Positions 1 through 64,000 of a stretch of 64,000 bases of DNA are shown piece by piece; the first letter of the stretch is position 1; the number at the start of each line of letters is the position of its first letter. The notes beneath the pieces were generated by a model. That model was not told where the DNA came from, did not search any database, and saw only the letters and a program-made list of their open reading frames with translations. The position numbers were made by a program, and so were the translations under genes. This DNA is from Aquipuribacter sp. SD81 (GTDB taxonomy: Bacteria; Actinomycetota; Actinomycetes; Actinomycetales; JBBAYJ01): contig NZ_JBBAYJ010000015.1 of the NCBI RefSeq assembly GCF_037153975.1, positions 1 to 64,000 of the forward strand. Direction: 5' to 3'.

Positions 1-278
1 GAGGGGGCCGGCGCGGCGGGCGCCGGTGCCGCGGCGGCGGGTGCCGCCGGTGCCGGCGCGCTCGGTGCCGGTGCGGCCGGGGCGGCCGCCTTGGGCGCCG
101 CCTTCTTGGCCGGGGCCGGGGCGCCGTCGAAGTTCTCACGGACCTTCCGCACGACCGGGGCCTCGATGGTCGAGGACGCCGCCCGCACGTACTCGCCGTT
201 GTCCTGCAACCAGGACAGCAGCGCCTTGCTGGTGAGTCCGAGCTCCTTCGCGAGCTCGTGTACGCGGACCTTTGCCAC
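1..278 (-). CDS. infB: Translation initiation factor IF-2, N-terminal part (cut by window edge)
   Basis: The first ~92 codons of infB, running off the left edge. IF-2 is the cytoplasmic GTPase that places initiator tRNA on the 30S subunit. The visible product begins [18 protein letters not shown], the conserved small helical N-terminal domain of IF-2, and then passes into an Ala/Pro/Lys-rich low-complexity linker typical of actinobacterial IF-2. The G domain lies outside the window. The GTG start at 278 is preceded on the minus strand by GGAGAG. It is the last visible member of the rimP-nusA-ylxR-infB cluster. Identity is secure from the N-terminus and the context. Confidence 0.93.
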
Positions 279-429
279 TTCTCTCCTGTCTCGGTCCGGG
301 AGCCAGGAGGGCACACGGACCGTCGTTAACGAGGGCTGTTCATCGCAGCGCGCTCATGGGGTGCTCATCACTCGTCGACCCGCTTCCGGTCTCGTGGGGT
401 GGTGCAGGGCCTGGTCCTCCGGGCCCTCG

Positions 430-891
430 TCACCGTCCGTGGGTGCCAACGTCCGGTGTGGTGCTCGTCCTTCCCGTCGCCCAGGTGCGGGCGAGTTTCG
501 CGACCTGGTCCGTGGCCACCGGTCCCGCGGTGCGCAGCGCCCGCGCGAACGCCTTGCGGCGGACGGCGTGCTCGGCGCACGTGGGGTCGGGGTGGAGCCA
601 GGCCCCGCGCCCGGGGGACCGCCTGCCGGGGTCGTGGACGACCTGCGGCCGGCCCTCGACCTCGACCACGACGAACCGGGCGAGGACGGACCGCGAACCG
701 GGGCGGCGGCAGCCGATGCACGTGCGAACGGGTCCGTCCGCCGTGGTGGTGTCCGTGGCGTACCGGGGCTCCGTGCGCTCGGGCAGGGCAGGTGCCGCTC
801 CTGTCGAGGCCTCGGTAAGTGTAGCGCCGTCCGGCGCCGGGGCCGACCGGGGCGCACCCGGCTGCGCACCGGACCGCCCCGCGGCGCTCAC
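430..891 (-). CDS. ylxR: YlxR/DUF448 family protein
   Basis: A 153-residue protein of the YlxR (DUF448) family, a small nucleic-acid-binding fold always found between nusA and infB. The core is [11 protein letters not shown] at about residues 57-67, followed by [17 protein letters not shown] and KAFARALR, all family hallmarks. The only in-frame start is GTG at 891, which overlaps the nusA stop as GTGA, so translation is probably coupled. This gives a ~55-residue Ala/Pro-rich extension before the usual family start. No standard start codon lies closer to the CIGC motif, so the extension is either real or the true start is an unusual codon. A 151-bp gap separates it from infB. Confidence 0.88.
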
Positions 892-1889
892 GCGGGGGTG
901 TCCGGGCGGGCCTGCTCCCGCGCCACCGCCTCGTCGGAGCGGATGTCGATGCGCCAGCCCGTCAGGCGGGCGGCGAGCCGGGCGTTCTGGCCCTCCTTGC
1001 CGATGGCCAGCGACAGCTGGTAGTCCGGCACGACGACCCGCGTCTGCTTGGCCGCCGCGTCGACGACCTCGACCGACACCACCTTCGCCGGCGACAGGGC
1101 CGCGGCCACGAAACGGGCCGGGTCGTCCTCGAAGTCGACGATGTCGATCTTCTCGCCGCGCAGCTCGCTCATGACGGCCCGCACCCGCTGGCCCATCGGC
1201 CCGATGAACGCGCCCTTGGCGTTGAAGTTCGCCCGGTTCGCGCGGACGGCGACCTTGCTGCGGTGCCCCGCCTCGCGGGCGATGGCCGCGATCTCGACCG
1301 TCCCGTCCTCGAGCTCGGGCACCTCGAGCGCGAAGAGCCGGCGCACGAGGTTGGGGTGGCTGCGCGACAGCGTGATCTGCGGGCCCTTGAGCCCCTTGGC
1401 CACGCTGACGACGTAGCAGCGCACGCGCTCGCCGTGGCGCAGCGACTCCCCCGCCACCTGCTCCGCGGGCGGCATCACGCCCTCGACGTCGCCGAGCTTC
1501 ACCCGCACGTAGCGCGGGTCGCGGCCCTGCTGCACCTCGCCGGAGACGATGTCGCCCTCGCGGCCGCGGAACTCGCCGAGGACGCGCTCGTCCTCCGCGT
1601 CGCGGATGCGCTGGAGGATCACCTGCCGCGCGGTCGAGGCCGCGACCCGGCCGAAGCCGGCGGGCGTGTCGTCCCACTCGCGGACGACCTGGCCGTCCTC
1701 GTCGGTCTCCTGCGCCATGACCGCGACTCGCCCGGTGCGACGGTCCAGGTCGATGCGGGCGCGTGCCTGCGCCCCCTCGGTGCGCTCGTAGGCGAGAAGC
1801 AGCGCCTGCTCGATCGTCTGGATGAGGACGGGCAGCGGGATCTCCCGCTCCTGCTCGATGAGGCGGAGCGCCTGCATGTCGATGTCCAT
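888..1889 (-). CDS. nusA: Transcription termination/antitermination factor NusA
   Basis: 333 residues, the short actinobacterial form. NusA binds RNA polymerase and nascent RNA and modulates pausing, termination and rRNA antitermination. The order is the N-terminal polymerase-binding domain (starting [19 protein letters not shown]), an S1 domain ([24 protein letters not shown]) and two KH domains, including [17 protein letters not shown] and [18 protein letters not shown]. It lacks the acidic C-terminal repeats of E. coli NusA, as is usual in this phylum. The ATG start overlaps the rimP stop by one base (TGATG) and its own stop overlaps the ylxR start, so rimP-nusA-ylxR is one coupled unit. 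Confidence 0.97.
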
Positions 1890-2404
1890 CAGACCTCCTC
1901 GTCCTGCTCGTCGCGCCGGCCCTTGGGCGGCTTGGTGAACTCGACCTGCACGAGGCCGCGGCGCACGTCGGGCCACGCCAGCGGCAGCCGCTCCCCGTCC
2001 ACGCCGAGGACGGGCCCGTCGTCGGAGACCTCTTCGAGGCGGCCCGTCACCGGGTCGTCGCCGGCCCGCTCGACGGTCACCAACCGCGTCCGCGCCCGCC
2101 GCCAGTGACGGGGCTCGGTGAGCGGCCTGTCGACGCCGGGGGTCGTGACCTCCAGGGAGTACGGACCGGGCCCGAGCACGTCGACCTCGTCGAGGCGGGC
2201 ACCGACCGCGCGGGACACCTCGGCCACCCGGTCGAGGTCGACCGCGCCGACCTCGGTGTCCGGCAGGTCGACGACGACGCGGACGAGCCGTCGCCGCCCG
2301 ACGGTCGCGACCCCGACCTCCTCCAGCACCAGCCCGCCGTCGGCCACCACGGGCTCCAGCAGCGTGGTGAGCTGCGCGTGGTGGGACGGGTTCGGCGAGG
2401 GCAC
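1889..2404 (-). CDS. rimP: Ribosome maturation factor RimP
   Basis: 171 residues, RimP/YlxS family, which assists late 30S subunit assembly in the cytoplasm. Diagnostic stretches are GLVLEEVGV near the N-terminus, [27 protein letters not shown] and, near the C-terminus, a Sm-like domain ending [14 protein letters not shown] chose the GTG at 2404 ([12 protein letters not shown]) because a GGAGCG ribosome-binding site lies about 10 nt upstream and family members begin about here. An in-frame start at 2482 would add an unsupported Arg/Pro stretch. First gene of the nusA operon; a divergent lipoprotein gene starts 125 bp away. Confidence 0.95.
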
Positions 2405-2529
2405 GAGGACGCTCCGGGGTAGGCGGGCAGGTGGGTGGGGGACGCGGGACCACACTATCCGTGCGCCCCCGCCGACCAGCACCTCGCGCGGGCCGCTGCG
2501 ACCGGTCGACGGTCTGACAGCATGCCCCG

Positions 2530-3705
2530 GTGCGCAGCGACCGGTCCGGCCCCGCGCCGGGCCGCAGGTCGGTGCTGCGGGCCGGGGCCGTGCTCGCCGC
2601 CGGCGCGCTCCTCGTGTCCGGCTGCACGCGCGACGGCCGCTCCTCCGGCGGGGCGAGTCGTGAGCCCGACGGCGCGGACGGTCCGGACGGTGCCGACGGC
2701 GCGGACGGTCCGCGTGAGCCCGACGAGCCGAGCGCGCGCGAGCTGCGCCGGCGCCGCGCGGTGGCCTCGGCCCGCCTGGCGCTCGACGTGCTCGGCCTCG
2801 CGGTGGCGCGGGGCGTCGCGCCCGCGGGGCGCTGGGGCGGGGACGTCGACCCCGTCGCGGCGCGCGCCGTGCACGCGGAGCACCTCGCCCTCCTCGAGCC
2901 CGTCGAGCCCGCTCCGACCGGCTCGGCCGGTACCGGCGCCTCGACGGGCCCCCAGCCGACCCCGGCGTCCCCCTCGCCGGGCGCGTCGGCCCCGTCGGCC
3001 CCGTCGGCCCCGTCGGCCCCGTCGCCGCTCGGGTCGGCCCCGGCGGTGGCGCTGGCCGCGGCGGCGCGCCCGCTGGCCGACGCGCTGGACGCCGACCTCA
3101 CCGACGCCCTCGCCGAGCAGGCGGCCGACGACGGCGATCTCGACCTCGCGGTGCTGCTCGCGCGCGCGGCGGTCGCCCGGGGCGCGCACGCGGCGGGGCT
3201 CGGCGCGGACCCGGGTGACGCCCTGGAGCGGCTCGGCGCGCTCCCGGGCGCGTGGTCGACCGAGGCGGTCGGCGACCCGGGGGCGCTGGTGGACGCGCTG
3301 CAGCGGCTGCTCGCGCAGGAGCACCGGGCCCGCTGGTCGTACGCCGTCGTGCAGGCGTGGTCGACCGACCGCGCCGCCGACGCCGCGTCGGCCCGGGACG
3401 GGCACACCGCCGCGGTCGAGTCGCTGCAGGACGTCGTGACGCGGCTCGGTGCGGTGCCGGTCGCCGCCGAGGCGACGTACCCGACCGACGAGGACGGCCG
3501 ACCGGTCGACGGGCCCGCCGCGGCGGCCGCCCTCGCGCTGCGGCTGGAGGAGGCCGTCGCCGGGGCCGCTGGTGCGGTCCTCGTCGCGGCCGTCGCCGCC
3601 GGCTCGCGCGGCTGGAGCGCCGCGGCCGCGCGCGGCTCCCTCGTGACCGAGCTCGGCCGGTGGTCGTGGGGCGGGGCGCCGGCCGTCCTGCCGGGCGCCG
3701 TCTGA
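2530..3705 (+). CDS. Secreted lipoprotein with DUF4439 ferritin-like domain
   Basis: A 391-residue predicted lipoprotein. The N-terminus has a twin-Arg-like RRSVL, a hydrophobic stretch and a lipobox LVSGC with Cys at 32. A low-complexity Gly/Asp-rich spacer follows ([16 protein letters not shown], about 46-61), and another run of [12 protein letters not shown] falls around 155. The C-terminal ~150 residues ([18 protein letters not shown] onward) form the all-helical DUF4439 domain, a ferritin-like fold known in actinobacteria next to rimP. No iron-binding role is demonstrated by the sequence. It starts with GTG and is divergent from rimP. Function unknown; cell-envelope location is well supported. 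Confidence 0.85.
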
Positions 3706-3766
3706 CCGGCCCCGACGGTCGGCTCCCGGCCCCACGCCTGCCACGAGCCCCTGCCGGCCACGACCC

Positions 3767-4588
3767 TCAGCCGGCCACGACCTCCCACGCGAGCCGCGCG
3801 GCGAGCAGGCCGACCACGACGAGGAAGACGACGCGCACGAAGCGGGAGCCGCGCGCGATGGCCGTGCGCGCCCCGAGCCAGCCGCCGAGCAGGTTGGCGG
3901 CCCCCATGAGCAGCCCGAGGGTCCACAGCGGGGCGCCCTGCACGGCGAAGACCGCGATCGCGGCGAGGTTCGTCACGGCGTTCGCGATGCGCGCGAGGCC
4001 CGTCGCGTCGAGGAACTGGTAGCCCGCGAGGCCGACGAGCGCGAACACGAACAGGGTGCCCGTGCCCGGGCCGAAGATGCCGTCCCACACCCCGACGCCG
4101 ATGCCGATGCCGGCGAGCAGGGCCGCGAAGGACACCGAGCGGACCCGGTGCCGCTCGACGAGCCCGAGCTGCGGCCGGGCGACCGTCACCACCCCGATCA
4201 CGACGACGAGCACGAGCACGAGCGGGGTGAAGACCTCGGAGGGGACGAAGGCCGCGAGCGCGGCGCCGAGCGCCGACCCGGCGGCCGCGGACACCGTCAG
4301 CACCCCCACGGCCCGCGGGCGGCGCGGCAGGCGGCGCGCGTAGGTGACCGCGGCGACCGTCGTGCCCCACACCCCCGACAGCTTGTTGGTCGCGAGCACC
4401 TGCACCGGGGTCGCGGTGGGCAGCGCGAGCAGGAGCGCGGGCAGCTGGACGAGGCCGCCGCCGCCGACGACCGCGTCCACCCAGCCCGCGACGAGCGCGG
4501 CGAGCACAAGGAGCGCGACGACCTGCCAGCCGACGTCGGGCATGCCCGGCAGGCCGGCGAGCACGCCGGCCGTCGGGAGGTCGATCAC
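3767..4588 (-). CDS. TSUP (TauE/SafE) family membrane transporter
   Basis: 273 residues, an integral membrane protein of the TSUP family, which exports sulfite, sulfoacetate or related anions. It shows about eight hydrophobic segments and the family repeats: [19 protein letters not shown] near residue 40 and the second-half counterpart [17 protein letters not shown] near 180. [10 protein letters not shown] follows the first repeat, as is typical. The GTG start at 4588 overlaps the proS stop as GTGA, so it is probably co-transcribed with and coupled to proS. The substrate cannot be read from the sequence. Confidence 0.9.
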
Positions 4589-6396
4589 CCGAGGTGCTGC
4601 GCGACGTCGGCGAGCGCGACGTCCTGCCGCTCGCCGGTGCGACGGTCGACGACCTCGACGAGGCCGTCGACGAAGCGCTTCCCCACGACGACGACCGTGG
4701 GGAGGCCGACCAGCTCGGCGTCGTTGAGCTTGACGCCCATGCTCGCCTTCCGGTCGTCGAGGACGACGTCGTAGCCGGCGGCGTCGAGGTCGGACGCGAG
4801 CCGCTCGGCGCCCTCCGCGACGGCCGGGTCCTTGCCGGCGACGACGACGTGGACGTCGGCGGGGGCGACCGCGCGCGGCCACGCGAGCCCCTTCTCGTCG
4901 TGGGTGGACTCGGCGATCGCGGCGACGGCCCGGCTCACGCCGACGCCGTAGGAGCCCATCGTCACCACGACGCTCTTGCCGTTCTCGTCGAGCACGCGCA
5001 GCCCGAGCGCGTCGGCGTACTTACGCCCCAGCTGGAACACGTGCCCCATCTCGATGCCGCGCGCGGACTGCAGCGTGCCCGCGTCCGCGCCCGTCCGGCC
5101 CTGCTCCGCGCAGCGCGGGCAGGCGTCGCCGTCGCGGACCTCGGCGGCCTCGAGGGTGCCGTCGGAGCCCTCCTCGCCCGCCGCGGGGAAGTCGCGGCCG
5201 GCGACCAGGTCGAACACGTGCCGTCCCTCGGCGTCGGCGCCGGTGATCCAGCTCGAGCCGGCGACCACGCGCGGGTCGAGCAGGTAGCGGATGCCCGTGC
5301 CGCCGCGCTCGGCGCTCGCCGTCCCCAGCGCGCCCGGCCCGATGTAGCCCTTGGCGAGGCCCGGGTGCGCGCGGAAGTCGTCCTCGGTGAACGGCTCGAC
5401 GGTCGCGGGCTCGACCGCGGCGGCGAGGCGCTTGGCGTCGACCTCCCGGTCGCCGGGCACGCCGACCGCGACCGGCTCGCGCGTTCCGTCGGGGTGCACG
5501 AGCACGACGAGGACGTTCTTGAGCGTGTCCGCGCCGGTCCAGGGCCGGTCCGCGCGCGGGAGGGCGGCGTTGGCGTGGTCGACGAGCGTCTGGATGGTCG
5601 GCGTGCCCGGGGTGTCCTCGACGTGCGCCGCGGGCAGCGCCGCGAGCTCCTCGGCGGTCGCGGCCCGGGGGGCGGGCGTGGTGACGGCCTCGACGTTGGC
5701 GGCGTAGTCGCAGCCCGTGCAGCGCACGTACGTGTCCTCGCCCACCTCACTCGGGGTGAGGAACTCCTCGCTCGCGCTGCCGCCCATCGCCCCGCTCACG
5801 GCCTGCACGACGACGTAGTCGAGCCCGAGCCGCTCGAAGATCCGGACGTAGGCGTCGCGGTGGGCGCGGTAGCTGCGCTCGAGACCCTCGTCGGTCACGT
5901 CGAAGGAGTAGCTGTCCTTCATGACGAACTCGCGCCCGCGCAGGATGCCCGCCCGCGGACGCGCCTCGTCGCGGTACTTCGTCTGGATCTGGAACAGGTA
6001 CAGCGGCAGGTCCTTGTAGCTGCTGTACAGGTCCTTGACCAGCAGCGTGAACATCTCCTCGTGGGTGGGCCCGAGGAGGTAGTCGCCACCCTTGCGGTCG
6101 TGCAGGCGGAAGAGGTTGTCGCCGTACTCCTCCCAGCGGCCCGTCGTCTCGTACGGCTCCTTGGGCAGCAGCGCGGGGAAGTGGACCTCCTGCGCGCCGA
6201 TGCGCTCCATCTCCTCGCGCACGACCTCCTCGACCTTGCGCAGCACCCGGTAGCCCAGCGGCAGCCAGCTGTAGATCCCGGGCGCGGCGCGGCGCACATA
6301 GCCGGCGCGGACGAGCAGCTTGTGGCTGGGGACCTCGGCGTCGGCCGGGTCGTCGCGCAGGGTGCGGAGGAAGAGGGACGACATGCGCATGAGCAC
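4585..6396 (-). CDS. proS: Prolyl-tRNA synthetase (bacterial type)
   Basis: About 603 residues. It charges tRNA-Pro with proline. Class II motifs are present: [18 protein letters not shown] (motif 2 region), [30 protein letters not shown], and an insertion/editing domain containing [14 protein letters not shown] typical of the bacterial form, then [16 protein letters not shown] (motif 3) and a C-terminal anticodon-binding domain. I start at GTG 6396 ([14 protein letters not shown]) because known actinobacterial ProS proteins begin with four residues before the conserved MS. ATG at 6390 or 6384 is possible; no strong ribosome-binding site separates them. Confidence 0.96.
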
Positions 6397-6626
6397 GGCG
6401 GCGAGCGTACCGGCGGGCCACCGGGCCCCCGCGCCCCCTTGTCGCCGCCGCTGCTGCGCCCGAACGGTCGTGGCGGCCACAGCACAGGAAGCGGCTTCCG
6501 CCGGCCCGCGACGCGTCCTGGCTGAGGGGGTCGGCGCCTGCGCTGTGGCCTGTGGATCACGTCGCCGTCGCATCCGCCGCTGTGGACGACGGCCACGACG
6601 AGGCGCGCCCCGCCAGCCTGGCGGCC

Positions 6627-7501
6627 ATGGCGACCCGGACCACCACACCGACGACGGTGCTGACCGCCCTGGGCAGCGCGACGTACGCGGAGCTGCTCGA
6701 GCACGTCCCACGGCGCGCGCTGCGGACCGCGGTGACCCACGGCGACATCGTGAGGGTCCGGAGAGGCCGCTACGTGCTGGCGGCACCGACGCCCCCGCAG
6801 TCGCCCTCGAGCTCGGTGGGGCGCTGTCCGGCCGCAGTGCAGCGACCCGTCACGGCTGGGGTGTCCTGCGGGTTCCGGCGGCACCCGAGGTCACCGTCCC
6901 ACGGACCGCGTCGCGGCTCGCACGCGCCGGGACGGTCCTCCACTGGGGCGCGCTCACGGACGGCGAGCGACGAGCAGGTGTCACGGCACCGCTGCGGACC
7001 GTGCTCGACTGCGCGCGCCGGCTCCCGCCGCACGAGTCGCTGGCGGTCGCGGACTCGGCGCTGCGCTGCGGGGACGTGCGGCGCGACGAGCTCCTGAGCG
7101 CTGCTGGCGCCCTCACCGGCCCGGGAGCCGGGCGTGCACGGCTCGTCGTCGCCCACGCCAGTCCCCTCGCGGCGAACGCGTTCGAGTCCGGTCTACGCGG
7201 GTGGTGCCTCGAGGCCGGCTACCGGGGCCTGCGCCCGCAGGTGGAGGTCCGTTCACCCGGCCGACTGGCTGTGGTCGACATCGCGGACCCCCGCTGGCGC
7301 GTCGGCTTCGAGGCCGACGGGTACGAGGTGCACGGCACCCGGCGGGCCTTCGCCCGGGACCTGGTCCGGCACAACTGGCTCCAGTCCGCCGGCTGGGTCA
7401 CGCGCCGCTTCGCCTGGGAGCACGTCATGTCCGCCGGACCGTGGGTGGTCGAGCAGGTGCGCGGCGCCTTCCGCGAGGCGGCTCTTCGACGCCCGGCGTG
7501 A
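6627..7501 (+). pseudogene. AbiEi-like antitoxin-domain/DUF559 protein, frameshifted
   Basis: Two reading frames together encode one protein of a common actinobacterial family: an N-terminal AbiEi-type winged-helix domain and a C-terminal vsr-like DUF559 domain. The first frame (ATG 6627) gives [16 protein letters not shown], then [19 protein letters not shown]. From about 6789 the protein continues in the frame one base back: [20 protein letters not shown], then FEADGYEVHG and a C-terminal VTRRFAWEHVM. The break falls in a run of five C's (about 6791-6795); adding one C restores one frame of about 290 codons. It is either a genuine frameshift mutation or a sequencing error in a homopolymer. 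No AbiEii toxin gene is adjacent; family members often stand alone. Confidence 0.75.
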
Positions 7502-7615
7502 GGCCGGCGGCCACACCGCAGGAAGCGCCCCCATGCGCCGTGACCCGACGTGCGCCGTCGCCGTACGGCTCCTGCGCTGTGGCCGTGGGAGTGACCAGGG
7601 ACGCGGGGCGGCGGC

Positions 7616-8464
7616 TCAGAGCAGGACGGTCGCGAAGCTGCCGTGGCGCTCGAAGCCCACCTGCTCGTACACGTGGACGGCGCGCTCGTTGTAGTCGTTG
7701 ACGTACAGCGAGGACCGGGCGCCCAGGTCGTCGCGGACGGCGCGCACGACGGCGGCGACCGCGGGCACGGCGAGGCCCTCGCCGCGGCGGTGCGGGGCCA
7801 CCCACACGCCCTGGATCTGCGCGATGGCCCCGGTCACGGCCCCGAGCTCGGCCTTGAACACGACCTCCGGGTCGCCGTGCTCGTCGAGGTCGATCCGCAC
7901 GAACGACCGCCCGAGCGCGACCATCTCCGCGACGCCCGCCTTGTACGCGGCGCCACCGTCGAGGCCGACCGGGGAGTAGCCGATCTCCTCGGTGAACATG
8001 GCGACGGAGGCGGGGAAGAGCGTGTCGAGCTCGTCGGGACGGGTCCGCCGCACGTAGGGGTCGACGCCGACGGCAGGCTCACCGCACACCATGAGCGGCT
8101 GGTCGCGGCGGACCTCGCGGGCCGGGCCCCACGCCTGCTCCAGCCCCGCCCACAGCCGCAGCACGTCGTCGCGGGGGCCGAACAGCGAGGAGCTGCGGCG
8201 GGGCGCGGAGCGGGCGCGCGCGGCGAAGGCGTCGGCCGCCTCGCCGCCGGCCTCGACCGGCACCATGTTGGCCCCCACCCAGCACAGCGAGACCAGCTCG
8301 CCACGCTCGTGGTAGCCCCACACCTCGGCGTGCCCGGCCTCGCCCAGCAGGCCCCCGACGAGCCGCGACGACACGAAGGCGTGGGACACGGGGTCGCTCG
8401 CGCACACGTCGACGGCGGCCTCGAGGTCCCTCGCCCCGAGGACCCGCACGGTCGAGCGCAGCAC
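7616..8464 (-). CDS. GNAT acetyltransferase with DUF4081 N-terminal domain
   Basis: About 282 residues. The N-terminal half is the DUF4081 domain found ahead of GNAT domains in actinobacteria (VSHAFVSSRLV, EVWGYHERGELVSLCW). The C-terminal half carries the acetyl-CoA-binding signature GVWVAPHRRGEGLAVPAVA, then YVNDYNERAVHVYEQVGF. It would acylate an amine; the substrate is unknown. The homologue in Mycobacterium sits in the same place, downstream of ispG. I prefer GTG at 8464 because GAGG lies 8 nt upstream; GTG at 8482 is an alternative that adds MGEDDR. Confidence 0.88.
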   Translation of the reverse strand: MLRSTVRVLGARDLEAAVDVCASDPVSHAFVSSRLVGGLLGEAGHAEVWGYHERGELVSLCWVGANMVPVEAGGEAADAFAARARSAPRRSSSLFGPRDDVLRLWAGLEQAWGPAREVRRDQPLMVCGEPAVGVDPYVRRTRPDELDTLFPASVAMFTEEIGYSPVGLDGGAAYKAGVAEMVALGRSFVRIDLDEHGDPEVVFKAELGAVTGAIAQIQGVWVAPHRRGEGLAVPAVAAVVRAVRDDLGARSSLYVNDYNERAVHVYEQVGFERHGSFATVLL

Positions 8465-8554
8465 GCGGTCATCCTCACCCACCGCGGGCGATCATGCGAC
8501 GAGGCGCGAGCACCGACCTCGCCGGGAGTGCGCGGCGACCGCGGTCGGGCGGTC

Positions 8555-9718
8555 TCAGGAGACGCTGACCACCGGGCTGCCGCTGCCCGCCGCGGCCTCC
8601 GGGTCCACGCCCATCTCCTCGGCGATGCGCATCGCCTCCTCGATGAGCGTCTCGACGATCTGCGACTCCGGCACCGTCTTGACGACCTCGCCCTTGACGA
8701 AGATCTGCCCCTTGCCGTTGCCGCTGGCGACGCCGAGGTCGGCCTCGCGCGCCTCGCCCGGGCCGTTGACGACGCAGCCCATGACGGCCACGCGCAGCGG
8801 CACGGTCATGCCCTCCAGGCCCGCGGTCACCTCGTCGGCGAGGGTGTAGACGTCGACCTGCGCCCGCCCGCACGACGGGCACGACACGATCTCGAGCTTG
8901 CGCGGGCGCAGGTTGAGCGACTGCAGGATCTGGTTGCCGACCTTGACCTCCTCGACCGGCGGCGCGGACAGCGACACGCGGATCGTGTCGCCGATGCCCT
9001 TGCCCAGCAGCGCGCCGAAGGCGACGGAGGACTTGATGGTGCCCTGGAAGGCGGGCCCGGCCTCGGTGACGCCGAGGTGCAGCGGCCAGTCGCCGCGCTC
9101 GGCGAGCATCTCGTAGGCGCGCACCATGACGACGGGGTCGTTGTGCTTGACGGAGATCTTGAAGTCGTGGAAGTCGTGCTCCTCGAACAGCGACGCCTCC
9201 CACACCGCGGACTCCACGAGCGCCTCGGGGGTGGCCTTGCCGTACTTCGCCATCAGCCGGGGGTCGAGCGAGCCCGCGTTGACGCCGATCCGGATCGACA
9301 CGCCGGCGTCGCGCGCGGCCGCCGCGATCTCCTTGACCTGGTCGTCGAACTTCCGGATGTTGCCGGGGTTGACCCGGACGGCGGCGCAGCCGGCGTCGAT
9401 CGCGGCGTAGACGTACTTCGGCTGGAAGTGGATGTCGGCGATGACGGGGATCTGCGACTTCCTCGCGATCGCCGGGAGCGCCTCGGCGTCGTCCTGCGAC
9501 GGGCACGCGACCCGGACGATGTCGCAGCCGCTCGCGGTGAGCTCGGCGATCTGCTGCAGCGTCGCGTTGATGTCGGTGGTCGGCGTCGTCGTCATCGACT
9601 GCACGCTGACGGGCGCGTCGCCGCCGACGAGGACGCTGCCCACCTTGATCTGGCGCGACTTCCGGCGGGGGGCGAGGACGGGCGCGGGGGCTTCGGGCAT
9701 GCCGAGGCTGACGGTCAC
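8555..9718 (-). CDS. ispG: 4-hydroxy-3-methylbut-2-enyl diphosphate synthase (flavodoxin)
   Basis: 387 residues. It catalyses the penultimate MEP-pathway step, converting MEcPP to HMBPP, using a [4Fe-4S] cluster. The TIM-barrel part contains [29 protein letters not shown], and VRVNPGNI. The cluster-binding C-terminal part has CPSCGR, then [12 protein letters not shown], with the Cys residues and the following Glu expected for cluster ligation. Start GTG at 9718 ([11 protein letters not shown]) matches other actinobacterial IspG proteins. Grouped with rip1 and dxr, as in Mycobacterium; spacing to rip1 is 20 bp. Confidence 0.97.
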
Positions 9719-9738
9719 GCCCCCATTGTGACCCCGGC

Positions 9739-11091
9739 TCAGCCCGTGAGCCTGATCGGGTTGACGAGGTCGGCGTAGATGAGCACGGCCGCCATGCCGA
9801 GCAGGAGCACCGCGACGCCGTACGCGAGCGGCAGCGCCTTCGCGACGTCGACGGGGCCGGGGTCGGGCAGGCTCCGCGCGCGGGCCCACGTCTTCTTCAC
9901 GCCCTCCCACAGCGCCCCGGCCACGTGGCCGCCGTCCAGCGGCAGCAGCGGGACGAGGTTGAACACGAACAGCGCGATGTTGAGGCCGGCGAGGATCGCG
10001 AGGATCTGCGCGACGCGCCCGCCGAGGCCCAGCAGGCCGTCGGGGTCCTCCAGGGCCGCGACCTCGCCGGCGAACCGGCCGACGCCCACGACGCTCACCG
10101 GTCCCTCGGGGTCGCGCTCACCGGCGCCGAAGGCGGCGTCGGCGACGCCGACCATGTACTGCGGGAGCCGGACGATGACCCCGGCGGTGCCGACGACCGC
10201 GTCGCCGACCGTGCCCGGGACGACGGTGAGGGGCTGACGGACCCGCTCGGTGACGGGGGAGATGCCGAGGAAGCCCGCGCGGACCGTCTCGAACCCGCCG
10301 TCCTCGCGCACGACCGGCGCGCCGTCCTCGTCACGGGCCACGACGTCGGCGACGACCGGGGTGGCGCGCAGCGTGGTCTCGACGCCGTCGCGCTCGACGA
10401 CGACGGCCACCTGCTGCCCGCCGGCGGCCCGGATCGCCTCGCTCACGTCGTCCCAGCTCCGGGTCGGGGTGCCGCCGAGGGACACGATCCGGTCCCCGGG
10501 CCGCAGCCCGGCCGCCGCGGCCGGGGCGGCGGTGTCGTCCGGTCCGCACTCGGCGTCCAGGGGCGCGTCGACCGGCAGGACGCACTGCGACACGGTCTGC
10601 ACCTGCGTGGTCTGCTGGGGCAGCCCGAACCCGACCGCCACCACGGCGAGCAGGACGGTGGCGAGCACGAGGTTCATGACGGGCCCGCCGAGCATGATGA
10701 CGAGCTTCTTCGGGACCGCGAGGGAGTAGAACGTCCGGCGCTCGTCGCCGGGGCGCAGCTCCTCCAGCGACTCCGCGCGCGCCTGCTCCACGAGCGACGC
10801 GATCGGGTTGCTCGAGGCCGCGCCGACCATGCCGGCAGGCGTGCCGGGCCGGGGCGGGAACATGCCGATCATGCGGATGTAGCCGCCGAGCGGGACCGCC
10901 TTGACCCCGTACTCCGTCTCGCCGCGCCGCCGGGACCACAGCGTCGGCCCGAAGCCGACCATGTACTGGGTGACCCGGACGCCGAACAGCTTGGCGGGCA
11001 CGAGGTGCCCGACCTCGTGCAGGGCGATGGAGACGGCGACACCGACGACGACGGCCAGCACCCCCACGGTGTAGGCGAGCGCGTACTCCAC
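9739..11091 (-). CDS. rip1: Site-2 intramembrane metalloprotease (RseP/Rip1 type)
   Basis: 450 residues, M50B family. It cleaves membrane-spanning anti-sigma factors or other signal proteins within the bilayer. The zinc site HEVGH is at residues 25-29 in the first membrane helix, and the LDGGH motif lies near residue 400 in the penultimate helix, giving the third ligand. A PDZ domain ([20 protein letters not shown]) lies between. [14 protein letters not shown] and a LGGPVMN segment are family signatures. It starts with GTG, 12 bp after dxr, and is probably co-transcribed with dxr and ispG. Confidence 0.94.
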
Positions 11092-11103
11092 TGCTGCCTC
11101 CTG

Positions 11104-12282
11104 CTATAGGTCCCGCGTGCCGCGGGCTGCCAGTGTCTCAGCCGCGCGGGCCCTCGCCCACGCGTCGGCCTCGACGACGTCGTCGACGTCGCGCGGCTCG
11201 GCGAGGCCGCGCGCGGCCGCCTCGTCGAGAACCTCGGCCACCGTGTCGACGATCTGGAGGAAGCCGGTGTTCCCGGCGAGGAACTCCGCGACCGCCACCT
11301 CGTTGGCCGCGTTGTACACCGCGGGGGCGACGCCGCCCGCGGCGCCGGCCTCGCGGGCGAGGCGGACGGCGGGGAACGTCGCGTGGTCGACGGGCTCGAA
11401 CGTCCACGCCGCCGCCTGCGTCCAGTCCAGGCCGGGGGCGGCGTCAGTGAGCCGGTCGGGCCACGTGAGCCCGAGCGCGATGGGCAGGCGCATGTCCGGC
11501 GGCGAGCACTGCGCGAGGGTCGAGCCGTCGAGGAACTCGACCATCGAGTGCACGACGGACTGCGGGTGCACGACGACGTCGACCCGGTCCATCGGCACGT
11601 CGAAGAGCAGGTGCGCCTCGATGACCTCCAGCCCCTTGTTCACGAGCGTCGCGGAGTTGCACGTGACGAGGGGGCCCATGGCCCACGTCGGGTGGGCGAG
11701 CGCCTGCTCGGCGGTGACCCCCGCGAGCGAGGTGCGGTCGCGGCCGCGGAACGGCCCGCCGGAGGCGGTGAGGACGAGGCGGCGGACCTCCTCCGCGCGC
11801 CCGCCGCGCAGGCACTGGGCGAGCGCGGAGTGCTCGGAGTCGACGGGCACGATCTGCCCGGGCCGGGCCGCGCGCCTCACGAGCGGCCCGCCGACGATGA
11901 GGGACTCCTTGTTCGCGAGCGCGAGCACGTGCCCGGCCTCCAGCGCCGCGAGCGTCGGGCGCAGCCCGACGGCGCCGGCGAGCCCGTTGAGCACGACGTC
12001 GGTGTCGCGCGCCGCGAGCTCGGTGGCGGCGCCGTCGCCGACGAGGACCTCGGTGCGGCGCCCCGCCCCCCGGAGCCTGGTCTCGACGTCGGCGGCCACG
12101 CGGGCGTCGCCGACCGCGACGACGTCGACGTCGTGCTCGACCGCCTGCCGCACGAGCAGGTCGGGGTCGCCGCCGCGGGCGGCGAGACCGGTCACCCGGA
12201 GCCGGTCCGGGTTGCGGCCGACGACGTCGAGGGCCTGGGTGCCGATGGACCCGGTGGAGCCGAGGACGGTGACGCGCCGCAT
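11104..12282 (-). CDS. dxr: 1-deoxy-D-xylulose-5-phosphate reductoisomerase
   Basis: 392 residues. It converts DXP to MEP with NADPH, the committed step of the MEP isoprenoid pathway. The N-terminal Rossmann motif is [40 protein letters not shown] and LTASGGPFR are active-site regions, with [16 protein letters not shown] and [12 protein letters not shown] following. The ATG at 12282 sits directly before the Rossmann strand and is the natural start. An in-frame ATG at 12363 would add 27 unrelated residues. First gene of the dxr-rip1-ispG group; it diverges from the secreted protease gene. Confidence 0.97.
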
Positions 12283-12346
12283 GGGCGCGAGTGTCCCAGC
12301 CGCGCCCGGCCGGTCGGCGCCCGCCCGGCCCCGGTTGTCAAAAGTC

Positions 12347-12376
12347 TTGTCACGGGCCGTCATCGACGCCTACGGT
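12347..12376 (+). promoter_or_regulatory. Candidate sigma-70-type promoter of the secreted protease gene
   Basis: TTGTCA at 12347-12352 and TACGGT at 12371-12376 are separated by 18 bp, ending 41 bp before the ATG at 12418. A second TTGTCA lies at 12335-12340, so the -35 hexamer is duplicated 12 bp apart. Read by eye only. Confidence 0.4.
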
Positions 12377-12417
12377 CGGCCGCCACGGGGCGACGTCCGC
12401 CCCCGACAGGAGGAACC

Positions 12418-13437
12418 ATGCGCCGACCCCACCCCAACGCCCGCCGGTTGCTGGCCCTCGCCGCAGGGCTCGCCCTCACCGCGGGCCTGGCGACGCCCGC
12501 CGGGGCCGTCCCGTCCGAACGCGCCGCCGGCGTCGCGCACGCCCGCGCCGCCACGACGGCCGCGGAGCGCGCCGCCGTCGCCGCGTACTGGTCCCCCGCG
12601 CGGATGCGTGCGGCGCGGCCCGCCGACGCGCTGGCCCCGACCGTGACCCCCGGCGAGGTGAGCACGGCCGACGTCGCGCGCGGCTCGGCGTCGGTGCGAC
12701 CGACTGCCCGGCCCGGCGGCGGGAAGGGCAAGCCCGGCGGCGGTGGTGGCGGCGGCACGGTCGTCACGGGCGCGGAGTGGACCGGCGGCACCGCGGTCGT
12801 CGCGACCACGGGCAAGGTGTTCTTCACCCTCGGCGGCAGCAACTACGTGTGCTCCGGGTCCGCGGTGACGAGCGCGAACGAGAGCACCGTCCTGACCGCG
12901 GGCCACTGCCTGCACGGGGGTCCGGGCGCCTACGCCACCAACTGGGCGTTCGTCCCCGCCTACGACGACGGCGCCCGGCCGTACGGCACCTTCGTCGCCA
13001 CGGACCTGTACACGACGAGCCAGTGGGCGAGCAGCGGCGACTTCTCCTACGACGTCGGCTTCGCGACAGTCGCCCCGGTCGCCGGCGCGACCCTGACGGA
13101 CACCACGGGGGCGCAGGGCATCACGTTCAGCGCTCCGCGGCAGGAGAGCCGCTACGCCTTCGGCTACCCGGCGGCGAAGCCCTACGACGGCAGCGACCTC
13201 GTGCACTGCGCGGGTCCGCTGAAGTCCGACCCGTACGGCGCGGACACCCTCGGCATGGACTGCACCATGACGGGCGGCTCCTCGGGCGGGCCGTGGCTCT
13301 CGCAGTTCAGCACGTCGACCGGCCTAGGCCAGCTGAGCTCGGTGAACTCCTACAAGTACTCCTCCGACTCCCGCTCGATGTACGGGCCGTACCTCGGCTC
13401 GGTCGCGCAGCAGCTGTACGCGACCGCCTCCCGCTGA
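12418..13437 (+). CDS. Secreted trypsin-like serine protease (S1 family)
   Basis: 339 residues with an n-h-c signal peptide (RRLLALAAGLALTAGLATPA, cleavage near GA-VP about residue 30). A propeptide-like Ala-rich stretch and a Gly/Lys-rich linker (about 99-113) precede the protease domain. The catalytic triad is readable: His163 in LTAGHC, Asp212 in SYDVGF and Ser289 in GGSSGGPW; the usual GDSGGP is GSSGGP here. Cys pairs fit extracellular folding. A strong AGGAGG ribosome-binding site lies 8 nt before the ATG. Substrate unknown; likely extracellular proteolysis or processing. Confidence 0.92.
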   Translation: MRRPHPNARRLLALAAGLALTAGLATPAGAVPSERAAGVAHARAATTAAERAAVAAYWSPARMRAARPADALAPTVTPGEVSTADVARGSASVRPTARPGGGKGKPGGGGGGGTVVTGAEWTGGTAVVATTGKVFFTLGGSNYVCSGSAVTSANESTVLTAGHCLHGGPGAYATNWAFVPAYDDGARPYGTFVATDLYTTSQWASSGDFSYDVGFATVAPVAGATLTDTTGAQGITFSAPRQESRYAFGYPAAKPYDGSDLVHCAGPLKSDPYGADTLGMDCTMTGGSSGGPWLSQFSTSTGLGQLSSVNSYKYSSDSRSMYGPYLGSVAQQLYATASR

Positions 13438-13466
13438 CGGGCTGCGGTCCGCTTCCGCCGCGCACC

Positions 13467-13516
13467 AGGGGCGGATTCCGTCGCCGGGACTCTGTCCGGC
13501 CGCGGAATCCGCCCCT
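13467..13516. repeat. 14-bp perfect inverted repeat upstream of gabT
   Basis: AGGGGCGGATTCCG (13467-13480) and its exact complement CGGAATCCGCCCCT (13503-13516) are separated by 22 bp, ending 11 bp before the gabT ATG. It could be an operator for a dimeric regulator or a stem-loop at the end of the protease transcript. There is no T-run, and the position over the gabT 5' end favours an operator. Confidence 0.6.
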
Positions 13517-13527
13517 ATGCTGCGCGC

Positions 13528-14916
13528 ATGACGACGGTAACCGTGGACGCCGACCCGACCCGCTCCCCCGCCGTGGTCGCGGGGGTCGAGCAGGTGCGCC
13601 GGCTGCGGACGGCCGTGCCCGGGCCCGTGTCGCTCCGCCTGCGCGAGCGGCGCGCGGCGGCCGTCGCGGCCGGGGTCGGCATGGTCCTGCCCGCCTTCGT
13701 CGAGCGGGCCGGCGGGGCGGTGCTCGTCGACGTCGACGGCAACTCCCTCGTCGACCTCGGCGCGGGCATCGCCGTGGTCAACGCGGGCCACGCGCACCCC
13801 CGCGTCGTGGCCGCCGTCACAGAGCAGGCCGAGGCCTTCCTCCACACGTGCTTCATGGTGACCCCGTACGAGGGCTACGTCGCCGTCGCCGAGCGACTCG
13901 GCGGGCTCGTGCCCGTCGACGGGCCCACGCGGACGGTGCTGCTGAGCTCGGGGGCGGAGGCCGTCGAGAACGCCGTGAAGATCGCCCGCGCCGCCACCGG
14001 GCGCGACGCCGTCGCCGTCTTCGACCACGCCTACCACGGCCGCACGAACCTCACGATGGCGATGACGGCCAAGGCGATGCCGTACAAGCGCGGCTTCGGC
14101 CCGTTCGCGGGCGAGGTGTACCGCGCGCCGATGTCGTACCCGTTCCGCGACCCCGCCGGGCTGACCGGCGAGGAGGCGGCCGAGCGCGCGGTCCGCAGCC
14201 TCGTCACGCAGGTCGGCGCGGAGGAGCTCGCGTGCCTCGTCATCGAGCCGATCCAGGGCGAGGGCGGCTTCGTCGAGCCCGCGCCCGGCTTCCTGCCCGC
14301 GCTGGCCGCATGGTGCCGCGACCACGGCGTGCTGCTAGTGGCCGACGAGATCCAGACGGGCTTCGCGCGCACCGGCGACGTGTTCGCCCTCGACCACGAG
14401 GGCGTGCGGGCCGACCTCGTGACGGTGGCCAAGGGCCTCGCCGACGGCATGCCGCTCGCGGGGGTCGTGGGCCGCGCCGAGGTCATGGACGCCGTCCACG
14501 CCGGCGGCCTCGGCGGCACGTACGGCGGTAACCCCGTCGCGTGCGCGGCCGCGCTCGCGAGCGCCGACGTCATGACGGAGGAGGACCTGCCCGCGCGGGC
14601 GCGGGAGATCGAGGCCGTCCTGCGTCCCGCGCTCGAGGCGGCACGCGAGCACGCGCCGGGGATCGGCGACGTGCGGGGCCGCGGCGCCATGCTCGCCGTC
14701 GAGCTGGTGCGGCCCGGGACGCTCGAGCCGGACGCGGCCGAGGCGGCCCGCGTCGCCCGCACCTGCCACGAGGCCGGCGTCGTGGTGCTGACGTGCGGCA
14801 CGTACGGCAACGTCATCCGGCTGCTGCCGCCGCTCACCATCGACCCGGCGCTGCTCGCCGACGGCACCGCCGTGCTCGTCGAGGCCCTCACGGGACGCGC
14901 CGGCAGCGCCGCGTGA
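13528..14916 (+). CDS. gabT: 4-aminobutyrate aminotransferase (class III)
   Basis: 462 residues, PLP-dependent. It moves the amino group of GABA to 2-oxoglutarate, giving succinate semialdehyde. Class III features: VDVDGNSLVDLGAGIAVVNA, SSGAEAVENAVKIAR (phosphate loop), FDHAYHGRTNLTMAMT, the EPIQGEGGF segment, the cofactor aspartate in LVADEIQTGFART, and Lys in VTVAKGLADGMPLAGVVG. Length and motifs match GabT. It overlaps the next aminotransferase gene as GTGA. It supplies the GABA step for the polyamine island at 19-33 kb, with gabD at 31664-33157. Confidence 0.92.
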   Translation: MTTVTVDADPTRSPAVVAGVEQVRRLRTAVPGPVSLRLRERRAAAVAAGVGMVLPAFVERAGGAVLVDVDGNSLVDLGAGIAVVNAGHAHPRVVAAVTEQAEAFLHTCFMVTPYEGYVAVAERLGGLVPVDGPTRTVLLSSGAEAVENAVKIARAATGRDAVAVFDHAYHGRTNLTMAMTAKAMPYKRGFGPFAGEVYRAPMSYPFRDPAGLTGEEAAERAVRSLVTQVGAEELACLVIEPIQGEGGFVEPAPGFLPALAAWCRDHGVLLVADEIQTGFARTGDVFALDHEGVRADLVTVAKGLADGMPLAGVVGRAEVMDAVHAGGLGGTYGGNPVACAAALASADVMTEEDLPARAREIEAVLRPALEAAREHAPGIGDVRGRGAMLAVELVRPGTLEPDAAEAARVARTCHEAGVVVLTCGTYGNVIRLLPPLTIDPALLADGTAVLVEALTGRAGSAA

Positions 14917-16268
14917 CCGGCGTCGACCCGGCGCGCGTGGCGGAGCTGCACGCCGCCGCCACGACGACCTTCGAGGCGCAGCGCCCGCGCTCGCGCGAGC
15001 TGTACGCGCGCGCCCGCCGGGTCATGCCCGGCGGGGTGCCGATGTCGTGGATGGTGAAGTGGCCCGGCCCGTGGCCGACCTTCGTCGCGCACGCGTCGGG
15101 CGCGCACTTCACCGACGTCGACGGCAACGACCACGTCGACCTCTGCCTCGGCGACACCGGCGCCATGACGGGGCACTCCCCCGCCGCCACGGTGGCGGCC
15201 GTGCGCACGCAGCTCGACCGCGGCATCACGACGATGCTCCCGGGCGAGGACGCGGTGCTCGCGGCGGAGGACCTGACCGCGCGCTTCGGGCTGCCGCAGT
15301 GGCAGTTCACGCTCACCGCGACCGACGCCAACCGCCACCTGCTGCGCTACGCCCGACACGTGACCGGCCGCCCGCGGGTCGCCGTCGTCGACTGGTGCTA
15401 CCACGGCAGCGTCGACGAGACCTTCGCCACGCTCGACGCCGACGGCCGGGTCGTCGCCCGGCGCGGCAACATCGGCCCGCCCGTGCCGCCGGAGGTGACG
15501 ACGGCCGTCGTGCCGTTCAACGACGTCGCGGCCATGGAGCGCGCGCTCGCCTCGCGCGAGGTCGCGGCGGTCCTGCTGGAGCCGGCCATGACGAACATCG
15601 GCATCGTGCTGCCAGACGAGGGCTACCTCGCCGCGGTGCGCGCGCTCTGCGACGAGACGGGCACCCTGCTCGTGGTCGACGAGACCCACACGCTGTGCGC
15701 GGGCCCGGGCGGCTGCACGCGGGAGTGGGGGCTGCGCCCGGATGCCGTTGTCGTCGGCAAGACGATCGGTGGTGGCGTGCCCGCGGCCGCCTTCGGCATG
15801 ACGACGGAGCTGGCCGAGCGCGTGCAGCGCAGCGTCGAGCTCGAGGACGTCGACGTCGGCGGGGTCGGCGGCACCCTCGCCGGCAACGCGCTGTCGATGG
15901 CCGCCGTCCGCGCGACGCTCACGGAGGTCCTCACCGCCGAGGCCTTCGCGACCATGACGGCGCGGGCGGTCCGGTGGACCGAGGGCGTGCAGGCGGGCAT
16001 CGACGCGGCCGGCCTGCCGTGGCAGGTGACGCGCCTCGGCTGCCGCGCGGAGTACACGTTCCGCCCGACCCCGCCGCACGACGGCGCCGAGGCCGCCGCA
16101 GCCGACGACTTCGACCTCCAGCAGCTGCTGCACCTGCACGCCCTCGTCGACGGGGTGCTCCTCACCCCGTTCCACAACATGGCGCTCATGAGCCCGGACA
16201 CCACCGACGCCGACGTCGACCGGCACAGCACCTCGTTCGCGGCCGTGACGAGGGCCCTGACCGCCTGA
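14913..16268 (+). CDS. Class III aminotransferase, glutamate-1-semialdehyde-aminomutase-like
   Basis: 451 residues. The sequence follows the HemL-like branch of class III PLP enzymes: YARARRVMPGGVPMSW, VDGNDHVDLCLGDTGAMTGH, VDWCYHGSVDETFA, LLVVDETHTLC and the Schiff-base Lys in VVGKTIGGGVPAAAFGM. It is unlikely to be the haem-pathway HemL, because it is coupled to gabT by a GTGA overlap and the Ser/Ala-rich HemL signatures differ. It is more likely an aminotransferase acting on an omega-amino acid or diamine. The substrate is not determined. Confidence 0.85.
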   Translation: MTGVDPARVAELHAAATTTFEAQRPRSRELYARARRVMPGGVPMSWMVKWPGPWPTFVAHASGAHFTDVDGNDHVDLCLGDTGAMTGHSPAATVAAVRTQLDRGITTMLPGEDAVLAAEDLTARFGLPQWQFTLTATDANRHLLRYARHVTGRPRVAVVDWCYHGSVDETFATLDADGRVVARRGNIGPPVPPEVTTAVVPFNDVAAMERALASREVAAVLLEPAMTNIGIVLPDEGYLAAVRALCDETGTLLVVDETHTLCAGPGGCTREWGLRPDAVVVGKTIGGGVPAAAFGMTTELAERVQRSVELEDVDVGGVGGTLAGNALSMAAVRATLTEVLTAEAFATMTARAVRWTEGVQAGIDAAGLPWQVTRLGCRAEYTFRPTPPHDGAEAAAADDFDLQQLLHLHALVDGVLLTPFHNMALMSPDTTDADVDRHSTSFAAVTRALTA

Positions 16269-16269
16269 G

Positions 16270-16323
16270 TCGCGCAGAGCCGCGCAGAGCCGCGCAGAGC
16301 CGGCCGTACCCCCGCGGGGGTAC
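16270..16323. repeat. Triplicated CGCGCAGAGC followed by an 18-bp perfect palindrome
   Basis: CGCGCAGAGC occurs three times in tandem at 16271-16300. GTACCCCCGCGGGGGTAC at 16306-16323 is a perfect palindrome. It lies just after the aminotransferase stop and about 100 bp before the membrane-protein gene. It may be a GC-rich terminator stem or an operator; no T-tract follows. Confidence 0.55.
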
Positions 16324-16423
16324 GCGAGGACGCCCCGCCGGGGGGACGTGCCGGGCGAGACCCGTCCCTAGCGTCGTCGGCGACGGTCGGGACGGCCGGT
16401 CGGGACGAGCACCGGAGGCGGCG

Positions 16424-17437
16424 ATGAGCACGACGGCGACAGCAGGGACGGCACCTCGTGCGGTCGGGGTGACGGCGGGCGGCACCACGACGGCACCCGA
16501 CCCCTGGTCGGTCCGGGCGCTCGTGTCGGCGCTGTGGTGGGAGGTGCGCCCCCGCACCCGCGCGGAGCGCTGGACGGCCGGTGCCGGGCTCGCGCTGGCC
16601 GCGGTCGGCCTCGCGCACCTCGGCGTGCAGGCGGTGGACGGCGGCGCGTGGGCCGGGCCCGTGTCGTGGCGCAAGCCCGTCGTGTTCGGCGTCTCGCTCG
16701 GCATACTGCTCCTCACCGTCGCCGCGGTCCTACGGTGGGTGCCGGGCCGCCGCACGCAGTGGTGGGTCGCGGCCCCGCTCGTGGTCGGGTCGGTCGTGGA
16801 GTACGCCGCCATCGCGTCACAGCGCTGGCGCGGGGTGCCGTCGCACTTCAACGACGCGACGCCGTACGACAGCGTCGTGTTCGGGGTGATGGCGGGCAGC
16901 GTCGGGCTCATCGTCGCGGCCGTCGCGGTGCTCACCGTGGTGGCCGCCCTGCCGCGCGGGTTCTCCGGCGGGCCCGCGCTGCGGCTCGCGGTGCTCGTCG
17001 GCCTCGCCGGCGTCCTCGTGAGCAGCTGGGTCGGCGGACGCATGATCGCCGAGGGCACCGAGGTCGTGGCCGCGACGGGCGCCGTCCCCGACAGCGTCGT
17101 GCTCGGCGCCGCGGGCAGCGCGAAGCTGTTCCACGCGGTCGGCCAGCACGGGCTGCAGGTGCTCCTCGCCGTCGCGCTGCTCCTCCACGTCGCCGGGGCG
17201 CCGCGGCGACGGGCGCTCGCCGTGACGGCCCTCGCCTCGCTCGGGTTCGCGGGCGTGCTCGGCGGCGTCGGGGCCGCCGCGCTGCGGGGCGAGGCGTGGC
17301 TCGCGCTCCCGCCGTCGCTGCTCGTCCCCGCCGTTCCCGGGGTCGCCCTCCTGGCCGCGGCCGCGGTGGCCGTGCTCGGCCACCTGCGCCCGGCCGGCGG
17401 AACCCTCGCCCGACGGCCCGGGGCTGTGGTGGGCTGA
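16424..17437 (+). CDS. Polytopic membrane protein of unknown function
   Basis: 337 residues with about seven or eight hydrophobic segments after a Thr/Ala-rich N-terminus. Between segments are conserved-looking polar stretches: SWRKPVVFGVSLG, SQRWRGVPSHFNDATPYDS and KLFHAVGQHGLQVLL, whose His and Asn residues inside or next to membrane segments resemble ligands. I do not recognise the family. GGAGG precedes the ATG by 6 nt. It lies 4 bp upstream of a NarL-type histidine kinase gene and is probably in one operon with it, so it may be the regulated transporter or a sensor partner. Confidence 0.8.
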   Translation: MSTTATAGTAPRAVGVTAGGTTTAPDPWSVRALVSALWWEVRPRTRAERWTAGAGLALAAVGLAHLGVQAVDGGAWAGPVSWRKPVVFGVSLGILLLTVAAVLRWVPGRRTQWWVAAPLVVGSVVEYAAIASQRWRGVPSHFNDATPYDSVVFGVMAGSVGLIVAAVAVLTVVAALPRGFSGGPALRLAVLVGLAGVLVSSWVGGRMIAEGTEVVAATGAVPDSVVLGAAGSAKLFHAVGQHGLQVLLAVALLLHVAGAPRRRALAVTALASLGFAGVLGGVGAAALRGEAWLALPPSLLVPAVPGVALLAAAAVAVLGHLRPAGGTLARRPGAVVG

Positions 17438-17441
17438 GCCC

Positions 17442-18620
17442 GTGCACCCCACGACGTCGGGCACGCGCGCGGAACGTGCGGTGCAGGCCCTCACGGGGGG
17501 CCGCTCGCTCGACGTCCTGCTCGCGGCGGTCGCCGTCGTCGCCACCGTCGCGGGGCGCCTGTCCGAAGGGCCCTCCCCCGCCGGGGCCGGTCCGGCCACG
17601 GTGGTGCCCGGGCTGCTGCTCGCCGTGGTGGTCGGCGGGTCGCTCGCGTGGCGGCGCACGGCGCCGCTCGCCTCGTACGCCGTCGGGACGGCGGCCCTGG
17701 TCGTGGAGTCGCTGGCGCTCGGGCCGAGCCCGGTCTCGCCCTACGCCAACCTCGTCGGCGTCGTCTCGCTCGGCTGGTTCGGCTCGGCGCGCCGGGCGCT
17801 GTGGGGGCCGCCGTTCGCGCTGGTCGGCATCGCGGCCTGGTTCGCCAGCCCCCAGCTGCCCGCGGTCGTGCCCGTCACCGTCGTGCTCGTCTGGCTCGCG
17901 AGCTGGGCGCTCGCGTACCAGGTGGCCCGGCGGCGGGAGGCGGAGGCCCGCGACCGCGCGACCCGCCAGCGCGAGGCGGTGCGCGACGAGCGCACGCGGA
18001 TCGCCCGGGAGCTGCACGACGTCGTGGGGCACGCCCTCAGCCTCATGCTCGTGCAGGTGGGCGCCGCCCGGACGGTCCTCGACGAGCGGCCTGCGGCTGC
18101 GCGGGACCTGCTGCTCGCGACGGAGCGGACCGGCGCGGAGACGATGGCCGAGCTCGACCGTGTGCTCGGGCTGCTGCGGGAGGACGTCGGCTCCGACACC
18201 GGTCCCGTGGCGGGGGGTCCGGTCGACGACGGGCCCGGGCTCGCCGACCTCGACGGCCTCGTCGCGCGCTTCGGCGACGCGGGCCTGCAGGTCCGGCTCG
18301 ACCGCGGTCCGGGGGTGCGCGCGCACTACTCCACGAGCACCGACCTCGCGGTGTACCGGGTCGTGCAGGAGGCGCTGACGAACGCGCTGCGCCACGGCCG
18401 GGCCGCGACGGCCCGCGTGTCGCTGCGGTGCCGCGACGGCGAGCTGCTCGTCGAGGTCGTCGACGACGGGACGGGTCCGGCCCCGGGCTGGGAGCCGGGT
18501 CGGGGCCTGCTCGGCGTCCGCGAGCGGACGGGGCTGCTCGGCGGCGGGGTCGAGCACGGCGCCGCGCCGGGCGGCGGGTTCCGGCTCGCGGTGCACCTGC
18601 CCGTCGGGGCGCCGTCGTGA
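17442..18620 (+). CDS. NarL-family sensor histidine kinase
   Basis: 392 residues. Five or six hydrophobic segments fill residues 20-160 with almost no periplasmic domain, so it probably senses within or at the membrane. A coiled stretch ([18 protein letters not shown]) leads to the HisKA_3 dimerisation box [13 protein letters not shown] with the phospho-accepting His at 192. An ATPase domain follows ([20 protein letters not shown] and [14 protein letters not shown]). The GTG start is 4 bp after the membrane-protein gene, and the stop overlaps the response-regulator start. The signal is unknown. Confidence 0.93.
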
Positions 18621-19309
18621 GCGTCGGCGCGGCGACGGAGGGCGAGGCCGTGCGCGTGCTGGTCGTCGACGACGACGCGCTCCTGCGCGCGGGGGTGCGG
18701 GTCGTGCTCGAGGCGGCGGGCCTGGAGGTCGTCGGCGAGGCGGGCGACGGCCTCGCCGCGGTCGCAGCGGTCGCCTCGCTCGACCCCGACGTCGTGCTCA
18801 TGGACGTCCGGATGCCCGGGGTCGACGGCGTGGAGGCGACCCGACGGGTCGTCGCCTCCGGCGCGCGGGCGCGGGTGCTCGTGCTCACGACCTTCCGGCA
18901 CGACGAGTACGTGTGGGGGGCGCTGGAGGCCGGCGCGAGCGGGTTCCTGCTCAAGCGCGCGAGCCCGGAGCGCCTCGTCGACGCGGTCCGGACGGTCGCG
19001 GCCGGGGAGTCGCTGCTCGACCCCGCCGTCACGCACGACCTCGTCGCCCGCTTCGTCGGCGCGGGCGCGGCCGCGGGTGCGCGCGACGCGGACCCGGACG
19101 CGGCCGCGCGCGTCGCCGGGCTCACCGATCGCGAGCAGGAGGTGCTCCGCCTCGTCGCCGAGGGGCTGTCGAACGCCGAGCTCGCCGAGCGCCTCACCAT
19201 CGCCGAGTCGACCGCCAAGACGCACGTCAAGCGCATCCTCGCCAAGGTCGGCGCCCGCGACCGCGCCCAGGCGGTCGTGCTGGCGTACCGCTCGGGGCTG
19301 GCCGGCTGA
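18617..19309 (+). CDS. NarL/FixJ-family response regulator
   Basis: 230 residues. The receiver domain has [12 protein letters not shown], the phospho-acceptor Asp63 in [13 protein letters not shown], and a switch Thr in LTTF. The C-terminal LuxR-type helix-turn-helix is [18 protein letters not shown] through [14 protein letters not shown]. It begins with GTG overlapping the kinase stop (GTGA), so kinase and regulator are made in step. The likely target is its own operon or the palindrome at 16306, but this is inference. Confidence 0.95.
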
Positions 19310-19337
19310 CGCGGCGACCCGGCCCGGGCGGCGTGCG

Positions 19338-20627
19338 TCAGTCGGTCTCCGCCATCTGCTCCGCGGCGGTGAGGTCGAGCACCCGGGTGGGCTCCCGCTC
19401 CTGCATCCCCCACGGCGAGCCGTAGCCGTCGCGCAGCAGCTCGAGGAACGGCACGGCGTCGAAGGCCTCGGGACCGAGCACCCCGGTGCCGGACCACGTG
19501 CCGCGGGCCAGCAGCTCCAGGGCCACCGCGGGGTTGACGGCGGTCTGCCACACGACGCACTGCGCGCCGTACTCCGCCATCGACCACTCGTTGTCGACGA
19601 CGTGGTGCAGGTACACCTCGCGCGGTCGGCCGTCCGTCCCGGTCCCGGTCACCCACAGCCCGGCGCACGTGGCGCCGCGCATGCGGTCGCCGAGCGTCGC
19701 GGGGTCGGGCAGGCACGCGGCCACGACGTCGCGCGGGGACACCTGGACCGGGCCGTCGGCGGAGCCGACCCGGACCGTGTCGGTGCGGTCGAGGCCGACC
19801 TTGTGCAGCACCTCGAGCACCTCGATGAACTCGTCGCCGAGGCCGTACTTGAACGTCACCCGCCTCGCGTCGAGCCAGCGGGGCATGAGGAGCACCTCCT
19901 CGTGCTCGACGTTGACGCACTCGACCGGGCCGATGCCGCCCGGGAAGTCGAACACCTCGGGCTCGCTGAACGGCGCGGTCGTGAACCAGCCGCGCTCGCG
20001 CTCCCACACCACCGGCGGGTTGAGGCACTCCTCGATCGTCGTCCAGATGGAGAACGACGGGGCGAAGTCGTACCCGTCGACGGTGAGGTTCGACCCGTCG
20101 CGGGTGCCGAGCTCGTCGACCTCGGAGAAGAGGTGGTCGACGGCGTAGCGGGCGAAGACGTCGGACAGGCCCGGCTCCACCCCCATGCCGACGAGCGCGA
20201 GCCGGCCCGCGGCCTCCCAGCGCGCCGCGGCCTCGAACTGCTCGGAGCCGAGCGTGACCCCGGTCTCCTCGTACGGGCGCTCGGGGTGCGGCCGCGACAG
20301 CGACATCGCCATGTCGAGGTAGTCCGCCCCCGCGGCGAGCGCGCCGGAGAACACGGGCATGACGAACCGCGGGTCGACCGCGTTGAGCACGTGGGTGGCG
20401 CGGTGCTCGCGGGCGACGGCGGCGACCGCCGCGGAGTCGGAGGCGTCGACGGTGGTCGCGGTGAACCGCCGCTCGTGCGGGTGCCGCTCCCGGACGGCCG
20501 CGACCGTCCGCTCCGCGCGGACGAGGTCGCGGTCGGCCATGACGACGGCCTCGGCGAAGTCACGCCGAGCGACGATGCGGGCGAAGGCGTCTCCGACGCC
20601 ACCGGAGCCGACGACGAGGATGCGCAC
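19338..20627 (-). CDS. Saccharopine-dehydrogenase-family oxidoreductase
   Basis: 429 residues. The N-terminal Rossmann fold has ILVVGSGGVGDAFARIVARR, and THVLNAVDPRFVMPVF and GADYLDMAM are typical of the saccharopine dehydrogenase, lysine-6-dehydrogenase and carboxynorspermidine-synthase superfamily. The domain after residue ~170 (VGMGVEPGLSDVFARYAV) matches the catalytic part. AAGGAG lies 9 nt before the GTG start. It is the last gene of the potDABC run, so a role in polyamine or diamine-semialdehyde metabolism is plausible. The exact reaction cannot be assigned. Confidence 0.85.
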   Translation of the reverse strand: MRILVVGSGGVGDAFARIVARRDFAEAVVMADRDLVRAERTVAAVRERHPHERRFTATTVDASDSAAVAAVAREHRATHVLNAVDPRFVMPVFSGALAAGADYLDMAMSLSRPHPERPYEETGVTLGSEQFEAAARWEAAGRLALVGMGVEPGLSDVFARYAVDHLFSEVDELGTRDGSNLTVDGYDFAPSFSIWTTIEECLNPPVVWERERGWFTTAPFSEPEVFDFPGGIGPVECVNVEHEEVLLMPRWLDARRVTFKYGLGDEFIEVLEVLHKVGLDRTDTVRVGSADGPVQVSPRDVVAACLPDPATLGDRMRGATCAGLWVTGTGTDGRPREVYLHHVVDNEWSMAEYGAQCVVWQTAVNPAVALELLARGTWSGTGVLGPEAFDAVPFLELLRDGYGSPWGMQEREPTRVLDLTAAEQMAETD

Positions 20628-20693
20628 GGGTGTCTCCTTCGACTGTGTGCCGGGTGGTGTTGGGGTGGTGCGGGGTCGCGCCGGGCGGCGGTG

Positions 20694-21500
20694 TCAGCCC
20701 CGGCCGCGGCGGAGCGTGAGGAGCCGGCCGGCGACGACGACGAGCAGCGAGATCGCGAACATCGCCGAGCCGATCACGTACGCCTGCGCGGGGATGCCGC
20801 GGGCGGCCGCCACGTAGACGAACTTGGGGAAGGTGTCGGTGTTGCCGGAGTTGAAGTTCGTGATGATGAAGTCGTCGAAGCTGAGGGAGAACGCGAGCAG
20901 CGCCGCCGCGGCGATGCCCGGGAGCAGCAGCGGCAGCGTCACCCGCAGGAAGGTCTGCGCCCCGGAGGCGTAGAGGTCCGCGGCGGCCTCCTCCAGGCGC
21001 GGGTCGAGCGTCGCGACCCGCGCCTTGACCGTCACCACGACGAACGACAGCGTGAACATGATGTGGGCGGCCACGATGGTCCAGAAGCCGAGCCGCGCCC
21101 CCACGTTGAGGAACTGCGCGAGCAGCGACGCGCCGAGCACGACCTCCGGCGTCGCCATCGGCAGGAAGATGAGCAGGTTGATCGCGCCACGGGCGCGGAA
21201 CCGGTAGCGCACGAGCGCGTAGGCGAGCAGCGTGCCGAGCGCGGTGGCGACGAGGGTCGCGAGCAGCCCGATGCGGATGGAGTTCCCGAGCGCCTCGCAC
21301 ACCCCGGGCGCCCCGCACGGGTTGAGCCAGTTGTCCCACGTGAAGCCGCGCCAGATGAGGTTGGAGCGGCGCCCGTCGTTGAACGAGAAGGCGACGACGT
21401 AGCCGATCGGGACGAACAGGTACCCGAAGGCGACGACGGCGAAGGCGACGAGGAGGGCGTCACCGGGCCGGCGCCGGACGGTCTGCAGCAGCCCGCTCAC
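20694..21500 (-). CDS. potC: Spermidine/putrescine ABC transporter permease PotC
   Basis: 268 residues with six membrane segments. The cytoplasmic coupling loop EEAAADLYASGAQTFLRVTL (residues ~175-194) contains the EAA-type motif of binding-protein-dependent permeases. FSFNDGRRSNLIWRGFTWDNW and SFDDFIITNF are PotC-type. The GTG start overlaps the potB stop as GTGA. It forms the channel with PotB. Confidence 0.93.
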   Translation of the reverse strand: MSGLLQTVRRRPGDALLVAFAVVAFGYLFVPIGYVVAFSFNDGRRSNLIWRGFTWDNWLNPCGAPGVCEALGNSIRIGLLATLVATALGTLLAYALVRYRFRARGAINLLIFLPMATPEVVLGASLLAQFLNVGARLGFWTIVAAHIMFTLSFVVVTVKARVATLDPRLEEAAADLYASGAQTFLRVTLPLLLPGIAAAALLAFSLSFDDFIITNFNSGNTDTFPKFVYVAAARGIPAQAYVIGSAMFAISLLVVVAGRLLTLRRGRG

Positions 21501-22420
21501 ACGAGGTCCTCGGTGCCGGCCCGCCGGATGTAGAGGAAGACGATGACGAGGATGGTCGCCATGAGCAGGAACGACAGCGCCGCCGCCGTCGGGTAGTCGA
21601 CGATGCGGAAGAACCGCGACTCGATGACGTTGCCGATCATCTGCGTCCGCGAGGTGCCGAGCAGCGCGGCGTTGACGTAGTCGCCGGAGGCGGGGATGAA
21701 CGTCAGCAGCGTGCCCGCGACGACCCCGGGCAGCGACAGCGGCCACGTGACGGTGCGGAACGTGGTCCACGGCCCGGCGTACAGGTCCTGCCCGGCCTCG
21801 ACGTAGCGCAGGTCGAGCCGCTCGAGCGAGGCGTAGATCGGCAGGGTCATGAACGGCACGAAGTTGTACGTGAGGCCCGCGACCACCGCGAACGACGTCG
21901 CGGTGAGCCGGCCGTCACCCGGGAGCAGCGCGAGCGCCTGCATCGTCTGCACGACGACGCCCTCGTCGGCGAGGATCTGCCGCCACGCGATCGTGCGGAG
22001 GATGAAGCTCGTGAAGAACGGCGCGATGATGAGGACGAGGAGCAGCGCCTGCAGCGTGGGGAACCGCCGGCACTTGACCGCGACGACGTAGGCGAGCGGG
22101 TAGCCGATGAGGAGCGCGAGCACCGTCGCGAGCAGCCCGTAGGCGAAGGAGCGGACGAAGGTCGGCCAGTACTCCGCGAGCGCCTCGGTGTAGTTCGCGA
22201 CCCGGAAGGCCGGCTCGAACTGGCCGATGTCCCCGCCCGGCACCGGGACCATGAGCGAGGTGGAGAACAGCAGGGCGATGGGCAGGGCGAAGAACAGCGC
22301 TAGCCAGCCCAGCCCGGGCAGCGTGAGGAGCCAGCCGAGCTGGCGGCGCCGCCCCGGGCCCGGCTCGGTCGGGGTCGGGGACACCCGGTCGTGCCCCGCG
22401 GGGGCGTGGGCGACCGCCAC
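21497..22420 (-). CDS. potB: Spermidine/putrescine ABC transporter permease PotB
   Basis: 307 residues with six membrane segments after a Pro-rich N-terminus. FFTSFILRTIAWRQIL and the coupling loop YVEAGQDLYAGPWTTFRTVT with PLSLPGVVAG are PotB signatures. It pairs with PotC for polyamine import. It lies 3 bp after potA, and its stop overlaps the potC start. The GTG start is at 22420. Confidence 0.93.
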   Translation of the reverse strand: MAVAHAPAGHDRVSPTPTEPGPGRRRQLGWLLTLPGLGWLALFFALPIALLFSTSLMVPVPGGDIGQFEPAFRVANYTEALAEYWPTFVRSFAYGLLATVLALLIGYPLAYVVAVKCRRFPTLQALLLVLIIAPFFTSFILRTIAWRQILADEGVVVQTMQALALLPGDGRLTATSFAVVAGLTYNFVPFMTLPIYASLERLDLRYVEAGQDLYAGPWTTFRTVTWPLSLPGVVAGTLLTFIPASGDYVNAALLGTSRTQMIGNVIESRFFRIVDYPTAAALSFLLMATILVIVFLYIRRAGTEDLV

Positions 22421-22423
22421 GGC

Positions 22424-23623
22424 TCAGGCCTCGTCGTCCAGCGACGACGCGGGCACGTCGTGGCCGAGCAGCGCGAAGCCGTGGTCGACGTCCCACGTGA
22501 GGTCGACGTGGGCGCCCGAGGCCGGGTCGGCGGTGCCGCCGAGGTTCTGGTGGAACACCGACAGCCGTCCGGCACCGGGCAGGTCGACGAGGTACTGCGT
22601 GCTGACCCCGGTGTAGGACCGGTCGACCACCCGGGCGGGGCCCAGCACGTTGGTGCCGCTCGCCGCGGCCGCCTCCGGGTCCCCGGCCGCCCGCAGCAGC
22701 ACCTTCTCCGGGCGCACCCCGACGAGCACCTCGGTGCCCTCGGCCACCCCCTCGGGCGCGCGCCGCCGCGGCACGACGACGCGGGTGCCGCCCGGAAGTT
22801 CCAGGCGCACGTCGACCCGGTCGGCACCGATGTGCGCGACCGTCCCCGGCAGCAGGTTGCACTGCCCGAGGAACGTCGCGGCGAAGGGCGTGGCCGGGCT
22901 GTCGTACAGCTGCTCGGGCGCCCCGAGCTGCTCGATGCGCCCGGCGTTCATGACCGCGACCGTGTCGGCCATCGTCATGGCCTCCTCCTGGTCGTGGGTG
23001 ACGTGGACGAAGGTGATGCCGACCTCGGTCTGGATGCGCTTGAGCTCGACCTGCATCTGCCGCCGCAGCTTGAGGTCGAGCGCACCCAGGGGCTCGTCGA
23101 GCAGCAGCACGTCCGGCCGGTTGACGACGGCGCGGGCGAGGGCGACGCGCTGCTGCATGCCGCCGGACAGCTGGGCGGGCCGCTTGTCGGCGACGTGGGC
23201 GAGCTCGACGAGCTCGAGGGCCTCCATCGCCTGCTCCCGCGAGCGCTGCACCTTGCGCCGGCGCAGCCCGAAGGCGACGTTGTCGACGACGCTCAGGTGC
23301 GGGAACAGCGCGTAGGACTGGAACACGGTGTTGACGGGCCGCTGGAAGGGCTTCGTCGTCGTGATGTCGCGCCCGCCGAGGGTGATGGTGCCGCTCGTGG
23401 GGTGCTCGAGCCCGGCGACCATCCGCAGGGTCGTCGTCTTGCCGCACCCGCTCGGGCCGAGGAGCGCGAAGAACGACCCCGCGGGCACGTCGAGGTCGAT
23501 GCCGTCGACGGCGACCGCCTCGCCGAACGCCTTGCGGACCTCGCGCAGGGCGAGGCCGTCGCCGGCGGCCGCGTCGGCGCGCCCGGCCGGGCGGGCGGCC
23601 GCCCCGGCGACGGTGTCGGTCAC
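22424..23623 (-). CDS. potA: Spermidine/putrescine ABC transporter ATPase PotA
   Basis: 399 residues. Walker A GPSGCGKTTTLRMVAG, Q-loop VFQSYALFPHLSV, ABC signature QLSGGMQQRVALARA, Walker B VLLLDEPLGALD, and switch His in VTHDQEEAM. A C-terminal TOBE-type regulatory domain follows (VGVRPEKVLL and VDRSYTGVSTQYLVDL). It drives polyamine uptake through PotBC. GTG start, overlapping the potD stop. Confidence 0.95.
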   Translation of the reverse strand: MTDTVAGAAARPAGRADAAAGDGLALREVRKAFGEAVAVDGIDLDVPAGSFFALLGPSGCGKTTTLRMVAGLEHPTSGTITLGGRDITTTKPFQRPVNTVFQSYALFPHLSVVDNVAFGLRRRKVQRSREQAMEALELVELAHVADKRPAQLSGGMQQRVALARAVVNRPDVLLLDEPLGALDLKLRRQMQVELKRIQTEVGITFVHVTHDQEEAMTMADTVAVMNAGRIEQLGAPEQLYDSPATPFAATFLGQCNLLPGTVAHIGADRVDVRLELPGGTRVVVPRRRAPEGVAEGTEVLVGVRPEKVLLRAAGDPEAAAASGTNVLGPARVVDRSYTGVSTQYLVDLPGAGRLSVFHQNLGGTADPASGAHVDLTWDVDHGFALLGHDVPASSLDDEA

Positions 23624-24882
23624 CGGCCGATCACCCGCTGGAACTCGGTGCCGAAGTCCGTCTCCTCCTCACCGGACAGCGACCGGAAGATGGAGACGTT
23701 GGTGAGGAAGTCCTCGGTGGGGAAGATGAGCGGGTCCTCGGCGAGCTCGGGGTCGATGTCGAGCATCGCCTCCTGCGCGCCCTGCACGGGGCAGATGTAG
23801 TTGACCCACGCGGCGACCTCGGCGGCGACGGCCGGGTCGTAGTAGTAGTTCATGAGCCGCTCGGCGTTCGTCTTCTTCGGGCTGCCGATGGGGACGAGCA
23901 TGTTGTCGCTCCACAGCGTGCCGCCGGCCTCGGGGAGGGCGAACTCCCACCGGTCGCCGGACTCGAAGTTGATCTGCGTGATGTCGCCGGACCAGCCGAT
24001 GACGGCGAGCGCGTCGCCGCTCACGAGGTCCTCCTTGTAGGAGTTGCCGACGACCTGGCGGATCTGGCCGCTGCTCACCTGGCGCTCCAGCTCCTCCAGG
24101 GCCCGGCCGAACTCCTCGGCGCCCCAGTCCCCGGCGATGTCGACGCCCTGGTCCATCATGATCAGGCCCATCGTGTCCCTCATCTCGTCGAGGACCTCGA
24201 CCCGCCCGCGCAGCTCCGGCTTCCACAGGTCGGACACGCTCGTGAGCCCCTCGGGCACGGCCTCGCGGTTCCACGCGATGCCGGCGAAGCCGGACTGCCA
24301 CGTGAGGGAGTGCGTGCGTCCCGGGTCGAAGTCGACGTCGGCGAGGTTCGGCAGGATGTTCTGCTTGTTGGGGATGTTCGCCTCGTCGAGCTCCTGGGTG
24401 TAGCCGAGGCGGATCATGCGCGCGGCCATCCAGTCGGTGAACACGACGATGTCCTGGCCGATGTCGTCGCCGTTGGCGAGCTGGCCCTGGATGCGGCCGT
24501 AGTAGGAGTCGTTGCCGTCGATGTCCTCGGAGTACTCGACCGCGATCCCGGACTCCTCCTCGAACGCCTCCAGCGTCGGGTACGTCGAGCCGTCCTCGGA
24601 CACGTCGAGGTAGAGGGTCCAGTTCGCCCAGCTGAGGGTCGGGTCCTCCTCGCTCGTGTCCTCCGGCGGGGTCAGCGCGCCGGCGGAGGCGCCGGACCCG
24701 CTCCCGGCGGCGGTGCCGCCCGTGCCGCAGGCGGCCAGCCCGGCGCCGAGCCCGACCAGGCCCATGCCGCGCAGCACGTCGCGCCGGGCGGGGCGCCGCC
24801 CGGCGAGCCGGCTGCGCACGAGGGCCTGGGCCGCGGGCGACAGGGTGTGCAGGGGCGGGCGGCGCAGGGGGCGAGCGGTCAC
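23620..24882 (-). CDS. potD: Polyamine-binding lipoprotein PotD
   Basis: 420 residues. A Tat-like RRDVLRG sits at residues 34-40 and a lipobox GLAACG places the lipidated Cys at 52, so it is anchored outside the membrane. WANWTLYLD, FTDWMAARMIRLGYTQELD and SWSGDI-like VIGWSGDITQINFE segments follow the PotD/PotF pattern with aromatic and acidic ligand residues. GGAGGAG precedes the GTG start. First transport gene of the pot operon, 46 bp after the aldehyde dehydrogenase. Confidence 0.93.
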   Translation of the reverse strand: MTARPLRRPPLHTLSPAAQALVRSRLAGRRPARRDVLRGMGLVGLGAGLAACGTGGTAAGSGSGASAGALTPPEDTSEEDPTLSWANWTLYLDVSEDGSTYPTLEAFEEESGIAVEYSEDIDGNDSYYGRIQGQLANGDDIGQDIVVFTDWMAARMIRLGYTQELDEANIPNKQNILPNLADVDFDPGRTHSLTWQSGFAGIAWNREAVPEGLTSVSDLWKPELRGRVEVLDEMRDTMGLIMMDQGVDIAGDWGAEEFGRALEELERQVSSGQIRQVVGNSYKEDLVSGDALAVIGWSGDITQINFESGDRWEFALPEAGGTLWSDNMLVPIGSPKKTNAERLMNYYYDPAVAAEVAAWVNYICPVQGAQEAMLDIDPELAEDPLIFPTEDFLTNVSIFRSLSGEEETDFGTEFQRVIGR

Positions 24883-24928
24883 GGGGGTTCTCCTCCGGGG
24901 GCCGGTGACGGTCGGACGCGGGACGCGT

Positions 24929-26407
24929 TCAGCCGTCGAGGTTGGTCATGACGTGCTTGATGCGGGTGTAGTCGTCGAAGCCGTAGGCGGACAGGTCCTT
25001 GCCGTAGCCGGACTGCTTGAACCCGCCGTGCGGCATCTCGGCCACGAGCGGGATGTGGGTGTTGACCCACACGCAGCCGAAGTCCAGGGCCCGGCTCGCG
25101 CGCATCGCGCGGCCGTGGTCCTTCGTCCACACGCTGGAGGCGAGGCCGTAGCGGGAGGCGTTGGCCAGGCGCAGCGCCTCGGCCTCGTCGGTGAAGGTCT
25201 GCACGGTGATGACGGGCCCGAAGATCTCGTCGACCGTCACCTCGTCACCCTGCCTCACGCCGGACACGACCGTGGGCGTGACGAAGAAACCGTCACCCAG
25301 CTGCTGCGCGCGCCCCCCGCCCGCGTCGACGGAGGCGTGGTCGGGCAGCCGGTCGAGGAAGCCGAGGACGCGGGCGAGCTGGTCGGGGTTGTTGACCGGC
25401 CCGACGTCCGTGCCGGCCTCGCGCGGCATGCCGAGCGTCGTGCCGCGGGCGGCCTCGGCGAGCGCGGCCGTGAAGTCCGCGGCGACGGAGGCGTGCACGA
25501 GCACCCGGGTCGCGGCGGTGCAGTCCTGCCCGGCGTTGAAGTACCCGGCCCCCGCGATGCCCTCGGCCGCGGCCGCGAGGTCGGCGTCCTCGAACACGAC
25601 CACCGGCGCCTTGCCGCCCAGCTCGAGGTGGACGCGCTTGAGGCTGCGCGAGGCCGCCTCGGCGACCTGCTGCCCGGCCCGGATGGAGCCCGTGACCGCC
25701 ACCATGTCCGCGCGCTCGTGCGCGACGACCGCGCGGCCGGTGTCCCGGTCGCCGACCACGACGTTGAGCACGCCCGGCGGCAGGAACTCCGCCGCGATCT
25801 CGGCGAGCAGCAGCGTCGACTGCGGGGTGGTGTCGCTCGGCTTGAGCACGATGGTGTTGCCGGCCGCGACCGCGGGCGCGAACTTCCACGTCGCCATGTT
25901 GAGCGGGTAGTTCCACGGCGTGACCTGCCCGACCACCCCGACCGGCTCCCGGCGCACGTAGCTCGTGTGCCCGGCCATGTACTCCGCCGCGGCCCGGCCC
26001 TCGAGCATGCGCGCGGCGCCGGCGAAGAACCGGATCTGGTCGACGGTGGGCGGGATCTCCTCGCTCATCGTGAGGTCGTACGGCTTGCCCGTGTCCTGCA
26101 CCTCGAGGTCGACGAGCTCCGCGGCGCGGGCCTCGACGGCGTCGGCGATGCGCAGCAGCGCGAGCGAGCGCTCCGACGGCGTCGCGTCGCGCCACCCCGG
26201 GAACGCCTCGGCCGCGGCGGCGTAGGCCTCGTCGACGTCGGCGGCGGTGCTGCGCGGTGCGCGCGCGACGGTGCGCGCCGTGGCGGGGTCGACGAGGTCG
26301 TCGTGGGCCTCCGCCCGGGACTCGACGTGGCGGCCGCCGACGAAGTTGCGCAGGACGGGCAGCTGCTCGGAGCCCGCCGGGGCGGGCGCGGACGGAGCGG
26401 TCGTCAT
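24929..26407 (-). CDS. Gamma-aminobutyraldehyde-type aldehyde dehydrogenase
   Basis: 492 residues, NAD(P)-dependent aldehyde dehydrogenase superfamily. It has the TPWNYPLNMATWKFAPAVAA cofactor region, the catalytic Glu in HLELGGKAPVVVF and the nucleophile Cys in FNAGQDCTAATRV. Its place as first gene of the pot operon and divergent from a polyamine-type aminotransferase operon points to oxidation of 4-aminobutanal to GABA (PatD/KauB-like role). Start ATG at 26407. Substrate is inferred from context, not from specificity residues. Confidence 0.9.
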   Translation of the reverse strand: MTTAPSAPAPAGSEQLPVLRNFVGGRHVESRAEAHDDLVDPATARTVARAPRSTAADVDEAYAAAAEAFPGWRDATPSERSLALLRIADAVEARAAELVDLEVQDTGKPYDLTMSEEIPPTVDQIRFFAGAARMLEGRAAAEYMAGHTSYVRREPVGVVGQVTPWNYPLNMATWKFAPAVAAGNTIVLKPSDTTPQSTLLLAEIAAEFLPPGVLNVVVGDRDTGRAVVAHERADMVAVTGSIRAGQQVAEAASRSLKRVHLELGGKAPVVVFEDADLAAAAEGIAGAGYFNAGQDCTAATRVLVHASVAADFTAALAEAARGTTLGMPREAGTDVGPVNNPDQLARVLGFLDRLPDHASVDAGGGRAQQLGDGFFVTPTVVSGVRQGDEVTVDEIFGPVITVQTFTDEAEALRLANASRYGLASSVWTKDHGRAMRASRALDFGCVWVNTHIPLVAEMPHGGFKQSGYGKDLSAYGFDDYTRIKHVMTNLDG

Positions 26408-26554
26408 GACCGGGGACCATAACGGCTGGGCCTCGGATTCGGTAGGACCAGGCGCGTCACGATCGTGATTCGGTCGTGTGACGGGCACGAGACGACGGCT
26501 TCCGTCACCACGACGGGGTGACGGGCTTGCCACCGAGCGTGCCGAGCGGCCACC
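26408..26554. promoter_or_regulatory. Divergent control region of the polyamine operons
   Basis: The 147 bp between two divergent operons contain a perfect 12-bp palindrome TCACGATCGTGA (26457-26468) and a direct repeat GATTCGGT at 26436-26443 and 26467-26474, starts 31 bp apart (about three helical turns). This arrangement suits binding by the Lrp-type regulator encoded at 26555. Assignment is by position only. Confidence 0.5.
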
Positions 26555-27040
26555 ATGGCGCGCGTGTCGAACCGGTCGGCGGGCTCGCTCCCGCTGGTGC
26601 TCGACGACGTGTCCAAGCGGATCGTCGAGCTCCTCCAGGAGGACGGCCGTCGCGCCTGGGCCAGCATCGGCAAGGTCGTCGGCCTGTCCGAGGCGGCCGT
26701 GCGCCACCGCGTGCAGCGCCTGCTCGACGCGGGCGTCATGCAGATCGTCGCCGTCACCGACCCGATGCAGCTGGGCTTCGCCCGGCAGGCCATGATCGGC
26801 ATCCGGTGCACCGGCGACATGCGGCCGGTCGCCGAGGCGCTCGCCGCCATGCCGGAGGTCGACTACGTCGTCCTCACCGCCGGCTCGTTCGACCTGCTCG
26901 TCGAGGTGGTGTGCGCCGACGAGGACCACCTCGTCACGCTCCTCAACGAGCGCATCCGCACCCTCGACGGCGTCGCGACCACCGAGACGTTCGTCTACCT
27001 CAAGCTGCACGGGCAGCGCTACGACTGGGGCACCCGATGA
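26555..27040 (+). CDS. Lrp/AsnC-family transcriptional regulator
   Basis: 161 residues. The N-terminal helix-turn-helix (LDDVSKRIVELLQEDGRRAW, then GLSEAAVRHRVQRLLDAGV) and the C-terminal RAM effector domain (MPEVDYVVLTAGSFDLLVEV, residues ~107-126) are standard for the family. It diverges from the aldehyde dehydrogenase/pot operon and heads the aminotransferase operon, so it most likely senses a polyamine or amino acid and controls both. The stop overlaps the next start as ATGA. Confidence 0.93.
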   Translation: MARVSNRSAGSLPLVLDDVSKRIVELLQEDGRRAWASIGKVVGLSEAAVRHRVQRLLDAGVMQIVAVTDPMQLGFARQAMIGIRCTGDMRPVAEALAAMPEVDYVVLTAGSFDLLVEVVCADEDHLVTLLNERIRTLDGVATTETFVYLKLHGQRYDWGTR

Positions 27041-28488
27041 CCACCACACCGCAGGACACGACGGAGCACCACGGCGGGCACGACGGCGGGGACCGCGCCG
27101 CCGAGGACGCGAGGACCCCCCGCGGCACCCCCCGGCAGCAGGCCGCGCGCGACCACCTGTGGCAGCACTTCGCGCGGCACTCGACGTACGAGGAGGGCGG
27201 CTCGGTCCCCGTCATCGTGCGGGGGGAGGGCGCGCGCATCTGGGACGACCGCGGCCGGCGGTACCTCGACGGGCTGTCGGGGCTCTTCGTCGTGCAGGCC
27301 GGCCACGGCCGGCGCGAGCTCGCCGAGGCCGCCGCGAAGCAGGCCGGCGACCTCGCGTTCTTCCCGCTGTGGTCCTACGCCCACCCCGCGGCCATCGAGC
27401 TCGCGGAGCGGCTGGCCTCCTACGCGCCGGGCGACCTCAACCGGGTGTTCTTCACCACGGGCGGCGGGGAGGCCGTCGAGACGGCGTGGAAGCTCGCCAA
27501 GCAGTACTGGAAGCTCGTCGGCCGGCCCACCAAGCACAAGGTCATCAGCCGGGCCGTCGCGTACCACGGCACCCCGCAGGGGGCGCTGTCCATCACCGGC
27601 ATCCCCGCGGCCAAGGAGATGTTCGAGCCGCTCGTGCCCGGCACGTTCAAGGTGCCGAACACCAACGCCTACCGCGCCCCCGAGCACCTGCGCGAGGACC
27701 CCAAGGCGTTCGGGCGCTGGGCGGCGGACCGGATCGAGGAGGCGATCGAGTTCGAGGGGCCGGAGACCGTCGCGGCGGTGTTCCTCGAGCCGGTGCAGAA
27801 CTCGGGCGGCTGCTTCCCGCCGCCGCCGGGCTACTTCGAGCGCGTCCGCGAGATCTGCGACCGTCACGACGTGCTGCTGGTCTCCGACGAGGTCATCTGC
27901 GCGTTCGGGCGCATCGGGTCGATGTTCGCCTGCGACGACCTCGGCTACGTGCCCGACATGATCACGTGCGCCAAGGGGATGACGAGCGGCTACTCCCCCA
28001 TCGGCGCGATGATCGCCAGCGACCGGCTGTTCGAGCCGTTCCGGCACGGCACGACGAGCTTCGCCCACGGCTACACCTTCGGCGGGCACCCGGTCTCCGC
28101 GGCCGTCGCGATGCGCAACCTCGACATCTTCGAGGCCGAGGGCCTCAACGCCCACGTCAAGGAGACCGCGCCCGCCTTCCGCGCGACGCTGGAGCGCCTG
28201 CTCGACCTGCCGATCGTCGGCGACGTCCGCGGCGAGGGCTTCTTCTACGGCATCGAGATGGTGAAGGACAAGGCCACCCGGGAGACCTTCGACGAGGAGG
28301 AGTCCGAGCGCCTGCTGCGCGGCTTCCTGTCCAAGGCGCTGTTCGAGGCGGGCCTGTACTGCCGCGCGGACGACCGCGGCGACCCCGTCATCCAGCTCGC
28401 GCCGCCGCTGGTCTGCGGGCAGGCGGAGTTCGACGAGATCGAGCAGATCCTCCGGGGTGTGCTCACCGAGGCGTGGGCGCGGCTCTGA
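27037..28488 (+). CDS. Class III aminotransferase (putrescine/omega-amino acid type)
   Basis: 483 residues. Motifs: RYLDGLSGLFVVQAGHGR, FTTGGGEAVETAWKLAKQYW, SRAVAYHGTPQGALSITGIP, cofactor Asp in LLVSDEVICAFGRIGSMFAC and Schiff-base Lys in TCAKGMTSGYSPIGAMIA. This pattern matches the SpuC-like aminotransferases that deaminate putrescine with pyruvate, but beta-alanine:pyruvate enzymes look similar. A His/Asp-rich tail of ~30 residues leads the protein. ATG overlaps the Lrp gene stop (ATGA). Confidence 0.88.
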   Translation: MTTTPQDTTEHHGGHDGGDRAAEDARTPRGTPRQQAARDHLWQHFARHSTYEEGGSVPVIVRGEGARIWDDRGRRYLDGLSGLFVVQAGHGRRELAEAAAKQAGDLAFFPLWSYAHPAAIELAERLASYAPGDLNRVFFTTGGGEAVETAWKLAKQYWKLVGRPTKHKVISRAVAYHGTPQGALSITGIPAAKEMFEPLVPGTFKVPNTNAYRAPEHLREDPKAFGRWAADRIEEAIEFEGPETVAAVFLEPVQNSGGCFPPPPGYFERVREICDRHDVLLVSDEVICAFGRIGSMFACDDLGYVPDMITCAKGMTSGYSPIGAMIASDRLFEPFRHGTTSFAHGYTFGGHPVSAAVAMRNLDIFEAEGLNAHVKETAPAFRATLERLLDLPIVGDVRGEGFFYGIEMVKDKATRETFDEEESERLLRGFLSKALFEAGLYCRADDRGDPVIQLAPPLVCGQAEFDEIEQILRGVLTEAWARL

Positions 28489-28489
28489 C

Positions 28490-29191
28490 GTGACGGGCGG
28501 GGCGACGGCGCAGCCGGACGGCGCGGCGGCGCGCACGCGCGTGCGCCGCCTGCCGCACAAGCAGGTCCACGACGTCGCCGCGCGCGACGCGCTGCTGCGT
28601 GACGCGCTCGTCGCCCACGTCGGGGTGGGCCTCGGCACGCAGCCGCTCGTGCTGCCCCTCGCGGTGGCCCCCGACCGCGGGGACGGCGAGGACGGGGACG
28701 GGCCCTTCGAGCGGCTCCTCCTGCACGGCAGCACCGGCTCGCGCCTGTTCCGCGCGCTCGCCGAGGGCGCGCCGGCGTGCGTGACGGTGACGGCGCTGGA
28801 CGGCCTCGTCCTCGCCCGGAGCCGCTTCGAGTCCTCGATGCGCTACCGCTGCCTGGTGGCGCTCGGGCGCTGCGAGGTCCTCACCGGCCGGGCCGCGGAG
28901 CGCGGGCTGGAGGTGCTCACCACGCACCTCCTGCCGGGCCGCACGGAGGCGCGCCCGCCGTCGCGCAAGGAGCTCGCCGCCACCCGCGTGCTCGCGCTGC
29001 CGCTGTCGGAGTGGTCGCTCAAGGTGTCCGACGACGGCCCGGAGGACGACCCCGCCGACCTCGACCTGCCCGTGTGGGCCGGTGTCGTGCCGCTGCACCA
29101 CGTGTGGGGCGAGCCGGAGCCCGCGCCCGACCTGCCGCCCGGGCTGCCGGTCCCGCCGTACCTCGCGACGTGGCCCGGCGGGCGCACGTGA
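28490..29191 (+). CDS. Pyridoxamine-5'-phosphate-oxidase-family (FMN-binding) protein
   Basis: 233 residues with the split-barrel flavin-binding fold of the PPOX family: RLPHKQVHDVAARDALLRDA near the N-terminus, LLHGSTGSRLFRALAEGAPA, CVTVTALDGLVLARS, and MRYRCLVALGRCEVL. This subfamily is often placed beside Lrp and aminotransferase genes. The substrate is unknown. GTG start 1 bp after the aminotransferase stop; its own stop overlaps the next GTG. Confidence 0.82.
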   Translation: MTGGATAQPDGAAARTRVRRLPHKQVHDVAARDALLRDALVAHVGVGLGTQPLVLPLAVAPDRGDGEDGDGPFERLLLHGSTGSRLFRALAEGAPACVTVTALDGLVLARSRFESSMRYRCLVALGRCEVLTGRAAERGLEVLTTHLLPGRTEARPPSRKELAATRVLALPLSEWSLKVSDDGPEDDPADLDLPVWAGVVPLHHVWGEPEPAPDLPPGLPVPPYLATWPGGRT

Positions 29192-30597
29192 GCGCGCCGG
29201 GGGCCGGGGACGCCGCCGCGCCGTACCGGTCGCTGTCGCTGTGGCACGAGCAGGTCGCCGAGGCCGGCGACGACCTCGTCCCGGCCGACGTCCTCGACGG
29301 CGACGCCGAGGCCGACGTCTGCGTGGTCGGGGCGGGGTACACGGGGCTGTGGACGGCGTACTACCTGAGCCGGGCGCGGCCGGACCTGCGGGTCGTCGTC
29401 CTCGAGAGCCACGTCGCCGGGTTCGGCGCGAGCGGCCGCAACGGCGGCTGGTGCTCGGCGCTGTTCCCGGCCTCCGTCGCGGCGCTGGACGCCCGCCACG
29501 GGCGCGAGGCCGCCCTCGCCATGCGACGCGCGATGAACGACACGGTCGAGGAGGTCGGGCGGGTCACGGCGGCGGAGGGCATCGGGTGCGGCTTCACTCG
29601 CGGCGGCACCGTCGTGCTCGCCCGCAGCGAGGCGCAGCTGCGCCGCGCGCGCACCGAGCACCGGGTCGACGAGCGCTACGGCGGCGTCGACGGCGTGCAC
29701 CTGCTCGACGCCGCCGCGGCCACCGAGCGCCTCGCCGCCACCCGGGTGCGGGGCGCGACGTGGACGCCGCACTGCGCCCGGGTGCAGCCCGCCGCGCTCG
29801 TCCGCGGGCTGGCGGCGGCGGTGCGACGGCAGGGGGTGCACGTCCACGAGGGCACGCCCGCCACCGTGATCGCGCCGGGGGCCGTCCGGACCGTGCGGGG
29901 CACCGTCCGCGCGCGGCAGGTGGTGCGCGCGACGGAGGCGTGGACGTCGGCACTGCCCGGCAGCCGTCGCAGCGTCGTGCCGGTGTACAGCCTCGTCGTC
30001 GCGACGGAGCCGCTGCCGCCGTCGGTGTGGGAGCAGGTGGGCCTCGCGCGGTACGAGACGTTCTCCGAGCACCGCCACCTCGTCGTCTACGGCCAGCGCA
30101 CCGCCGACGACCGGCTCGTGTTCGGCGGGCGCGGCGCCCCCTACCACTGGGGCTCGGGCATCCGGCCCGCCTTCGACCGCGACGACCGCGTGTTCGCCCG
30201 GCTGCGGGCGACCCTGCACGAGCTGCTGCCGCAGGTGGCGCCGTACCGGGTGACGCACGGGTGGGGCGGGCCGCTCGGCATCCCCCGCGACTGGCACGCG
30301 GGCGTCGGCCTCGACCCGGCGACCGGGATCGGCTGGGCCGGCGGCTACGTCGGTGACGGGGTGGGCACGGCCAACCTCGCCGGCCGGACGCTCGCCGACC
30401 TGCTCCTCGGGCACGACAGCGACCTGGTCCGGCTGCCGTGGGTGCAGCACCGCTCGCGGCGCTGGGAGCCGGAGCCGCTGCGCTGGGCCGGGGTCAACGC
30501 GGGCCTCACCATGGCGACGGTCGCCGACGCCGAGGAGCGGCTGACGGGCCGGCCGGCGCTGTCGGGTCAGGTGCTGGGCCGGCTCACCGGGCACTGA
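29188..30597 (+). CDS. FAD-dependent amine oxidase (DAO family, PuuB/OrdL-like)
   Basis: 469 residues. The dinucleotide-binding motif DVCVVGAGYTGLWTAYYLS (residues ~43-61) and GFGASGRNGGWCSALFP match gamma-glutamylputrescine-oxidase-like flavoenzymes of the DAO superfamily. GWAGGYVGDGVGTANLAGRT near the C-terminus is the second FAD contact. It oxidises a secondary or primary amine. No gamma-glutamylputrescine synthetase (puuA) is visible, so it may act on a free diamine or amino acid. GTGA overlap with the preceding gene; last gene of the Lrp operon. Confidence 0.88.
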   Translation: MSAPGAGDAAAPYRSLSLWHEQVAEAGDDLVPADVLDGDAEADVCVVGAGYTGLWTAYYLSRARPDLRVVVLESHVAGFGASGRNGGWCSALFPASVAALDARHGREAALAMRRAMNDTVEEVGRVTAAEGIGCGFTRGGTVVLARSEAQLRRARTEHRVDERYGGVDGVHLLDAAAATERLAATRVRGATWTPHCARVQPAALVRGLAAAVRRQGVHVHEGTPATVIAPGAVRTVRGTVRARQVVRATEAWTSALPGSRRSVVPVYSLVVATEPLPPSVWEQVGLARYETFSEHRHLVVYGQRTADDRLVFGGRGAPYHWGSGIRPAFDRDDRVFARLRATLHELLPQVAPYRVTHGWGGPLGIPRDWHAGVGLDPATGIGWAGGYVGDGVGTANLAGRTLADLLLGHDSDLVRLPWVQHRSRRWEPEPLRWAGVNAGLTMATVADAEERLTGRPALSGQVLGRLTGH

Positions 30598-30647
30598 GCG
30601 GCCCCGCCCCCGTCAGGGCGGGGCGGGGCCCGCGGTCGCGTCCCCCG

Positions 30648-31481
30648 TCAGCGGCTCGCGCACGTCCCGCGGGCCGGTGCCGTCACGATCGTCGACATGA
30701 ACCGGCACGTGCGGGCCAGGGGGCTGAGGGCAGTCGGCGCGGCGCGGCGGGCGAGCGTGCGCACCTCCTCGGGGACCGGCGTGGGTGCGGGGCGCGGCAC
30801 GGGTGCGGGGCACGGGGACGTGTTCCGGACGGTGTGCGACGTGGGGAGCTCGCCGACGTAGTACTCGCACGGGCCGTAGTCGTGCGACGTGAGCGCCGTG
30901 CCGGTCCACCACGACGTCCGCTTGTACGCGCCGTCCCACGAGAGGGACACGTGCACGTGGTCGGTGTGGGGGCTCGCGCCCGTGTAGTCCTTCCACCCGC
31001 TGCGGGAGTTCCAGATCCGCTTGTTCCAGATCACGTACTGGATGCCGAGGCGGTGAGCGTTGCCCCCGGGGACGCCCTGGCTGTCCGGGCCCGTCGCCCA
31101 CGCGACGAAGTGGTCGGCCCGGGCCTTGTGGGTCGCGTTCGACACGTCGTTGGCCCAGTCGTACGCGCGCCCCTCCTTGTGCTCGCTGCGCCCGCCCTGG
31201 GTGCAGCTGCGCGAGATGCCGCCGGTGTTCGCGACCCCGTAGGTCTCGCGCAGCAGCGCGCGGACCGCCTGCGCGCCCGGCTTCTCGGCGGGGTCGCAGA
31301 TGAGCTGGCCCACGTACGGCGCGGGCTGCTCGGGGGCCGTGGTGAAGGAGACGGGGGGCCGCGGCGCGGTGAGCGCGGCGGAGGCGGGGGCGGCGGCCAG
31401 GGTGCTGAGGGCGGCCACGACGGCGACGGTCGTGGCGGCGGCGCCCAGCAGGCGTCGGGACAGGGTGCGGATCGGCATCAT
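30648..31481 (-). CDS. Secreted peptidase-like protein with hedgehog/M15-type fold
   Basis: 277 residues with a clear signal peptide (TLSRRLLGAAATTVAVVAAL, cleavage near ASA-AL). The domain at about 60-210 has RSCTQGGRSEHKEGRAYDWA and SPHTDHVHVSLSWDGA, spacing the His, Asp and His residues as in the ARB_07466-like catalytic domain related to D-Ala-D-Ala carboxypeptidases. It likely trims peptidoglycan or another extracellular peptide. The last ~75 residues are Pro-rich. It starts with two consecutive ATG codons; the first (31481) is used here. Confidence 0.82.
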   Translation of the reverse strand: MMPIRTLSRRLLGAAATTVAVVAALSTLAAAPASAALTAPRPPVSFTTAPEQPAPYVGQLICDPAEKPGAQAVRALLRETYGVANTGGISRSCTQGGRSEHKEGRAYDWANDVSNATHKARADHFVAWATGPDSQGVPGGNAHRLGIQYVIWNKRIWNSRSGWKDYTGASPHTDHVHVSLSWDGAYKRTSWWTGTALTSHDYGPCEYYVGELPTSHTVRNTSPCPAPVPRPAPTPVPEEVRTLARRAAPTALSPLARTCRFMSTIVTAPARGTCASR

Positions 31482-31590
31482 CGGCTCTCGTGGGTCTCGG
31501 TCGGGACGGGTCGGGTCTCGTGGCGCTCGCGGTGTCACCGAGCACATCGGCCGGTCGGCGGGCCACCTCAAGCGCCGGGCGTGACCATCT

Positions 31591-31608
31591 CGTGACGGGT
31601 CCGTCACG
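31591..31608. repeat. 18-bp dyad between gabD and the secreted peptidase gene
   Basis: CGTGACGG-GT-CCGTCACG forms two perfect 8-bp arms around a 2-bp centre, 110 bp before the peptidase start and 56 bp past the gabD stop. It may be an operator for the peptidase gene or a weak terminator. No T-run is present. Confidence 0.45.
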
Positions 31609-31663
31609 CGGACGGCGCAGCGCGGGGCGCTGCGGCGGGCAGGCCGGGCCGGACGGGGCCGCC

Positions 31664-33157
31664 CTAGACGGCGAGCCCGACGTACTTGGTGTCGAGGTAC
31701 TCCTCGATCCCCTCGGCGCCGCCCTCCCGGCCGAAGCCCGACGCCTTGACCCCGCCGAACGGCGCGGCGGGGTTCGACACGACGCCCTGGTTGAGCCCGA
31801 CCATGCCGAACTGCAGCCGCTCCGACACGCGGACGGCGCGGGACACGTCGCGGGTGAACAGGTACGCGACGAGGCCGTACTCGGTGTCGTTCGCCGAGCG
31901 GACCGCCTCGTCGTCGTCCGTGAACGTCGACACGGGGGCGACCGGGCCGAAGATCTCCTCCCGGCGCAGCCGGGCGTCGTGGGGCACGTCGGTGAGGACG
32001 GTGGGCGGGTAGAACGCGCCGGGCCCGGCCACCGGCTCGCCGCCGGTCAGCACCCGCGCGCCCGCCGACACGGCCTCGCCGACTAGGGCGTGGACGCCCT
32101 GCCGGGCCTCGCGCGTGATGAGCGGCCCCACCTTGCTCGCCGGGTCGGTGCCGCGCCCGACCGGCATCGCCCCGAGGCGCTCGGCGAGCCGGGCGGAGAA
32201 CTCCTCGGCGACGTCGGCGTGGACGAGGAAGCGGTTGGCCGACGTGCACGCCTCGCCGATGTTGCGCATCTTCGCCAGGACCGCCCCGTCGACGGCCGCC
32301 TCGAGGTCGGCGTCGGCGAAGACGAGGAACGGCGCGTTGCCGCCGAGCTCCATGGACACCCGCTGCAGGTTCTCCGCGGCCTGCGCGACCAGGCGCCTGC
32401 CCACCGGGGTGGAGCCGGTGAACGTCACCTTGCGAAGCCGCGGGTCGCCGAGCAGCGGCGCGGTGAGGGCGCCGGCGTCGGAGGTCGGCAGGACCTGCAC
32501 GACACCGTCGGGCAGGCCCGCGTCCAGCAGGACCTGCGCGAAGGCGAGCGCCGTGAGGGGGGTCTGGGCGGCGGGCTTGAGGACCATCGTGCAGCCGGCC
32601 GCGAGCGCCGGGCCGATCTTGCGGGTCGCCATGGCGAGGGGGAAGTTCCACGGCGTGATGGCGTAGCAGGGCCCGACCGGCTGCTTCATGGTGAGCAGCC
32701 GGCTCGCCCCGTTCGGTGCCGTGGACCAGCGCCCGTACGCGCGCACGGCCTCCTCGGAGAACCAGCGGAGGAACTCCGCGCCGTACGTGACCTCGGCGCG
32801 GGACTCCGCGAGCGGCTTGCCCATCTCCAGCGTCATGAGCAGGGCGAGGTCCTCGCCCCGCTCGACGGTCAGCTCGAAGGCGCGACGCAGCAGCTCTCCC
32901 CGCTCGCGGGGGGCGGTGCCCGCCCAGCCCTCCTGCGCGGCGACGGCCGCCTCTAGGGCCGACCGGGCGTCCTCCGCGGTCGCGTCGGCGACGTCGGTGA
33001 GCACCTCCCCCGTCGCCGGGTCCTCGACGGGGATGCGGGCGCCGCCGGAGGCGTCCCGCCACCGGCCGTCCAGCAGCAGGCCGGTCGGGACCGCGGCGAC
33101 GACGGCGCGCTCCCGCTCGACGGTCACGGGCTCGGGTCCGGCGGCGTCGGCGCTCAC
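31664..33157 (-). CDS. gabD: Succinate-semialdehyde dehydrogenase
   Basis: 497 residues of the GabD branch of aldehyde dehydrogenases. Signatures: LLMTLEMGKPLAESRAEV, AITPWNFPLAMATRKIGPAL, the catalytic Glu in SMELGGNAPFLVF, the Cys in NIGEACTSANRFLVH and GREGGAEGIEEYLDTKYVGL at the C-terminus. It would finish GABA breakdown to succinate after GabT. The GTG at 33157 overlaps the stop of the preceding PPOX gene (GTGA). Confidence 0.92.
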   Translation of the reverse strand: MSADAAGPEPVTVERERAVVAAVPTGLLLDGRWRDASGGARIPVEDPATGEVLTDVADATAEDARSALEAAVAAQEGWAGTAPRERGELLRRAFELTVERGEDLALLMTLEMGKPLAESRAEVTYGAEFLRWFSEEAVRAYGRWSTAPNGASRLLTMKQPVGPCYAITPWNFPLAMATRKIGPALAAGCTMVLKPAAQTPLTALAFAQVLLDAGLPDGVVQVLPTSDAGALTAPLLGDPRLRKVTFTGSTPVGRRLVAQAAENLQRVSMELGGNAPFLVFADADLEAAVDGAVLAKMRNIGEACTSANRFLVHADVAEEFSARLAERLGAMPVGRGTDPASKVGPLITREARQGVHALVGEAVSAGARVLTGGEPVAGPGAFYPPTVLTDVPHDARLRREEIFGPVAPVSTFTDDDEAVRSANDTEYGLVAYLFTRDVSRAVRVSERLQFGMVGLNQGVVSNPAAPFGGVKASGFGREGGAEGIEEYLDTKYVGLAV

Positions 33158-33582
33158 GGACGGACGGTAGCGCGCGTCCGGTCGCCCGGCCGTTCCACGA
33201 GACCCAGCACGCGGTCCACCGCGACCTCCACGACGACCCGGCGGGGGTTGTCCCGCGGCGGCCGGTACCGCGCGGTGTAGCGGGCGACGGCGTCGGCGAC
33301 GACGTCGGGCTCCGTGCGGACGCGCGCCGGGCCCTCGAGCGTGAGCCAGCGCCAGCCGTCCACCTGGCAGAGCGCGACCCGCCCGCCCCGCTCGACGTTG
33401 CGGGTCTTCTGCGTGCCGGCGGAGGTGATGACACGGGCGAGGCGCGCCTCGCCGTCCCACGTGAAGCCGACCGGCACGACGTGGACCGAGCCGTCGGCCC
33501 GCAGCCCGGACAGGGTCGCGAGGTGCCGCTCGGTGAGGAAGTCCCGCGCGGCGGGCGGGAGGCGCGCCGGGTCGAGGCGCAC
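33154..33582 (-). CDS. PPOX-class F420/FMN-dependent protein
   Basis: 142 residues, split beta-barrel of the F420-dependent or FMN-dependent PPOX class. FLTERHLATLSGLRADGSVH and VPVGFTWDG near the N-terminus and VERGGRVALCQVDGWRWLTL are family hallmarks; VARYTARYRPPRDNPRRVVV follows. Redox substrate unknown. It lies 2 bp after the DivIVA-like gene and is coupled to gabD by a GTGA overlap. Confidence 0.87.
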   Translation of the reverse strand: MRLDPARLPPAARDFLTERHLATLSGLRADGSVHVVPVGFTWDGEARLARVITSAGTQKTRNVERGGRVALCQVDGWRWLTLEGPARVRTEPDVVADAVARYTARYRPPRDNPRRVVVEVAVDRVLGLVERPGDRTRATVRP

Positions 33583-33584
33583 GC

Positions 33585-34121
33585 TCAGCCGGAGCCGCGG
33601 CGGCGCATGACGTCGACGACGCGGTCGAGGAACGCGTCGACCGGCGCCTCGCGGTACCCGCGTGAGCCGCGCCCGGCGCGGAACACCGACGTCCGCACCT
33701 CGTCGACGGCCAGCGGCCGGCCGAGCACGAGGTGGTCGCGGATGCGGGCGGTGAGCGCGTCGACCTCGCCGACGCGGTAGCCGAGGCCGAGGGCCCGGCC
33801 GCGGGGGAAGCGCGTCCCGTCGCCGCGCTGCAGCCGCGCGAGCACACCCTCCTCCGCCTCGCGCCAGCTGTTCGGCCCCGCGCGCTCCTCGCGCGAGACG
33901 AACGCGTCCTCGATCCGGTCCAGCGCCTCGTCCACGGCACCGATGTCGTAGCCGTCGCGGCGCAGGTCGAAGCCGACCGTCCGCACGTGCCACGACGTCA
34001 CCGCGCCGGGCGGGCCGCCGGCGTCCCACACCTGCTTGGCGCGGTCGAGGAAGTCCTCGACCTGCTCCCGGTGGTAGCCCTTGCGCAGCCGGCCCGAGCG
34101 GTGGAACAGGTCGGTGCTCAC
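33585..34121 (-). CDS. DivIVA-domain-repeat protein
   Basis: 178 residues. It contains repeated DivIVA-like segments: [20 protein letters not shown], then [39 protein letters not shown] and [20 protein letters not shown], about 40-50 residues apart. Each is the small N-terminal DivIVA motif without a long coiled coil. Such proteins are known next to rlmN in actinobacteria. Role unclear; possibly a membrane-curvature or cell-pole protein. The start overlaps the rlmN stop (GTGA). Confidence 0.82.
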
Positions 34122-35227
34122 GCGTCGGACCCCTCGCGCGGCTGGACGAGGTCCTGGGCGGCGAGCTGGCCGCACGCGCCGTCGATGTCGCTCCCCCGGG
34201 TGTCGCGGACCGTCGTCGGTACCCCCGCCGCGCGGAGACGGCGCACGAACTCGTGCTCGACGCGGGGGTCGGAGGCCGTCCAGCGCGAGCCGGGCGTCGG
34301 GTTGAGCGGGATCGGGTTGACGTGCACCCAGCCGCGCCCGCGACGGTTGAGCTCGCGCGCGAGCAGGTCGGCCCGCCACGCCTGGTCGTTGACGTCGCGG
34401 ATGAGCGCGTACTCGATGCTGACCCGCCGTCCCGTCACCTCGAAGTAGTGGCGGGCCGCGTCCAGCAGCTCGCCGACCTTGTGCCGGGTGTTGATGGGCA
34501 CGAGCTCGTCGCGCAGTTCGTCGTCGGGGGTGTGCAGGCTCACCGCGAGCGTGACCGGCAGGTTCTCGGCCGCGAGCCGCTCGACCGCCGGCACGAGCCC
34601 GACCGTCGACACCGTGATGTGCCGGGCGGAGATGCCGAGACCCTCCGGTGCGGGGTCCGTCATGCGGCGCAGCGCGGTCACCACGGCGTTGTAGTTGGCG
34701 AGCGGCTCGCCCATGCCCATGAACACCACGTTGCTCACGCGCCGCCCGGTGACGGCCGAGGCGCGCACGACCTGGTCGACGATCTCCGCCGCCGACAGGT
34801 TGCGGGTCAGCCCCTGCTGACCGGTCGCGCAGAACGGGCACGCCATGCCGCAGCCGGCCTGGCTCGACAGGCACAGCGTCGTGCGGTCGGAGTAGTGCAT
34901 GAGCACGCTCTCGACGAGCGACCCGTCGAACAGCCGCCACAGGGTCTTCAGGGTGGCGCCGTGGTCGGCCTCGAGGCGCCGCACCTGCGTGAGCAGCGGG
35001 GGCAGGACGGCGGCGACCACCGCCTCGCGCTCGGCCGCCGGCAGGTCCGTCATGTCGGCGGCGTCGGCGGTGAAGCGGGAGAAGTAGTGCCGGGACAGCT
35101 GCTGCGCGCGGTAGCGGGGCAGGCCCGCGGCCTGCACGGCAGCCGCGCGCTCCTCACCGGTGAGGTCGGCGAGGTGCTGCGGGGGCTTGCCGCGGCGCGG
35201 CGCAGCCAGGACGAGCTCGAGGGGCAC
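34118..35227 (-). CDS. rlmN: 23S rRNA (adenine-2503-C2)/tRNA methyltransferase RlmN
   Basis: 369 residues, radical-SAM enzyme that methylates A2503 of 23S rRNA and A37 of some tRNAs. The [4Fe-4S] motif [12 protein letters not shown] is present (CxxxCxxC), with SSQAGCG before it. [16 protein letters not shown] and [13 protein letters not shown] are family motifs, and the second catalytic Cys is expected in [11 protein letters not shown] near the C-terminus. I use GTG at 35227 ([18 protein letters not shown]), as in other actinobacterial RlmN; an upstream in-frame ATG at 35266 has no support. Confidence 0.95.
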
Positions 35228-35364
35228 GGGACCAGTGTGCCAAGCCGCGGGCGGTGCGCCCACCACCGAAGGGCGCCGTAGCGCACCCCCGCGGGGCGAC
35301 CCGGGACCTTCGTGGGGTTGTGCCCGCCGCGGCGCGGGGCTTCGCTGGCGGGGTGGACGACACG

Positions 35365-37761
35365 ATGACCACCTCCGGGCCCTACCTCGACGACGACACC
35401 CTCGCGGCGGTGGACGCGTGGTTCCGCGCCGCCAACTACCTGTCGGTGGGCCAGATCTACCTCATGGCCAACCCCCTGCTGCGCGAGCCGCTCGCCGAGC
35501 CGCACGTGAAGCCGCGCCTGCTCGGGCACTGGGGCACCACCCCGGGGCTCAACTTCGTCCACGTGCACTGCAACCGGGCGATCATCGAGCGCGACCTCGA
35601 CATGATGTACGTCATCGGGCCCGGGCACGGCGGGCCGGGGCTCGTGGCGGCGGCGTGGCTGGACGGCACGTACAGCGAGGTCTACCCCGACGTGTCGCTG
35701 GACGAGCGGGGCATGGCGCGGCTGTTCACGCAGTTCTCGTTCCCCGGCGGCATCCCCAGCCACGTCGCCCCGGAGACGCCCGGCTCCATCCACGAGGGCG
35801 GCGAGCTCGGGTACTCCCTCAGCCACGCGTTCGGCGCGGCCTTCGACAACCCGGACCTCGTCGTGACGTGCGTCGTCGGCGACGGCGAGGCCGAGACGGG
35901 CCCGCTCGCGACGAGCTGGCACTCCACGAAGTTCCTCGACCCCGTGCACGACGGCGCCGTCCTGCCCGTCCTCCACCTCAACGGCTACAAGATCGCGAAC
36001 CCGACGGTGCTCGCGCGCATCCCCGCGGACGAGCTGCACGCCCTGCTGTGGGGCTGTGGCTGGCAGCCCTACGAGGTGTCCGGCGACGACCCGCAGACCA
36101 TGCACCACGCCTTCGCCCGCACCCTCGACGCGTGCCTGGACGAGATCCGCCGGATCCAGACCGAGGCACGCACGAGCGGGCGCAGCGGCCGCCCCCGCTG
36201 GCCGATGATCGTGCTGCGCTCCCCCAAGGGCTGGACCGGGCCGGAGCAGGTCGACGGCAAGCCGGTCGAGGGCCACTGGCGCAGCCACCAGGTGCCGTTC
36301 GCCGACACCCGGGACAACCCCGAGCACCTCGCCGTGCTCGAGCAGTGGCTGCGCTCCTACTCCCCCGAGGAGCTGTTCGGCGCCGACGGGGCGCCCGTCG
36401 ACCTCGTGCGCCGCATGTCGCCGGCCGGCGAGCGGCGGATGAGCGCCACCCCGCACGCCAACGGCGGGCTGCTGCGCCGACCGCTGCGGCTGCCGGACTT
36501 CCGTGACTACGCCGTGGACGTGCCGTCGCCGGGGCAGACGACCGCGGGCGCCACCGGGGTCCTCGGGGAGTTCCTGCGCGACGTCATGGCGCTGGACTCC
36601 CCCCACCGCAGCTTCCGTGTCTTCGCGCCCGACGAGAACAACTCCAACCGCCTGCAGGCCGTCCTGGAGGCGACGGGCCGGGCGTGGCAGGAGACCGTCC
36701 TCGACACCGACACGGGGCTCGCGCCCGACGGGCGCGTCATGGAGATCCTGTCCGAGCACACGTGCCAGGGCTGGCTCGAGGGCTACCTCCTCACCGGCCG
36801 CCACGGCTTCTTCAGCTGCTACGAGGCGTTCGTCCACATCGTCGACTCGATGGTCAACCAGCACGCGAAGTGGCTGAAGACGAGCCGCGAGATCGAGTGG
36901 CGCCGCCCGATCAGCAGCCTCAACTACCTGCTGACCAGCCACGTGTGGCGCCAGGACCACAACGGCTTCTCCCACCAGGACCCGGGCTTCATCGACCACG
37001 TGGTGAACAAGAAGGCCGAGGTCGTGCGGGTGTACCTGCCGCCGGACGCCAACACCCTGCTGAGCGTCGCCGACCACTGCCTGCGGACCCGCGACTACGT
37101 CAACGTGATCGTGGCGGGCAAGCAGTCGTCACCGCAGTTCCTGTCGATGGAGGACGCGGTCGTGCACTGCACGAAGGGCATCGGCATCTGGGACTGGGCG
37201 AGCAGCGACGCCGACGGAGAGCCCGACGTCGTGCTCGCGTGCGCCGGCGACGTGCCGACCATGGAGGCGCTCGCGGCGGTCGACGTGCTGCGCGGGCACT
37301 TCCCCGACCTGCGCATCCGGTTCGTCAACGTCGTCGACCTCATGCGGCTGCAGTCCGCCTCCGAGCACCCGCACGGGCTGTCCGACACGGAGTTCGACAG
37401 CCTGTTCACCACCGACCGGCCCGTCGTCTTCAACTACCACGGCTATCCCTGGCTCATCCACCGCCTCACGTACCGGCGCACCAACCACGCCAACATCCAC
37501 GTGCGCGGCTACATCGAGGAGGGCACGACGACGACGCCGTTCGACATGGCGGTCATGAACCGGATCGACCGGTTCCACCTCGCCATCGACGTGATCGACC
37601 GGCTGCCGCAGCTGGGCCCGCGGGCCGCGCACGTGCGCCAGCACCTGCAGGACACCCTCGTGCGGCACACCGAGTGGACCCGGCGCACGGGCGAGGACCT
37701 GCCGGAGGTCGCCGACTGGGTGTGGAGCCGTCGGGACTTCGCCGAGCAGAACCCGGGCTGA
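35365..37761 (+). CDS. xfp: Phosphoketolase (xylulose-5-P/fructose-6-P)
   Basis: 798 residues, thiamine-diphosphate enzyme that splits xylulose 5-phosphate or fructose 6-phosphate to acetyl phosphate plus glyceraldehyde 3-phosphate or erythrose 4-phosphate. Signatures: [52 protein letters not shown], the ThDP motif [14 protein letters not shown], and [14 protein letters not shown] plus [19 protein letters not shown]. Full family length. ATG at 35365 follows a G-rich stretch; GTG at 35353 is an alternative. Monocistronic, divergent from rlmN. No ackA or pta lies in the window. Confidence 0.96.
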
Positions 37762-37813
37762 GACCGGCCGCGCGGGTCCGGTCCGGGCCCGCGCGGTCGC
37801 GTCGCTCCGCCGC

Positions 37814-38761
37814 TCAGGCGACGGGGACGATGAGGGCGAGCAGCACCCACGCGACCGGCGCCGCCGGCAGCAGGGAGTCGAGGCGGTCCATGATCCCGCC
37901 GTGGCCCGGCAGCAGGCTGCCCATGTCCTTGATGCCGAGGTCGCGCTTGAGCAGGGACTCCGACAGGTCGCCGACCGTCGCCGTCACGACGACGACCACC
38001 CCGAGCAGGACCCCGGCCCACCACGAGCCGCCGAGGCCGAGAACGACCCCGAGGACGCCGAGGACGACGGCGAAGACCGTCGAGCCGAGCAGGCCCTCCC
38101 ACGACTTCTTCGGGCTGACGTTGGGGGCGAGCGGGTGCCGGCCCCACACGGAGCCGAAGGCGTAGCCGCCGATGTCGCTGCCGATGGCGACCATGAGGAA
38201 CGCGAGCACGCGGTAGGGGCCGTCGTCCTCGGCGAGCATGAGGAGCGCGAAGCCGGCGAGGAAGGGGACGTAGGCCGCCGTGAACACGCCGGCGGTCACG
38301 TCGCGGACCGGGTTCGGCCCGTCGAGCACGCGCCACAGCAGGCTCGAGAACGCCGTGAGCGCGAAGGTGACGAACAGCGCCTCGGGCCCGGCGAGGAACG
38401 CCGAGACGAGCATGCCCACCCCGCCGACCACGACCGGCACGACCGGGATGCGGATACGGCGGGCGCGGAACGCGTTCGCGAGCTCCCACAGCGCGAGCAC
38501 GATGGCCGCCGCGGTCAGGAGGACGAAGGCCTCCTTGCGCACGAAGAGGGCGAGCGCCACGAGGACCCCGAGCGCCGTGCCGACGGCGACGGCGGCCGGC
38601 AGGTTCCGCCCGGCGCGCGCCTGCCGCGCGCGGCGGCGGTCGCCGTCGTCGGCCGGCGACGGCGGGTCGGGCACGACGGCGACGCGTCGCGGCCCTGACC
38701 CCGGCGCACCGGCGTCGGGGCTGGGCACCGGCACAGGCGGCCGGGCGGGCGGCTGCGTCAC
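37814..38761 (-). CDS. cdsA: Phosphatidate cytidylyltransferase
   Basis: 315 residues. It makes CDP-diacylglycerol from CTP and phosphatidate in the membrane. After a Pro-rich, poorly conserved N-terminus of ~55 residues come about eight membrane segments. The signature near the C-terminus reads KRDLGIKDMGSLLPGHGGIM followed by DR. GSDIGGYAFGSVWGRHPLAP and SPKKSWEG are also typical. GTG start 1 bp after the frr stop. Last gene of rpsB-tsf-pyrH-frr-cdsA. Confidence 0.95.
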   Translation of the reverse strand: MTQPPARPPVPVPSPDAGAPGSGPRRVAVVPDPPSPADDGDRRRARQARAGRNLPAAVAVGTALGVLVALALFVRKEAFVLLTAAAIVLALWELANAFRARRIRIPVVPVVVGGVGMLVSAFLAGPEALFVTFALTAFSSLLWRVLDGPNPVRDVTAGVFTAAYVPFLAGFALLMLAEDDGPYRVLAFLMVAIGSDIGGYAFGSVWGRHPLAPNVSPKKSWEGLLGSTVFAVVLGVLGVVLGLGGSWWAGVLLGVVVVVTATVGDLSESLLKRDLGIKDMGSLLPGHGGIMDRLDSLLPAAPVAWVLLALIVPVA

Positions 38762-38762
38762 G

Positions 38763-39320
38763 TCAGACCGCCAGCAGCTCGGCTTCCTTGCCCTTGAGGA
38801 GCTCGTCGATGACGTCGACGTGGCGCTTGGTGACGGCCTCGAGCTCCTTCTCCGCGCGGGTGCCCTCGTCCTCGCCGGCCTCGCCGTCGCGCACCGTGCG
38901 GTCGATCTCCTCCTTGGCGCGGCGGCGGATGTTGCGCACCGAGACGCGGGCGTCCTCCGCCTTGGCGCGCGCGAGCTTGATGTAGTCGCGGCGCCGCTCC
39001 TCGGTGAGCTGCGGCAGGTTGAGCCGGATGATGTTGCCGTCGTTGCTCGGGTTGACGCCGAGGTCGCTCTCGCGGATCGCGCGCTCGATGGCCCCCATGG
39101 CGCTGCGGTCGTACGGGGAGACGAGCACGACGCGCGCCTCGGGGATCTGGAAGGAGGCGAGCTGCTGCAGCGGCGTCGGGGCGCCGTAGTAGTCGACGAG
39201 GATCTTGTTGAACATGCCGGGGTTCGCCCGGCCCGTCCGGATGCCGGCGAAGTCGTCCTTGACGACCTCGACCGCCTTGTCCATCTTGTCCTCGGCCTCG
39301 AGGAGTGCCTCGTCGATCAC
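38763..39320 (-). CDS. frr: Ribosome recycling factor
   Basis: 185 residues, the standard length. It releases ribosomes from mRNA after termination with EF-G. Conserved stretches: [55 protein letters not shown] and [13 protein letters not shown]. The start is GTG at 39320 with GGAGGA upstream. An in-frame upstream ATG lies in the pyrH-side spacer and lacks family similarity. Confidence 0.97.
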
Positions 39321-39357
39321 GTGCGTGTCCTCCGTCTGCTCGGTGCGCCGCCGGCTC

Positions 39358-40143
39358 TCAGCCGGTGACGAGCGTGCCGATCCTCTCACCCACGAGCGCG
39401 CGGGTGACGTCGCCGCTCCCCTCCATGCCGAACACCACCATCGGCAGGCGGTTGTCCATGAGGAGGCTGAAGGCGGTGGCGTCGACGACCTTGAGGCCCT
39501 GCTGAAGCGCGTCGGCGTACGTGAGGCGCTCCAGGCGGCGGGCGGTCGGGTCCAGGCGCGGGTCGGCGGTGTAGACGGCGTCGACGCCGTTCTTGCCCAT
39601 GAGCACGACGTCGGCCTGCACCTCCAGCGCCCGCTGCGCCGCGACGGTGTCGGTGGAGAAGTACGGCAGCCCCGCGCCCGCGCCGAAGATGACGACCCGG
39701 CCCTTGGCCAGGTGCCGGATCGCCCGGCGCGGGATGTACGGCTCGGCGACCTGCCCCATCGTGATGGCGGTCTGCACGCGCGTGTCGACGCCGGCCTGCT
39801 CGAGGAAGTCCTGCAGGGCGAGGCAGTTCATGACCGTGCCGAGCATGCCCATGTAGTCGGCGCGCGAGCGCTCCATGCCGCGCTGCGACAGCTCCGCGCC
39901 GCGGAAGAAGTTGCCGCCGCCGGTCACGATCGCGATCTGGACGCCCTGGGCGGCCGCGTCGGCGATCTCCTTGGCGACCCGGGCGACGACGTCGGGGTCG
40001 ACCCCGACCGCGCCGCCGCCGAAGGCCTCGCCCGACAGCTTGAGCAGCACGCGGCGGCCCTCGCGCCGCACGTGCAGGTCCTCCGGTGCCTGCTGCACGT
40101 CGAGGACCACCTCCGTCCCGCCCGTCGTGGGTGTCCCGCTCAC
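39358..40143 (-). CDS. pyrH: Uridylate kinase
   Basis: 261 residues, amino-acid-kinase fold. It phosphorylates UMP to [33 protein letters not shown] and [18 protein letters not shown] are characteristic; [20 protein letters not shown] and the UTP-site region follow. The ~28-residue N-terminal extension before the kinase core is common in actinobacteria. GTG start. Confidence 0.96.
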
Positions 40144-40267
40144 TCGGTCCCGTCCTCGTCGTCGCCGTGCCCCGACCGCGCGGCTGCCCGGTCGGGGTCG
40201 TCCTGCCTGCCTACCAGCAGCGGCGCGTCCCGGCGTACCGGGGCGCGCCGCCGCTGTGCAGTCGGGC

Positions 40268-40295
40268 CGTGCGGATCAGGTCGTGCGGATCAGGT
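40268..40295. repeat. Tandem 14-bp direct repeat between tsf and pyrH
   Basis: CGTGCGGATCAGGT occurs twice head to tail (40268-40281, 40282-40295) and a third partial copy CGTGCG follows. It lies just past the tsf stop and may be slippage of a spacer. Confidence 0.7.
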
Positions 40296-40310
40296 CGTGC
40301 GTGCTGCGGG

Positions 40311-41138
40311 TCAGGCGCCGACGCGGAACCGCGCGAAGGCCGAGACGGTGAGGCCGGCCTCGGAGAGGACCTGCCCGACCGTCTTCTTGTTGTCCTTGGA
40401 GTACGCCTGCTCGAGCAGGACGTTCTCCTTGAGGTAGCCCTTGGTCCGACCCTCGACGATCTTGGGCAGCGCCTGCTCGGGCTTGCCCTCGTTGACGGCC
40501 GTCTCGTGGGCGATGCGCCGCTCGGCCTCGAGCGTCTCCTCGGGCACCTCGTCGGTGCTGAGGAAGCTCGGCGACATGGCGGCGGTGTGCAGGGCGACGT
40601 CGCGGGCGGTGGCCGCGTCGTCACCGCTGTAAGCGACGAGGACACCGATCTGCGGGGGCAGGTCCGGGCTCGTGCGGTGCAGGTAGCTGGCGACGGAGTC
40701 GCCCTCCACGCGGGCGACGCGGCGCAGCACGAGCTTCTCGCCGATCGTCGCGTTGCCGTCGTCGAGCAGCTGCTGGACGCTGCGGCCGCCGGTCTCGACC
40801 TGCGCGAGCTGGTCGGCGTCGGTGGCGCCGCTGGCGACGGCGGCCTCGAGCACCTGCTGCGCGAGCTCCTGGAACCTGTCGCCCTTGGCGACGAAGTCCG
40901 TCTCGCAGTTGACCTCGACGAGCACACCCGTGCCGCCGTCGACGTGCGCGGCCACGAGGCCGTTGCTCGCGCTGCGGCCCTCGCGCTTGGTGACGCCCTT
41001 GAGGCCCTTGACGCGGAGGATCTCCACGGCCTTGTCGGTGTCGCCCTCGGCCTCGTCGAGAGCCTTCTTCACGTCGAGCATGCCGGCACCCGTGCGCTCG
41101 CGCAGGGCCTTGATGTCACTGGCGGTGTAGCTGGGCAC
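40311..41138 (-). CDS. tsf: Elongation factor Ts
   Basis: 275 residues. It exchanges GDP for GTP on EF-Tu. The N-terminal UBA-like domain (DIKALRERTGAGMLDVKKAL, residues 8-27) and the TDFVAK motif (VEVNCETDFVAKGDRF) are diagnostic. The dimerisation and C-terminal parts are complete through VGQVLSEAGLTVSAFARFRV. GGAGGAG upstream of the GTG start. 51 bp after rpsB. Confidence 0.97.
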   Translation of the reverse strand: MPSYTASDIKALRERTGAGMLDVKKALDEAEGDTDKAVEILRVKGLKGVTKREGRSASNGLVAAHVDGGTGVLVEVNCETDFVAKGDRFQELAQQVLEAAVASGATDADQLAQVETGGRSVQQLLDDGNATIGEKLVLRRVARVEGDSVASYLHRTSPDLPPQIGVLVAYSGDDAATARDVALHTAAMSPSFLSTDEVPEETLEAERRIAHETAVNEGKPEQALPKIVEGRTKGYLKENVLLEQAYSKDNKKTVGQVLSEAGLTVSAFARFRVGA

Positions 41139-41189
41139 GAACTCTCCTCCGTCGGGCAGGAGCCCGGTCGTCGCTGGTCTCGGCGCGGG

Positions 41190-42218
41190 TCAGGACTGGG
41201 TGGACTGCGGGACGCCGTCGGCGGCGGCGGTCTCTGCGGTCGGCGTCTCCGAGACGGGCGCCTCGGTGACGGGCGTCTCGTCGGCGGGGGTCTGGGCGAC
41301 CTCCTCGGCGGCCTCGGCGGCGTCCGGCTGCGCGGCGGGGGCCGCGGCGGCGTCGATGTCGCCGGGGGTGACACCGGCCTGCTCGGCCTGCGGCGCCTGC
41401 TCGGCCTGCGGGGCCTGCTCGGCCTGCGGGGCCTGCTCGGCCTGCGCTGCCTGCTGCGCCTCGCCGGTGGCGAGGAGCTCGCGCTCCCACTCCGCCAGCG
41501 GCTCCTCCGCGGCGTCGGTCCCGCCACCGGAGCGGGCGACGAGGCCGTCGGCGACGGCGTCGGCCACGACCCGCGTCAGCAGGGCGACGGAGCGGATCGC
41601 GTCGTCGTTGCCGGGGATCTTGTAGTCGACCTCGTCGGGGTCGCAGTTGGTGTCGAGGATCGCGATGACCGGGATCCCGAGCTTCTTCGCCTCGCTGACC
41701 GCGAGGTGCTCCTTCTTCGTGTCGACGACCCACACGGCGCTCGGGATCTTGCTCATGTCGCGGAGACCGCCGAGGGTCTTCTCGAGCTTCTCCTTCTCGC
41801 GACGGAGGACGAGGAGCTCCTTCTTCGTCATGCCGGAGCCGGCGACGTCGTCGAAGTCGATCGCCTCGAGCTCACGGAGACGCTGCAGCCGCTTGGAGAC
41901 GGTCTGGAAGTTCGTGAGCATGCCGCCGAGCCAGCGCTGGTTGACGTAGGGCATGCCCACGCGCGCGGCCTGGGTGGCGACGGGCTCCTGCGCCTGCTTC
42001 TTCGTGCCGACGAACATGACGGTGCCGCCGTGGGCGACCGTCTGCTTGACGAAGTCGTAGGCGACGTTGATGAACTCCAGCGACTGCTGGAGGTCGATGA
42101 TGTAGATGCCGTTGCGCTCGGTGAAGATGAAGCGCTTCATCTTGGGGTTCCAGCGACGGGTCTGGTGCCCGAAGTGGACGCCGCTCTCCAGGAGCTGGCG
42201 CATCGTAACGACGGCCAT
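41190..42218 (-). CDS. rpsB: 30S ribosomal protein S2 with repetitive C-terminal tail
   Basis: 342 residues. The first ~245 are a normal S2: [53 protein letters not shown] and [18 protein letters not shown]. The last ~95 residues are an Ala/Gln/Glu/Pro-rich tail with a six-residue repeat (QAEQAP, four copies around 255-275) followed by acidic Thr/Val/Glu-rich sequence. At DNA level the repeat is an 18-bp unit at 41391-41460. Tails of this kind occur on actinobacterial S2 but this one is long. ATG at 42218 with GAGGAG. Confidence 0.97.
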
Positions 42219-42422
42219 GCCGACGCACTCCTCTCGGCGCCCGCGGGCGCCCGGTCCGGTTGTCGTGGCGACGCCGGGCGGCGCCGCTCCCTGGTGCCCT
42301 GGGTGGCCCTCCCCGGCTCCGCGGGTGCGGGGCCGGGACCGGGGACCTCCCCCGGGCCGTGCGCTGCACGGTTGCCGGTCGAGGGCACGCGAACTCACCG
42401 GGACACGCCCGGCGGCGCTGTC

Positions 42423-43232
42423 ATGGTACGGCCCCCGCGACACGGCTCCAAACCACGTCGGTGGCCGACCAGGGGCACGACGTCCCCACAGGCCGTGCGA
42501 CGGCCCGTCGTCCACAGCCCGGCCCGGGGGCGCCTGCCCGGAGCGCTCAGCACGGCGATCGTCGGTCGGGTGGCCACCTCCGCCGTCCTCCTGCCGCTCG
42601 CCGCCTCCCTCGCCGCACTCGTGGCGGCGGTCGCCCCGCTCCCGGCGGTCGGGCCGGGACCGACCGGCGCGGTGCCCGTCGCGGCGCCACCGGTGGTCGC
42701 GGTCGCGGTCGCGGAGGAGCCGACCGCCCCCGTCGGCCTCCACGCGGACCCCGTCCCCCCGGCCGCCGCCGGCGGGCAGGTGGTGCACGCCCCGCGGGCG
42801 GACCGGACGGGTCCGGCGTCCGGTCCGCCGGTCCGGCGCTTCGAGGCGCCGCCGCACGCCTACGGCCCGGGCCACCGCGGGGTCGACCTCGCGGCGGTCC
42901 CCGGCGAGGTGCTGCGTGCCCCGGCCGCCGGCACCGTGGTGTTCGCGGGCCCGGTGGCCGGTCGCGGCGTGGTGGTCGTGGCCTCCGGACAGGGGCCGCA
43001 GGCCACCCGGCACGCCCTGGAGCCGGCCGAGGCGCTCGTGCCGGTCGGCACCGTCGTCGGTGCGGGCGACCCCGTCGCGCGGCTGGCGGCATCCCCGCGG
43101 CACGCCGGGTGCGCCGTGTCGTGCGTGCACTGGGGGGTGCGCGTGGCCGGACGCTACGTCGACCCCTGGTGGTGGCTGGGCCTCGGGGCACCGGTGCGTC
43201 TGCTGCCGCTCGACGGGCTGCGGGCCCCGTGA
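42423..43232 (+). CDS. M23-family peptidase-like exported protein
   Basis: 269 residues. After a basic N-terminus there is a hydrophobic signal/anchor ([20 protein letters not shown]), a Pro/Val-rich spacer, and a C-terminal LytM-type domain: [20 protein letters not shown] holds the first zinc ligands, and [19 protein letters not shown] the last. Such a protein is conserved opposite rpsB in actinobacteria and acts on peptidoglycan. The middle His motif is RHALEP rather than the common YGHL type, so activity may be altered. Start uncertain: ATG 42423 or GTG 42570. Confidence 0.83.
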
Positions 43233-43290
43233 GCGGTCGCCGTCGGCCGGGGCCCGGCCGGTTGTCCCCGTCCCGGCCCCGGCACGGCGG

Positions 43291-44937
43291 TCAGCGGCCC
43301 GTCACCCGGTACACGGTCGTCGTGCCGGACACCTCGTTGCCGACGACGAGCAGCGGCTCCCCGGTCGGGGAGTCCGCCGCGGCGACGAACACGAGGCCCT
43401 CGGGCCCGCTGTCGGTGCCGTTCGCCGCCAGGTCGCCGGCGAAGTCCCGCACGTTGACGTAGTCGACGAAGCGGGCCGCGCTCGGGACCGTGATGTCGTA
43501 GACGATGACGCCGCCGACGCGCTCGAGCCCGACGAAGGCGTACGTGCGCCCGGCCACGGAGCCCACCTCGATGCCCTCCGGCTCGGGACCCTTGTTGTCG
43601 CTGCGGTTGTCGAAGGAGTCGTTCTCTGCGTTGTCCGCGTTGAACGCCTCGCGCGGCAGCTCTCCGGCCGCGACGAGCTCGGCGAGGACCTGCTCGAGGT
43701 CGTCGCCGGAGTCGAACACGAGCCGGCCCTCGGCGTCCCGGATCGAGAACGACCGGCCGCCGAACACGTCGATGCGGGTGACCCGGCCGTCGGCGTCCGC
43801 GGGGCTCGTCACCGTGCTCGTGAGACGACCGAGGGCGGCGTCGGCCTGGAGGGCCGCGACGGCGTCCGGGCCACCGAAGGTCGCGGGGTCGAGCTCGAGG
43901 TCCTTCACCCGGACCTCCTCCTCGAAGCCGTCGTACTCCCGGGCGTCGCCCTCGTTGGCGAGTACGAGGTACGTGCGGCCGCGGGCGCGGTAGGCGTCGA
44001 CCGAGTCGGGCATGTACATGCCGTGCACCGGCCACGTGCGGATGTCCACCGCACCGTCCCGGTCGGAGGCGTCGAGGCCGTTGCCCGCGAGCGAGTGGTC
44101 CTTGAGCCCGAGGGGCAGCACGTCGGTGACGCGGGCCGTCGCGATGTCGACGACCGCGAGCGCGTTCGCCTCCTGCAGGGACACCCACGCGGCGCGGGAG
44201 CGGGCGTCGACGGCCACGTACTCCGGCTCGAGGTCCTCGCTCACGCTCGCGCCGGGACCGAAGACGCGCACGCCGGCCGCGCGCAGGGCGTCCACGTCGT
44301 CGTCGAAGGCCCCGAAGCCGGCGGTGCGGACGTCGGCCTGGTCCGGCACCCCGTTCCGCGGGACGGCGATGACGCTGATGCTGCCCTCCGGGTCGACCTG
44401 CCCCGCCTCGTAGCCCTCCGGCTCGCCCTCGTTCGCGACGAGGACGTGGCGCCCGTCCGGGGTGAAGGTGAGCATGTCGGGCAGCGCCCCCACCCGCACA
44501 CGGCCGAGCTCGCGGAGCGTGGCGGTGTCGACGAAGGCGACGCTGCCCGCCTCGGTGGCGACGTCGGCCTCCTCGGCCACGGCGAGCAGGCCACCGTCGA
44601 CGTCGACGCTGTTCGCGCCGGGGGTGTCGAGCTCGCCCACCTTGACGAGATGGGAGGGGTCGGAGGCGTCGAGCACGTCGACGGTGCCGCGCTCGGCGTT
44701 GACGACGAAGACCCGGTCCGTGGCGGGGTCGAAGGCGGGGATCTCGGCCGCGGACTCGTCGAAGCCGCCCCCGCTGTAGGTGCCGAGCGGTTCCAGGCTG
44801 ACGGTGGAGGCGGGCCGGCCGGGCGCGCCGCCCGGTCCCGCCTCGGCGCTGGGGGCGAGCACGACACCGGTGACGACGAGCACCGCGAGGGCGCTGCCCG
44901 ACACGAGGGCCGGGAACGGGGTGAGGTCGGAGGTCAT
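43291..44937 (-). CDS. Secreted choice-of-anchor-I family protein (phytase/phosphatase-like)
   Basis: 548 residues with a signal peptide ([20 protein letters not shown], cleavage near AEA-GP). Beta-propeller-like repeats cover the rest: [40 protein letters not shown] and [31 protein letters not shown] near residue 440 is a typical acidic, metal-binding-looking motif of this family. No LPxTG anchor is visible. A PhoP-box-like array sits directly upstream (44961-45073), supporting a role in phosphate scavenging. ATG 44937 is used because the signal peptide begins there. Confidence 0.86.
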
Positions 44938-44960
44938 GCACCGCAACCTGCACGGTCGTC

Positions 44961-45073
44961 GTGAACGCCCCCCGAACCGACCGTGAACGGACCATGACGT
45001 CACCGGGACGTCACCGGGAGGTCACCCGGACGTCAGCGACGCATCACCCGAGACGTCACCGGAGCCGTCACGG
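44961..45073. promoter_or_regulatory. PhoP-box-like array of 11-bp direct repeats
   Basis: On the minus strand, three GTTC elements (GTTCACG, GTTCGGG, GTTCACG; GAAC on the plus strand at 44963, 44974 and 44985) are spaced exactly 11 bp, as in actinobacterial PHO boxes. Next to them on the plus strand, seven GTCACC-like units begin at 44999, 45010, 45021, 45032, 45043, 45055 and 45067, with 11-bp then 12-bp spacing. CAGGTT at 44952-44947 (minus strand) could be a -10 box, placing transcription start very near the ATG at 44937. PhoP control is inferred from repeat form and spacing. Confidence 0.65.
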
Positions 45074-45170
45074 ACGGCCCCGGGGCGGCGGGAGCGGTAG
45101 GGGCGGGCGGGGCGGACGCCGGGGACCGGGTGCCGGGTTCCTCGCGCGCGGGACGCGGCCCGCGGCCGGG

Positions 45171-46154
45171 TCAGCCGTCGCCGGCGGCGCTCAGCTTGGC
45201 GCGCAGCTGCATGACGGCCTTGGTGTGCATCTGGCAGATGCGCGACTCGGTCACCCCGAGCACACGGCCGATCTCGGCGAGCGTGAGTCCCTCGTAGTAG
45301 TAGAGGGTCACGACGATCTTCTCCCGCTCGGGCAGGAGGTTGACCGCGCGCGACAGGAGGAACTTCGTCTCCTGCGTCTCGAACGCCGCGACCGGGTCCT
45401 CGGCCTTGCTGTCCTTGAGGGTGTCCCCGAGCGTGAGTGAGTCTCCGCGCTCGCTGCCGGCGTGCATGAGCTCGTCGAGGGCGACGACGTTCGCGTAGGA
45501 GACCTTCGAGAAGATCGCGTGCAGGTCGCTGATCGCGATGCCGAGACGGTCGGCGACCTCCTGCTCGGTGGGGCTGCGGTGCAGCTCCGCCTCGAGGGCG
45601 GCGTACGCGCGCTCGACCTCGCGGGACTTGCTGCGCACCGAGCGGGGTATCCAGTCGATCGACCGCAGCTCGTCGATGATGGCGCCGCGGATGCGGGAGA
45701 TCGCGTACGTCTCGAACTTGATCGCGCGCTCGTGGTCGAACTTGTCGATGGCGTCGATGAGGCCGAAGACGCCGTAGGACACGAGGTCGGCGTGCTCGAC
45801 GTTGGCGGGCAGGCCGACCCCGACGCGGCCGGCCACGTACTTGACGAGCGGTGAGTAGTGGAGGATCAGCCGGTCGCGGACGGCGCGGTCCCCGGTCGCC
45901 TTGTACTGCGTCCACATCGCGGCGACGACGGCCTCGGCGTCGGCCTTCGCCTCCCGGGCCGCCTCGCGCGCGAGCTCCTCGGGGTCCTCGGCCTCCTCCG
46001 GGGCGTCGACGTCGTCGACGTCGTCGAGGTCGTCGTCGGTGCCCTCGCCCGACGCCGCGGCGTCGAGGTCGAGCACGTCGGGCCGCGCGCTGCGCGTGTC
46101 CCGGCGCGTGCCCCCTGCGCCGCGGTCGTCCGAGGTGGACGTCGCTCGAGCCAT
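45171..46154 (-). CDS. whiG: RNA polymerase sigma factor WhiG/FliA type
   Basis: 327 residues. After an acidic, low-complexity N-terminus (~75 residues) come sigma regions 2 ([20 protein letters not shown], then [18 protein letters not shown]), 3 ([20 protein letters not shown]) and 4 ([20 protein letters not shown], then [20 protein letters not shown]). This order is that of the sigma-28 family, which directs flagellar genes in motile bacteria or sporulation genes in Streptomyces. AAGGGG precedes the ATG at 46154; the ATG at 46175 is upstream in frame but less likely. Confidence 0.93.
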
Positions 46155-46171
46155 GCCGCCCCTTCTGCTCC

Positions 46172-47179
46172 TCACGCCCGCGGATGAGCGCGGTGGTATG
46201 CCGCGAGCAGCCGAGCCTGCGAGACGTGGGTGTAGATCTCCGTCGTCGTGAGCGTAGCGTGACCGAGCAGCTCCTGTACCGACGTCAGGTCCGCTCCCCC
46301 GTCGAGCACGTGGGTGGCCGCGCTGTGCCGCAGGGCGTGCGGGTGGACGTCACGGAGGCCGGCGGCCCGGGCCACGGCCGCGAGCGCGCTGCGGGCCTGG
46401 CGCTGGTCGAGGCGGCCGCCCCGGGCGCCGAGCAGCAGCGCGTCGGGCGAGCGGGGGCCGGCCAGGGCGGGACGGCCCGCGCGCAGCCACACCTCGACGG
46501 CCTCGAGGGCCGGCAGCCCGAGCGGCACCACCCGCTCCTTGTCGCCCTTGCCGGTGACGCGTAGCGCACGACGCTCCCGGTCGAGGTCGGCGAGGTCGAC
46601 GCCGACGACCTCACCGACGCGCGCCCCCGTCGCGTAGAGCAGCTCGACGAGCGCGTGGTCGCGCAGCCCGACCGGCCCGGCCGCCGCACGTGCCTCCGCC
46701 GCCTCGCACAGCGCGCGGGCCTCCGCGACGTCCAGGACCCGGGGCAGGACCCGGGGCCTGCGGGCGGACGCGAGGCGGCCGCCGGGGTCGCTGGGCAGCA
46801 GGCCCTGCCGCACCGCCCACGCCGTGAAGCTCCGTGCCGCGGCCGCCCGACGCGCGGTGGTGGCACGGGACCACTGCGCGTGCTGCCCGGCGGCGAGCCA
46901 CGACCGCAGGTGGGACGTCGACAGGTCGGCGAGTCGCTCGCACCCCTCGGCGCCCGCGTGCCCGAGCAGACCGGTGAGGTCCGACCGGTAGGCGCGGACC
47001 GTCGCCGCCGAGCGCCCGCGCTCCCAGCGCAACCAGCCGAGGAAGCGGTCGAGCGCCTCCTCCGAGCCGGCGGGCCCCGCCGCCCCGGCAGGCCCGTCGG
47101 GCCCGTCCAGCCCGTCAGGCGCGTCCAGCCCGTCAGGCGCGTCGAGCCCGTCAGGTCGCTCGCCGTCCGCGCCCCTCAC
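46172..47179 (-). CDS. XerC-like tyrosine recombinase
   Basis: 335 residues. The catalytic residues are readable: Arg in [13 protein letters not shown], then [15 protein letters not shown] (His-x-x-Arg), [14 protein letters not shown] (second His and the Tyr nucleophile). The N-terminal SAM-like core-binding domain is [20 protein letters not shown] low-complexity leader [18 protein letters not shown] precedes it, encoded by an 18-bp-type DNA repeat at 47090-47155. Position between dprA and whiG is the conserved XerC place, so it probably resolves chromosome dimers. GTG 47179. Confidence 0.88.
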
Positions 47180-47183
47180 CGGC

Positions 47184-48458
47184 TCATGGGACCACGGCGT
47201 CGCCTCCCCCCACCCCGGCGCCACGCCGCCAGCCGTCGTCCCCGCGCTCGACGGTGCCCTCGAGGACCAGCCGGGCGAGCGCGCCCGCCGCCTCGTGGTG
47301 CGCGAGCCCCGTCGCCGCCACCACGTCCTCGAGCCGTCGCCAGCGCGAGCGGCGCAGGGACTGCAGGACCCGTTCGGTCGGCACCCGCGCGTCCTCGGCG
47401 CGCCGGTGCCGGTCACCGCCCCCCTCGCCGGCCGAGGAACCGGCGTCGTCGGAGGCGTCGGCGTCGTCGGAGGCGTCGGCGTCGTCCGCGGCGTCCAGCG
47501 GCAGCGTCGCCTGGCCGAACGGCTCGACGAGCCGGACGACGTCGTCGGCGCACGTCACGCACGGGACACCGTCGCGCAGCAGGCCGTTGCTGCCCGCGGA
47601 CAGCCCCGACGTCACCGGTCCCGGGACCGCGGCGACGTCACGGTGCAGGTCCCCGGCCACCCTGGCCGTCTGCAGGGCGCCGGAGCGGTGGCCGGCCTCC
47701 ACGACGACCGTCGCCCGGGTCCACGCGGCGATGAGGCGGTTGCGCAGCAGGAACCGGTACGGCGCCGGGCGCGTGCCGGGCGGCACCTCGGACACGACCG
47801 CGCCGCCGAGGTCGACGACCCGCTGCAGCAGGTCCGCGTGCCCGGCGGGCGAGGCCCGGTCCGCCCCGCCCGCGAGGACGGCGACGGTGGGCAGGGGCGG
47901 GACCACGCCCCCGGCTCGCAACGTCGCCGCGGCGCCGAGCGCCCCGCCGTGCGCGGCGGCGTCGATGCCGTACGCCGCCCCGGACACGACCGTCCACCCG
48001 CGCTGGACGAGGCCAGCACCGATGTCCTGCGCGACGTGGGTCCCGTACGCGCTGCACATCCGCGCCCCGACCACCGCGGCGGCGCGTGGCGCGTCGGCCG
48101 GCAGCGTGCCACGCACCCACAGGCACGCGGGCGCGGACGAGGCCTCGCTGTCGAGGTCGCCGAGGCCCGAGGGCCACGCCGCGTCACCCGGGTGCACGAC
48201 GCCGACGCCTCGGCGGGCGAGCGTCCCGACGAAGTCGCTGGTCCGGCTGCGCAGCTGCGCGTGACGCACCGTCCACACCTCGGGGCCGCCGCCCCGCCGC
48301 GCGAGGGCGAGGGTCTCCCGCCACCCGCGCTCGGCGAGCAGGCGGTGCAGCGCGGGGTCGCCCGGCTCGGCGACCCGCGACAGGTGCGCGCGGGCGAGGC
48401 GCTCGTCGTGCTCGCAGCCGTGCGCCGGGTCGTCGGTGCGCTGCACGACGGCGCTCAC
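47184..48458 (-). CDS. dprA: DNA-processing protein DprA
   Basis: 424 residues. The Rossmann-like core has AAAVVGARMCSAYGTHVAQD, RGWTVVSGAAYGIDAAAHGG, VVPPLPTVAVLAGGADRASP and GAVVSEVPPGTRPAPYRFL. DprA loads RecA on incoming single-stranded DNA during transformation. A C-terminal winged-helix-like domain follows an Asp/Ala-repeat linker (ADDADASDDADASDDA). The GTG at 48458 overlaps the comM stop (GTGA), so translation was coupled to comM; the element in comM may therefore affect it. Confidence 0.95.
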   Translation of the reverse strand: MSAVVQRTDDPAHGCEHDERLARAHLSRVAEPGDPALHRLLAERGWRETLALARRGGGPEVWTVRHAQLRSRTSDFVGTLARRGVGVVHPGDAAWPSGLGDLDSEASSAPACLWVRGTLPADAPRAAAVVGARMCSAYGTHVAQDIGAGLVQRGWTVVSGAAYGIDAAAHGGALGAAATLRAGGVVPPLPTVAVLAGGADRASPAGHADLLQRVVDLGGAVVSEVPPGTRPAPYRFLLRNRLIAAWTRATVVVEAGHRSGALQTARVAGDLHRDVAAVPGPVTSGLSAGSNGLLRDGVPCVTCADDVVRLVEPFGQATLPLDAADDADASDDADASDDAGSSAGEGGGDRHRRAEDARVPTERVLQSLRRSRWRRLEDVVAATGLAHHEAAGALARLVLEGTVERGDDGWRRGAGVGGGDAVVP

Positions 48459-49327
48459 GCCGCGACCGCCAGGGTGCGGAACGACAGCGCCTCGGCGACC
48501 TCCAGCTCACCCGGCGACGTGCGCCCCGCCAGGTCGGCGAGGGTCCACGCGACGCGCAGCGTGCGGTCGAAGCCGCGGGCGGTGAGGGTGCCGCGGTCCA
48601 CCCCCTTCACCAGCGGCGCGAGGACGCGCGCGGGCGGACGGAAGCGTGGGTGGCGCAGCAGCGGACCGGGCACGTGGCCGTTGGCGCGCGCCGCGCCCGC
48701 CCAGCGCGCGGCCGCCGCGGCGCGGGCGGTGCTCACGCGGCCGGCGACCACGGCGGTCGCCTCGCCGGTCTCCGCCCCCGCCCAGCGGCCCACCGACACC
48801 GCGGGCACGTCGACCTGGACGTCGACCCGGTCCAGCAGCGGCCCGGACAGCCGGGCGAGGTAGCCGCGGCGGACGGTGGGGGTGCACCGGCACACCGGCC
48901 CGCCCGGCGGCGCGCCCGCGTGACCGCACGGGCACGGGTTGGCGGCGAGGACCAGCTGGAAGCGGGCGGGCAGCCGGGCGGAGCCGCGGGCGCGCTGGAT
49001 CTCCACGACACCCTGCTCCAGCGGCTGGCGCAGGGCGTCGAGGACGCCGCGGCGGAACTCCGGGCACTCGTCGAGGAACAGCACCCCGCCGTGCGCCCGG
49101 CTGGCCGCGCCGGGCCGCGGCACACCGCTGCCGCCGCCGACCACGGCCGCGACGCTCGCGCTGTGGTGCGGGTCCTCGAACGGCGGCCGGCGCAGCAGGA
49201 CGGGGTCGGCGAGGGTGCCGGCCAGGGAGTGCACCGCGGTGACGGTGAGGGCGTCCTCGTCGTCGAGGTCCGGCAGGATGCCGGGCAGCCTCGTCGCGAG
49301 CATCGTCTTCCCCGAGCCCGGCGGGCC
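48455..49327 (-). pseudogene. comM: comM/yifB C-terminal part, split off by the inserted element
   Basis: The 3' part of the Mg-chelatase-like AAA ATPase ComM (YifB), a branch-migration helicase used in natural transformation. The reading frame starts inside the Walker A codons (GPPGSGKTMLATRLPGILPD, then PFEDPHHSASVAAVVGGG, GGVLFLDECPEFRR, QLVLAANPCPCG and the C-terminal domain). The 5' part lies at 60169-60848. Joined at the shared core, the two parts total 1545 bp, an uninterrupted 515-codon frame. An ATG within the fragment (49303) could start a truncated protein, but it would lack nucleotide binding. Confidence 0.93.
49320..49327. other. Left attachment core (attL)
   Basis: GGCGGGCC shared with 60169-60176. 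Left of it is comM sequence (CCCCGAGCCC); right of it is element sequence (TAGTCTGAGTC). The integrase gene begins 12 bp further in. Confidence 0.85.
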
Positions 49328-49339
49328 TAGTCTGAGTCA

Positions 49340-50833
49340 GTGACGGTTATTCGAGCGGTCCTCTACACGCGTCTGTCCGAGTCGGACGAGGCTTCGACCT
49401 CTCTCGCGCGACAGGAGGCCGACCTCCGCGCCCTCGCCGACCGCGAGGGCTGGACCGTCACTGAGGTCCTCGCCGACGACGGGCTCTCCGGCGGCAAGGA
49501 CAGGGTGAAGGCCGACCGTGCGCTCGACCTCCTCCGGAGCGGCGCCGCTGACGTGCTCGCCGTCTGGAAGCTCGACAGGTGGAGCCGGCAGGGCATCGGC
49601 ACCGTGGCACGCCTCATGGACGTGCTCGAGGAGCGCCCCGAAGCACTCTTCGTCGCAGACCGCGACGGCATCCGGTCCGACCAGGCCGGGTGGCGCCTCA
49701 CCGCCGCCGTCCTGTCCGAGGTCGCCCGTACCGAGCGGGAGAACACTCAGGTCCGCGTGCGCTCGGCCATCAAGAGGATGCGCCGTGAGGGCCGCTTCCC
49801 CGGCGGAAACGTCCCCTATGGCTACCGCACAGCGGCGGCGCCGGACGGCCCGGGCCGCGTTCTCGAGATCGACCCTGACGAGGCCGCCGTCGTGCGCGAG
49901 GCCGCCTCTCGCGCCATCGCCGGGGAGAGCCTCTACGCCATCTCCAAGGACTTCGGCAGGCGCGGGCTCAAGCCTCGCCGCGCCAAGGAGTGGAGCATTT
50001 CCTCGCTCCAGGTAGTGCTCACGAGCGAGCCCGTCGTCGGTCGCCTCACCAAGGTCTCCCACGTCACCGAGGGCGGCCGCACCCGCCGCGTGCGAGACGT
50101 CGTCCGCGACGACGACGGCAACCCCGTCCAGATGTGGCCGCCCGTCCTCGACCTCGAGACCTGGCACCGCGTCCGGGCACGCTTCTCCGCCCGCGGGGAG
50201 AACGCCGTGGCGCCTCGCCGCCGCCGCGCCCGTCTCCTGTCCGGCATCGTCACCTGTGGACTATGCGGACGGCCGCTGTACGTGCGGACCAACGCTCGCC
50301 AGGACCTCGCCTACGCATGCAGTGCTGGCTCGCAGGGCAAATCCTGCCCCGGCGTCTCGATCTCCTGTCCGCACCTCGAGGACTACGTGACGGAGCAGTT
50401 CCTCGCCGACGTCGGTCCGGCGGAGGTGGTCGACCGCGTCGTGGAGGCGCCCGACGACGCCGACGCCGCCGAGGTGGAGGCCTCCATCGCCGCGACGACG
50501 CGGCAGATGGGCGACGACGACGCCGACGTGGAGGCCCTGTCCAAGCGCCTCGCCGCGCTCAAGGAGCGCCGGGCCGTCATCCGCTCACGTCCGCGAGAGC
50601 GCCGGGTCCGCATCGTCCCCACCGGCCGCACCTTCGCCGAGGAGTGGGAGGACGGCGACCTCGTCCGCCGCCGCGAGCTCCTCGAGGCCAACACGGCCGT
50701 CATGGCCATCGCCAAGGGCAAGAAGGGCCGGAAGACCTTCGACCCGTCCCGCGTGACGTGGGTGACGACGCCACCGCATCCCGCGGACGCAGAGCACCCC
50801 AACGCGCTCACGTCCCCGCGCCGCGTGGTCTGA
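49340..50833 (+). CDS. Large serine recombinase (integrase)
   Basis: 497 residues. The N-terminal resolvase domain has AVLYTRLSESDEASTSLARQ with the nucleophile Ser13, DDGLSGGKDRVKADRALDLL and VWKLDRWSRQG. A recombinase domain follows (RFPGGNVPYGYR, LKPRRAKEWSISSLQVVLTS), then a zinc-ribbon (IVTCGLCGRPLYVRTNARQD, CSAGSQGKSCPG) and a coiled-coil region after residue ~370, the full large-serine-integrase plan. It reads inward from attL. GTG start only 12 bp from the core, with no clear ribosome-binding site. It should catalyse integration into comM, and excision with a helper directionality factor. Confidence 0.95.
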   Translation: MTVIRAVLYTRLSESDEASTSLARQEADLRALADREGWTVTEVLADDGLSGGKDRVKADRALDLLRSGAADVLAVWKLDRWSRQGIGTVARLMDVLEERPEALFVADRDGIRSDQAGWRLTAAVLSEVARTERENTQVRVRSAIKRMRREGRFPGGNVPYGYRTAAAPDGPGRVLEIDPDEAAVVREAASRAIAGESLYAISKDFGRRGLKPRRAKEWSISSLQVVLTSEPVVGRLTKVSHVTEGGRTRRVRDVVRDDDGNPVQMWPPVLDLETWHRVRARFSARGENAVAPRRRRARLLSGIVTCGLCGRPLYVRTNARQDLAYACSAGSQGKSCPGVSISCPHLEDYVTEQFLADVGPAEVVDRVVEAPDDADAAEVEASIAATTRQMGDDDADVEALSKRLAALKERRAVIRSRPRERRVRIVPTGRTFAEEWEDGDLVRRRELLEANTAVMAIAKGKKGRKTFDPSRVTWVTTPPHPADAEHPNALTSPRRVV

Positions 50834-50907
50834 GCAGATCCGAGATCCTCGCAGACCTCCTAGGTGAGAGGGCCTGTAAACGGCCCGCCGACCGAGGAGC
50901 CCCCACC
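50834..50907. other. Integrase to zinc-finger spacer
   Basis: The 74-bp spacer ends with ACCGAGGAGCCCCC, a ribosome-binding site for the GTG at 50908. No other feature seen. Confidence 0.5.
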
Positions 50908-51169
50908 GTGCCCGCGTCGACGACGCTCGAGGACCACCTAGTCACGCGCTACCCGGACGACACCGTCCCCGAGGCCGCCGCCCGCCGGGCCGCGGTCCTC
51001 CGCGCCGCCCTGCGCCGCGTCCGCGCCGCCGAGGTTATGGAGCGCGCGACGTTCAAACGCTGCCCCCAATGCGCGCGAGACCTGCCGCTCGAGAGCTTCC
51101 ACCGGAAACTCCGCGCGGCCGGACGGGCGCGCCTCCTCGTGCAAGGAGTGCCGACGCGGCCGACACTGA
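50908..51169 (+). pseudogene. Small two-CxxC zinc-finger protein, apparently frameshifted
   Basis: Starts with GTG and GAGGAG upstream: VPASTTLEDHLVTRYPDD, a helical Arg-rich stretch, then KRCPQCARDLPLESFHRKLR. The second half of the zinc motif (DGRASSCKECRRGRH and stop at 51169) lies in the frame one base on. Removing one G at about 51120-51122 joins both halves into a ~86-residue protein typical of phage HNH-associated zinc ribbons. As read, the frame instead runs to 51273 without the second CxxC. Either a mutation, a sequencing error, or a real shifted product. Confidence 0.65.
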
Positions 51170-51199
51170 GTGACGACGCGGGGCCGGAGCGTGGCGGCC

Positions 51200-51326
51200 G
51201 GTGGGGTTTTGGTGCTCCAGGTGGGGTTTTCCCACTTCTCCCCCATTACCTCTATATGGAGGCTCTCTTATAAGGGGAATGGGGGCAGGTGGGCCAAAAC
51301 CCCACCTGAGACCTTAAAACCCCACC
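51200..51326. repeat. Symmetrical four-copy GGTGGGGTTTT array (origin- or operator-like)
   Basis: GGTGGGGTTTT occurs at 51200-51210 and 51220-51230, and its complement AAAACCCCACC at 51296-51306 and 51316-51326. Each pair is 20 bp apart, and both pairs are symmetrical about position ~51263. Inside them, CCCACTTCTCCCCCATT (from 51231) faces AATGGGGGCAGGTGGG (to 51293), an imperfect inner dyad. The centre (51249-51275) is AT-rich for this genome, with TCTATATGG and TTATAAGG. This resembles a replication origin with inverted iterons or a regulator-binding hub. Confidence 0.75.
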
Positions 51327-51587
51327 TAGCCCTCCGCGGCGAGCCCCCGTGAGCGCCTGGGTCACTCTGCTCGCAGACGTCCCAAGTAGAGACCACCGCC
51401 GGCCGGTCGACGCCGACCCCGCGCCCCTGGCGTCCCCTTCCGCCTTGCCGAGCGCCCGGCTCCCGGCCGGCGGTCTCCTCCCTCGCCACAAGGCCGTCCG
51501 ACTCGTCCCGTGCGGGTCGGACGGCCTCCCTCTCGCCCCTGTTCCGGCCAATCGCCGGCGACCGTCCGAACCTAGGAGCCCCGCCCC
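51327..51587. other. Structured non-coding stretch
   Basis: No convincing gene. It contains two inverted repeats described separately (51389-51527) and ends with CCTAGGAGCC, the ribosome-binding site of the gene at 51588. Short frames such as 51349-51603 lack recognisable features and a good ribosome-binding site. Confidence 0.5.
51389..51527. ncRNA. Possible structured RNA or terminator pair
   Basis: GAGACC-A-CCGCCGGCCGG (51389-51406) pairs with CCGGCCGGCGGTCTC (51463-51477) apart from small bulges. AGGCCGTCCGAC (51491-51502) pairs perfectly with GTCGGACGGCCT (51516-51527) around a 13-nt loop. Two strong stems in a gene-free part of the element suggest a non-coding RNA or transcription terminators. 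No T-tract follows. Confidence 0.4.
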
Positions 51588-51827
51588 ATGGCCCGACGCC
51601 TGACTTGCTCGGTATGCAACTCGACCTTCGACGCCAACCCGCAGGGCCGTCCGCCGGAGACGTGCTCCACGGAGTGCCGCCGCGTCGTCCGCTCGCGCTC
51701 CGAGGCCAACCGGGTCGCCCGCAAGCGCGCCGCCACCCGAGAAGAGGCCCTCGACGCCTTCCGCTCTCTCGCCCGCGCCGAGGCCGAGGCCGCCCTTGAG
51801 CGCGCTGGCATCGCCGCTCGCCGCTGA
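51588..51827 (+). CDS. Small zinc-finger protein (C4 type)
   Basis: 79 residues. MARRLTCSVCNSTFDANPQG gives the first CxxC, and ETCSTECRRVVRSRSEANRV supplies the CxxxC partner. The rest is a basic then Ala/Glu-rich helix (RKRAATREEALDAFRSLARA). A compact DNA- or RNA-binding protein is likely. AGGAG lies 10 nt before the ATG. Many actinophages carry such short zinc-finger proteins in the early region. Confidence 0.75.
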   Translation: MARRLTCSVCNSTFDANPQGRPPETCSTECRRVVRSRSEANRVARKRAATREEALDAFRSLARAEAEAALERAGIAARR

Positions 51828-51843
51828 CCGCGCGGCCCAACCA

Positions 51844-51951
51844 CTTCCCCGGCCGTCGTGTCGGGGAGGGAGTCCGTGGTGGGACTTGCAGAAGACCCGA
51901 CCCGCTGAGAGCACCGCGACGCCATCGCGGAGCTCGGTGGGTCGGGTCTTC
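51844..51951. terminator. Pair of strong stem-loops ahead of the repA-like gene
   Basis: CTTCCCCG (51844-51851) faces CGGGGAG about 10 nt on. GAAGACCCGACCC (51891-51903) pairs perfectly with GGGTCGGGTCTTC (51939-51951), and the loop itself contains CCGCGA-cgcca-TCGCGG. The nested long hairpin would stop or attenuate transcription, or act as an RNA or origin structure. The region 51828-52157 holds no gene otherwise. Confidence 0.55.
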
Positions 51952-52157
51952 GCCCCTCCGCCCGAGACCTCCCGCCCCCACTCGTCAAGCGTGACGGACC
52001 GCCCGTGACGGGACTGACGAGGACCCCGCGAAACCGCTGGTCAACGGCCGCGCCTCAACGCGTCACCGCACCGAGTCCGGTGTTGAAGAGCGCATGACGG
52101 GGTTGGCCCCCGGCGACAACTCCCACCACCCCAGACCTCCGCCAGAAGGACTCCCCC

Positions 52158-53504
52158 GTGCGACGCCCCACCATCGAGCAACTGGCCGCCGACCTCGGCG
52201 CCACCGACCCTGTCCCCACCGACGACGGCCTCCGCGCCCTCTGCCCCGCGTGCATGACCGGCGCAGCCCTCACGATCACCACTCCTGTCCCCGGAACGGG
52301 CGCGACCCTGTCGTGTGCGTCCGGATGCCACCTCGGCGACATCGCGGAGGCACGAGGCCTCACCCAGGCACGCCTCGACGCGTTCCTTGAGAGCGCCACG
52401 ACCCGCGACGCCCCGGCCGCTGCAAGTAACCTCGCCGCCGGCCTCCTGGACCGGCACGACCTGTCCAGCCTCCCGGCCGCTGAGCCGCTCATCGCCGACA
52501 CGCTCGACCGTCGCACCGTCGCCTTCCTCGCCGGCGCACCCGGCTCCTACAAGACCTTCACCGCGCTCGCGTGGGCGTGCTCCATCGCCACGGGCACCGC
52601 GTGGCTGGGACGCCAGGCCGAGCCCGGCAAGGTGCTCTATGTCGCAGCAGAGGGCACAGGTGGCCTCGACGCCCGCGTGACCGCTTGGGAGCGGCACAAC
52701 GGGATGACAGTCCCCGCCGGGAAGCTCACTGTCTTCCCGGACGCCTTACCGCTGGCAGACCCTGAGGTCCTGGAGGGCGTGTGCCGTCTCGCCGCCGCGG
52801 AGGACTACGACCTCGTGGTCGTGGACACCCTCGCCCGAGCCGCCCACGGCCTCGTTGAGGAGAGCTCGAAGGACATGGGCCTCCTCATGGACGCTGCGCA
52901 CCGCGTCCGCCGAGCGACAACCCGCGGCACCGTCCTCTTCCTCCACCACTCCTCCAAGAGCGGCGCCACCCTTCGCGGGTCCTCTGCGCTCGAGGGCGCC
53001 AGCGACACCGTCTGGACGTCCACCCGCAAGGGCCGCGGCGTGCTGCTCCGGTGCGTCCGCGCCAAGGACCGCGACTTCGACGCCGACGTCTTCGACCTGG
53101 CACCGAACGCGTCCGGTGACTCCATCGTCCTCGCCCTCCGCGACGACACCGAGCAGGACAAGACCCCTGGCGGTCTCCGCGAGGAGACGCTCACCGTCTG
53201 GCGGGACCTCGACCAGACCTTCGGCGCCGCCCGGCAGACCTTCTCGAGAAGCGAGGCCTTCCGAGCGGTCCGTGAGGCCGCGCGGGACGACGCCACGGGC
53301 CTCTCCGACGCGACGCTCCGCCGGCGTCTCAACGACCTTCTCGAGCTCGGCACGGTCGTCCGCGTCGCGGCACCCTCCGGCTCCCGCGCCGACCGCTTCA
53401 CCTTGGCCCGCGACACCGCAGAGCGTCACGGCCTGCCGCTGCACAACGTCATGCGCGACGACGGCGACACGTTCCTCGACGCCGTCACCGCGCCGGCCGC
53501 CTGA
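52158..53504 (+). CDS. RepA-like zinc-finger AAA ATPase (replicative helicase/primase-helicase type)
   Basis: 448 residues. A zinc-binding module near the N-terminus has Cys29 and Cys32 (CPAC) and Cys53/Cys57 (CASGCH), as in primase zinc domains. A RecA-fold ATPase follows: Walker A GAPGSYKT at 126-133 and Walker B DLVVVDT with Asp223, then FLHHSSKSGATLRGSSALEG, the pattern of RepA/AAA_25 hexameric helicases. The C-terminal part looks like winged helix (LSDATLRRRLNDLLELGTVV). It probably replicates the excised element from the repeat region at 51200. GTG start; weak GAAGGA upstream. Confidence 0.85.
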   Translation: MRRPTIEQLAADLGATDPVPTDDGLRALCPACMTGAALTITTPVPGTGATLSCASGCHLGDIAEARGLTQARLDAFLESATTRDAPAAASNLAAGLLDRHDLSSLPAAEPLIADTLDRRTVAFLAGAPGSYKTFTALAWACSIATGTAWLGRQAEPGKVLYVAAEGTGGLDARVTAWERHNGMTVPAGKLTVFPDALPLADPEVLEGVCRLAAAEDYDLVVVDTLARAAHGLVEESSKDMGLLMDAAHRVRRATTRGTVLFLHHSSKSGATLRGSSALEGASDTVWTSTRKGRGVLLRCVRAKDRDFDADVFDLAPNASGDSIVLALRDDTEQDKTPGGLREETLTVWRDLDQTFGAARQTFSRSEAFRAVREAARDDATGLSDATLRRRLNDLLELGTVVRVAAPSGSRADRFTLARDTAERHGLPLHNVMRDDGDTFLDAVTAPAA

Positions 53505-53537
53505 GACCCACAACTCCCCCACCACGGAAGGACCACC

Positions 53538-54032
53538 ATGACCGCCACCCTCACCCGTCCCGCGCCGCTCACGCTCCCCGGCTGGCTCCGCGAGACCTCC
53601 GCGACCGACGCCGAGGCCTCCGACCTCCTCGAGGCCCTCAGCGAGGTCGGCGCCCGCCCCCGCCAGCCCGGCGGCCTCATCGGCGCCGCACGCCGCTACG
53701 GCCTGCCGCTGAGGCTCCACACCATCGCCGCCCGCGTCGCCGCGGACTACGTCACCGCCCGCGACGCCCGGGAGGCGGAGATCCTCGAGCACCGCCTCAC
53801 CGCCCGCGAGGAGGCCGCCGTCACCGACGTCCGCCCCTCCCGCGACGGCGGCCACCTCGTGTACGCGGAGTGCGCGAGGTGCGGCCGCACCGTCCAGCAC
53901 GGCGGCGGCCCGGTCGACGGTCCCGTCGACCTCGGCCACCGCACGGCCCACTGCGAGTGCTCGGACTACTTCCTCGTGGACCCCAACGGCGTGGTCGCCG
54001 CCCTTGGCCTCACCGCCTCGCCGGAGGCGTGA
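53538..54032 (+). CDS. Hypothetical element protein with Cys/His cluster
   Basis: 164 residues, family not recognised. The N-terminal half is helical (LPGWLRETSATDAEASDLLE, then RRYGLPLRLHTIAARVAADY). The C-terminal half has CARCGRTVQHGGGP and HRTAHCECSDYFLV, a likely zinc site. GGAAGGA lies 8 nt before the ATG. Its stop overlaps the next gene's GTG, so it is coupled to the HNH nuclease gene. Confidence 0.75.
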   Translation: MTATLTRPAPLTLPGWLRETSATDAEASDLLEALSEVGARPRQPGGLIGAARRYGLPLRLHTIAARVAADYVTARDAREAEILEHRLTAREEAAVTDVRPSRDGGHLVYAECARCGRTVQHGGGPVDGPVDLGHRTAHCECSDYFLVDPNGVVAALGLTASPEA

Positions 54033-54313
54033 CGGTGCCCTGGGAGACGTCCAACCGCCGGAGTCGCCTACCCCGCGACTGGCAGACCCGACGGCGACAG
54101 ATCCTCAACCGTGACGGTCACTCCTGTCGCACCCTGGACCCCGAGACCGGGCAGATGTGCTGCGCGCCCGCCCGAGAAGTCGACCACGTCATCCCCGGCG
54201 ACGACCACCGGCCGTCCAATCTCCGCGCCATTTGTACGCCGTGCCACCGCGTGAAGAGCAGCGCCGAAGGCCGGGCGGCCATGAAGTCTCGGACCTTGGC
54301 CAGGCGTGCATGA
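54029..54313 (+). CDS. HNH endonuclease
   Basis: 94 residues. The ββα-metal fold is readable: ILNRDGHSCRTLDPETGQMC, then REVDHVIPGDDHRPSNLRAI and CTPCHRVKSSAEG; the catalytic His is in VDHVIP and the zinc is held by the four Cys. Small HNH proteins next to terminase genes cut DNA during packaging in many phages. GTG at 54029 overlaps the upstream stop (GTGA); GTG at 54035 is an alternative. It is the last gene of the rightward early block. Confidence 0.9.
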   Translation: MTVPWETSNRRSRLPRDWQTRRRQILNRDGHSCRTLDPETGQMCCAPAREVDHVIPGDDHRPSNLRAICTPCHRVKSSAEGRAAMKSRTLARRA

Positions 54314-54335
54314 CTTGGACTGGCCGTGGACGGCA

Positions 54336-54950
54336 CTAGTCGTCTCTGCTATCACGCGAGCAGACCCCTTCACCAGAATGGTCGGCTTGCTGCTCGGACT
54401 GCCGGAAGCCGGACAAGCGCAGGTTCGAGACATTGTCACCTATGAGAGGGGACCCCTTGGTGTTCTCGTCCCATCCTTCAATGGTGACACCCTCGACATT
54501 GACCATGTTGACGAGGTGATTACTGGACCCATCGCCATACAGGTTGCTGATCGTCACCCCCCGACTACTTCGGATTCTATGGAATGCACCAGCGCCGCCG
54601 CCCGGACGAGCCGGAGAAACGTCACTACGGTCATAACGCAAATCGACATAATGACCCTTGCATGCTGCGTGAGGACACTTGAACTCGCCCTTCGGTTCCC
54701 GCTTGCCGAGGAAGACGAAGGTGTCATCGCACCAGACGCAGCGATATACCGTAGATGGTGACGGCGTGCCCGACGGCCACGTCCGCGCAGAATCTCGGAA
54801 GTCGATACGGTTGCCACATTCGCGGCATTCGGTCTTGAACCGTCGTGCCCGCTTAGTCGACTCGACCACCAGCAATATGGAAGCGCTACATTCAGAGCAG
54901 ACAAATAGGAAGCGAAGCGACGGAGTGCCTCTCATATTGCTGCTCCGCAT
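54336..54950 (-). CDS. Lower-GC zinc-ribbon cargo protein of unknown function
   Basis: 204 residues; family not recognised. Four Cys pairs are spread as CSEC (~18), CREC (~42), CVWC (~71) and CPHAAC (~90), suggesting two zinc ribbons. The second half has short beta-rich repeats (VTISNLYGDGSSNHLVNMVN, VEGVTIEGWDEN), somewhat like a parallel beta solenoid. Base composition is visibly lower in GC than the rest, which points to recent acquisition. It follows the small membrane protein gene by 9 bp and is convergent with the HNH gene. A competing frame on the plus strand has no recognisable features. Confidence 0.6.
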   Translation of the reverse strand: MRSSNMRGTPSLRFLFVCSECSASILLVVESTKRARRFKTECRECGNRIDFRDSARTWPSGTPSPSTVYRCVWCDDTFVFLGKREPKGEFKCPHAACKGHYVDLRYDRSDVSPARPGGGAGAFHRIRSSRGVTISNLYGDGSSNHLVNMVNVEGVTIEGWDENTKGSPLIGDNVSNLRLSGFRQSEQQADHSGEGVCSRDSRDD

Positions 54951-54959
54951 ACGCGCCCG

Positions 54960-55343
54960 CTAATTGGCACCATCATCGCCTCGCTCCGTGATCTGCTCGA
55001 AGTCAAGATCCTCGGCGTCATCCGCTTGAAGTATCTGCCGACCCTTCGTGACGCTGATTGGCCCACTATGCATACGTCGCAGGGAGCCGAAGTGCATCAA
55101 CGGAACGGCTGAGTCTGTGGGGGAGCCGGCGGTCGTGCTGCGACTGCGAGACAACCGCTCAGCCAGTCCGGCCAGGACAGTGCCAAGGACACCGAGCGTG
55201 GCGACAACAACGCCTGCCAGGGTGCGAGGCCAACCCGGCTCTGGCAGGAACCAGGCTCCGAGAGCAGCACCGAGCGCGGCGAGGGTCAGCGCCACGCCAG
55301 CCGCCGAACGAAGCGGGGAGCCAGTCGTTGACGGCGTCTGCAC
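54960..55343 (-). CDS. Small cargo membrane protein (two membrane helices)
   Basis: 127 residues. Two hydrophobic segments (about 14-33 and 41-60: GVALTLAALGAALGAWFLP, AGVVVATLGVLGTVLAGLA) are followed by a Ser/Arg-rich and then acidic cytoplasmic tail. Family not recognised. It precedes the zinc-ribbon gene with a 9-bp gap, so both form a small leftward operon. A membrane protein coupled to a soluble metal-binding partner is a layout often seen in phage-exclusion systems, which is inference only. Confidence 0.6.
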   Translation of the reverse strand: MQTPSTTGSPLRSAAGVALTLAALGAALGAWFLPEPGWPRTLAGVVVATLGVLGTVLAGLAERLSRSRSTTAGSPTDSAVPLMHFGSLRRMHSGPISVTKGRQILQADDAEDLDFEQITERGDDGAN

Positions 55344-55641
55344 GCACGCACGTTACGTCTTCGTCCCTCGAACTTGGAAGAGATATGCAACTTGCGCTGC
55401 CGCTGCGCTCCGTCACGATGCGCCGCACGCCAGGTCAGTCGCTCCTATGGGCGCCAGCCGGGGCCGCAGTCGGCGTGGCAAATGCACGGCACCAGGGCGA
55501 CGTGACGACACCGCCCCCTCACCGGGTGGGGGGGGTTCCCTTGCGCTCCCTCTTCAAACAGTCGGAGAGGGCTGGCCCTCGACCTCCGCGTAGTAGCGCC
55601 TGGCGTTTTTCTGACCACCACCCGCACCCCGGAAGGGACCC
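55344..55641. promoter_or_regulatory. Divergent control region between cargo and terminase blocks
   Basis: A ~300-bp gene-free stretch between the leftward cargo and the rightward terS block. It ends with CCGGAAGGGACCC, the ribosome-binding site for the ATG at 55642. Promoters for both blocks should lie here; I cannot assign hexamers with confidence. Short frames crossing it have no recognisable features. Confidence 0.45.
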
Positions 55642-56028
55642 ATGAACCCCGAACCCACCGCCGACCACGACGCCTACGAGTGCCCTCCTCCGCCGGCCGG
55701 CATCACCGAGCGCGCCGCCGCGTTCTGGTCCGACTTCCACGACGAGATGGACGAGGACGACCTCGACCCGGACGCCCGCGAGACCGCCATCCTCACCGAG
55801 GCCGTCCGCGCCATGAGCACCGTCGACCGCCTCGAGGACCAGGCCTCGCGCCTCGAGTCCGTCCTCGTCCCCGGCTCCACCGGCAACGAGCGCGTCCACC
55901 CGGTCCTCGCCGAGATCGACAAGAACCGCAAGACCATCGCCACCCTCCTGACCGCGCTCAAGCCGCCGGCGGACCGCTCCGCCATCGGGAGGGCCAACGC
56001 GGCACGGCGCCGCGACCGGCGGAGGTGA
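55642..56028 (+). CDS. P27-type phage small terminase subunit
   Basis: 128 residues. DARETAILTEAVRAMSTVDR is the helical DNA-recognition part, and GSTGNERVHPVLAEIDKNRK followed by TIATLLTALKPP is the C-terminal signature of the P27/TerS family, where a GSTGxxxxHP element is typical. TerS marks phage DNA for packaging; in satellites it redirects helper capsids. No large terminase gene is nearby. Start ATG with GGAAGGG upstream. The C-terminus is strongly basic (ARRRDRRR). Confidence 0.7.
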   Translation: MNPEPTADHDAYECPPPPAGITERAAAFWSDFHDEMDEDDLDPDARETAILTEAVRAMSTVDRLEDQASRLESVLVPGSTGNERVHPVLAEIDKNRKTIATLLTALKPPADRSAIGRANAARRRDRRR

Positions 56029-56034
56029 CGCGCC

Positions 56035-56313
56035 GTGCCTCGAGCTCGCCGCCGTCCCCGCGCCGCTCCCCTCCCCGCGACGCCGCACCGCTCCGGTGAC
56101 CCCGTCCTGGACGAGGCCCGGACCGCCGTAGCGGCCCTGTACGCGCTGGACGGCACCTCGTCCCTCCTCCGGGCCTTCACCGCCCGCCACGGCCACGCGG
56201 AGGACGCCGTCGCCGCTCTCCGATCCGCTCACCGCGAGCAGACGACCGCCACGGGGCTCTCCGTCTCCTCGGCCGCGTGGCAGCACGCGGTCCGCGACCT
56301 CTCCGACCCCTAG
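56035..56313 (+). CDS. Small phage-like hypothetical protein
   Basis: 92 residues, Arg/Ala-rich leader then a helical segment (VLDEARTAVAALYALDGTSS, LLRAFTARHGHAEDAVAALR). Family not recognised. GGAGGTGA lies directly after the terS stop and 7 nt before the GTG start, an excellent ribosome-binding site, so it belongs to the terS operon. Confidence 0.65.
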   Translation: MPRARRRPRAAPLPATPHRSGDPVLDEARTAVAALYALDGTSSLLRAFTARHGHAEDAVAALRSAHREQTTATGLSVSSAAWQHAVRDLSDP

Positions 56314-56322
56314 GAGTCCCCC

Positions 56323-56583
56323 GTGCCACACCCCTCCCGTGACGCCATCGGCGCCGCGGCCCGTGAGGCCTACGCCTCATGGTCCGGCCGTCGCCGCGGT
56401 CCCAACGGCCGCGACGAGGTGGAGGGCCGCGTCTTCGCCCTCCACGGCTCCGACCGGGCGGTTTGTGCGGCTCTTGCCCGCGCCCGCCGCGCTCGCCTCG
56501 AGCACGACACGAACACGGCTCTCGCCCGCCGCGTCCTCGCCGACCTCGAGGCCGCCCCCACCAGCCACACCGAAGGAGCTTGA
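56323..56583 (+). CDS. Small phage-like hypothetical protein
   Basis: 86 residues: DAIGAAAREAYASWSGRRRG, then RVFALHGSDRAVCAALARAR and HDTNTALARRVLADLEA. Helical and basic; family not recognised. The preceding stop codon is part of its TAGGAG ribosome-binding site, 9 nt before the GTG, which supports real expression in the terS operon. Confidence 0.65.
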   Translation: MPHPSRDAIGAAAREAYASWSGRRRGPNGRDEVEGRVFALHGSDRAVCAALARARRARLEHDTNTALARRVLADLEAAPTSHTEGA

Positions 56584-56585
56584 CC

Positions 56586-57266
56586 ATGCCCACGATCACC
56601 GAGCGCAACGCCCGCGCCACCGCCGCCCGCGGCCGCGTCCCGGCCGTCAACTACAACCCCTCGGCCATCCCCGGCGCCGCCACGGCCGTCGCCACGTTCG
56701 CCACGCTCGCCGACACCGCGGTCTCCGCCGAGGTCGCCGAGCACGCCCGCATGGTCGCGCTGTACCGCGACGCCGACGCCGCCCTCCGCGCTCACGAGAC
56801 CCGCGACCTCGAGGAGGCCGAGGCCGAGGACCGCGCCGCCCTCGCCGACGCCCTGGCCGCCGGCAAGGACGACCCCGGCACCGCCGCCGCGGACGCCTTC
56901 CGCGCCGAGCGCACCCGCTTCCAGCGCCACGCCGAGGCCACCGGCGTCGCACTCCTCAAGGCCTTCCACGTCCTCCTCGACGCCATCGCCGAGCAGGAGG
57001 CCACCCTCAACCGCGAGGCGACCCGCGCCGAGACCAAGGCCCGCGCGTCCCTCGAGCGCGCGGTCACCTCCGCCCGCGAGGCCACGTCGGCCCTCGACCG
57101 CGCCGCCCGCGTCCGAGCCGTTGTCGGCCAAGCCCTCGAGCGCGGAGAGCGCATGAAGACGACCACGGGCACCCCGAGCGCCACGGCCCTCGTCGTCGGC
57201 CGCGAGGCCCTCCGGCCCGGCGCCCTCCTGGACGCCCTCGCCGGCTACCGGAAGGACGACGCGTGA
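56586..57266 (+). CDS. Long helical phage-like protein (coiled coil)
   Basis: 226 residues, almost entirely Ala/Glu/Arg-rich helix: EVAEHARMVALYRDADAALR, HETRDLEEAEAEDRAALADA, NREATRAETKARASLERAVT. The start is MPTITERNARATAARGRVPA. Composition recalls scaffold or structural accessory proteins, but I do not recognise a family. It starts 2 bp after the upstream stop, and its stop overlaps the next GTG. GAAGGAG precedes the ATG. Confidence 0.7.
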   Translation: MPTITERNARATAARGRVPAVNYNPSAIPGAATAVATFATLADTAVSAEVAEHARMVALYRDADAALRAHETRDLEEAEAEDRAALADALAAGKDDPGTAAADAFRAERTRFQRHAEATGVALLKAFHVLLDAIAEQEATLNREATRAETKARASLERAVTSAREATSALDRAARVRAVVGQALERGERMKTTTGTPSATALVVGREALRPGALLDALAGYRKDDA

Positions 57267-57571
57267 GCGAGCACAGAGCCGCACCCGAGCTCGACCTCAA
57301 GGCCATGCGCCGCGGCGTCGTCACAGCCGCCGGCTACGACGAGGACGTCGCCCGTTGGGTCCGCGGCTCCACTCCCGACGAGGTGGAGGCCGACCTCGCC
57401 GCGTTCGTGGCCGCGTCGGGCCTGCTCCGCGACGTCGGACCGGAGGACTCCGGCCAGGGCTCTCGCCGGCCGCCGCAGATGCGGCGCCTGCCGGGCCTCG
57501 GCGACGCCCTCCGAGGCCTGGCCTCCGACGGCGGCCGCAACCGCGAGGTGACGGCGGGGGTCCGCCGATGA
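57263..57571 (+). CDS. Small phage-like hypothetical protein
   Basis: 102 residues: APELDLKAMRRGVVTAAGYD, EDVARWVRGSTPDEVEADLA and AFVAASGLLRD. Similar short acidic/helical proteins precede structural genes in actinophages, but there is no firm family match. Both ends overlap neighbours (GTGA at the start, ATGA at the end), so it is translationally coupled on each side. Confidence 0.65.
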   Translation: MSEHRAAPELDLKAMRRGVVTAAGYDEDVARWVRGSTPDEVEADLAAFVAASGLLRDVGPEDSGQGSRRPPQMRRLPGLGDALRGLASDGGRNREVTAGVRR

Positions 57572-57807
57572 GCGCCCTCGACCCCTCCGACCCGCACACC
57601 TTCTGGCGCGCCGTCCGCGTCCTCGCGCGCTACGCCGATGTCCGACTCCGACTCGACACGTCCGGCTTCAGATGCCAGGGCGACACCGCCAGTTCGCCAG
57701 CTTCTCCACTGCCTGTCGGTCGTTCTTCAACCCTAGACGCCTCAAGTAGCCGGCAGGACCGCTCGTCATGCCCCAGATGTCCCTCATCGAGTGCGGGCGC
57801 TTACTAG
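57568..57807 (+). CDS. Probable truncated phage-like protein at the cargo junction
   Basis: 79 residues. The first ~35 (MSALDPSDPHTFWRAVRVLA, then RYADVRLRLDTSGFRC) read like a normal phage gene. After codon ~37 (position ~57675) the sequence becomes Ser-rich and uninformative, and base composition drops. This suggests the original 3' part was lost when the right-hand cargo was acquired. The ATG overlaps the upstream stop (ATGA). Confidence 0.5.
   Translation: MSALDPSDPHTFWRAVRVLARYADVRLRLDTSGFRCQGDTASSPASPLPVGRSSTLDASSSRQDRSSCPRCPSSSAGAY
57668..57787 (-). pseudogene. Possible gene remnant beside the right cargo
   Basis: A 39-codon minus-strand tail reads MRDIWGMTSGPAGYLRRLG, then LKNDRQAVEKLANWRCRPGI and a stop. 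It looks like natural protein sequence rather than antisense noise and ends exactly where the plus-strand gene loses coherence. It may be the last part of a gene left after a cargo exchange. Low certainty; no family recognised. Confidence 0.3.
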
Positions 57808-57816
57808 CCTTCCACC

Positions 57817-58788
57817 ATGGCAACCGTGAGCGACCTCGCCCCTGGGTACAACCTGTCCCGAGCGTGGATGAAGCGCTTGAGCGTCCTTGACTGGGTCTAC
57901 GACAGAGGCGGCGACGCTCCAGGTACGTTCGTGCCACTTGCGGACCTCCTTGGCGGGGAGCCGAAGGCGGCGCAAGCACTCGCTATGGAGATTGAGGAAC
58001 TCGGGCGCCGAGGTTGGCTGACGGTTGCCGCCACGTACGATCTGCCAGACTGGTCGTGCGCGCTGACCGTCGCGGGACTGGAATTCCTGGAAGAGGTGCG
58101 CAAGCGTCGCGGCGACGTGATTCCTCGTCGTCGCAGCGCTAGGGATGCACTTCTTCACTGGTTGTTCGCCATCAGATGCCAGGCCGCGCCAACTCCCGCC
58201 AACGTGAGGGAGTTCGCAACGAGTCCATATGGTTCATATTACGGGCACGCCTTCAACGAGACCGAGATAACTCAGGCCATCGAGTACCTCATGAAATCGG
58301 GTTACGTCATGGCCACCAGGGCCATGCGAGGCGACATCCTCCATCCCTCTATCACCGCCCAAGGTGAGCAGTTGCTCGAGCAGGGGCTATCGGTCAACGC
58401 GGTCCCGCCGAAGGACGCTGCTGACGACGCGCCACCTCCGCTCCACATACACGTCAACGGTTCGAACAACAACGTGGCCGCCTTCAGCCCCGGCGCCTCT
58501 CAGTCCGTCAGATTGAGCCAGGAGAATCAGCGCCAGATTCTCGCCGTAGCGGACGCTCTCACTGACACCATAGAGCTTCTCGGCCTCAAGGACGAGCAGC
58601 GCGATGAGGCACAGCGCGTCTCAGACTCCCTGAGAGGGGAGATTGCTTCGGCCGCCCCCGCGGTCAGTCGATTGCGGCAACTCCTGTCGAAGGCGCAGGA
58701 CGTCGCGGTCTCGGGAACGGGCACCGCTGTTGGACAAGCTGTAGTGGCATTAGCGCAGCAGGCACTTGACGGTATGACTAACGTATGA
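57817..58788 (+). CDS. Winged-helix cargo protein with GSNNN motif and helical C-terminus (candidate defence sensor)
   Basis: 323 residues. Two tandem winged-helix-like domains are suggested: about 20-95 (LADLLGGEPKAAQALAMEIE, ELGRRGWLTVAATYDLPDW) and about 105-190 (FATSPYGSYYGHAFNETEIT, then LMKSGYVMATRAMRGDI). A spacer leads to HIHVNGSNNNVAAFSPGASQ (residues 211-230), then a helical C-terminus (LTDTIELLGLKDEQRDEAQR, RQLLSKAQDVAVSGTGTAVG). GSNNN-plus-helix tails of this kind are common in uncharacterised actinobacterial proteins. Lower GC than its surroundings. The stop overlaps the membrane partner's ATG. Exact function unknown. Confidence 0.7.
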   Translation: MATVSDLAPGYNLSRAWMKRLSVLDWVYDRGGDAPGTFVPLADLLGGEPKAAQALAMEIEELGRRGWLTVAATYDLPDWSCALTVAGLEFLEEVRKRRGDVIPRRRSARDALLHWLFAIRCQAAPTPANVREFATSPYGSYYGHAFNETEITQAIEYLMKSGYVMATRAMRGDILHPSITAQGEQLLEQGLSVNAVPPKDAADDAPPPLHIHVNGSNNNVAAFSPGASQSVRLSQENQRQILAVADALTDTIELLGLKDEQRDEAQRVSDSLRGEIASAAPAVSRLRQLLSKAQDVAVSGTGTAVGQAVVALAQQALDGMTNV

Positions 58789-59480
58789 CCTCTTCAACCT
58801 CGCGCGCCCAATGGTGGGGCATATCTGGCATTGCCCTCCTTGGCCTACTGGTGGCCGTCAGCGCCATGGCAGACAACGCACCCGCACGCTTCCTAACAGC
58901 CCTTCTCCTCATCGTCGCTTGCGGACTAGCGTTGCTGGCGCGACGGATGACCAATTGGCCACGGTATGCGCTTGGCATAGTTGCCAGCGTCATCGCGGTG
59001 GCCGGAATAGTGGTCGGCGTCAGCGGGTGGCCGAACTCGGAAGAGGATGGATCCGGCAACGCACTAACTGAGGCAGTGCCTCCGCCTGAGATCATCACAG
59101 CGGCCGCGCCCGACGAGGGACCAGAGGAGTCAATCGGCGTTGAGACGCCCGCCGAGAGTATGCCGGGAGAAGTGACGATAGGCCTGGCCGCTGAGGAGTT
59201 CACCATTGAGGCCGGCGGCACCCATACGTTCTTGGATGGTGCTGTCGTTGTTGGCGCGCCCAATGTCTTCTCCAACTGGAGCCAGATCCGAGCGACCACG
59301 AACGTCGAGGAGTGCCCGAAGCAGAATATGGATGCAGGGCAGAGCTCCGTGCTCGAAGCGGAATCTGAGGGGATCAGGTTCTGGGCACGCGTTACGGTCC
59401 TCGACATCGCCACCAACACGGCCGTCGCCGTGCGAGTCGAGGAGGACACCGTCTGGGATCTCGTGGTGGGGCGTTGCTGA
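58785..59480 (+). CDS. Cargo membrane protein coupled to the winged-helix protein
   Basis: 231 residues. Three membrane helices near 13-28, 35-52 and 60-78 (WWGISGIALLGLLVAVSAMA, LTALLLIVACGLALLA, LGIVASVIAVAGIVVGVSGW) precede an acidic spacer (EEDGSGNALTEAVPPPEIIT) and a ~120-residue soluble domain (AEEFTIEAGGTHTFLDGAVV). The soluble part probably faces outside. ATGA overlap with the upstream gene means the two are made together. Family not recognised; possible membrane effector or exclusion protein. Confidence 0.68.
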   Translation: MTSSTSRAQWWGISGIALLGLLVAVSAMADNAPARFLTALLLIVACGLALLARRMTNWPRYALGIVASVIAVAGIVVGVSGWPNSEEDGSGNALTEAVPPPEIITAAAPDEGPEESIGVETPAESMPGEVTIGLAAEEFTIEAGGTHTFLDGAVVVGAPNVFSNWSQIRATTNVEECPKQNMDAGQSSVLEAESEGIRFWARVTVLDIATNTAVAVRVEEDTVWDLVVGRC

Positions 59481-59652
59481 CCTGCCTGGTCCGGTGTTGT
59501 GCATAGCAGACCAGCCCTCTCGCCCCGCAGCAGCCCAAAAGGTCCAGCTAGCCAAACGTCGCCGTTCAGCGCCTAGATGGCGTTTACAGCCGCGCACGAG
59601 CCACGACACGTTGCGCCCACAGTGTGCATGTCTCAGAGGCCACGGGTTGTGT
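59481..59652. other. Convergent spacer in the right cargo
   Basis: 172 bp between two converging stop codons; no gene or clear hairpin seen. Confidence 0.4.
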
Positions 59653-59985
59653 TCAGGCCCCGAGGTCGTTTCGGCCCCACGAGACCATGGCGAAACCCAC
59701 GCTGCTCAGGACGCTCGCCAGCATCCATGGGGACCATGCGGGTCCTGCGACGTCAAGGACCTGATCGATGAAGAGCGTCAGTCCGGCACCACCGAGCGTT
59801 CCCCCGAGCAGAAAACGCCTCTGGGCAGAACCTGCCGGCGTCAGTCGCTCGAGCGATTCGGCCACGCGGTAATGAACCGCCGTGGGGTCGTCGGCGCCTA
59901 CTCGCTTGGCGATGCGGCGGGCTGCGCGTCCCAGTCGACGCTCGAAGGCCGCAACAGCCTGTGCGCGATACTCATCCCCGGTCAC
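59653..59985 (-). CDS. Small cargo membrane protein near attR
   Basis: 110 residues. A helical cytoplasmic N-terminus (DEYRAQAVAAFERRLGRAAR, then VHYRVAESLERLTPAGSAQR) is followed by two membrane helices (FLLGGTLGGAGLTLFIDQVL, WMLASVLSSVGFAMVSW). GTG start. Family not recognised. It is the last gene inside the element and points away from attR. Confidence 0.6.
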   Translation of the reverse strand: MTGDEYRAQAVAAFERRLGRAARRIAKRVGADDPTAVHYRVAESLERLTPAGSAQRRFLLGGTLGGAGLTLFIDQVLDVAGPAWSPWMLASVLSSVGFAMVSWGRNDLGA

Positions 59986-60168
59986 TCAGTCTCCCCTAGC
60001 GTTCGAAACGGATAACGGACAAGGCTCCGCCTTGGGAGCCTGTGTCCCCGTCGCTCTCGGGGAGTGGTGCGGTCGATCAACATGAGTGGAACTGCGTTGC
60101 GGGAAGAACACTAGTTGCAGCCGCACCTCCGGTCAAGCCCGAGCCTGTACCGCTGAAGGGTCTTCGTT
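59986..60168. promoter_or_regulatory. Right end of the element
   Basis: No gene of the element's own; the broken comM frame reads into it as far as the stop codon at 60111-60113. It contains a hairpin AGGCTCC-N6-GGAGCCT (60022-60041). In an excised circle this stretch would sit directly upstream of the integrase gene, because attL leaves only 12 bp of element DNA before the integrase start. It may therefore hold the integrase promoter. Confidence 0.4.
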
Positions 60169-60848
60169 GGCGGGCCGAGCATGAGCAGGTGGTGCCCGCC
60201 GGCCGCGACGACCTCCAGCGCGCGCCGGCCCATCGGCTGCCCCACCACGTCGCACAGGTCCCCGCCGGGGACGGGCCCGGAGCCGGTCGGCGCGACCAGT
60301 TGTGGCGCCGGTGGAGGCGGGGGCCGCTCCTCGCCGCGGTGCAGGGCGACGGCGTCGCGCAGGGTCGTCACCCCGTGCACCCGGACCCCGGGCACGAGGG
60401 CCGCCTCGGCGGCGGCGGACGCGGGCACGACGACGTCGCGCACCCCGGCCCGCCGCAGGCCGAGGACGGCCGGCAGGACGCCCGGGGTGCGGCGCACGCC
60501 GCCGTCCAGCCCGAGCTCGCCGACGTGGCCCATACGGGCGACGTGCTCCGGCACCTCGCCCATCGCGCCGAGCACGGCGACGGCCACGCCCAGGTCGAAC
60601 GCCGTGCCGCTCTTGGGCAGGCCCGCGGGCGACAGGTTGACGGTGAGCCGCTGCTGCGGCGCCGTCCAGCCGCTCGCGGTGAGGGCCGCGCGCACGCGGT
60701 CACGGGCCTCGAGGACCCCCGCGTCGGGCAGGCCGGTTACGATCCACTGCACGAGGCCCTGGCTCACCTGCGCCTCGACCTCGACCGGGTGCCCGTCCAG
60801 GCCCAGCAGCGCCGCGCAGACCGTCCGGCCCAGGCGCGTGCCGCTCAC
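60111..60848 (-). pseudogene. comM: comM/yifB N-terminal part, split by the element
   Basis: The 5' part of comM: VSGTRLGRTVCAALLGLDGH, VEVEAQVSQGLVQWIVTGLP, then the conserved LTVNLSPAGLPKSGTAFDLG and GHVGELGLDGGVRRTPGVLP of the N-terminal ChlI domain, up to GGHHLLMLGPP, where the element enters at 60169-60176. The frame then reads 19 residues of element sequence (TKTLQRYRLGLDRRCGCN) and stops at 60111. The intact gene would continue at 49319. GTG at 60848 overlaps the yraN stop (GTGA). The truncated product has no ATPase core. Confidence 0.93.
60169..60176. other. Right attachment core (attR)
   Basis: GGCGGGCC. Element DNA (AAGGGTCTTCGTT) lies on the left and comM codons (GAGCATGAGCAG) on the right. 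Confidence 0.85.
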
Positions 60849-61240
60849 CCCACACCCCGCACGTGCTCGACGTCGGCCTGCCCGTCGGGACCGAGCTGCA
60901 CCGCGACGACGTCGACCCGGACGCCGCCGGCGTGCCGGACCCGGTCGGCGGGGCTCTGCTCGCCCCACCACACCCCGAACAGCCGGCGCAGCCGGCGCAC
61001 CTTGCCCGGGCCGACGGACTCCAGCGCGCTGCCGCAGCGCCCGCCGCGCCGGGTGCGCACCTCGACGACCACGACGTCACCGTCCGGGTCGAGCGCGACG
61101 ACGTCGAGCTCACCCGGGCAGTCGCGGGCGCGGCTGCGCCAGTTCGCGTCGAGCACCCGCCAGCCCGCCGCGACCAGCCGGTCGCGGACGAGCTCCTCCC
61201 CCAGCCGGCCCGTCGCCGCCTTGTCCGCCTGCGTCGTCAT
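60845..61240 (-). CDS. yraN: YraN family putative endonuclease
   Basis: 131 residues, UPF0102/YraN, a Holliday-junction-resolvase-like nuclease fold. GRLGEELVRDRLVAAGWRVL, ANWRSRARDCPGELDVVALD and VVVVEVRTRRGGRCGSALES contain the E-D-ExK catalytic set (Glu, Asp and Glu with the Arg/Lys partner). Start ATG at 61240. It leads the yraN-comM-dprA series that the element has cut. Confidence 0.92.
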   Translation of the reverse strand: MTTQADKAATGRLGEELVRDRLVAAGWRVLDANWRSRARDCPGELDVVALDPDGDVVVVEVRTRRGGRCGSALESVGPGKVRRLRRLFGVWWGEQSPADRVRHAGGVRVDVVAVQLGPDGQADVEHVRGVG

Positions 61241-61372
61241 ACGGGCAGCCTCGCCCGCTCGGGCCCCGCCTGGGCGGGACGGCGGCGGCCGCTGTGGACG
61301 GCCGGGCACCCGGTGGGCTGTGAGGACGTCGCCGGAGCGTCGGCACGTCCGAAGCCGAGGTCCGGGGCCCAG

Positions 61373-61393
61373 GGCCCAGGACCCGGGGCTCAG
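61373..61393. repeat. 21-bp repeat, copy 1, at the 3' end of the DUF2469 gene
   Basis: The 21-bp stretch from GGCCCAGGAC at 61373 to GGGGCTCAG at 61393 includes the DUF2469 stop codon (TCA on the plus strand). It is repeated exactly at 63969-63989. With neighbouring GGGGCCC blocks it can fold into a GC-rich hairpin, so it may be a terminator. Confidence 0.6.
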
Positions 61394-61710
61394 GACCCGA
61401 AGTCGCCCTTCGGCACCTGCAGGTCCGACTTCGCCATCTCCTCGACGTTCACGTCGCGGAAGGTGACGACACGGACGTCCTTGACGAAGCGCGCGGGGCG
61501 GTACAGGTCCCACACCCACGCGTCGGCGAGGTGCACCTCGAACCACACCTCGCCCTCCGCGCCCCGCGGGGTCACCTCGACCCAGTTGGCCAGGTAGAAG
61601 CGGCGCTCGGTCTCCACCACGTAGCTGAACAGCCCCACGACGTCGCGGTACTCGCGGTACAGCTGCAGCTCGAGCTCGGCCTCGTACTTCTCCAGGTCCT
61701 CCGCGCTCAC
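61390..61710 (-). CDS. DUF2469 family protein
   Basis: 106 residues: SAEDLEKYEAELELQLYREY, RDVVGLFSYVVETERRFYLA, NWVEVTPRGAEGEVWFEVHL and DAWVWDLYRPARFVKDVRVV, the strongly conserved DUF2469 sequence of actinobacteria, always upstream of yraN-comM. Function unknown. GTG start. Confidence 0.95.
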   Translation of the reverse strand: MSAEDLEKYEAELELQLYREYRDVVGLFSYVVETERRFYLANWVEVTPRGAEGEVWFEVHLADAWVWDLYRPARFVKDVRVVTFRDVNVEEMAKSDLQVPKGDFGS

Positions 61711-61789
61711 GGGCCCATCGTGGCACCGCGAGCGCCCCCGCCCGTCCCCGGCGCGACCGAGCCGACGTCGAGGGGGCCGTTCAGACTGC

Positions 61790-62197
61790 TCAGTCGCGTC
61801 GCTGCTCCACCCAGTGCTCCTCGAGCCAGTCGCTCTCCTCGGGCGTGAACAGCCGCGAGCGGATGAGGAACCGCACCCCGCGCGGCGCCTCGAGGCTGAA
61901 GCCGGCCCCGCGACCCGGCACGACGTCGATCGTGAGGTGGGTGTGCTTCCAGTACTCGAACTGCGGGCGCGACATCCACACGTCCACGGGCCGCTCCACG
62001 CCGACCTCGACCGTTCCGAGGTGGACGTCCGACGGCCCGGTGAGGAAGTCGCCGTCGGGGTAGCACATGGGCGAGCTGCCGTCGCAGCAGCCGCCGGACT
62101 GGTGGAACATCAGCGGGCCGTGCTCCTCGGTGAGCTCGCGCAGCAGCGCGGCCGCCTCGTCGGTGACCGCGACCCGCTCGACCGTCGTGCTCTCCAC
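61790..62197 (-). CDS. DUF779 family protein
   Basis: 135 residues. LMFHQSGGCCDGSSPMCYPD with its Cys cluster, DVHLGTVEVGVERPVDVWMS and WKHTHLTIDVVPGRGAGFSL, ending with RGVRFLIRSRLFTPEES, identify DUF779. These genes regularly accompany ExaC/AldA-type aldehyde dehydrogenases, as here. Role unproven; the Cys cluster suggests metal or redox function. GAGGAGG lies 8 nt before the GTG. Confidence 0.93.
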   Translation of the reverse strand: MESTTVERVAVTDEAAALLRELTEEHGPLMFHQSGGCCDGSSPMCYPDGDFLTGPSDVHLGTVEVGVERPVDVWMSRPQFEYWKHTHLTIDVVPGRGAGFSLEAPRGVRFLIRSRLFTPEESDWLEEHWVEQRRD

Positions 62198-62307
62198 GGG
62201 ACCTCCTCGTCGTGGTGGGGGCGGTGCCCCGACGCCGCCGCACGGGCGGCGGCGCCGGGACGCCGGTGGACCGGGGCCGGCCGGTGCCGGCCGGTGGGAC
62301 GCGACCG

Positions 62308-63831
62308 TCAGAAGAAGCCGAGCTTGTTGGGCCGGTAGCTCACGAGCAGGTTCTTCGTCTGCTGGTAGTGGTCGAGCATCATCGCGTGGTTCTCGCGGCC
62401 GATGCCGGACTGCTTGTAGCCGCCGAACGCCGCGTGCGCGGGGTAGTCGTGGTAGCAGTTCGTCCACACCCGGCCGGCCTTGATGTCGCGCCCGGCCCGG
62501 TAGGCGGTGTTGATGTCGCGGGACCACACGCCGGCCCCGAGGCCGTAGAGGGTGTCGTTGGCGATCTCCATGGCGTGGTCGTAGTCGCGGAACGACGTCA
62601 CCGACACGACCGGGCCGAAGATCTCCTCCTGGAAGATCCGCATGTCGTTGCGGCCCTCGAAGATCGTCGGCGTCACGTAGTAGCCGTCGGTGAGGTCGCC
62701 GCCGAGGTCGGCGCGCTCGCCGCCGGTGACGACGCGGGCGCCCTCGGCCTTGCCGATCTCGATGTAGGACAGGATCTTCTCGAGCTGGTCGTTGCTCGCC
62801 TGCGCGCCCATCATCGTGTCGGTGTCGAGCGGGTTGCCCTGCTGCACGTGCTTGGTGCGCTCCGTCGCGTCGGCGAGGAACTTGTCGTAGATCGACTCCT
62901 GGATGAGGCCGCGCGAGGGGCATGTGCACACCTCGCCCTGGTTGAGGGCGAACATCGTGAAGCCCTCGAGGCACTTGTCGTAGAACTCGTCGTCGGAGCG
63001 GGCGACGTCCTCGAAGAACACGTTGGGGCTCTTGCCGCCGAGCTCGAGGGTGACGGGGATGAGGTTGTTCGAGGCGTACTGCATGATCAGCCGGCCGGTC
63101 GTCGTCTCGCCCGTGAAGGCGATCTTGGCGATCCGGCTGCTGGACGCCAGCGGCTTGCCGGCCTCGACGCCGAAGCCGTTGACGATGTTGAGGACGCCCT
63201 CGGGGAGCAGGTCGCCGACGAGCGTGACCCACTCCATGATCGAGGCGGGCGTCTGCTCGGCGGGCTTGAGCACGACGGCGTTGCCCGCGGCCAGCGCCGG
63301 GGCGAGCTTCCACGTCGCCATGAGGATCGGGAAGTTCCACGGGATGATCTGCCCGACGACGCCGAGCGGCTCCTTGAAGTGGTAGGCGACCGTGTCGGCG
63401 TCGATCTGCGACAGGTGCCCCTCCTGGGCACGGAGCACACCCGCGAAGTACCGGAAGTGGTCGACCGCGAGCGGCAGGTCGGCGGCGAGGGTCTCGCGGA
63501 CGGCCTTGCCGTTGTCCCACGTCTCGAGGACGGCGAGGCGCTCGAGGTTCTCCTCCATGCGGTCCGCGATCCGGTTGAGGACGACCGAGCGCTCCGCGAG
63601 CGACGTCCGGCCCCACGCCGGTGCGGCCTTGTGCGCGGCGTCGAGGGCGAGGTCGATGTCCTCGTGGGTGCTCTGCGCGACCTCCGTGAACGCCTTGCCC
63701 GTGACCGGGCTCGGGTTCTCGAAGTAGCGCCCGCGGACCGGCGCGACGAACTGCCCGCCGATCCAGTTGTCGTAGCGGCTGTCGTAGGCCGCGATGCTGC
63801 CCTCGGTGCCGGGGGCGCTGTAGACGGTCAT
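62308..63831 (-). CDS. Aldehyde dehydrogenase (ExaC/AldA, acetaldehyde type)
   Basis: 507 residues. [40 protein letters not shown], catalytic Glu in [16 protein letters not shown] and Cys in [18 protein letters not shown], with the second Cys typical of the ExaC group, and [20 protein letters not shown] at the C-terminus. It oxidises acetaldehyde or similar aldehydes to acids. It lies 110 bp upstream of the DUF779 gene and is probably co-transcribed with it. Start ATG 63831. Confidence 0.93.
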
Positions 63832-64000
63832 GGCTGCGTGCCTCCCTGTGGTGGTCGGCGCCCTCGCCGACCTCGTCACGGACGCTAGGTCGGGGACGGT
63901 TGCACGACCGTTGCACGGGCTGCGGGCCTGCTCCGGACGGGTGAGGCTCCCGGGTCGGCCCGTCCCGCGGCCCAGGACCCGGGGCTCAGAACCCGCGGCG
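63832..64000. other. Right-edge intergenic region with second 21-bp repeat
   Basis: Upstream region of the aldehyde dehydrogenase gene; no gene visible. Copy 2 of the 21-bp repeat (63969-63989) may again include a stop codon of a minus-strand gene ending at about 63986 and running off the edge. Too little is present to identify it. Confidence 0.5.

Follow-up and report, generated by a model that had tools for sequence, protein, structure and literature searches.

A predicted PHO box and an opposite-strand array of 11-bp repeats upstream of a choice-of-anchor I family gene in Aquipuribacter sp. SD81

Two sets of 11-bp repeats fill the intergenic DNA between a WhiG-type sigma factor gene and a choice-of-anchor I family gene in Aquipuribacter sp. 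SD81, and the question raised by this locus is whether both sets, or one of them, place the downstream gene under the control of the phosphate regulator PhoP. The original prediction treated all ten units as a single long PhoP-box array next to a secreted, phosphatase-like gene. We analysed the repeats in the stretch of 64,000 nt in which they lie (the window), in the whole genome and in relatives of the downstream gene.

The predicted PHO box on the gene strand

The choice-of-anchor I family gene (43291-44937, minus strand) is preceded by a putative -10 hexamer, CAGGTT (44945-44950), and the upstream neighbour (45171-46175, minus strand), identified as a WhiG-type sigma factor gene through NF004935 (420 bits, cut-off 343), ends before the repeats. 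On the strand of both genes, GTTCACG (44988-44982), GTTCGGG (44977-44971) and GTTCACG (44966-44960) follow one another at exact 11-bp steps, the pattern by which a PHO box is recognised, namely at least two direct repeat units of 11 bp with a GTTCACC-like 7-bp core. The two GTTCACG units, 31 and 9 nt before the -10 hexamer, agree with the degenerate PHO unit at 7/7 positions and score 9.6 bits each, the former occupying a position that is conserved in orthologues. The unit between them, 20 nt before the hexamer, is weak (5/7, 2.9 bits), and CGTCATG (44993-44999, minus strand), 42 nt before the hexamer, is a possible further unit in phase (6/7, 6.2 bits). A PHO-unit profile trained on the orthologues, with the window left out, gave the three minus-strand units 22.0 bits, among the two best three-unit matches on either strand of the window, while the intergenic region, simulated 3000 times with a Markov model, gave a three-unit score of 18.2 at best, below both repeat sets. 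The reading of the minus-strand units (44960-44988) as a PhoP-type PHO box is well supported by sequence, and this box very probably controls the choice-of-anchor I gene.

The genome was found to carry phoU and a divergent phoR-phoP pair (G000:C12, about 70.0-72.6 kb), so the proposal of PhoP control stands on this point. The best-scoring models were PnpS and PhoR for the kinase and YycF, MtrA and PhoB for the regulator; none of these was over cut-off, and the naming of the pair thus leans on the phoU neighbourhood as well. The genome also has a PHO box at its own pstS, in which GTTCCCC, GTTCACC and GTTCACC, separated by GACC and TGGG, stand at 11-bp steps with a TAGCGT hexamer 31 nt past the last unit; the PHO core of this promoter is conserved in both genus relatives. 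Another three-unit box lies upstream of L009, a gene that matches a 5'-nucleotidase C-terminal domain, but as the hexamer of this box, TAGCAA, is not of the TANNNT form and lies ~30 nt away, it is no independent confirmation of the spacing. Neither of the perfect GTTCACC pairs at L005 and L007 has a TANNNT in phase or a recognised phosphate gene alongside. Most other genomic matches to GTTCACC with two mismatches and to GTCACC with three fell in coding-like frames or before genes that do not look phosphate-related, and these were left out of the count of Pho genes.

The same promoter region bears on the claim that the mRNA would be nearly leaderless, which gained support. CAGGTT ends only 7 nt ahead of the ATG at 44937, a distance at which a leaderless mRNA is likely, and both hexamer and distance recur in the sister species (L066), while the corresponding hexamer of Janibacter, Knoellia and Phycicoccus (TAGGTT, TACCTT or TACCGT) ends 6-8 nt ahead of the start. 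On these sequences the choice-of-anchor I mRNA of the window is probably leaderless. In other lineages, Oerskovia and Isoptericola among them, the leader is longer and carries a GGAGG-like site, so that leaderlessness is not universal in the gene family. The AGGT of CAGGTT was also considered as a Shine-Dalgarno sequence; this is disfavoured, since TAGGTT, TACGTT or TAGCGT at the same place in relatives points to a -10 element. CAGGTT may nevertheless have a double role, as a -10 element and a Shine-Dalgarno sequence.

Promoter conservation and the encoded protein

To follow the promoter in actinobacteria, an orthologue set of 51 loci was used, consisting of L066, 22 of the 80 loci retained from 314 confirmed ones in named genomes, and 28 more that came from a search at the level of the order, where 53 of 198 genomes had a match; with the window, this made 52 promoters. 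The distance from a PHO-like unit (at least 6/7) to a TANNNT hexamer was 31 nt in 28 promoters, 32 nt in six, 42 nt in 14, 53 nt in nine, 9 nt in nine and 20 nt in five, and every remaining spacing occurred in at most four. With two duplicate loci dropped and the window included, a PHO unit stood at 31 nt in 26/50 promoters, a count that the window and L066 enter only with CAGGTT taken as the -10 hexamer (24/48 without them), and at 31 or 32 nt in 32/50; given the kinship among the loci, these are not independent events. At least one rung of this ladder (9, 20, 31, 42 or 53 nt, or one nucleotide more) was occupied in 34/50 promoters, and the other 16 had no phased PHO unit. As controls over the same 50 promoters, reversed or complemented motifs reached no more than two at any spacing and units on the opposite strand no more than four. 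Permuted motifs, a weaker control, had a mean maximum of 4.4, with one permutation hitting 18 promoters at a single spacing. The position of the PHO box relative to the -10 element is thus conserved among the orthologues.

Outside the actinobacteria, 33 proteobacterial relatives were examined for the best pair of CTGTCAT-type, that is PhoB-type, units at 11-bp spacing. In 25 of them the gene strand held the best pair and in two the other strand did, with ties in six, and pairs at p<=0.02 were found in 14/33 on the gene strand and in 0/33 on the other, counts that are not independent as 15 of the relatives are Marinobacter. L103, a record titled Vibrio cholerae strain 35D, contains a relative with GC-rich-looking upstream DNA and no PhoB-type pair, and contamination or mislabelling is possible. 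Among 24 relatives from cyanobacteria and other phyla, a cyanobacterial Pho motif found no convincing upstream match: the scores of five were reached by 0-7 of 100 shuffles and that of a sixth by 17, and the rest were ordinary. Together, the spacing counts in actinobacteria and the PhoB-pair counts in proteobacteria lead beyond the original observation, to a Pho-type promoter that is conserved at choice-of-anchor I genes.

The protein encoded at 43291-44937 belongs to the choice-of-anchor I family, matched over the curated cut-offs by PF22494 (423 bits, cut-off 32, profile positions 13-488 of 489) and NF038117 (570 bits, cut-off 300, positions 1-458 of 458). It had been described as secreted and phosphatase-like; the first part agrees with an N-terminal signal-peptide-like stretch, while the second is an inference, these two families being the only ones over cut-off. 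Profiles of PhoA, PhoD and PhoX gave no match at E<=0.001, Pfam yielded PF22494 alone, and NCBIfam offered, besides NF038117, weak propeller repeats below cut-off and no known phosphatase family. An AlphaFold2 model (mean pLDDT 86.6, pTM 0.87) predicted a beta-propeller, which aligns with known ones, YncE among them (Z 32.1, rmsd 2.3, 291 residues). The third Foldseek match by E-value was 5hrm, a propeller phosphotriesterase (TM 0.46), whereas PhoA, PhoD and PhoX were not named among the structure matches listed, an absence that carries no weight against PhoX or PhoD. In an alignment of 32 sequences many acidic residues stand among the invariant columns, which fits a metal-dependent phosphoesterase, short of proof. 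A phosphoester hydrolase is a slightly favoured assignment for the protein. Among the papers searched, none links choice-of-anchor I to phosphate, and nothing on this gene family stood among the titles listed by further searches. A propeller need not belong to the PhoX family to be a phosphatase, as Psip1 shows (PMC11098088).

The opposite-strand array

Seven units on the plus strand, at 44998-45072 if the base before GTCACC is counted, form the second repeat set, a putative operator. In order they read CGTCACC, CGTCACC, GGTCACC, CGTCAGC, CATCACC, CGTCACC and CGTCACG, with exact GTCACC at 44999, 45010, 45021 and 45055, single mismatches at 45032 (GTCAGC), 45043 (ATCACC) and 45067 (GTCACG), and spacings of 11, 11, 11, 11, 12 and 12. 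TRF described the array as 6.7 copies of 11 bp with the consensus GACGTCACCGG. Elsewhere in the window chains reach three units at most, a length that none of 2000 Markov simulations exceeded; moreover, GTCACCN5GTCACCN5GTCACC without mismatches occurs at a single site in the 3.86-Mb genome, namely the array. The repeats are therefore real as first described, with three minus-strand units exactly 11 bp apart and seven plus-strand units at 11-12 bp, beyond anything simulated. Chains of at least three units on the opposite strand were absent from all 51 orthologue loci, L066 included. Beside whiG in G002, a relative from the genus, only remnants of the choice-of-anchor I gene survive (L067 1390-1830), and a GGTGACGTCACCGG stretch is still there. 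A role for the array as a divergent promoter element was ruled out, as the plus strand has no TANNNT within 45070-45170.

On the PHO profile, trained as above without the window, the array is the best match of the window (24.2 bits for three units). Its units score 7.6, 7.6, 9.1, 5.0, 2.6, 7.6 and 5.9 of 11.4 bits, so that four of the seven lie at 7.6-9.1. It departs from the PHO core in the C that is the first base of most units and in the 12-bp steps at its end, though L143, L154, L157, L158 and L164 have CGTCACC in phase on the gene strand. As the array is absent from the orthologues, opposite in orientation and compatible with MtrA-type boxes too, a run of ten PHO units is not established: the PhoP-box reading holds for the three minus-strand units, on the strength of phoR-phoP, the pstS box and the orthologue geometry, and is plausible, though no more than that, for the other seven. 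That PhoP binds the array is, on its sequence, possible if a little doubtful.

One alternative is that the region holds two operators: PhoP would act at the minus-strand PHO box, and upstream of it would lie a GTNAC array of the MtrA type (or GlnR type), tying phosphate supply to the state of the envelope or of nitrogen. The change of strand between the sets, which had seemed odd, would then be no real feature, as GTNAC is its own reverse complement. The genome encodes mtrA (379 bits, cut-off 300) and is enriched in GTNACCN5GTNACC (38 sites versus none for the reversed pattern); two exact matches lie inside the array, which by its sequence fits MtrA boxes as well. Read on the gene strand, GTGACCTCCCGGTGACG agrees with the MtrA consensus of S. 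coelicolor (PMC5650626), and Streptomyces has sites common to MtrA, GlnR and PhoP (PMC6988585). The pstS promoter of the genome (L192) likewise has an MtrA-type pair, GTTACCGTCCCGTGACC, upstream of its PHO box, but G002 has a degenerate form of it at the matching place, and no counterpart is evident in G001. On an MtrA-type matrix the array pairs take ranks 1 to 3 in the window, yet they reach only 13.4 of 23.1 bits, proportionally less than on the PHO profile, and the matrix was itself built from 11 sites that we chose in this genome and that are candidate MtrA sites only. While sequence alone cannot separate PhoP from MtrA as the protein acting on the array, we consider this two-operator arrangement unlikely as a whole.

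The array could also lack any regulatory role, being an 11-bp piece that expanded neutrally in tandem next to a functional PHO box. The likeness between units does reach past the core to the full 11-mer GACGTCACCGG, as would be expected after slippage, and the restriction of the array to this locus among the orthologue loci and the sister species agrees with such an origin. In contrast, six of the seven units keep PHO-like cores (at least 5.0 bits) despite divergence elsewhere, and the GGTGACGTCACCGG stretch persists at the matching place in G002; we regard a purely neutral origin as improbable. Finally, it is highly improbable that the array is the site of another regulator that damps Pho promoters: in S. 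lividans, removing a stretch with ACTCACCCCCGC-type repeats from the pstS promoter raised its activity about two-fold (PMC2605767), and the array shares with those repeats the TCACC core, the 11-12 nt period and the place upstream of a PHO box, but the parallel is one of resemblance only, the pstS promoter of the genome under study has no such array, and the available part of that report leaves the regulator unnamed.

Three further observations were made by the way. MtrA-type pairs at L190 and L201 stand before genes that, read by eye, are RpfB-like and cell-wall-hydrolase-like, as MtrA boxes would predict, and at L180 (1501-1540) GTGACC stands three times, in 11-bp steps, just upstream of a gene read by eye as WhiA-like. 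Elsewhere in the window, a serine recombinase gene (49340-50833, plus strand) adjoins a gene for a ComM/YifB-like Mg-chelatase (48455-49303, minus strand), apparently without its N-terminal part. The chelatase gene may have been split by an integrated element; in the window, no second attachment site that would match was recognised.

Proposed regulation and the nearest known systems

The explanation that we favour, with reasonable though not strong confidence, is that PhoP controls the choice-of-anchor I gene and that the array has an auxiliary part of some kind in its regulation. When phosphate is exhausted, PhoR would phosphorylate PhoP, which would bind the minus-strand 11-bp units head to tail, strongly at 9 and 31 nt and more weakly at 20 and 42 nt. 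Bound PhoP would stand in for a -35 element and recruit RNA polymerase to make a leaderless mRNA, and the secreted beta-propeller product would most likely aid the release of phosphate from organic phosphorus. The plus-strand array would most likely be an additional, recently expanded operator of an auxiliary kind, bound by PhoP in the inverse direction or by a sister regulator of the OmpR family such as MtrA, and would modulate transcription rather than start it. A bolder and, on the whole, somewhat unlikely extension is that choice-of-anchor I proteins are unrecognised, widespread propeller phosphoesterases induced by phosphate starvation, controlled in actinobacteria by PhoP and in proteobacteria by PhoB. 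In this species, the promoter would also have gained a long inverted PHO array onto which PhoP loads from the other strand, so that the array would act as a local store of PhoP or as a gate for which MtrA competes.

A secreted family whose function we found nowhere assigned is thereby predicted to take part, in several bacterial lineages, in the response to phosphate starvation. The strict ladder of 9, 20, 31, 42 and 53 nt to the -10 element offers a simple search rule for such PhoP-activated promoters in high-GC actinobacteria, and the array, if functional, would show whether inverted tandem sites can tune regulators of the OmpR family.

Among known proteins, PhoX, Psip1 and the Sphingobium TCM1 phosphotriesterase (5hrm) resemble the choice-of-anchor I protein as secreted propellers, a fold that is predicted here; there is no sequence family match to any of them, and a common propeller fold says little about function. 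The PHO boxes of S. coelicolor have, as here, a GTTCACC core, 11-nt direct repeats of several units and an association with phosphate-supply genes, pitH2 having four core units and two weaker ones (PMC7866108, PMC6988585). The locus studied here differs from them in its second, longer set on the opposite strand and in its gene family, which the available parts of those two reports do not name. Actinobacterial MtrA boxes (GTAACCN5GTAACC) share with the array hexamers 11 bp apart and a GTNAC core (PMC12323332, PMC5650626), but as described in these sources they are pairs, as opposed to seven units, and the C at the third base of the array departs from the S. coelicolor consensus. The nearest published precedent that we found for the array, by analogy, is the pstS promoter of S. 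lividans, in which eight degenerate 12-nt repeats lie upstream of the PHO boxes (PMC2605767). While that region serves another gene, and the period of the array is mostly 11, both present degenerate TCACC repeats at a step of about 12 nt or slightly less, directly upstream of PHO boxes.

Follow-up and report, generated by a model that had tools for sequence, protein, structure and literature searches.

Phage P4 carries separate iteron-containing cis sites, ori1 and crr, for its alpha primase-helicase, which has a DNA-binding C-terminal domain. In all PICIs that one study identified, the origin consists of two sets of iterons around an AT-rich region (PMC6092414), and for SaPI Rep and for Cch2, a protein of the D5_N type, binding of iteron origins by the C-terminal domain has been reported (PMC7581432). 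The Vibrio PLE has a satellite origin with a satellite-coded initiator (PMC7145576). For phiC31-type actinophages, no origin annotation was found in the public records examined. Here we analysed a mirrored repeat array in the window (the whole stretch of DNA under study, 64 kb) that, judged from sequence comparison, is probably a replication origin of PICI/SaPI organisation lying within a small putative phage satellite.

The array is 127 bp long and contains four exact copies of GGTGGGGTTTT (Table 1), with no fifth exact copy elsewhere in the 64-kb window. Coordinates and a dyad scan both agreed with the description in the earlier note of two direct pairs, 20 bp apart and mirrored around ~51263, this position being the symmetry centre and the top dyad centre in the 64 kb. 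Partial inward half-sites, CCCAC and GGTGGG, are present as well, and they give the array the layout >> < core > <<. The centre is less GC-rich than the element, as claimed, but deserves the term AT-rich solely relative to that GC-rich surrounding. Three of the four GGTGGGGTTTT copies extend to the 12-mer AGGTGGGGTTTT, and a genome-wide search located this 12-mer at the array only (3.86-Mb host genome). Using a sequence-agnostic score for mirrored 7-mers, the array obtained 25, compared to 16 for the runner-up and 9-14 for five shuffles.

Table 1. Coordinates of the array, of the element that carries it and of neighbouring genes in the window.
Feature	Position	Strand	Basis
Whole element, ~10.85 kb, in comM/yifB (Mg-chelatase) at the Walker A codons	49320-60176		Boundary inferred
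Serine integrase (Resolvase, Recombinase, Zn_ribbon_recom)	49340-50833	+	Pfam; PHROG 95
Promoter-like element 1, TGAGCAGATC...CTCGCAGACCTCCTAGGT, directly after integrase	50831-50865	+	Sequence
Outer left half-site GGTGGGGTTTT	51200-51210	+	Exact match
Inner left half-site GGTGGGGTTTT	51220-51230	+	Exact match
Partial inward half-site CCCAC	51231-51235	-	Read in sequence; agrees with its counterpart in phage arrays
Core CCCATTACCTCTATATGGAGGCTCTCTTATAAGGGGAATGGGGGCAG, candidate melting region	51242-51288	+	Window-blind core profile match
Partial inward half-site GGTGGG	51288-51293	+	Read in sequence
Inner right half-site GGTGGGGTTTT	51296-51306	-	Exact match
Outer right half-site GGTGGGGTTTT	51316-51326	-	Exact match
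Promoter-like element 2, TGAGCG...CTCGCAGACGTCCCAAGT, 3' of array	51350-51387	+	Direct repeat of element 1; putative function
Small treble-clef zinc-finger protein, 79 aa	51588-51827	+	Motif scan
RepA-like RecA-fold hexameric helicase (AAA_25), N-terminal Cys cluster	52158-53504	+	Pfam 1e-37
HNH endonuclease, cos-type, homologue of genome-end HNH genes in AZ-type phages	54011-54313	+	phrog_333 4e-27
Terminase small subunit	55642-56028	+	phrog_1496 1e-8

The region 51190-51340 was predicted to fold into one long hairpin (-93.8 kcal/mol; z-scores of -8.9 for RNA and -8.5 for DNA), and the array hairpin ranked first in a scan of the window (z = -6.0 vs -3.3 for the runner-up). Such a very strong predicted hairpin, in an element with HNH and terminase genes, could be taken for an RNA hairpin, a terminator or a packaging (cos/pac) signal. 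We regard these functions as extremely improbable because no U-tract follows the hairpin, as an intrinsic terminator would need, the single terminator-like match is at chance level, and the half-sites are direct repeats that a simple stem does not require; phages, moreover, carry two copies, both of them in their early region and distant from the terminase end.

The array sits 0.37 kb 3' of int and 0.8 kb upstream of repA, in an element whose two ends carry the 8-bp common core GGCGGGCC (read directly at 49320-49327 and 60169-60176) and which is flanked by the halves of comM (C-terminal, 48455-49303(-); N-terminal, within ORF 60111-60971(-)). Its gene content is that of a PICI-like satellite, small and integrated, with int, RepA, HNH and TerS and without a full virion set; no capsid or tail genes were recognised in it by Pfam and PHROGs. 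The terminase small subunit matches L074 at 53%, and the integrase matches the integrases of other array-bearing elements at 47%. The element is thus probably a phage satellite and presumably depends on a helper; no D5_N protein was found in the host genome, which indicates that no helper of the D5_N type is resident there. The helicase corresponds to the RSF1010 RepA type in sequence (1g8y, E 1e-5), in its Walker motifs and in fold, the best fold match of its AF2 model being 1nlf/1g8y; this model, of modest confidence (mean pLDDT 59), shows a RecA core together with a winged helix predicted at the C terminus. The zinc-finger protein received no Pfam assignment.

The array is distinct from the promoter-like motifs. 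An 18-nt 3' part of promoter-like element 1 is repeated at 51370, and a sigma-70 scan gave nothing at promoter-like element 2. In phages, TGAGCAGATC occurs at places like that of element 1, and TGAGCA...GTCCC motifs are analogues of element 2. A phage sigma factor may recognise the duplicated element (TGAGC...CTCGCAGAC-TCC, at both promoter-like sites); in phage AZ, gp44 has a match to a sigma-factor PHROG. Between integrase and array, a C-x2-C zinc-ribbon frame (50909-51166; CPQCARDLPLESF), apparently frameshifted near its 3' end, resembles L110:10209-10436 and phage endonuclease-VII-like proteins. Two more GC-rich dyads (51395-51474 and 51491-51527) lie between the array and the zinc-finger gene, and another strong hairpin at 51879-51960 (GAAGACCCGACCC / GGGTCGGGTCTTC) holds an inverted GGTCGGGTCTT, half-site-like with 2 mismatches and facing outward.

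Elements and phages related to the window by their integrase each carry one or two extreme hairpins of a common architecture, with opposed blocks of short direct repeats, a less GC-rich core and often a CTCTCT tract, while the half-sites vary (ATGACG, AGTGACG, GGTGAA, GTGCACGTC and, in the window, GGTGGGGTTTT). The Reedo array has the order >> < core > <<, matching the window, and this design was found in AZ-type phages, phiC31, TG1, lytic Microbacterium phages and other satellites. Exactly two copies were seen in each of Reedo, Tweety19, Mysterium and Amyev; two were likewise found in each of phage 4A, TG1, Eden and five IMG/VR phage records, and within the fetched parts of phiC31, Attoomi, Sebastisaurus, Franklin22 and Barnstormer, with one array in the part of Buldak that was fetched. 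One copy is located upstream of an operon that runs from the Cas4-type exonuclease to primase-helicase and PolI, and the other is 3' of the integrase or at an equivalent place, the same two places being occupied in an AZ-type prophage in G483. In Eden and Franklin22, which have no integrase, the left copy is upstream of the gene preceding the exonuclease. TG1, phiC31, Sebastisaurus, Attoomi, Eden, Franklin22 and Buldak were picked by primase-helicase, not by integrase; in the searched sequence of each of the first six, exactly one further copy was found (copy-to-copy E 1e-8 to 1e-30).

A covariance model (R2) was built from 15 arrays with the window left out. Its scores for phiC31, Eden, Franklin22 and Buldak were marginal on their own (E 0.004 to 0.5), so that the case for these phages rests on the duplicated copies, their placement and the core. 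Since Eden and Franklin22 bear arrays without an integrase, the integrase was rejected as the cause. GC skew showed no switch at the arrays and was uninformative. An unannotated array was also noticed upstream of ORF III in L083 (Y11761), an Arthrobacter phage phi AAU2 fragment with the 'aborting lytic development' gene ald.

Half-sites are alike between the copies within a genome and differ between lineages (GTGACG, GTGATG, GTGCAG, AAGGGCG, GGGGGC/GTGCCC), a pattern that a cognate trans-acting factor would lead one to expect. The array phages have in common a D5_N primase-helicase, which in AZ-type phages comprises Toprim, D5_N and SF3-like domains; its best solved relative is 7ola, which we take to be the SaPI5 primase-helicase, and 266 phage records hold a primase-helicase of the AZ type. 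Within the phage protein, conservation is lowest in the winged-helix region. Compared to Reedo, the identity of this region is 38-50% in TG1, phiC31 and Sebastisaurus and 24-35% in Eden, Franklin22, Buldak and Attoomi, although over the remaining protein the Eden-type phages show the greater similarity. The winged-helix grouping appears to follow the half-site roughly, a suggestive agreement to which Sebastisaurus, with a fairly similar winged helix and a different half-site, is an exception.

Using R2, arrays were detected in 10 of 400 G308-family genomes. Satellites carry one copy, compared to two in the phages searched. The R2 matches follow the order int-array-capsid in L091, L103, L105, L110 and L111, occupy another place within the element in L090 and L076, and occur in the further elements L104, L106, L107 and L112. 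The capsid-bearing satellites have an array of the phage type (best blind E 1e-10 to 1e-18), terminase-like genes and defence genes (N6 methylase/Eco57I, GmrSD, HEPN), and no replication gene was recognised in them by Pfam and PHROGs, with a crude gene caller and partly uncertain borders. L104, which has no capsid match, encodes AbiJ. In most satellites, that of the window among them, a motif scan located a small zinc-finger gene close to the array, and in the phages it found none there.

Several side observations were made on these elements. The defence cargo, AbiJ included, is spread over the array-bearing L090, L091, L103, L104 and L110, and a dprA-like sequence adjoins at least L090, L091 and L103. 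An array-bearing island with a divergent half-site encodes a 335-aa protein (L075:13169-14176) without Pfam, PHROG or PDB match, possibly a novel replication protein. In G088, a GTGACGAAGTGACGG hairpin beside a recO-like gene (L092:9853-9954; GC 0.72) has no recognised phage genes around it and may be chance or a relic; this match was set aside as possible chance.

The window array was compared with this family by means of a profile of 36 cores from which the window had been excluded. In the 64 kb, the profile gave only two overlapping matches at the array centre, one on each strand (E 0.0015 for the match listed in Table 1; E 0.027 on the reverse strand), and its best score of 15.0 bits was reached by none of 60 Markov shuffles (≤6.5 bits). 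R2 found no match in the window at E up to 1, and another covariance model, R1, having been trained with the window, was discarded as circular evidence on it, so that the window is tied to the family by its core profile match and by design, position and common genes. Scans of viral and genome collections with exact GGTGGGGTTTT pairs returned only unmirrored chance matches, a relaxed right-arm pattern likewise gave chance matches only, and the intergenic region of the array showed no convincing DNA similarity to phages. As in the actinophage paired arrays, a conserved core lies between mirrored half-sites. Taking together the core match, the design, a homologous integrase on the 5' side, the duplicated promoter-like element and the zinc-finger gene, we take the window array to be a divergent family member with a private half-site.

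The earlier note had used the nearby RepA-like helicase in support of an origin and had suggested searching elements with the same integrase and RepA. The integrase relatives did show the array design; the RepA relatives in L052 and L053, the closest ones that likewise have a serine integrase upstream, did not, and phages and other satellites have the array without RepA. RepA was therefore rejected as a marker of the array, and its proximity counts for less than had been thought. The origin nevertheless stands as the best-supported reading through comparative evidence, because the array design accompanies the D5_N primase-helicase module in phages and is retained in satellites.

In the majority of phages, one copy stands ahead of the exonuclease-to-replication operon and the other ahead of the small-gene operon, and in many satellites the array stands before the capsid operon; a TGAGCA...GTCCC promoter-like motif follows 3' of it in AZ-type phages and several satellites, weakly so in the window. 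These operon-start positions keep viable the main alternative, already raised in the earlier note, of an early-operon control hub, where a phage or satellite regulator on the mirrored half-sites would switch the adjoining operon and the hairpin would be a by-product. We consider this unlikely. The promoter-like motif is absent from about half of the satellites, the window copy upstream of the array has no array before it, and the array of L107 is flanked by convergent genes. Furthermore, a separate repressor is annotated in phiC31 and in TG1, and Eden and Franklin22, both of the lytic type, bear arrays with neither integrase nor annotated repressor. No regulator family is common to all carriers, a conserved core in a symmetric array has no obvious operator use, and phage-type arrays in satellites lacking recognised replication genes are less simply explained by a hub. 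One bound initiator could also provide both origin function and transcription control, for which baculovirus hrs and autoregulated iteron origins are precedents; this would reconcile the operon-start placement with the replication-module linkage, but as the sum of two putative functions we find it quite improbable.

On the preferred origin reading, two opposed iteron sets would lie on either side of a readily melting core, with an initiator oligomer assembling on each set; the core between them would melt and a hexameric helicase would be loaded onto both strands. The phage initiator would most likely be the phage's own Toprim-D5_N-SF3-winged-helix primase-helicase, and satellites without a recognised replication gene would keep the phage-type half-site and be replicated by the initiator of the helper. 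The half-site of the window could be read by the element's own proteins (the RepA-like helicase, perhaps with the zinc-finger protein as a partner) or by some helper with a matching half-site; that the window RepA binds the array is a guess. Binding, melting, replication and helper dependence are what we infer from these comparisons. Tentatively, and with somewhat less than even confidence, we propose that phiC31/AZ-type phages use paired mirrored iteron origins that bracket the early region, that some satellites (with capsid and defence cargo and no replication gene) pirate a helper via a single origin copy, and that others, such as that of the window, have switched to a private half-site and their own helicase. 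A recognisable paired array would offer a handle on origin use, initiator specificity and helper-satellite matching, could serve as a sequence marker that pairs satellites and helpers, and suggests origin mimicry as an amplification route for satellites without replication genes.

Compared to the known systems, the window array resembles the PICI/SaPI origins (SaPIbov1, EcCICFT073) in its two iteron sets around a less GC-rich core. A PICI/SaPI origin, however, lies immediately 3' of rep, whereas the window array is upstream of repA and beside the serine integrase; the PICI/SaPI Rep is a DUF927 or D5_N protein and the window helicase is RSF1010-RepA-like. Also unlike PICI/SaPI, the same array is present in two copies in full phages, and it is found in satellites in which no rep gene was recognised. 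P4 is similar, by description, in having a pair of distinct iteron-bearing cis sites for its primase-helicase, although P4 is a satellite and the two-site layout here belongs to autonomous phages. With RSF1010, the window has a RepA homologue in common (1g8y, 1nlf), while the iterons of the RSF1010 oriV are direct repeats bound by RepC, in contrast to the mirrored window array, and no RepC or RepB homologues were recognised in the window element. The Vibrio PLE origin with RepA_N differs in initiator family and repeat layout, and the likeness is that of a satellite origin whose repeats are read by a satellite-coded initiator (PMC7145576).
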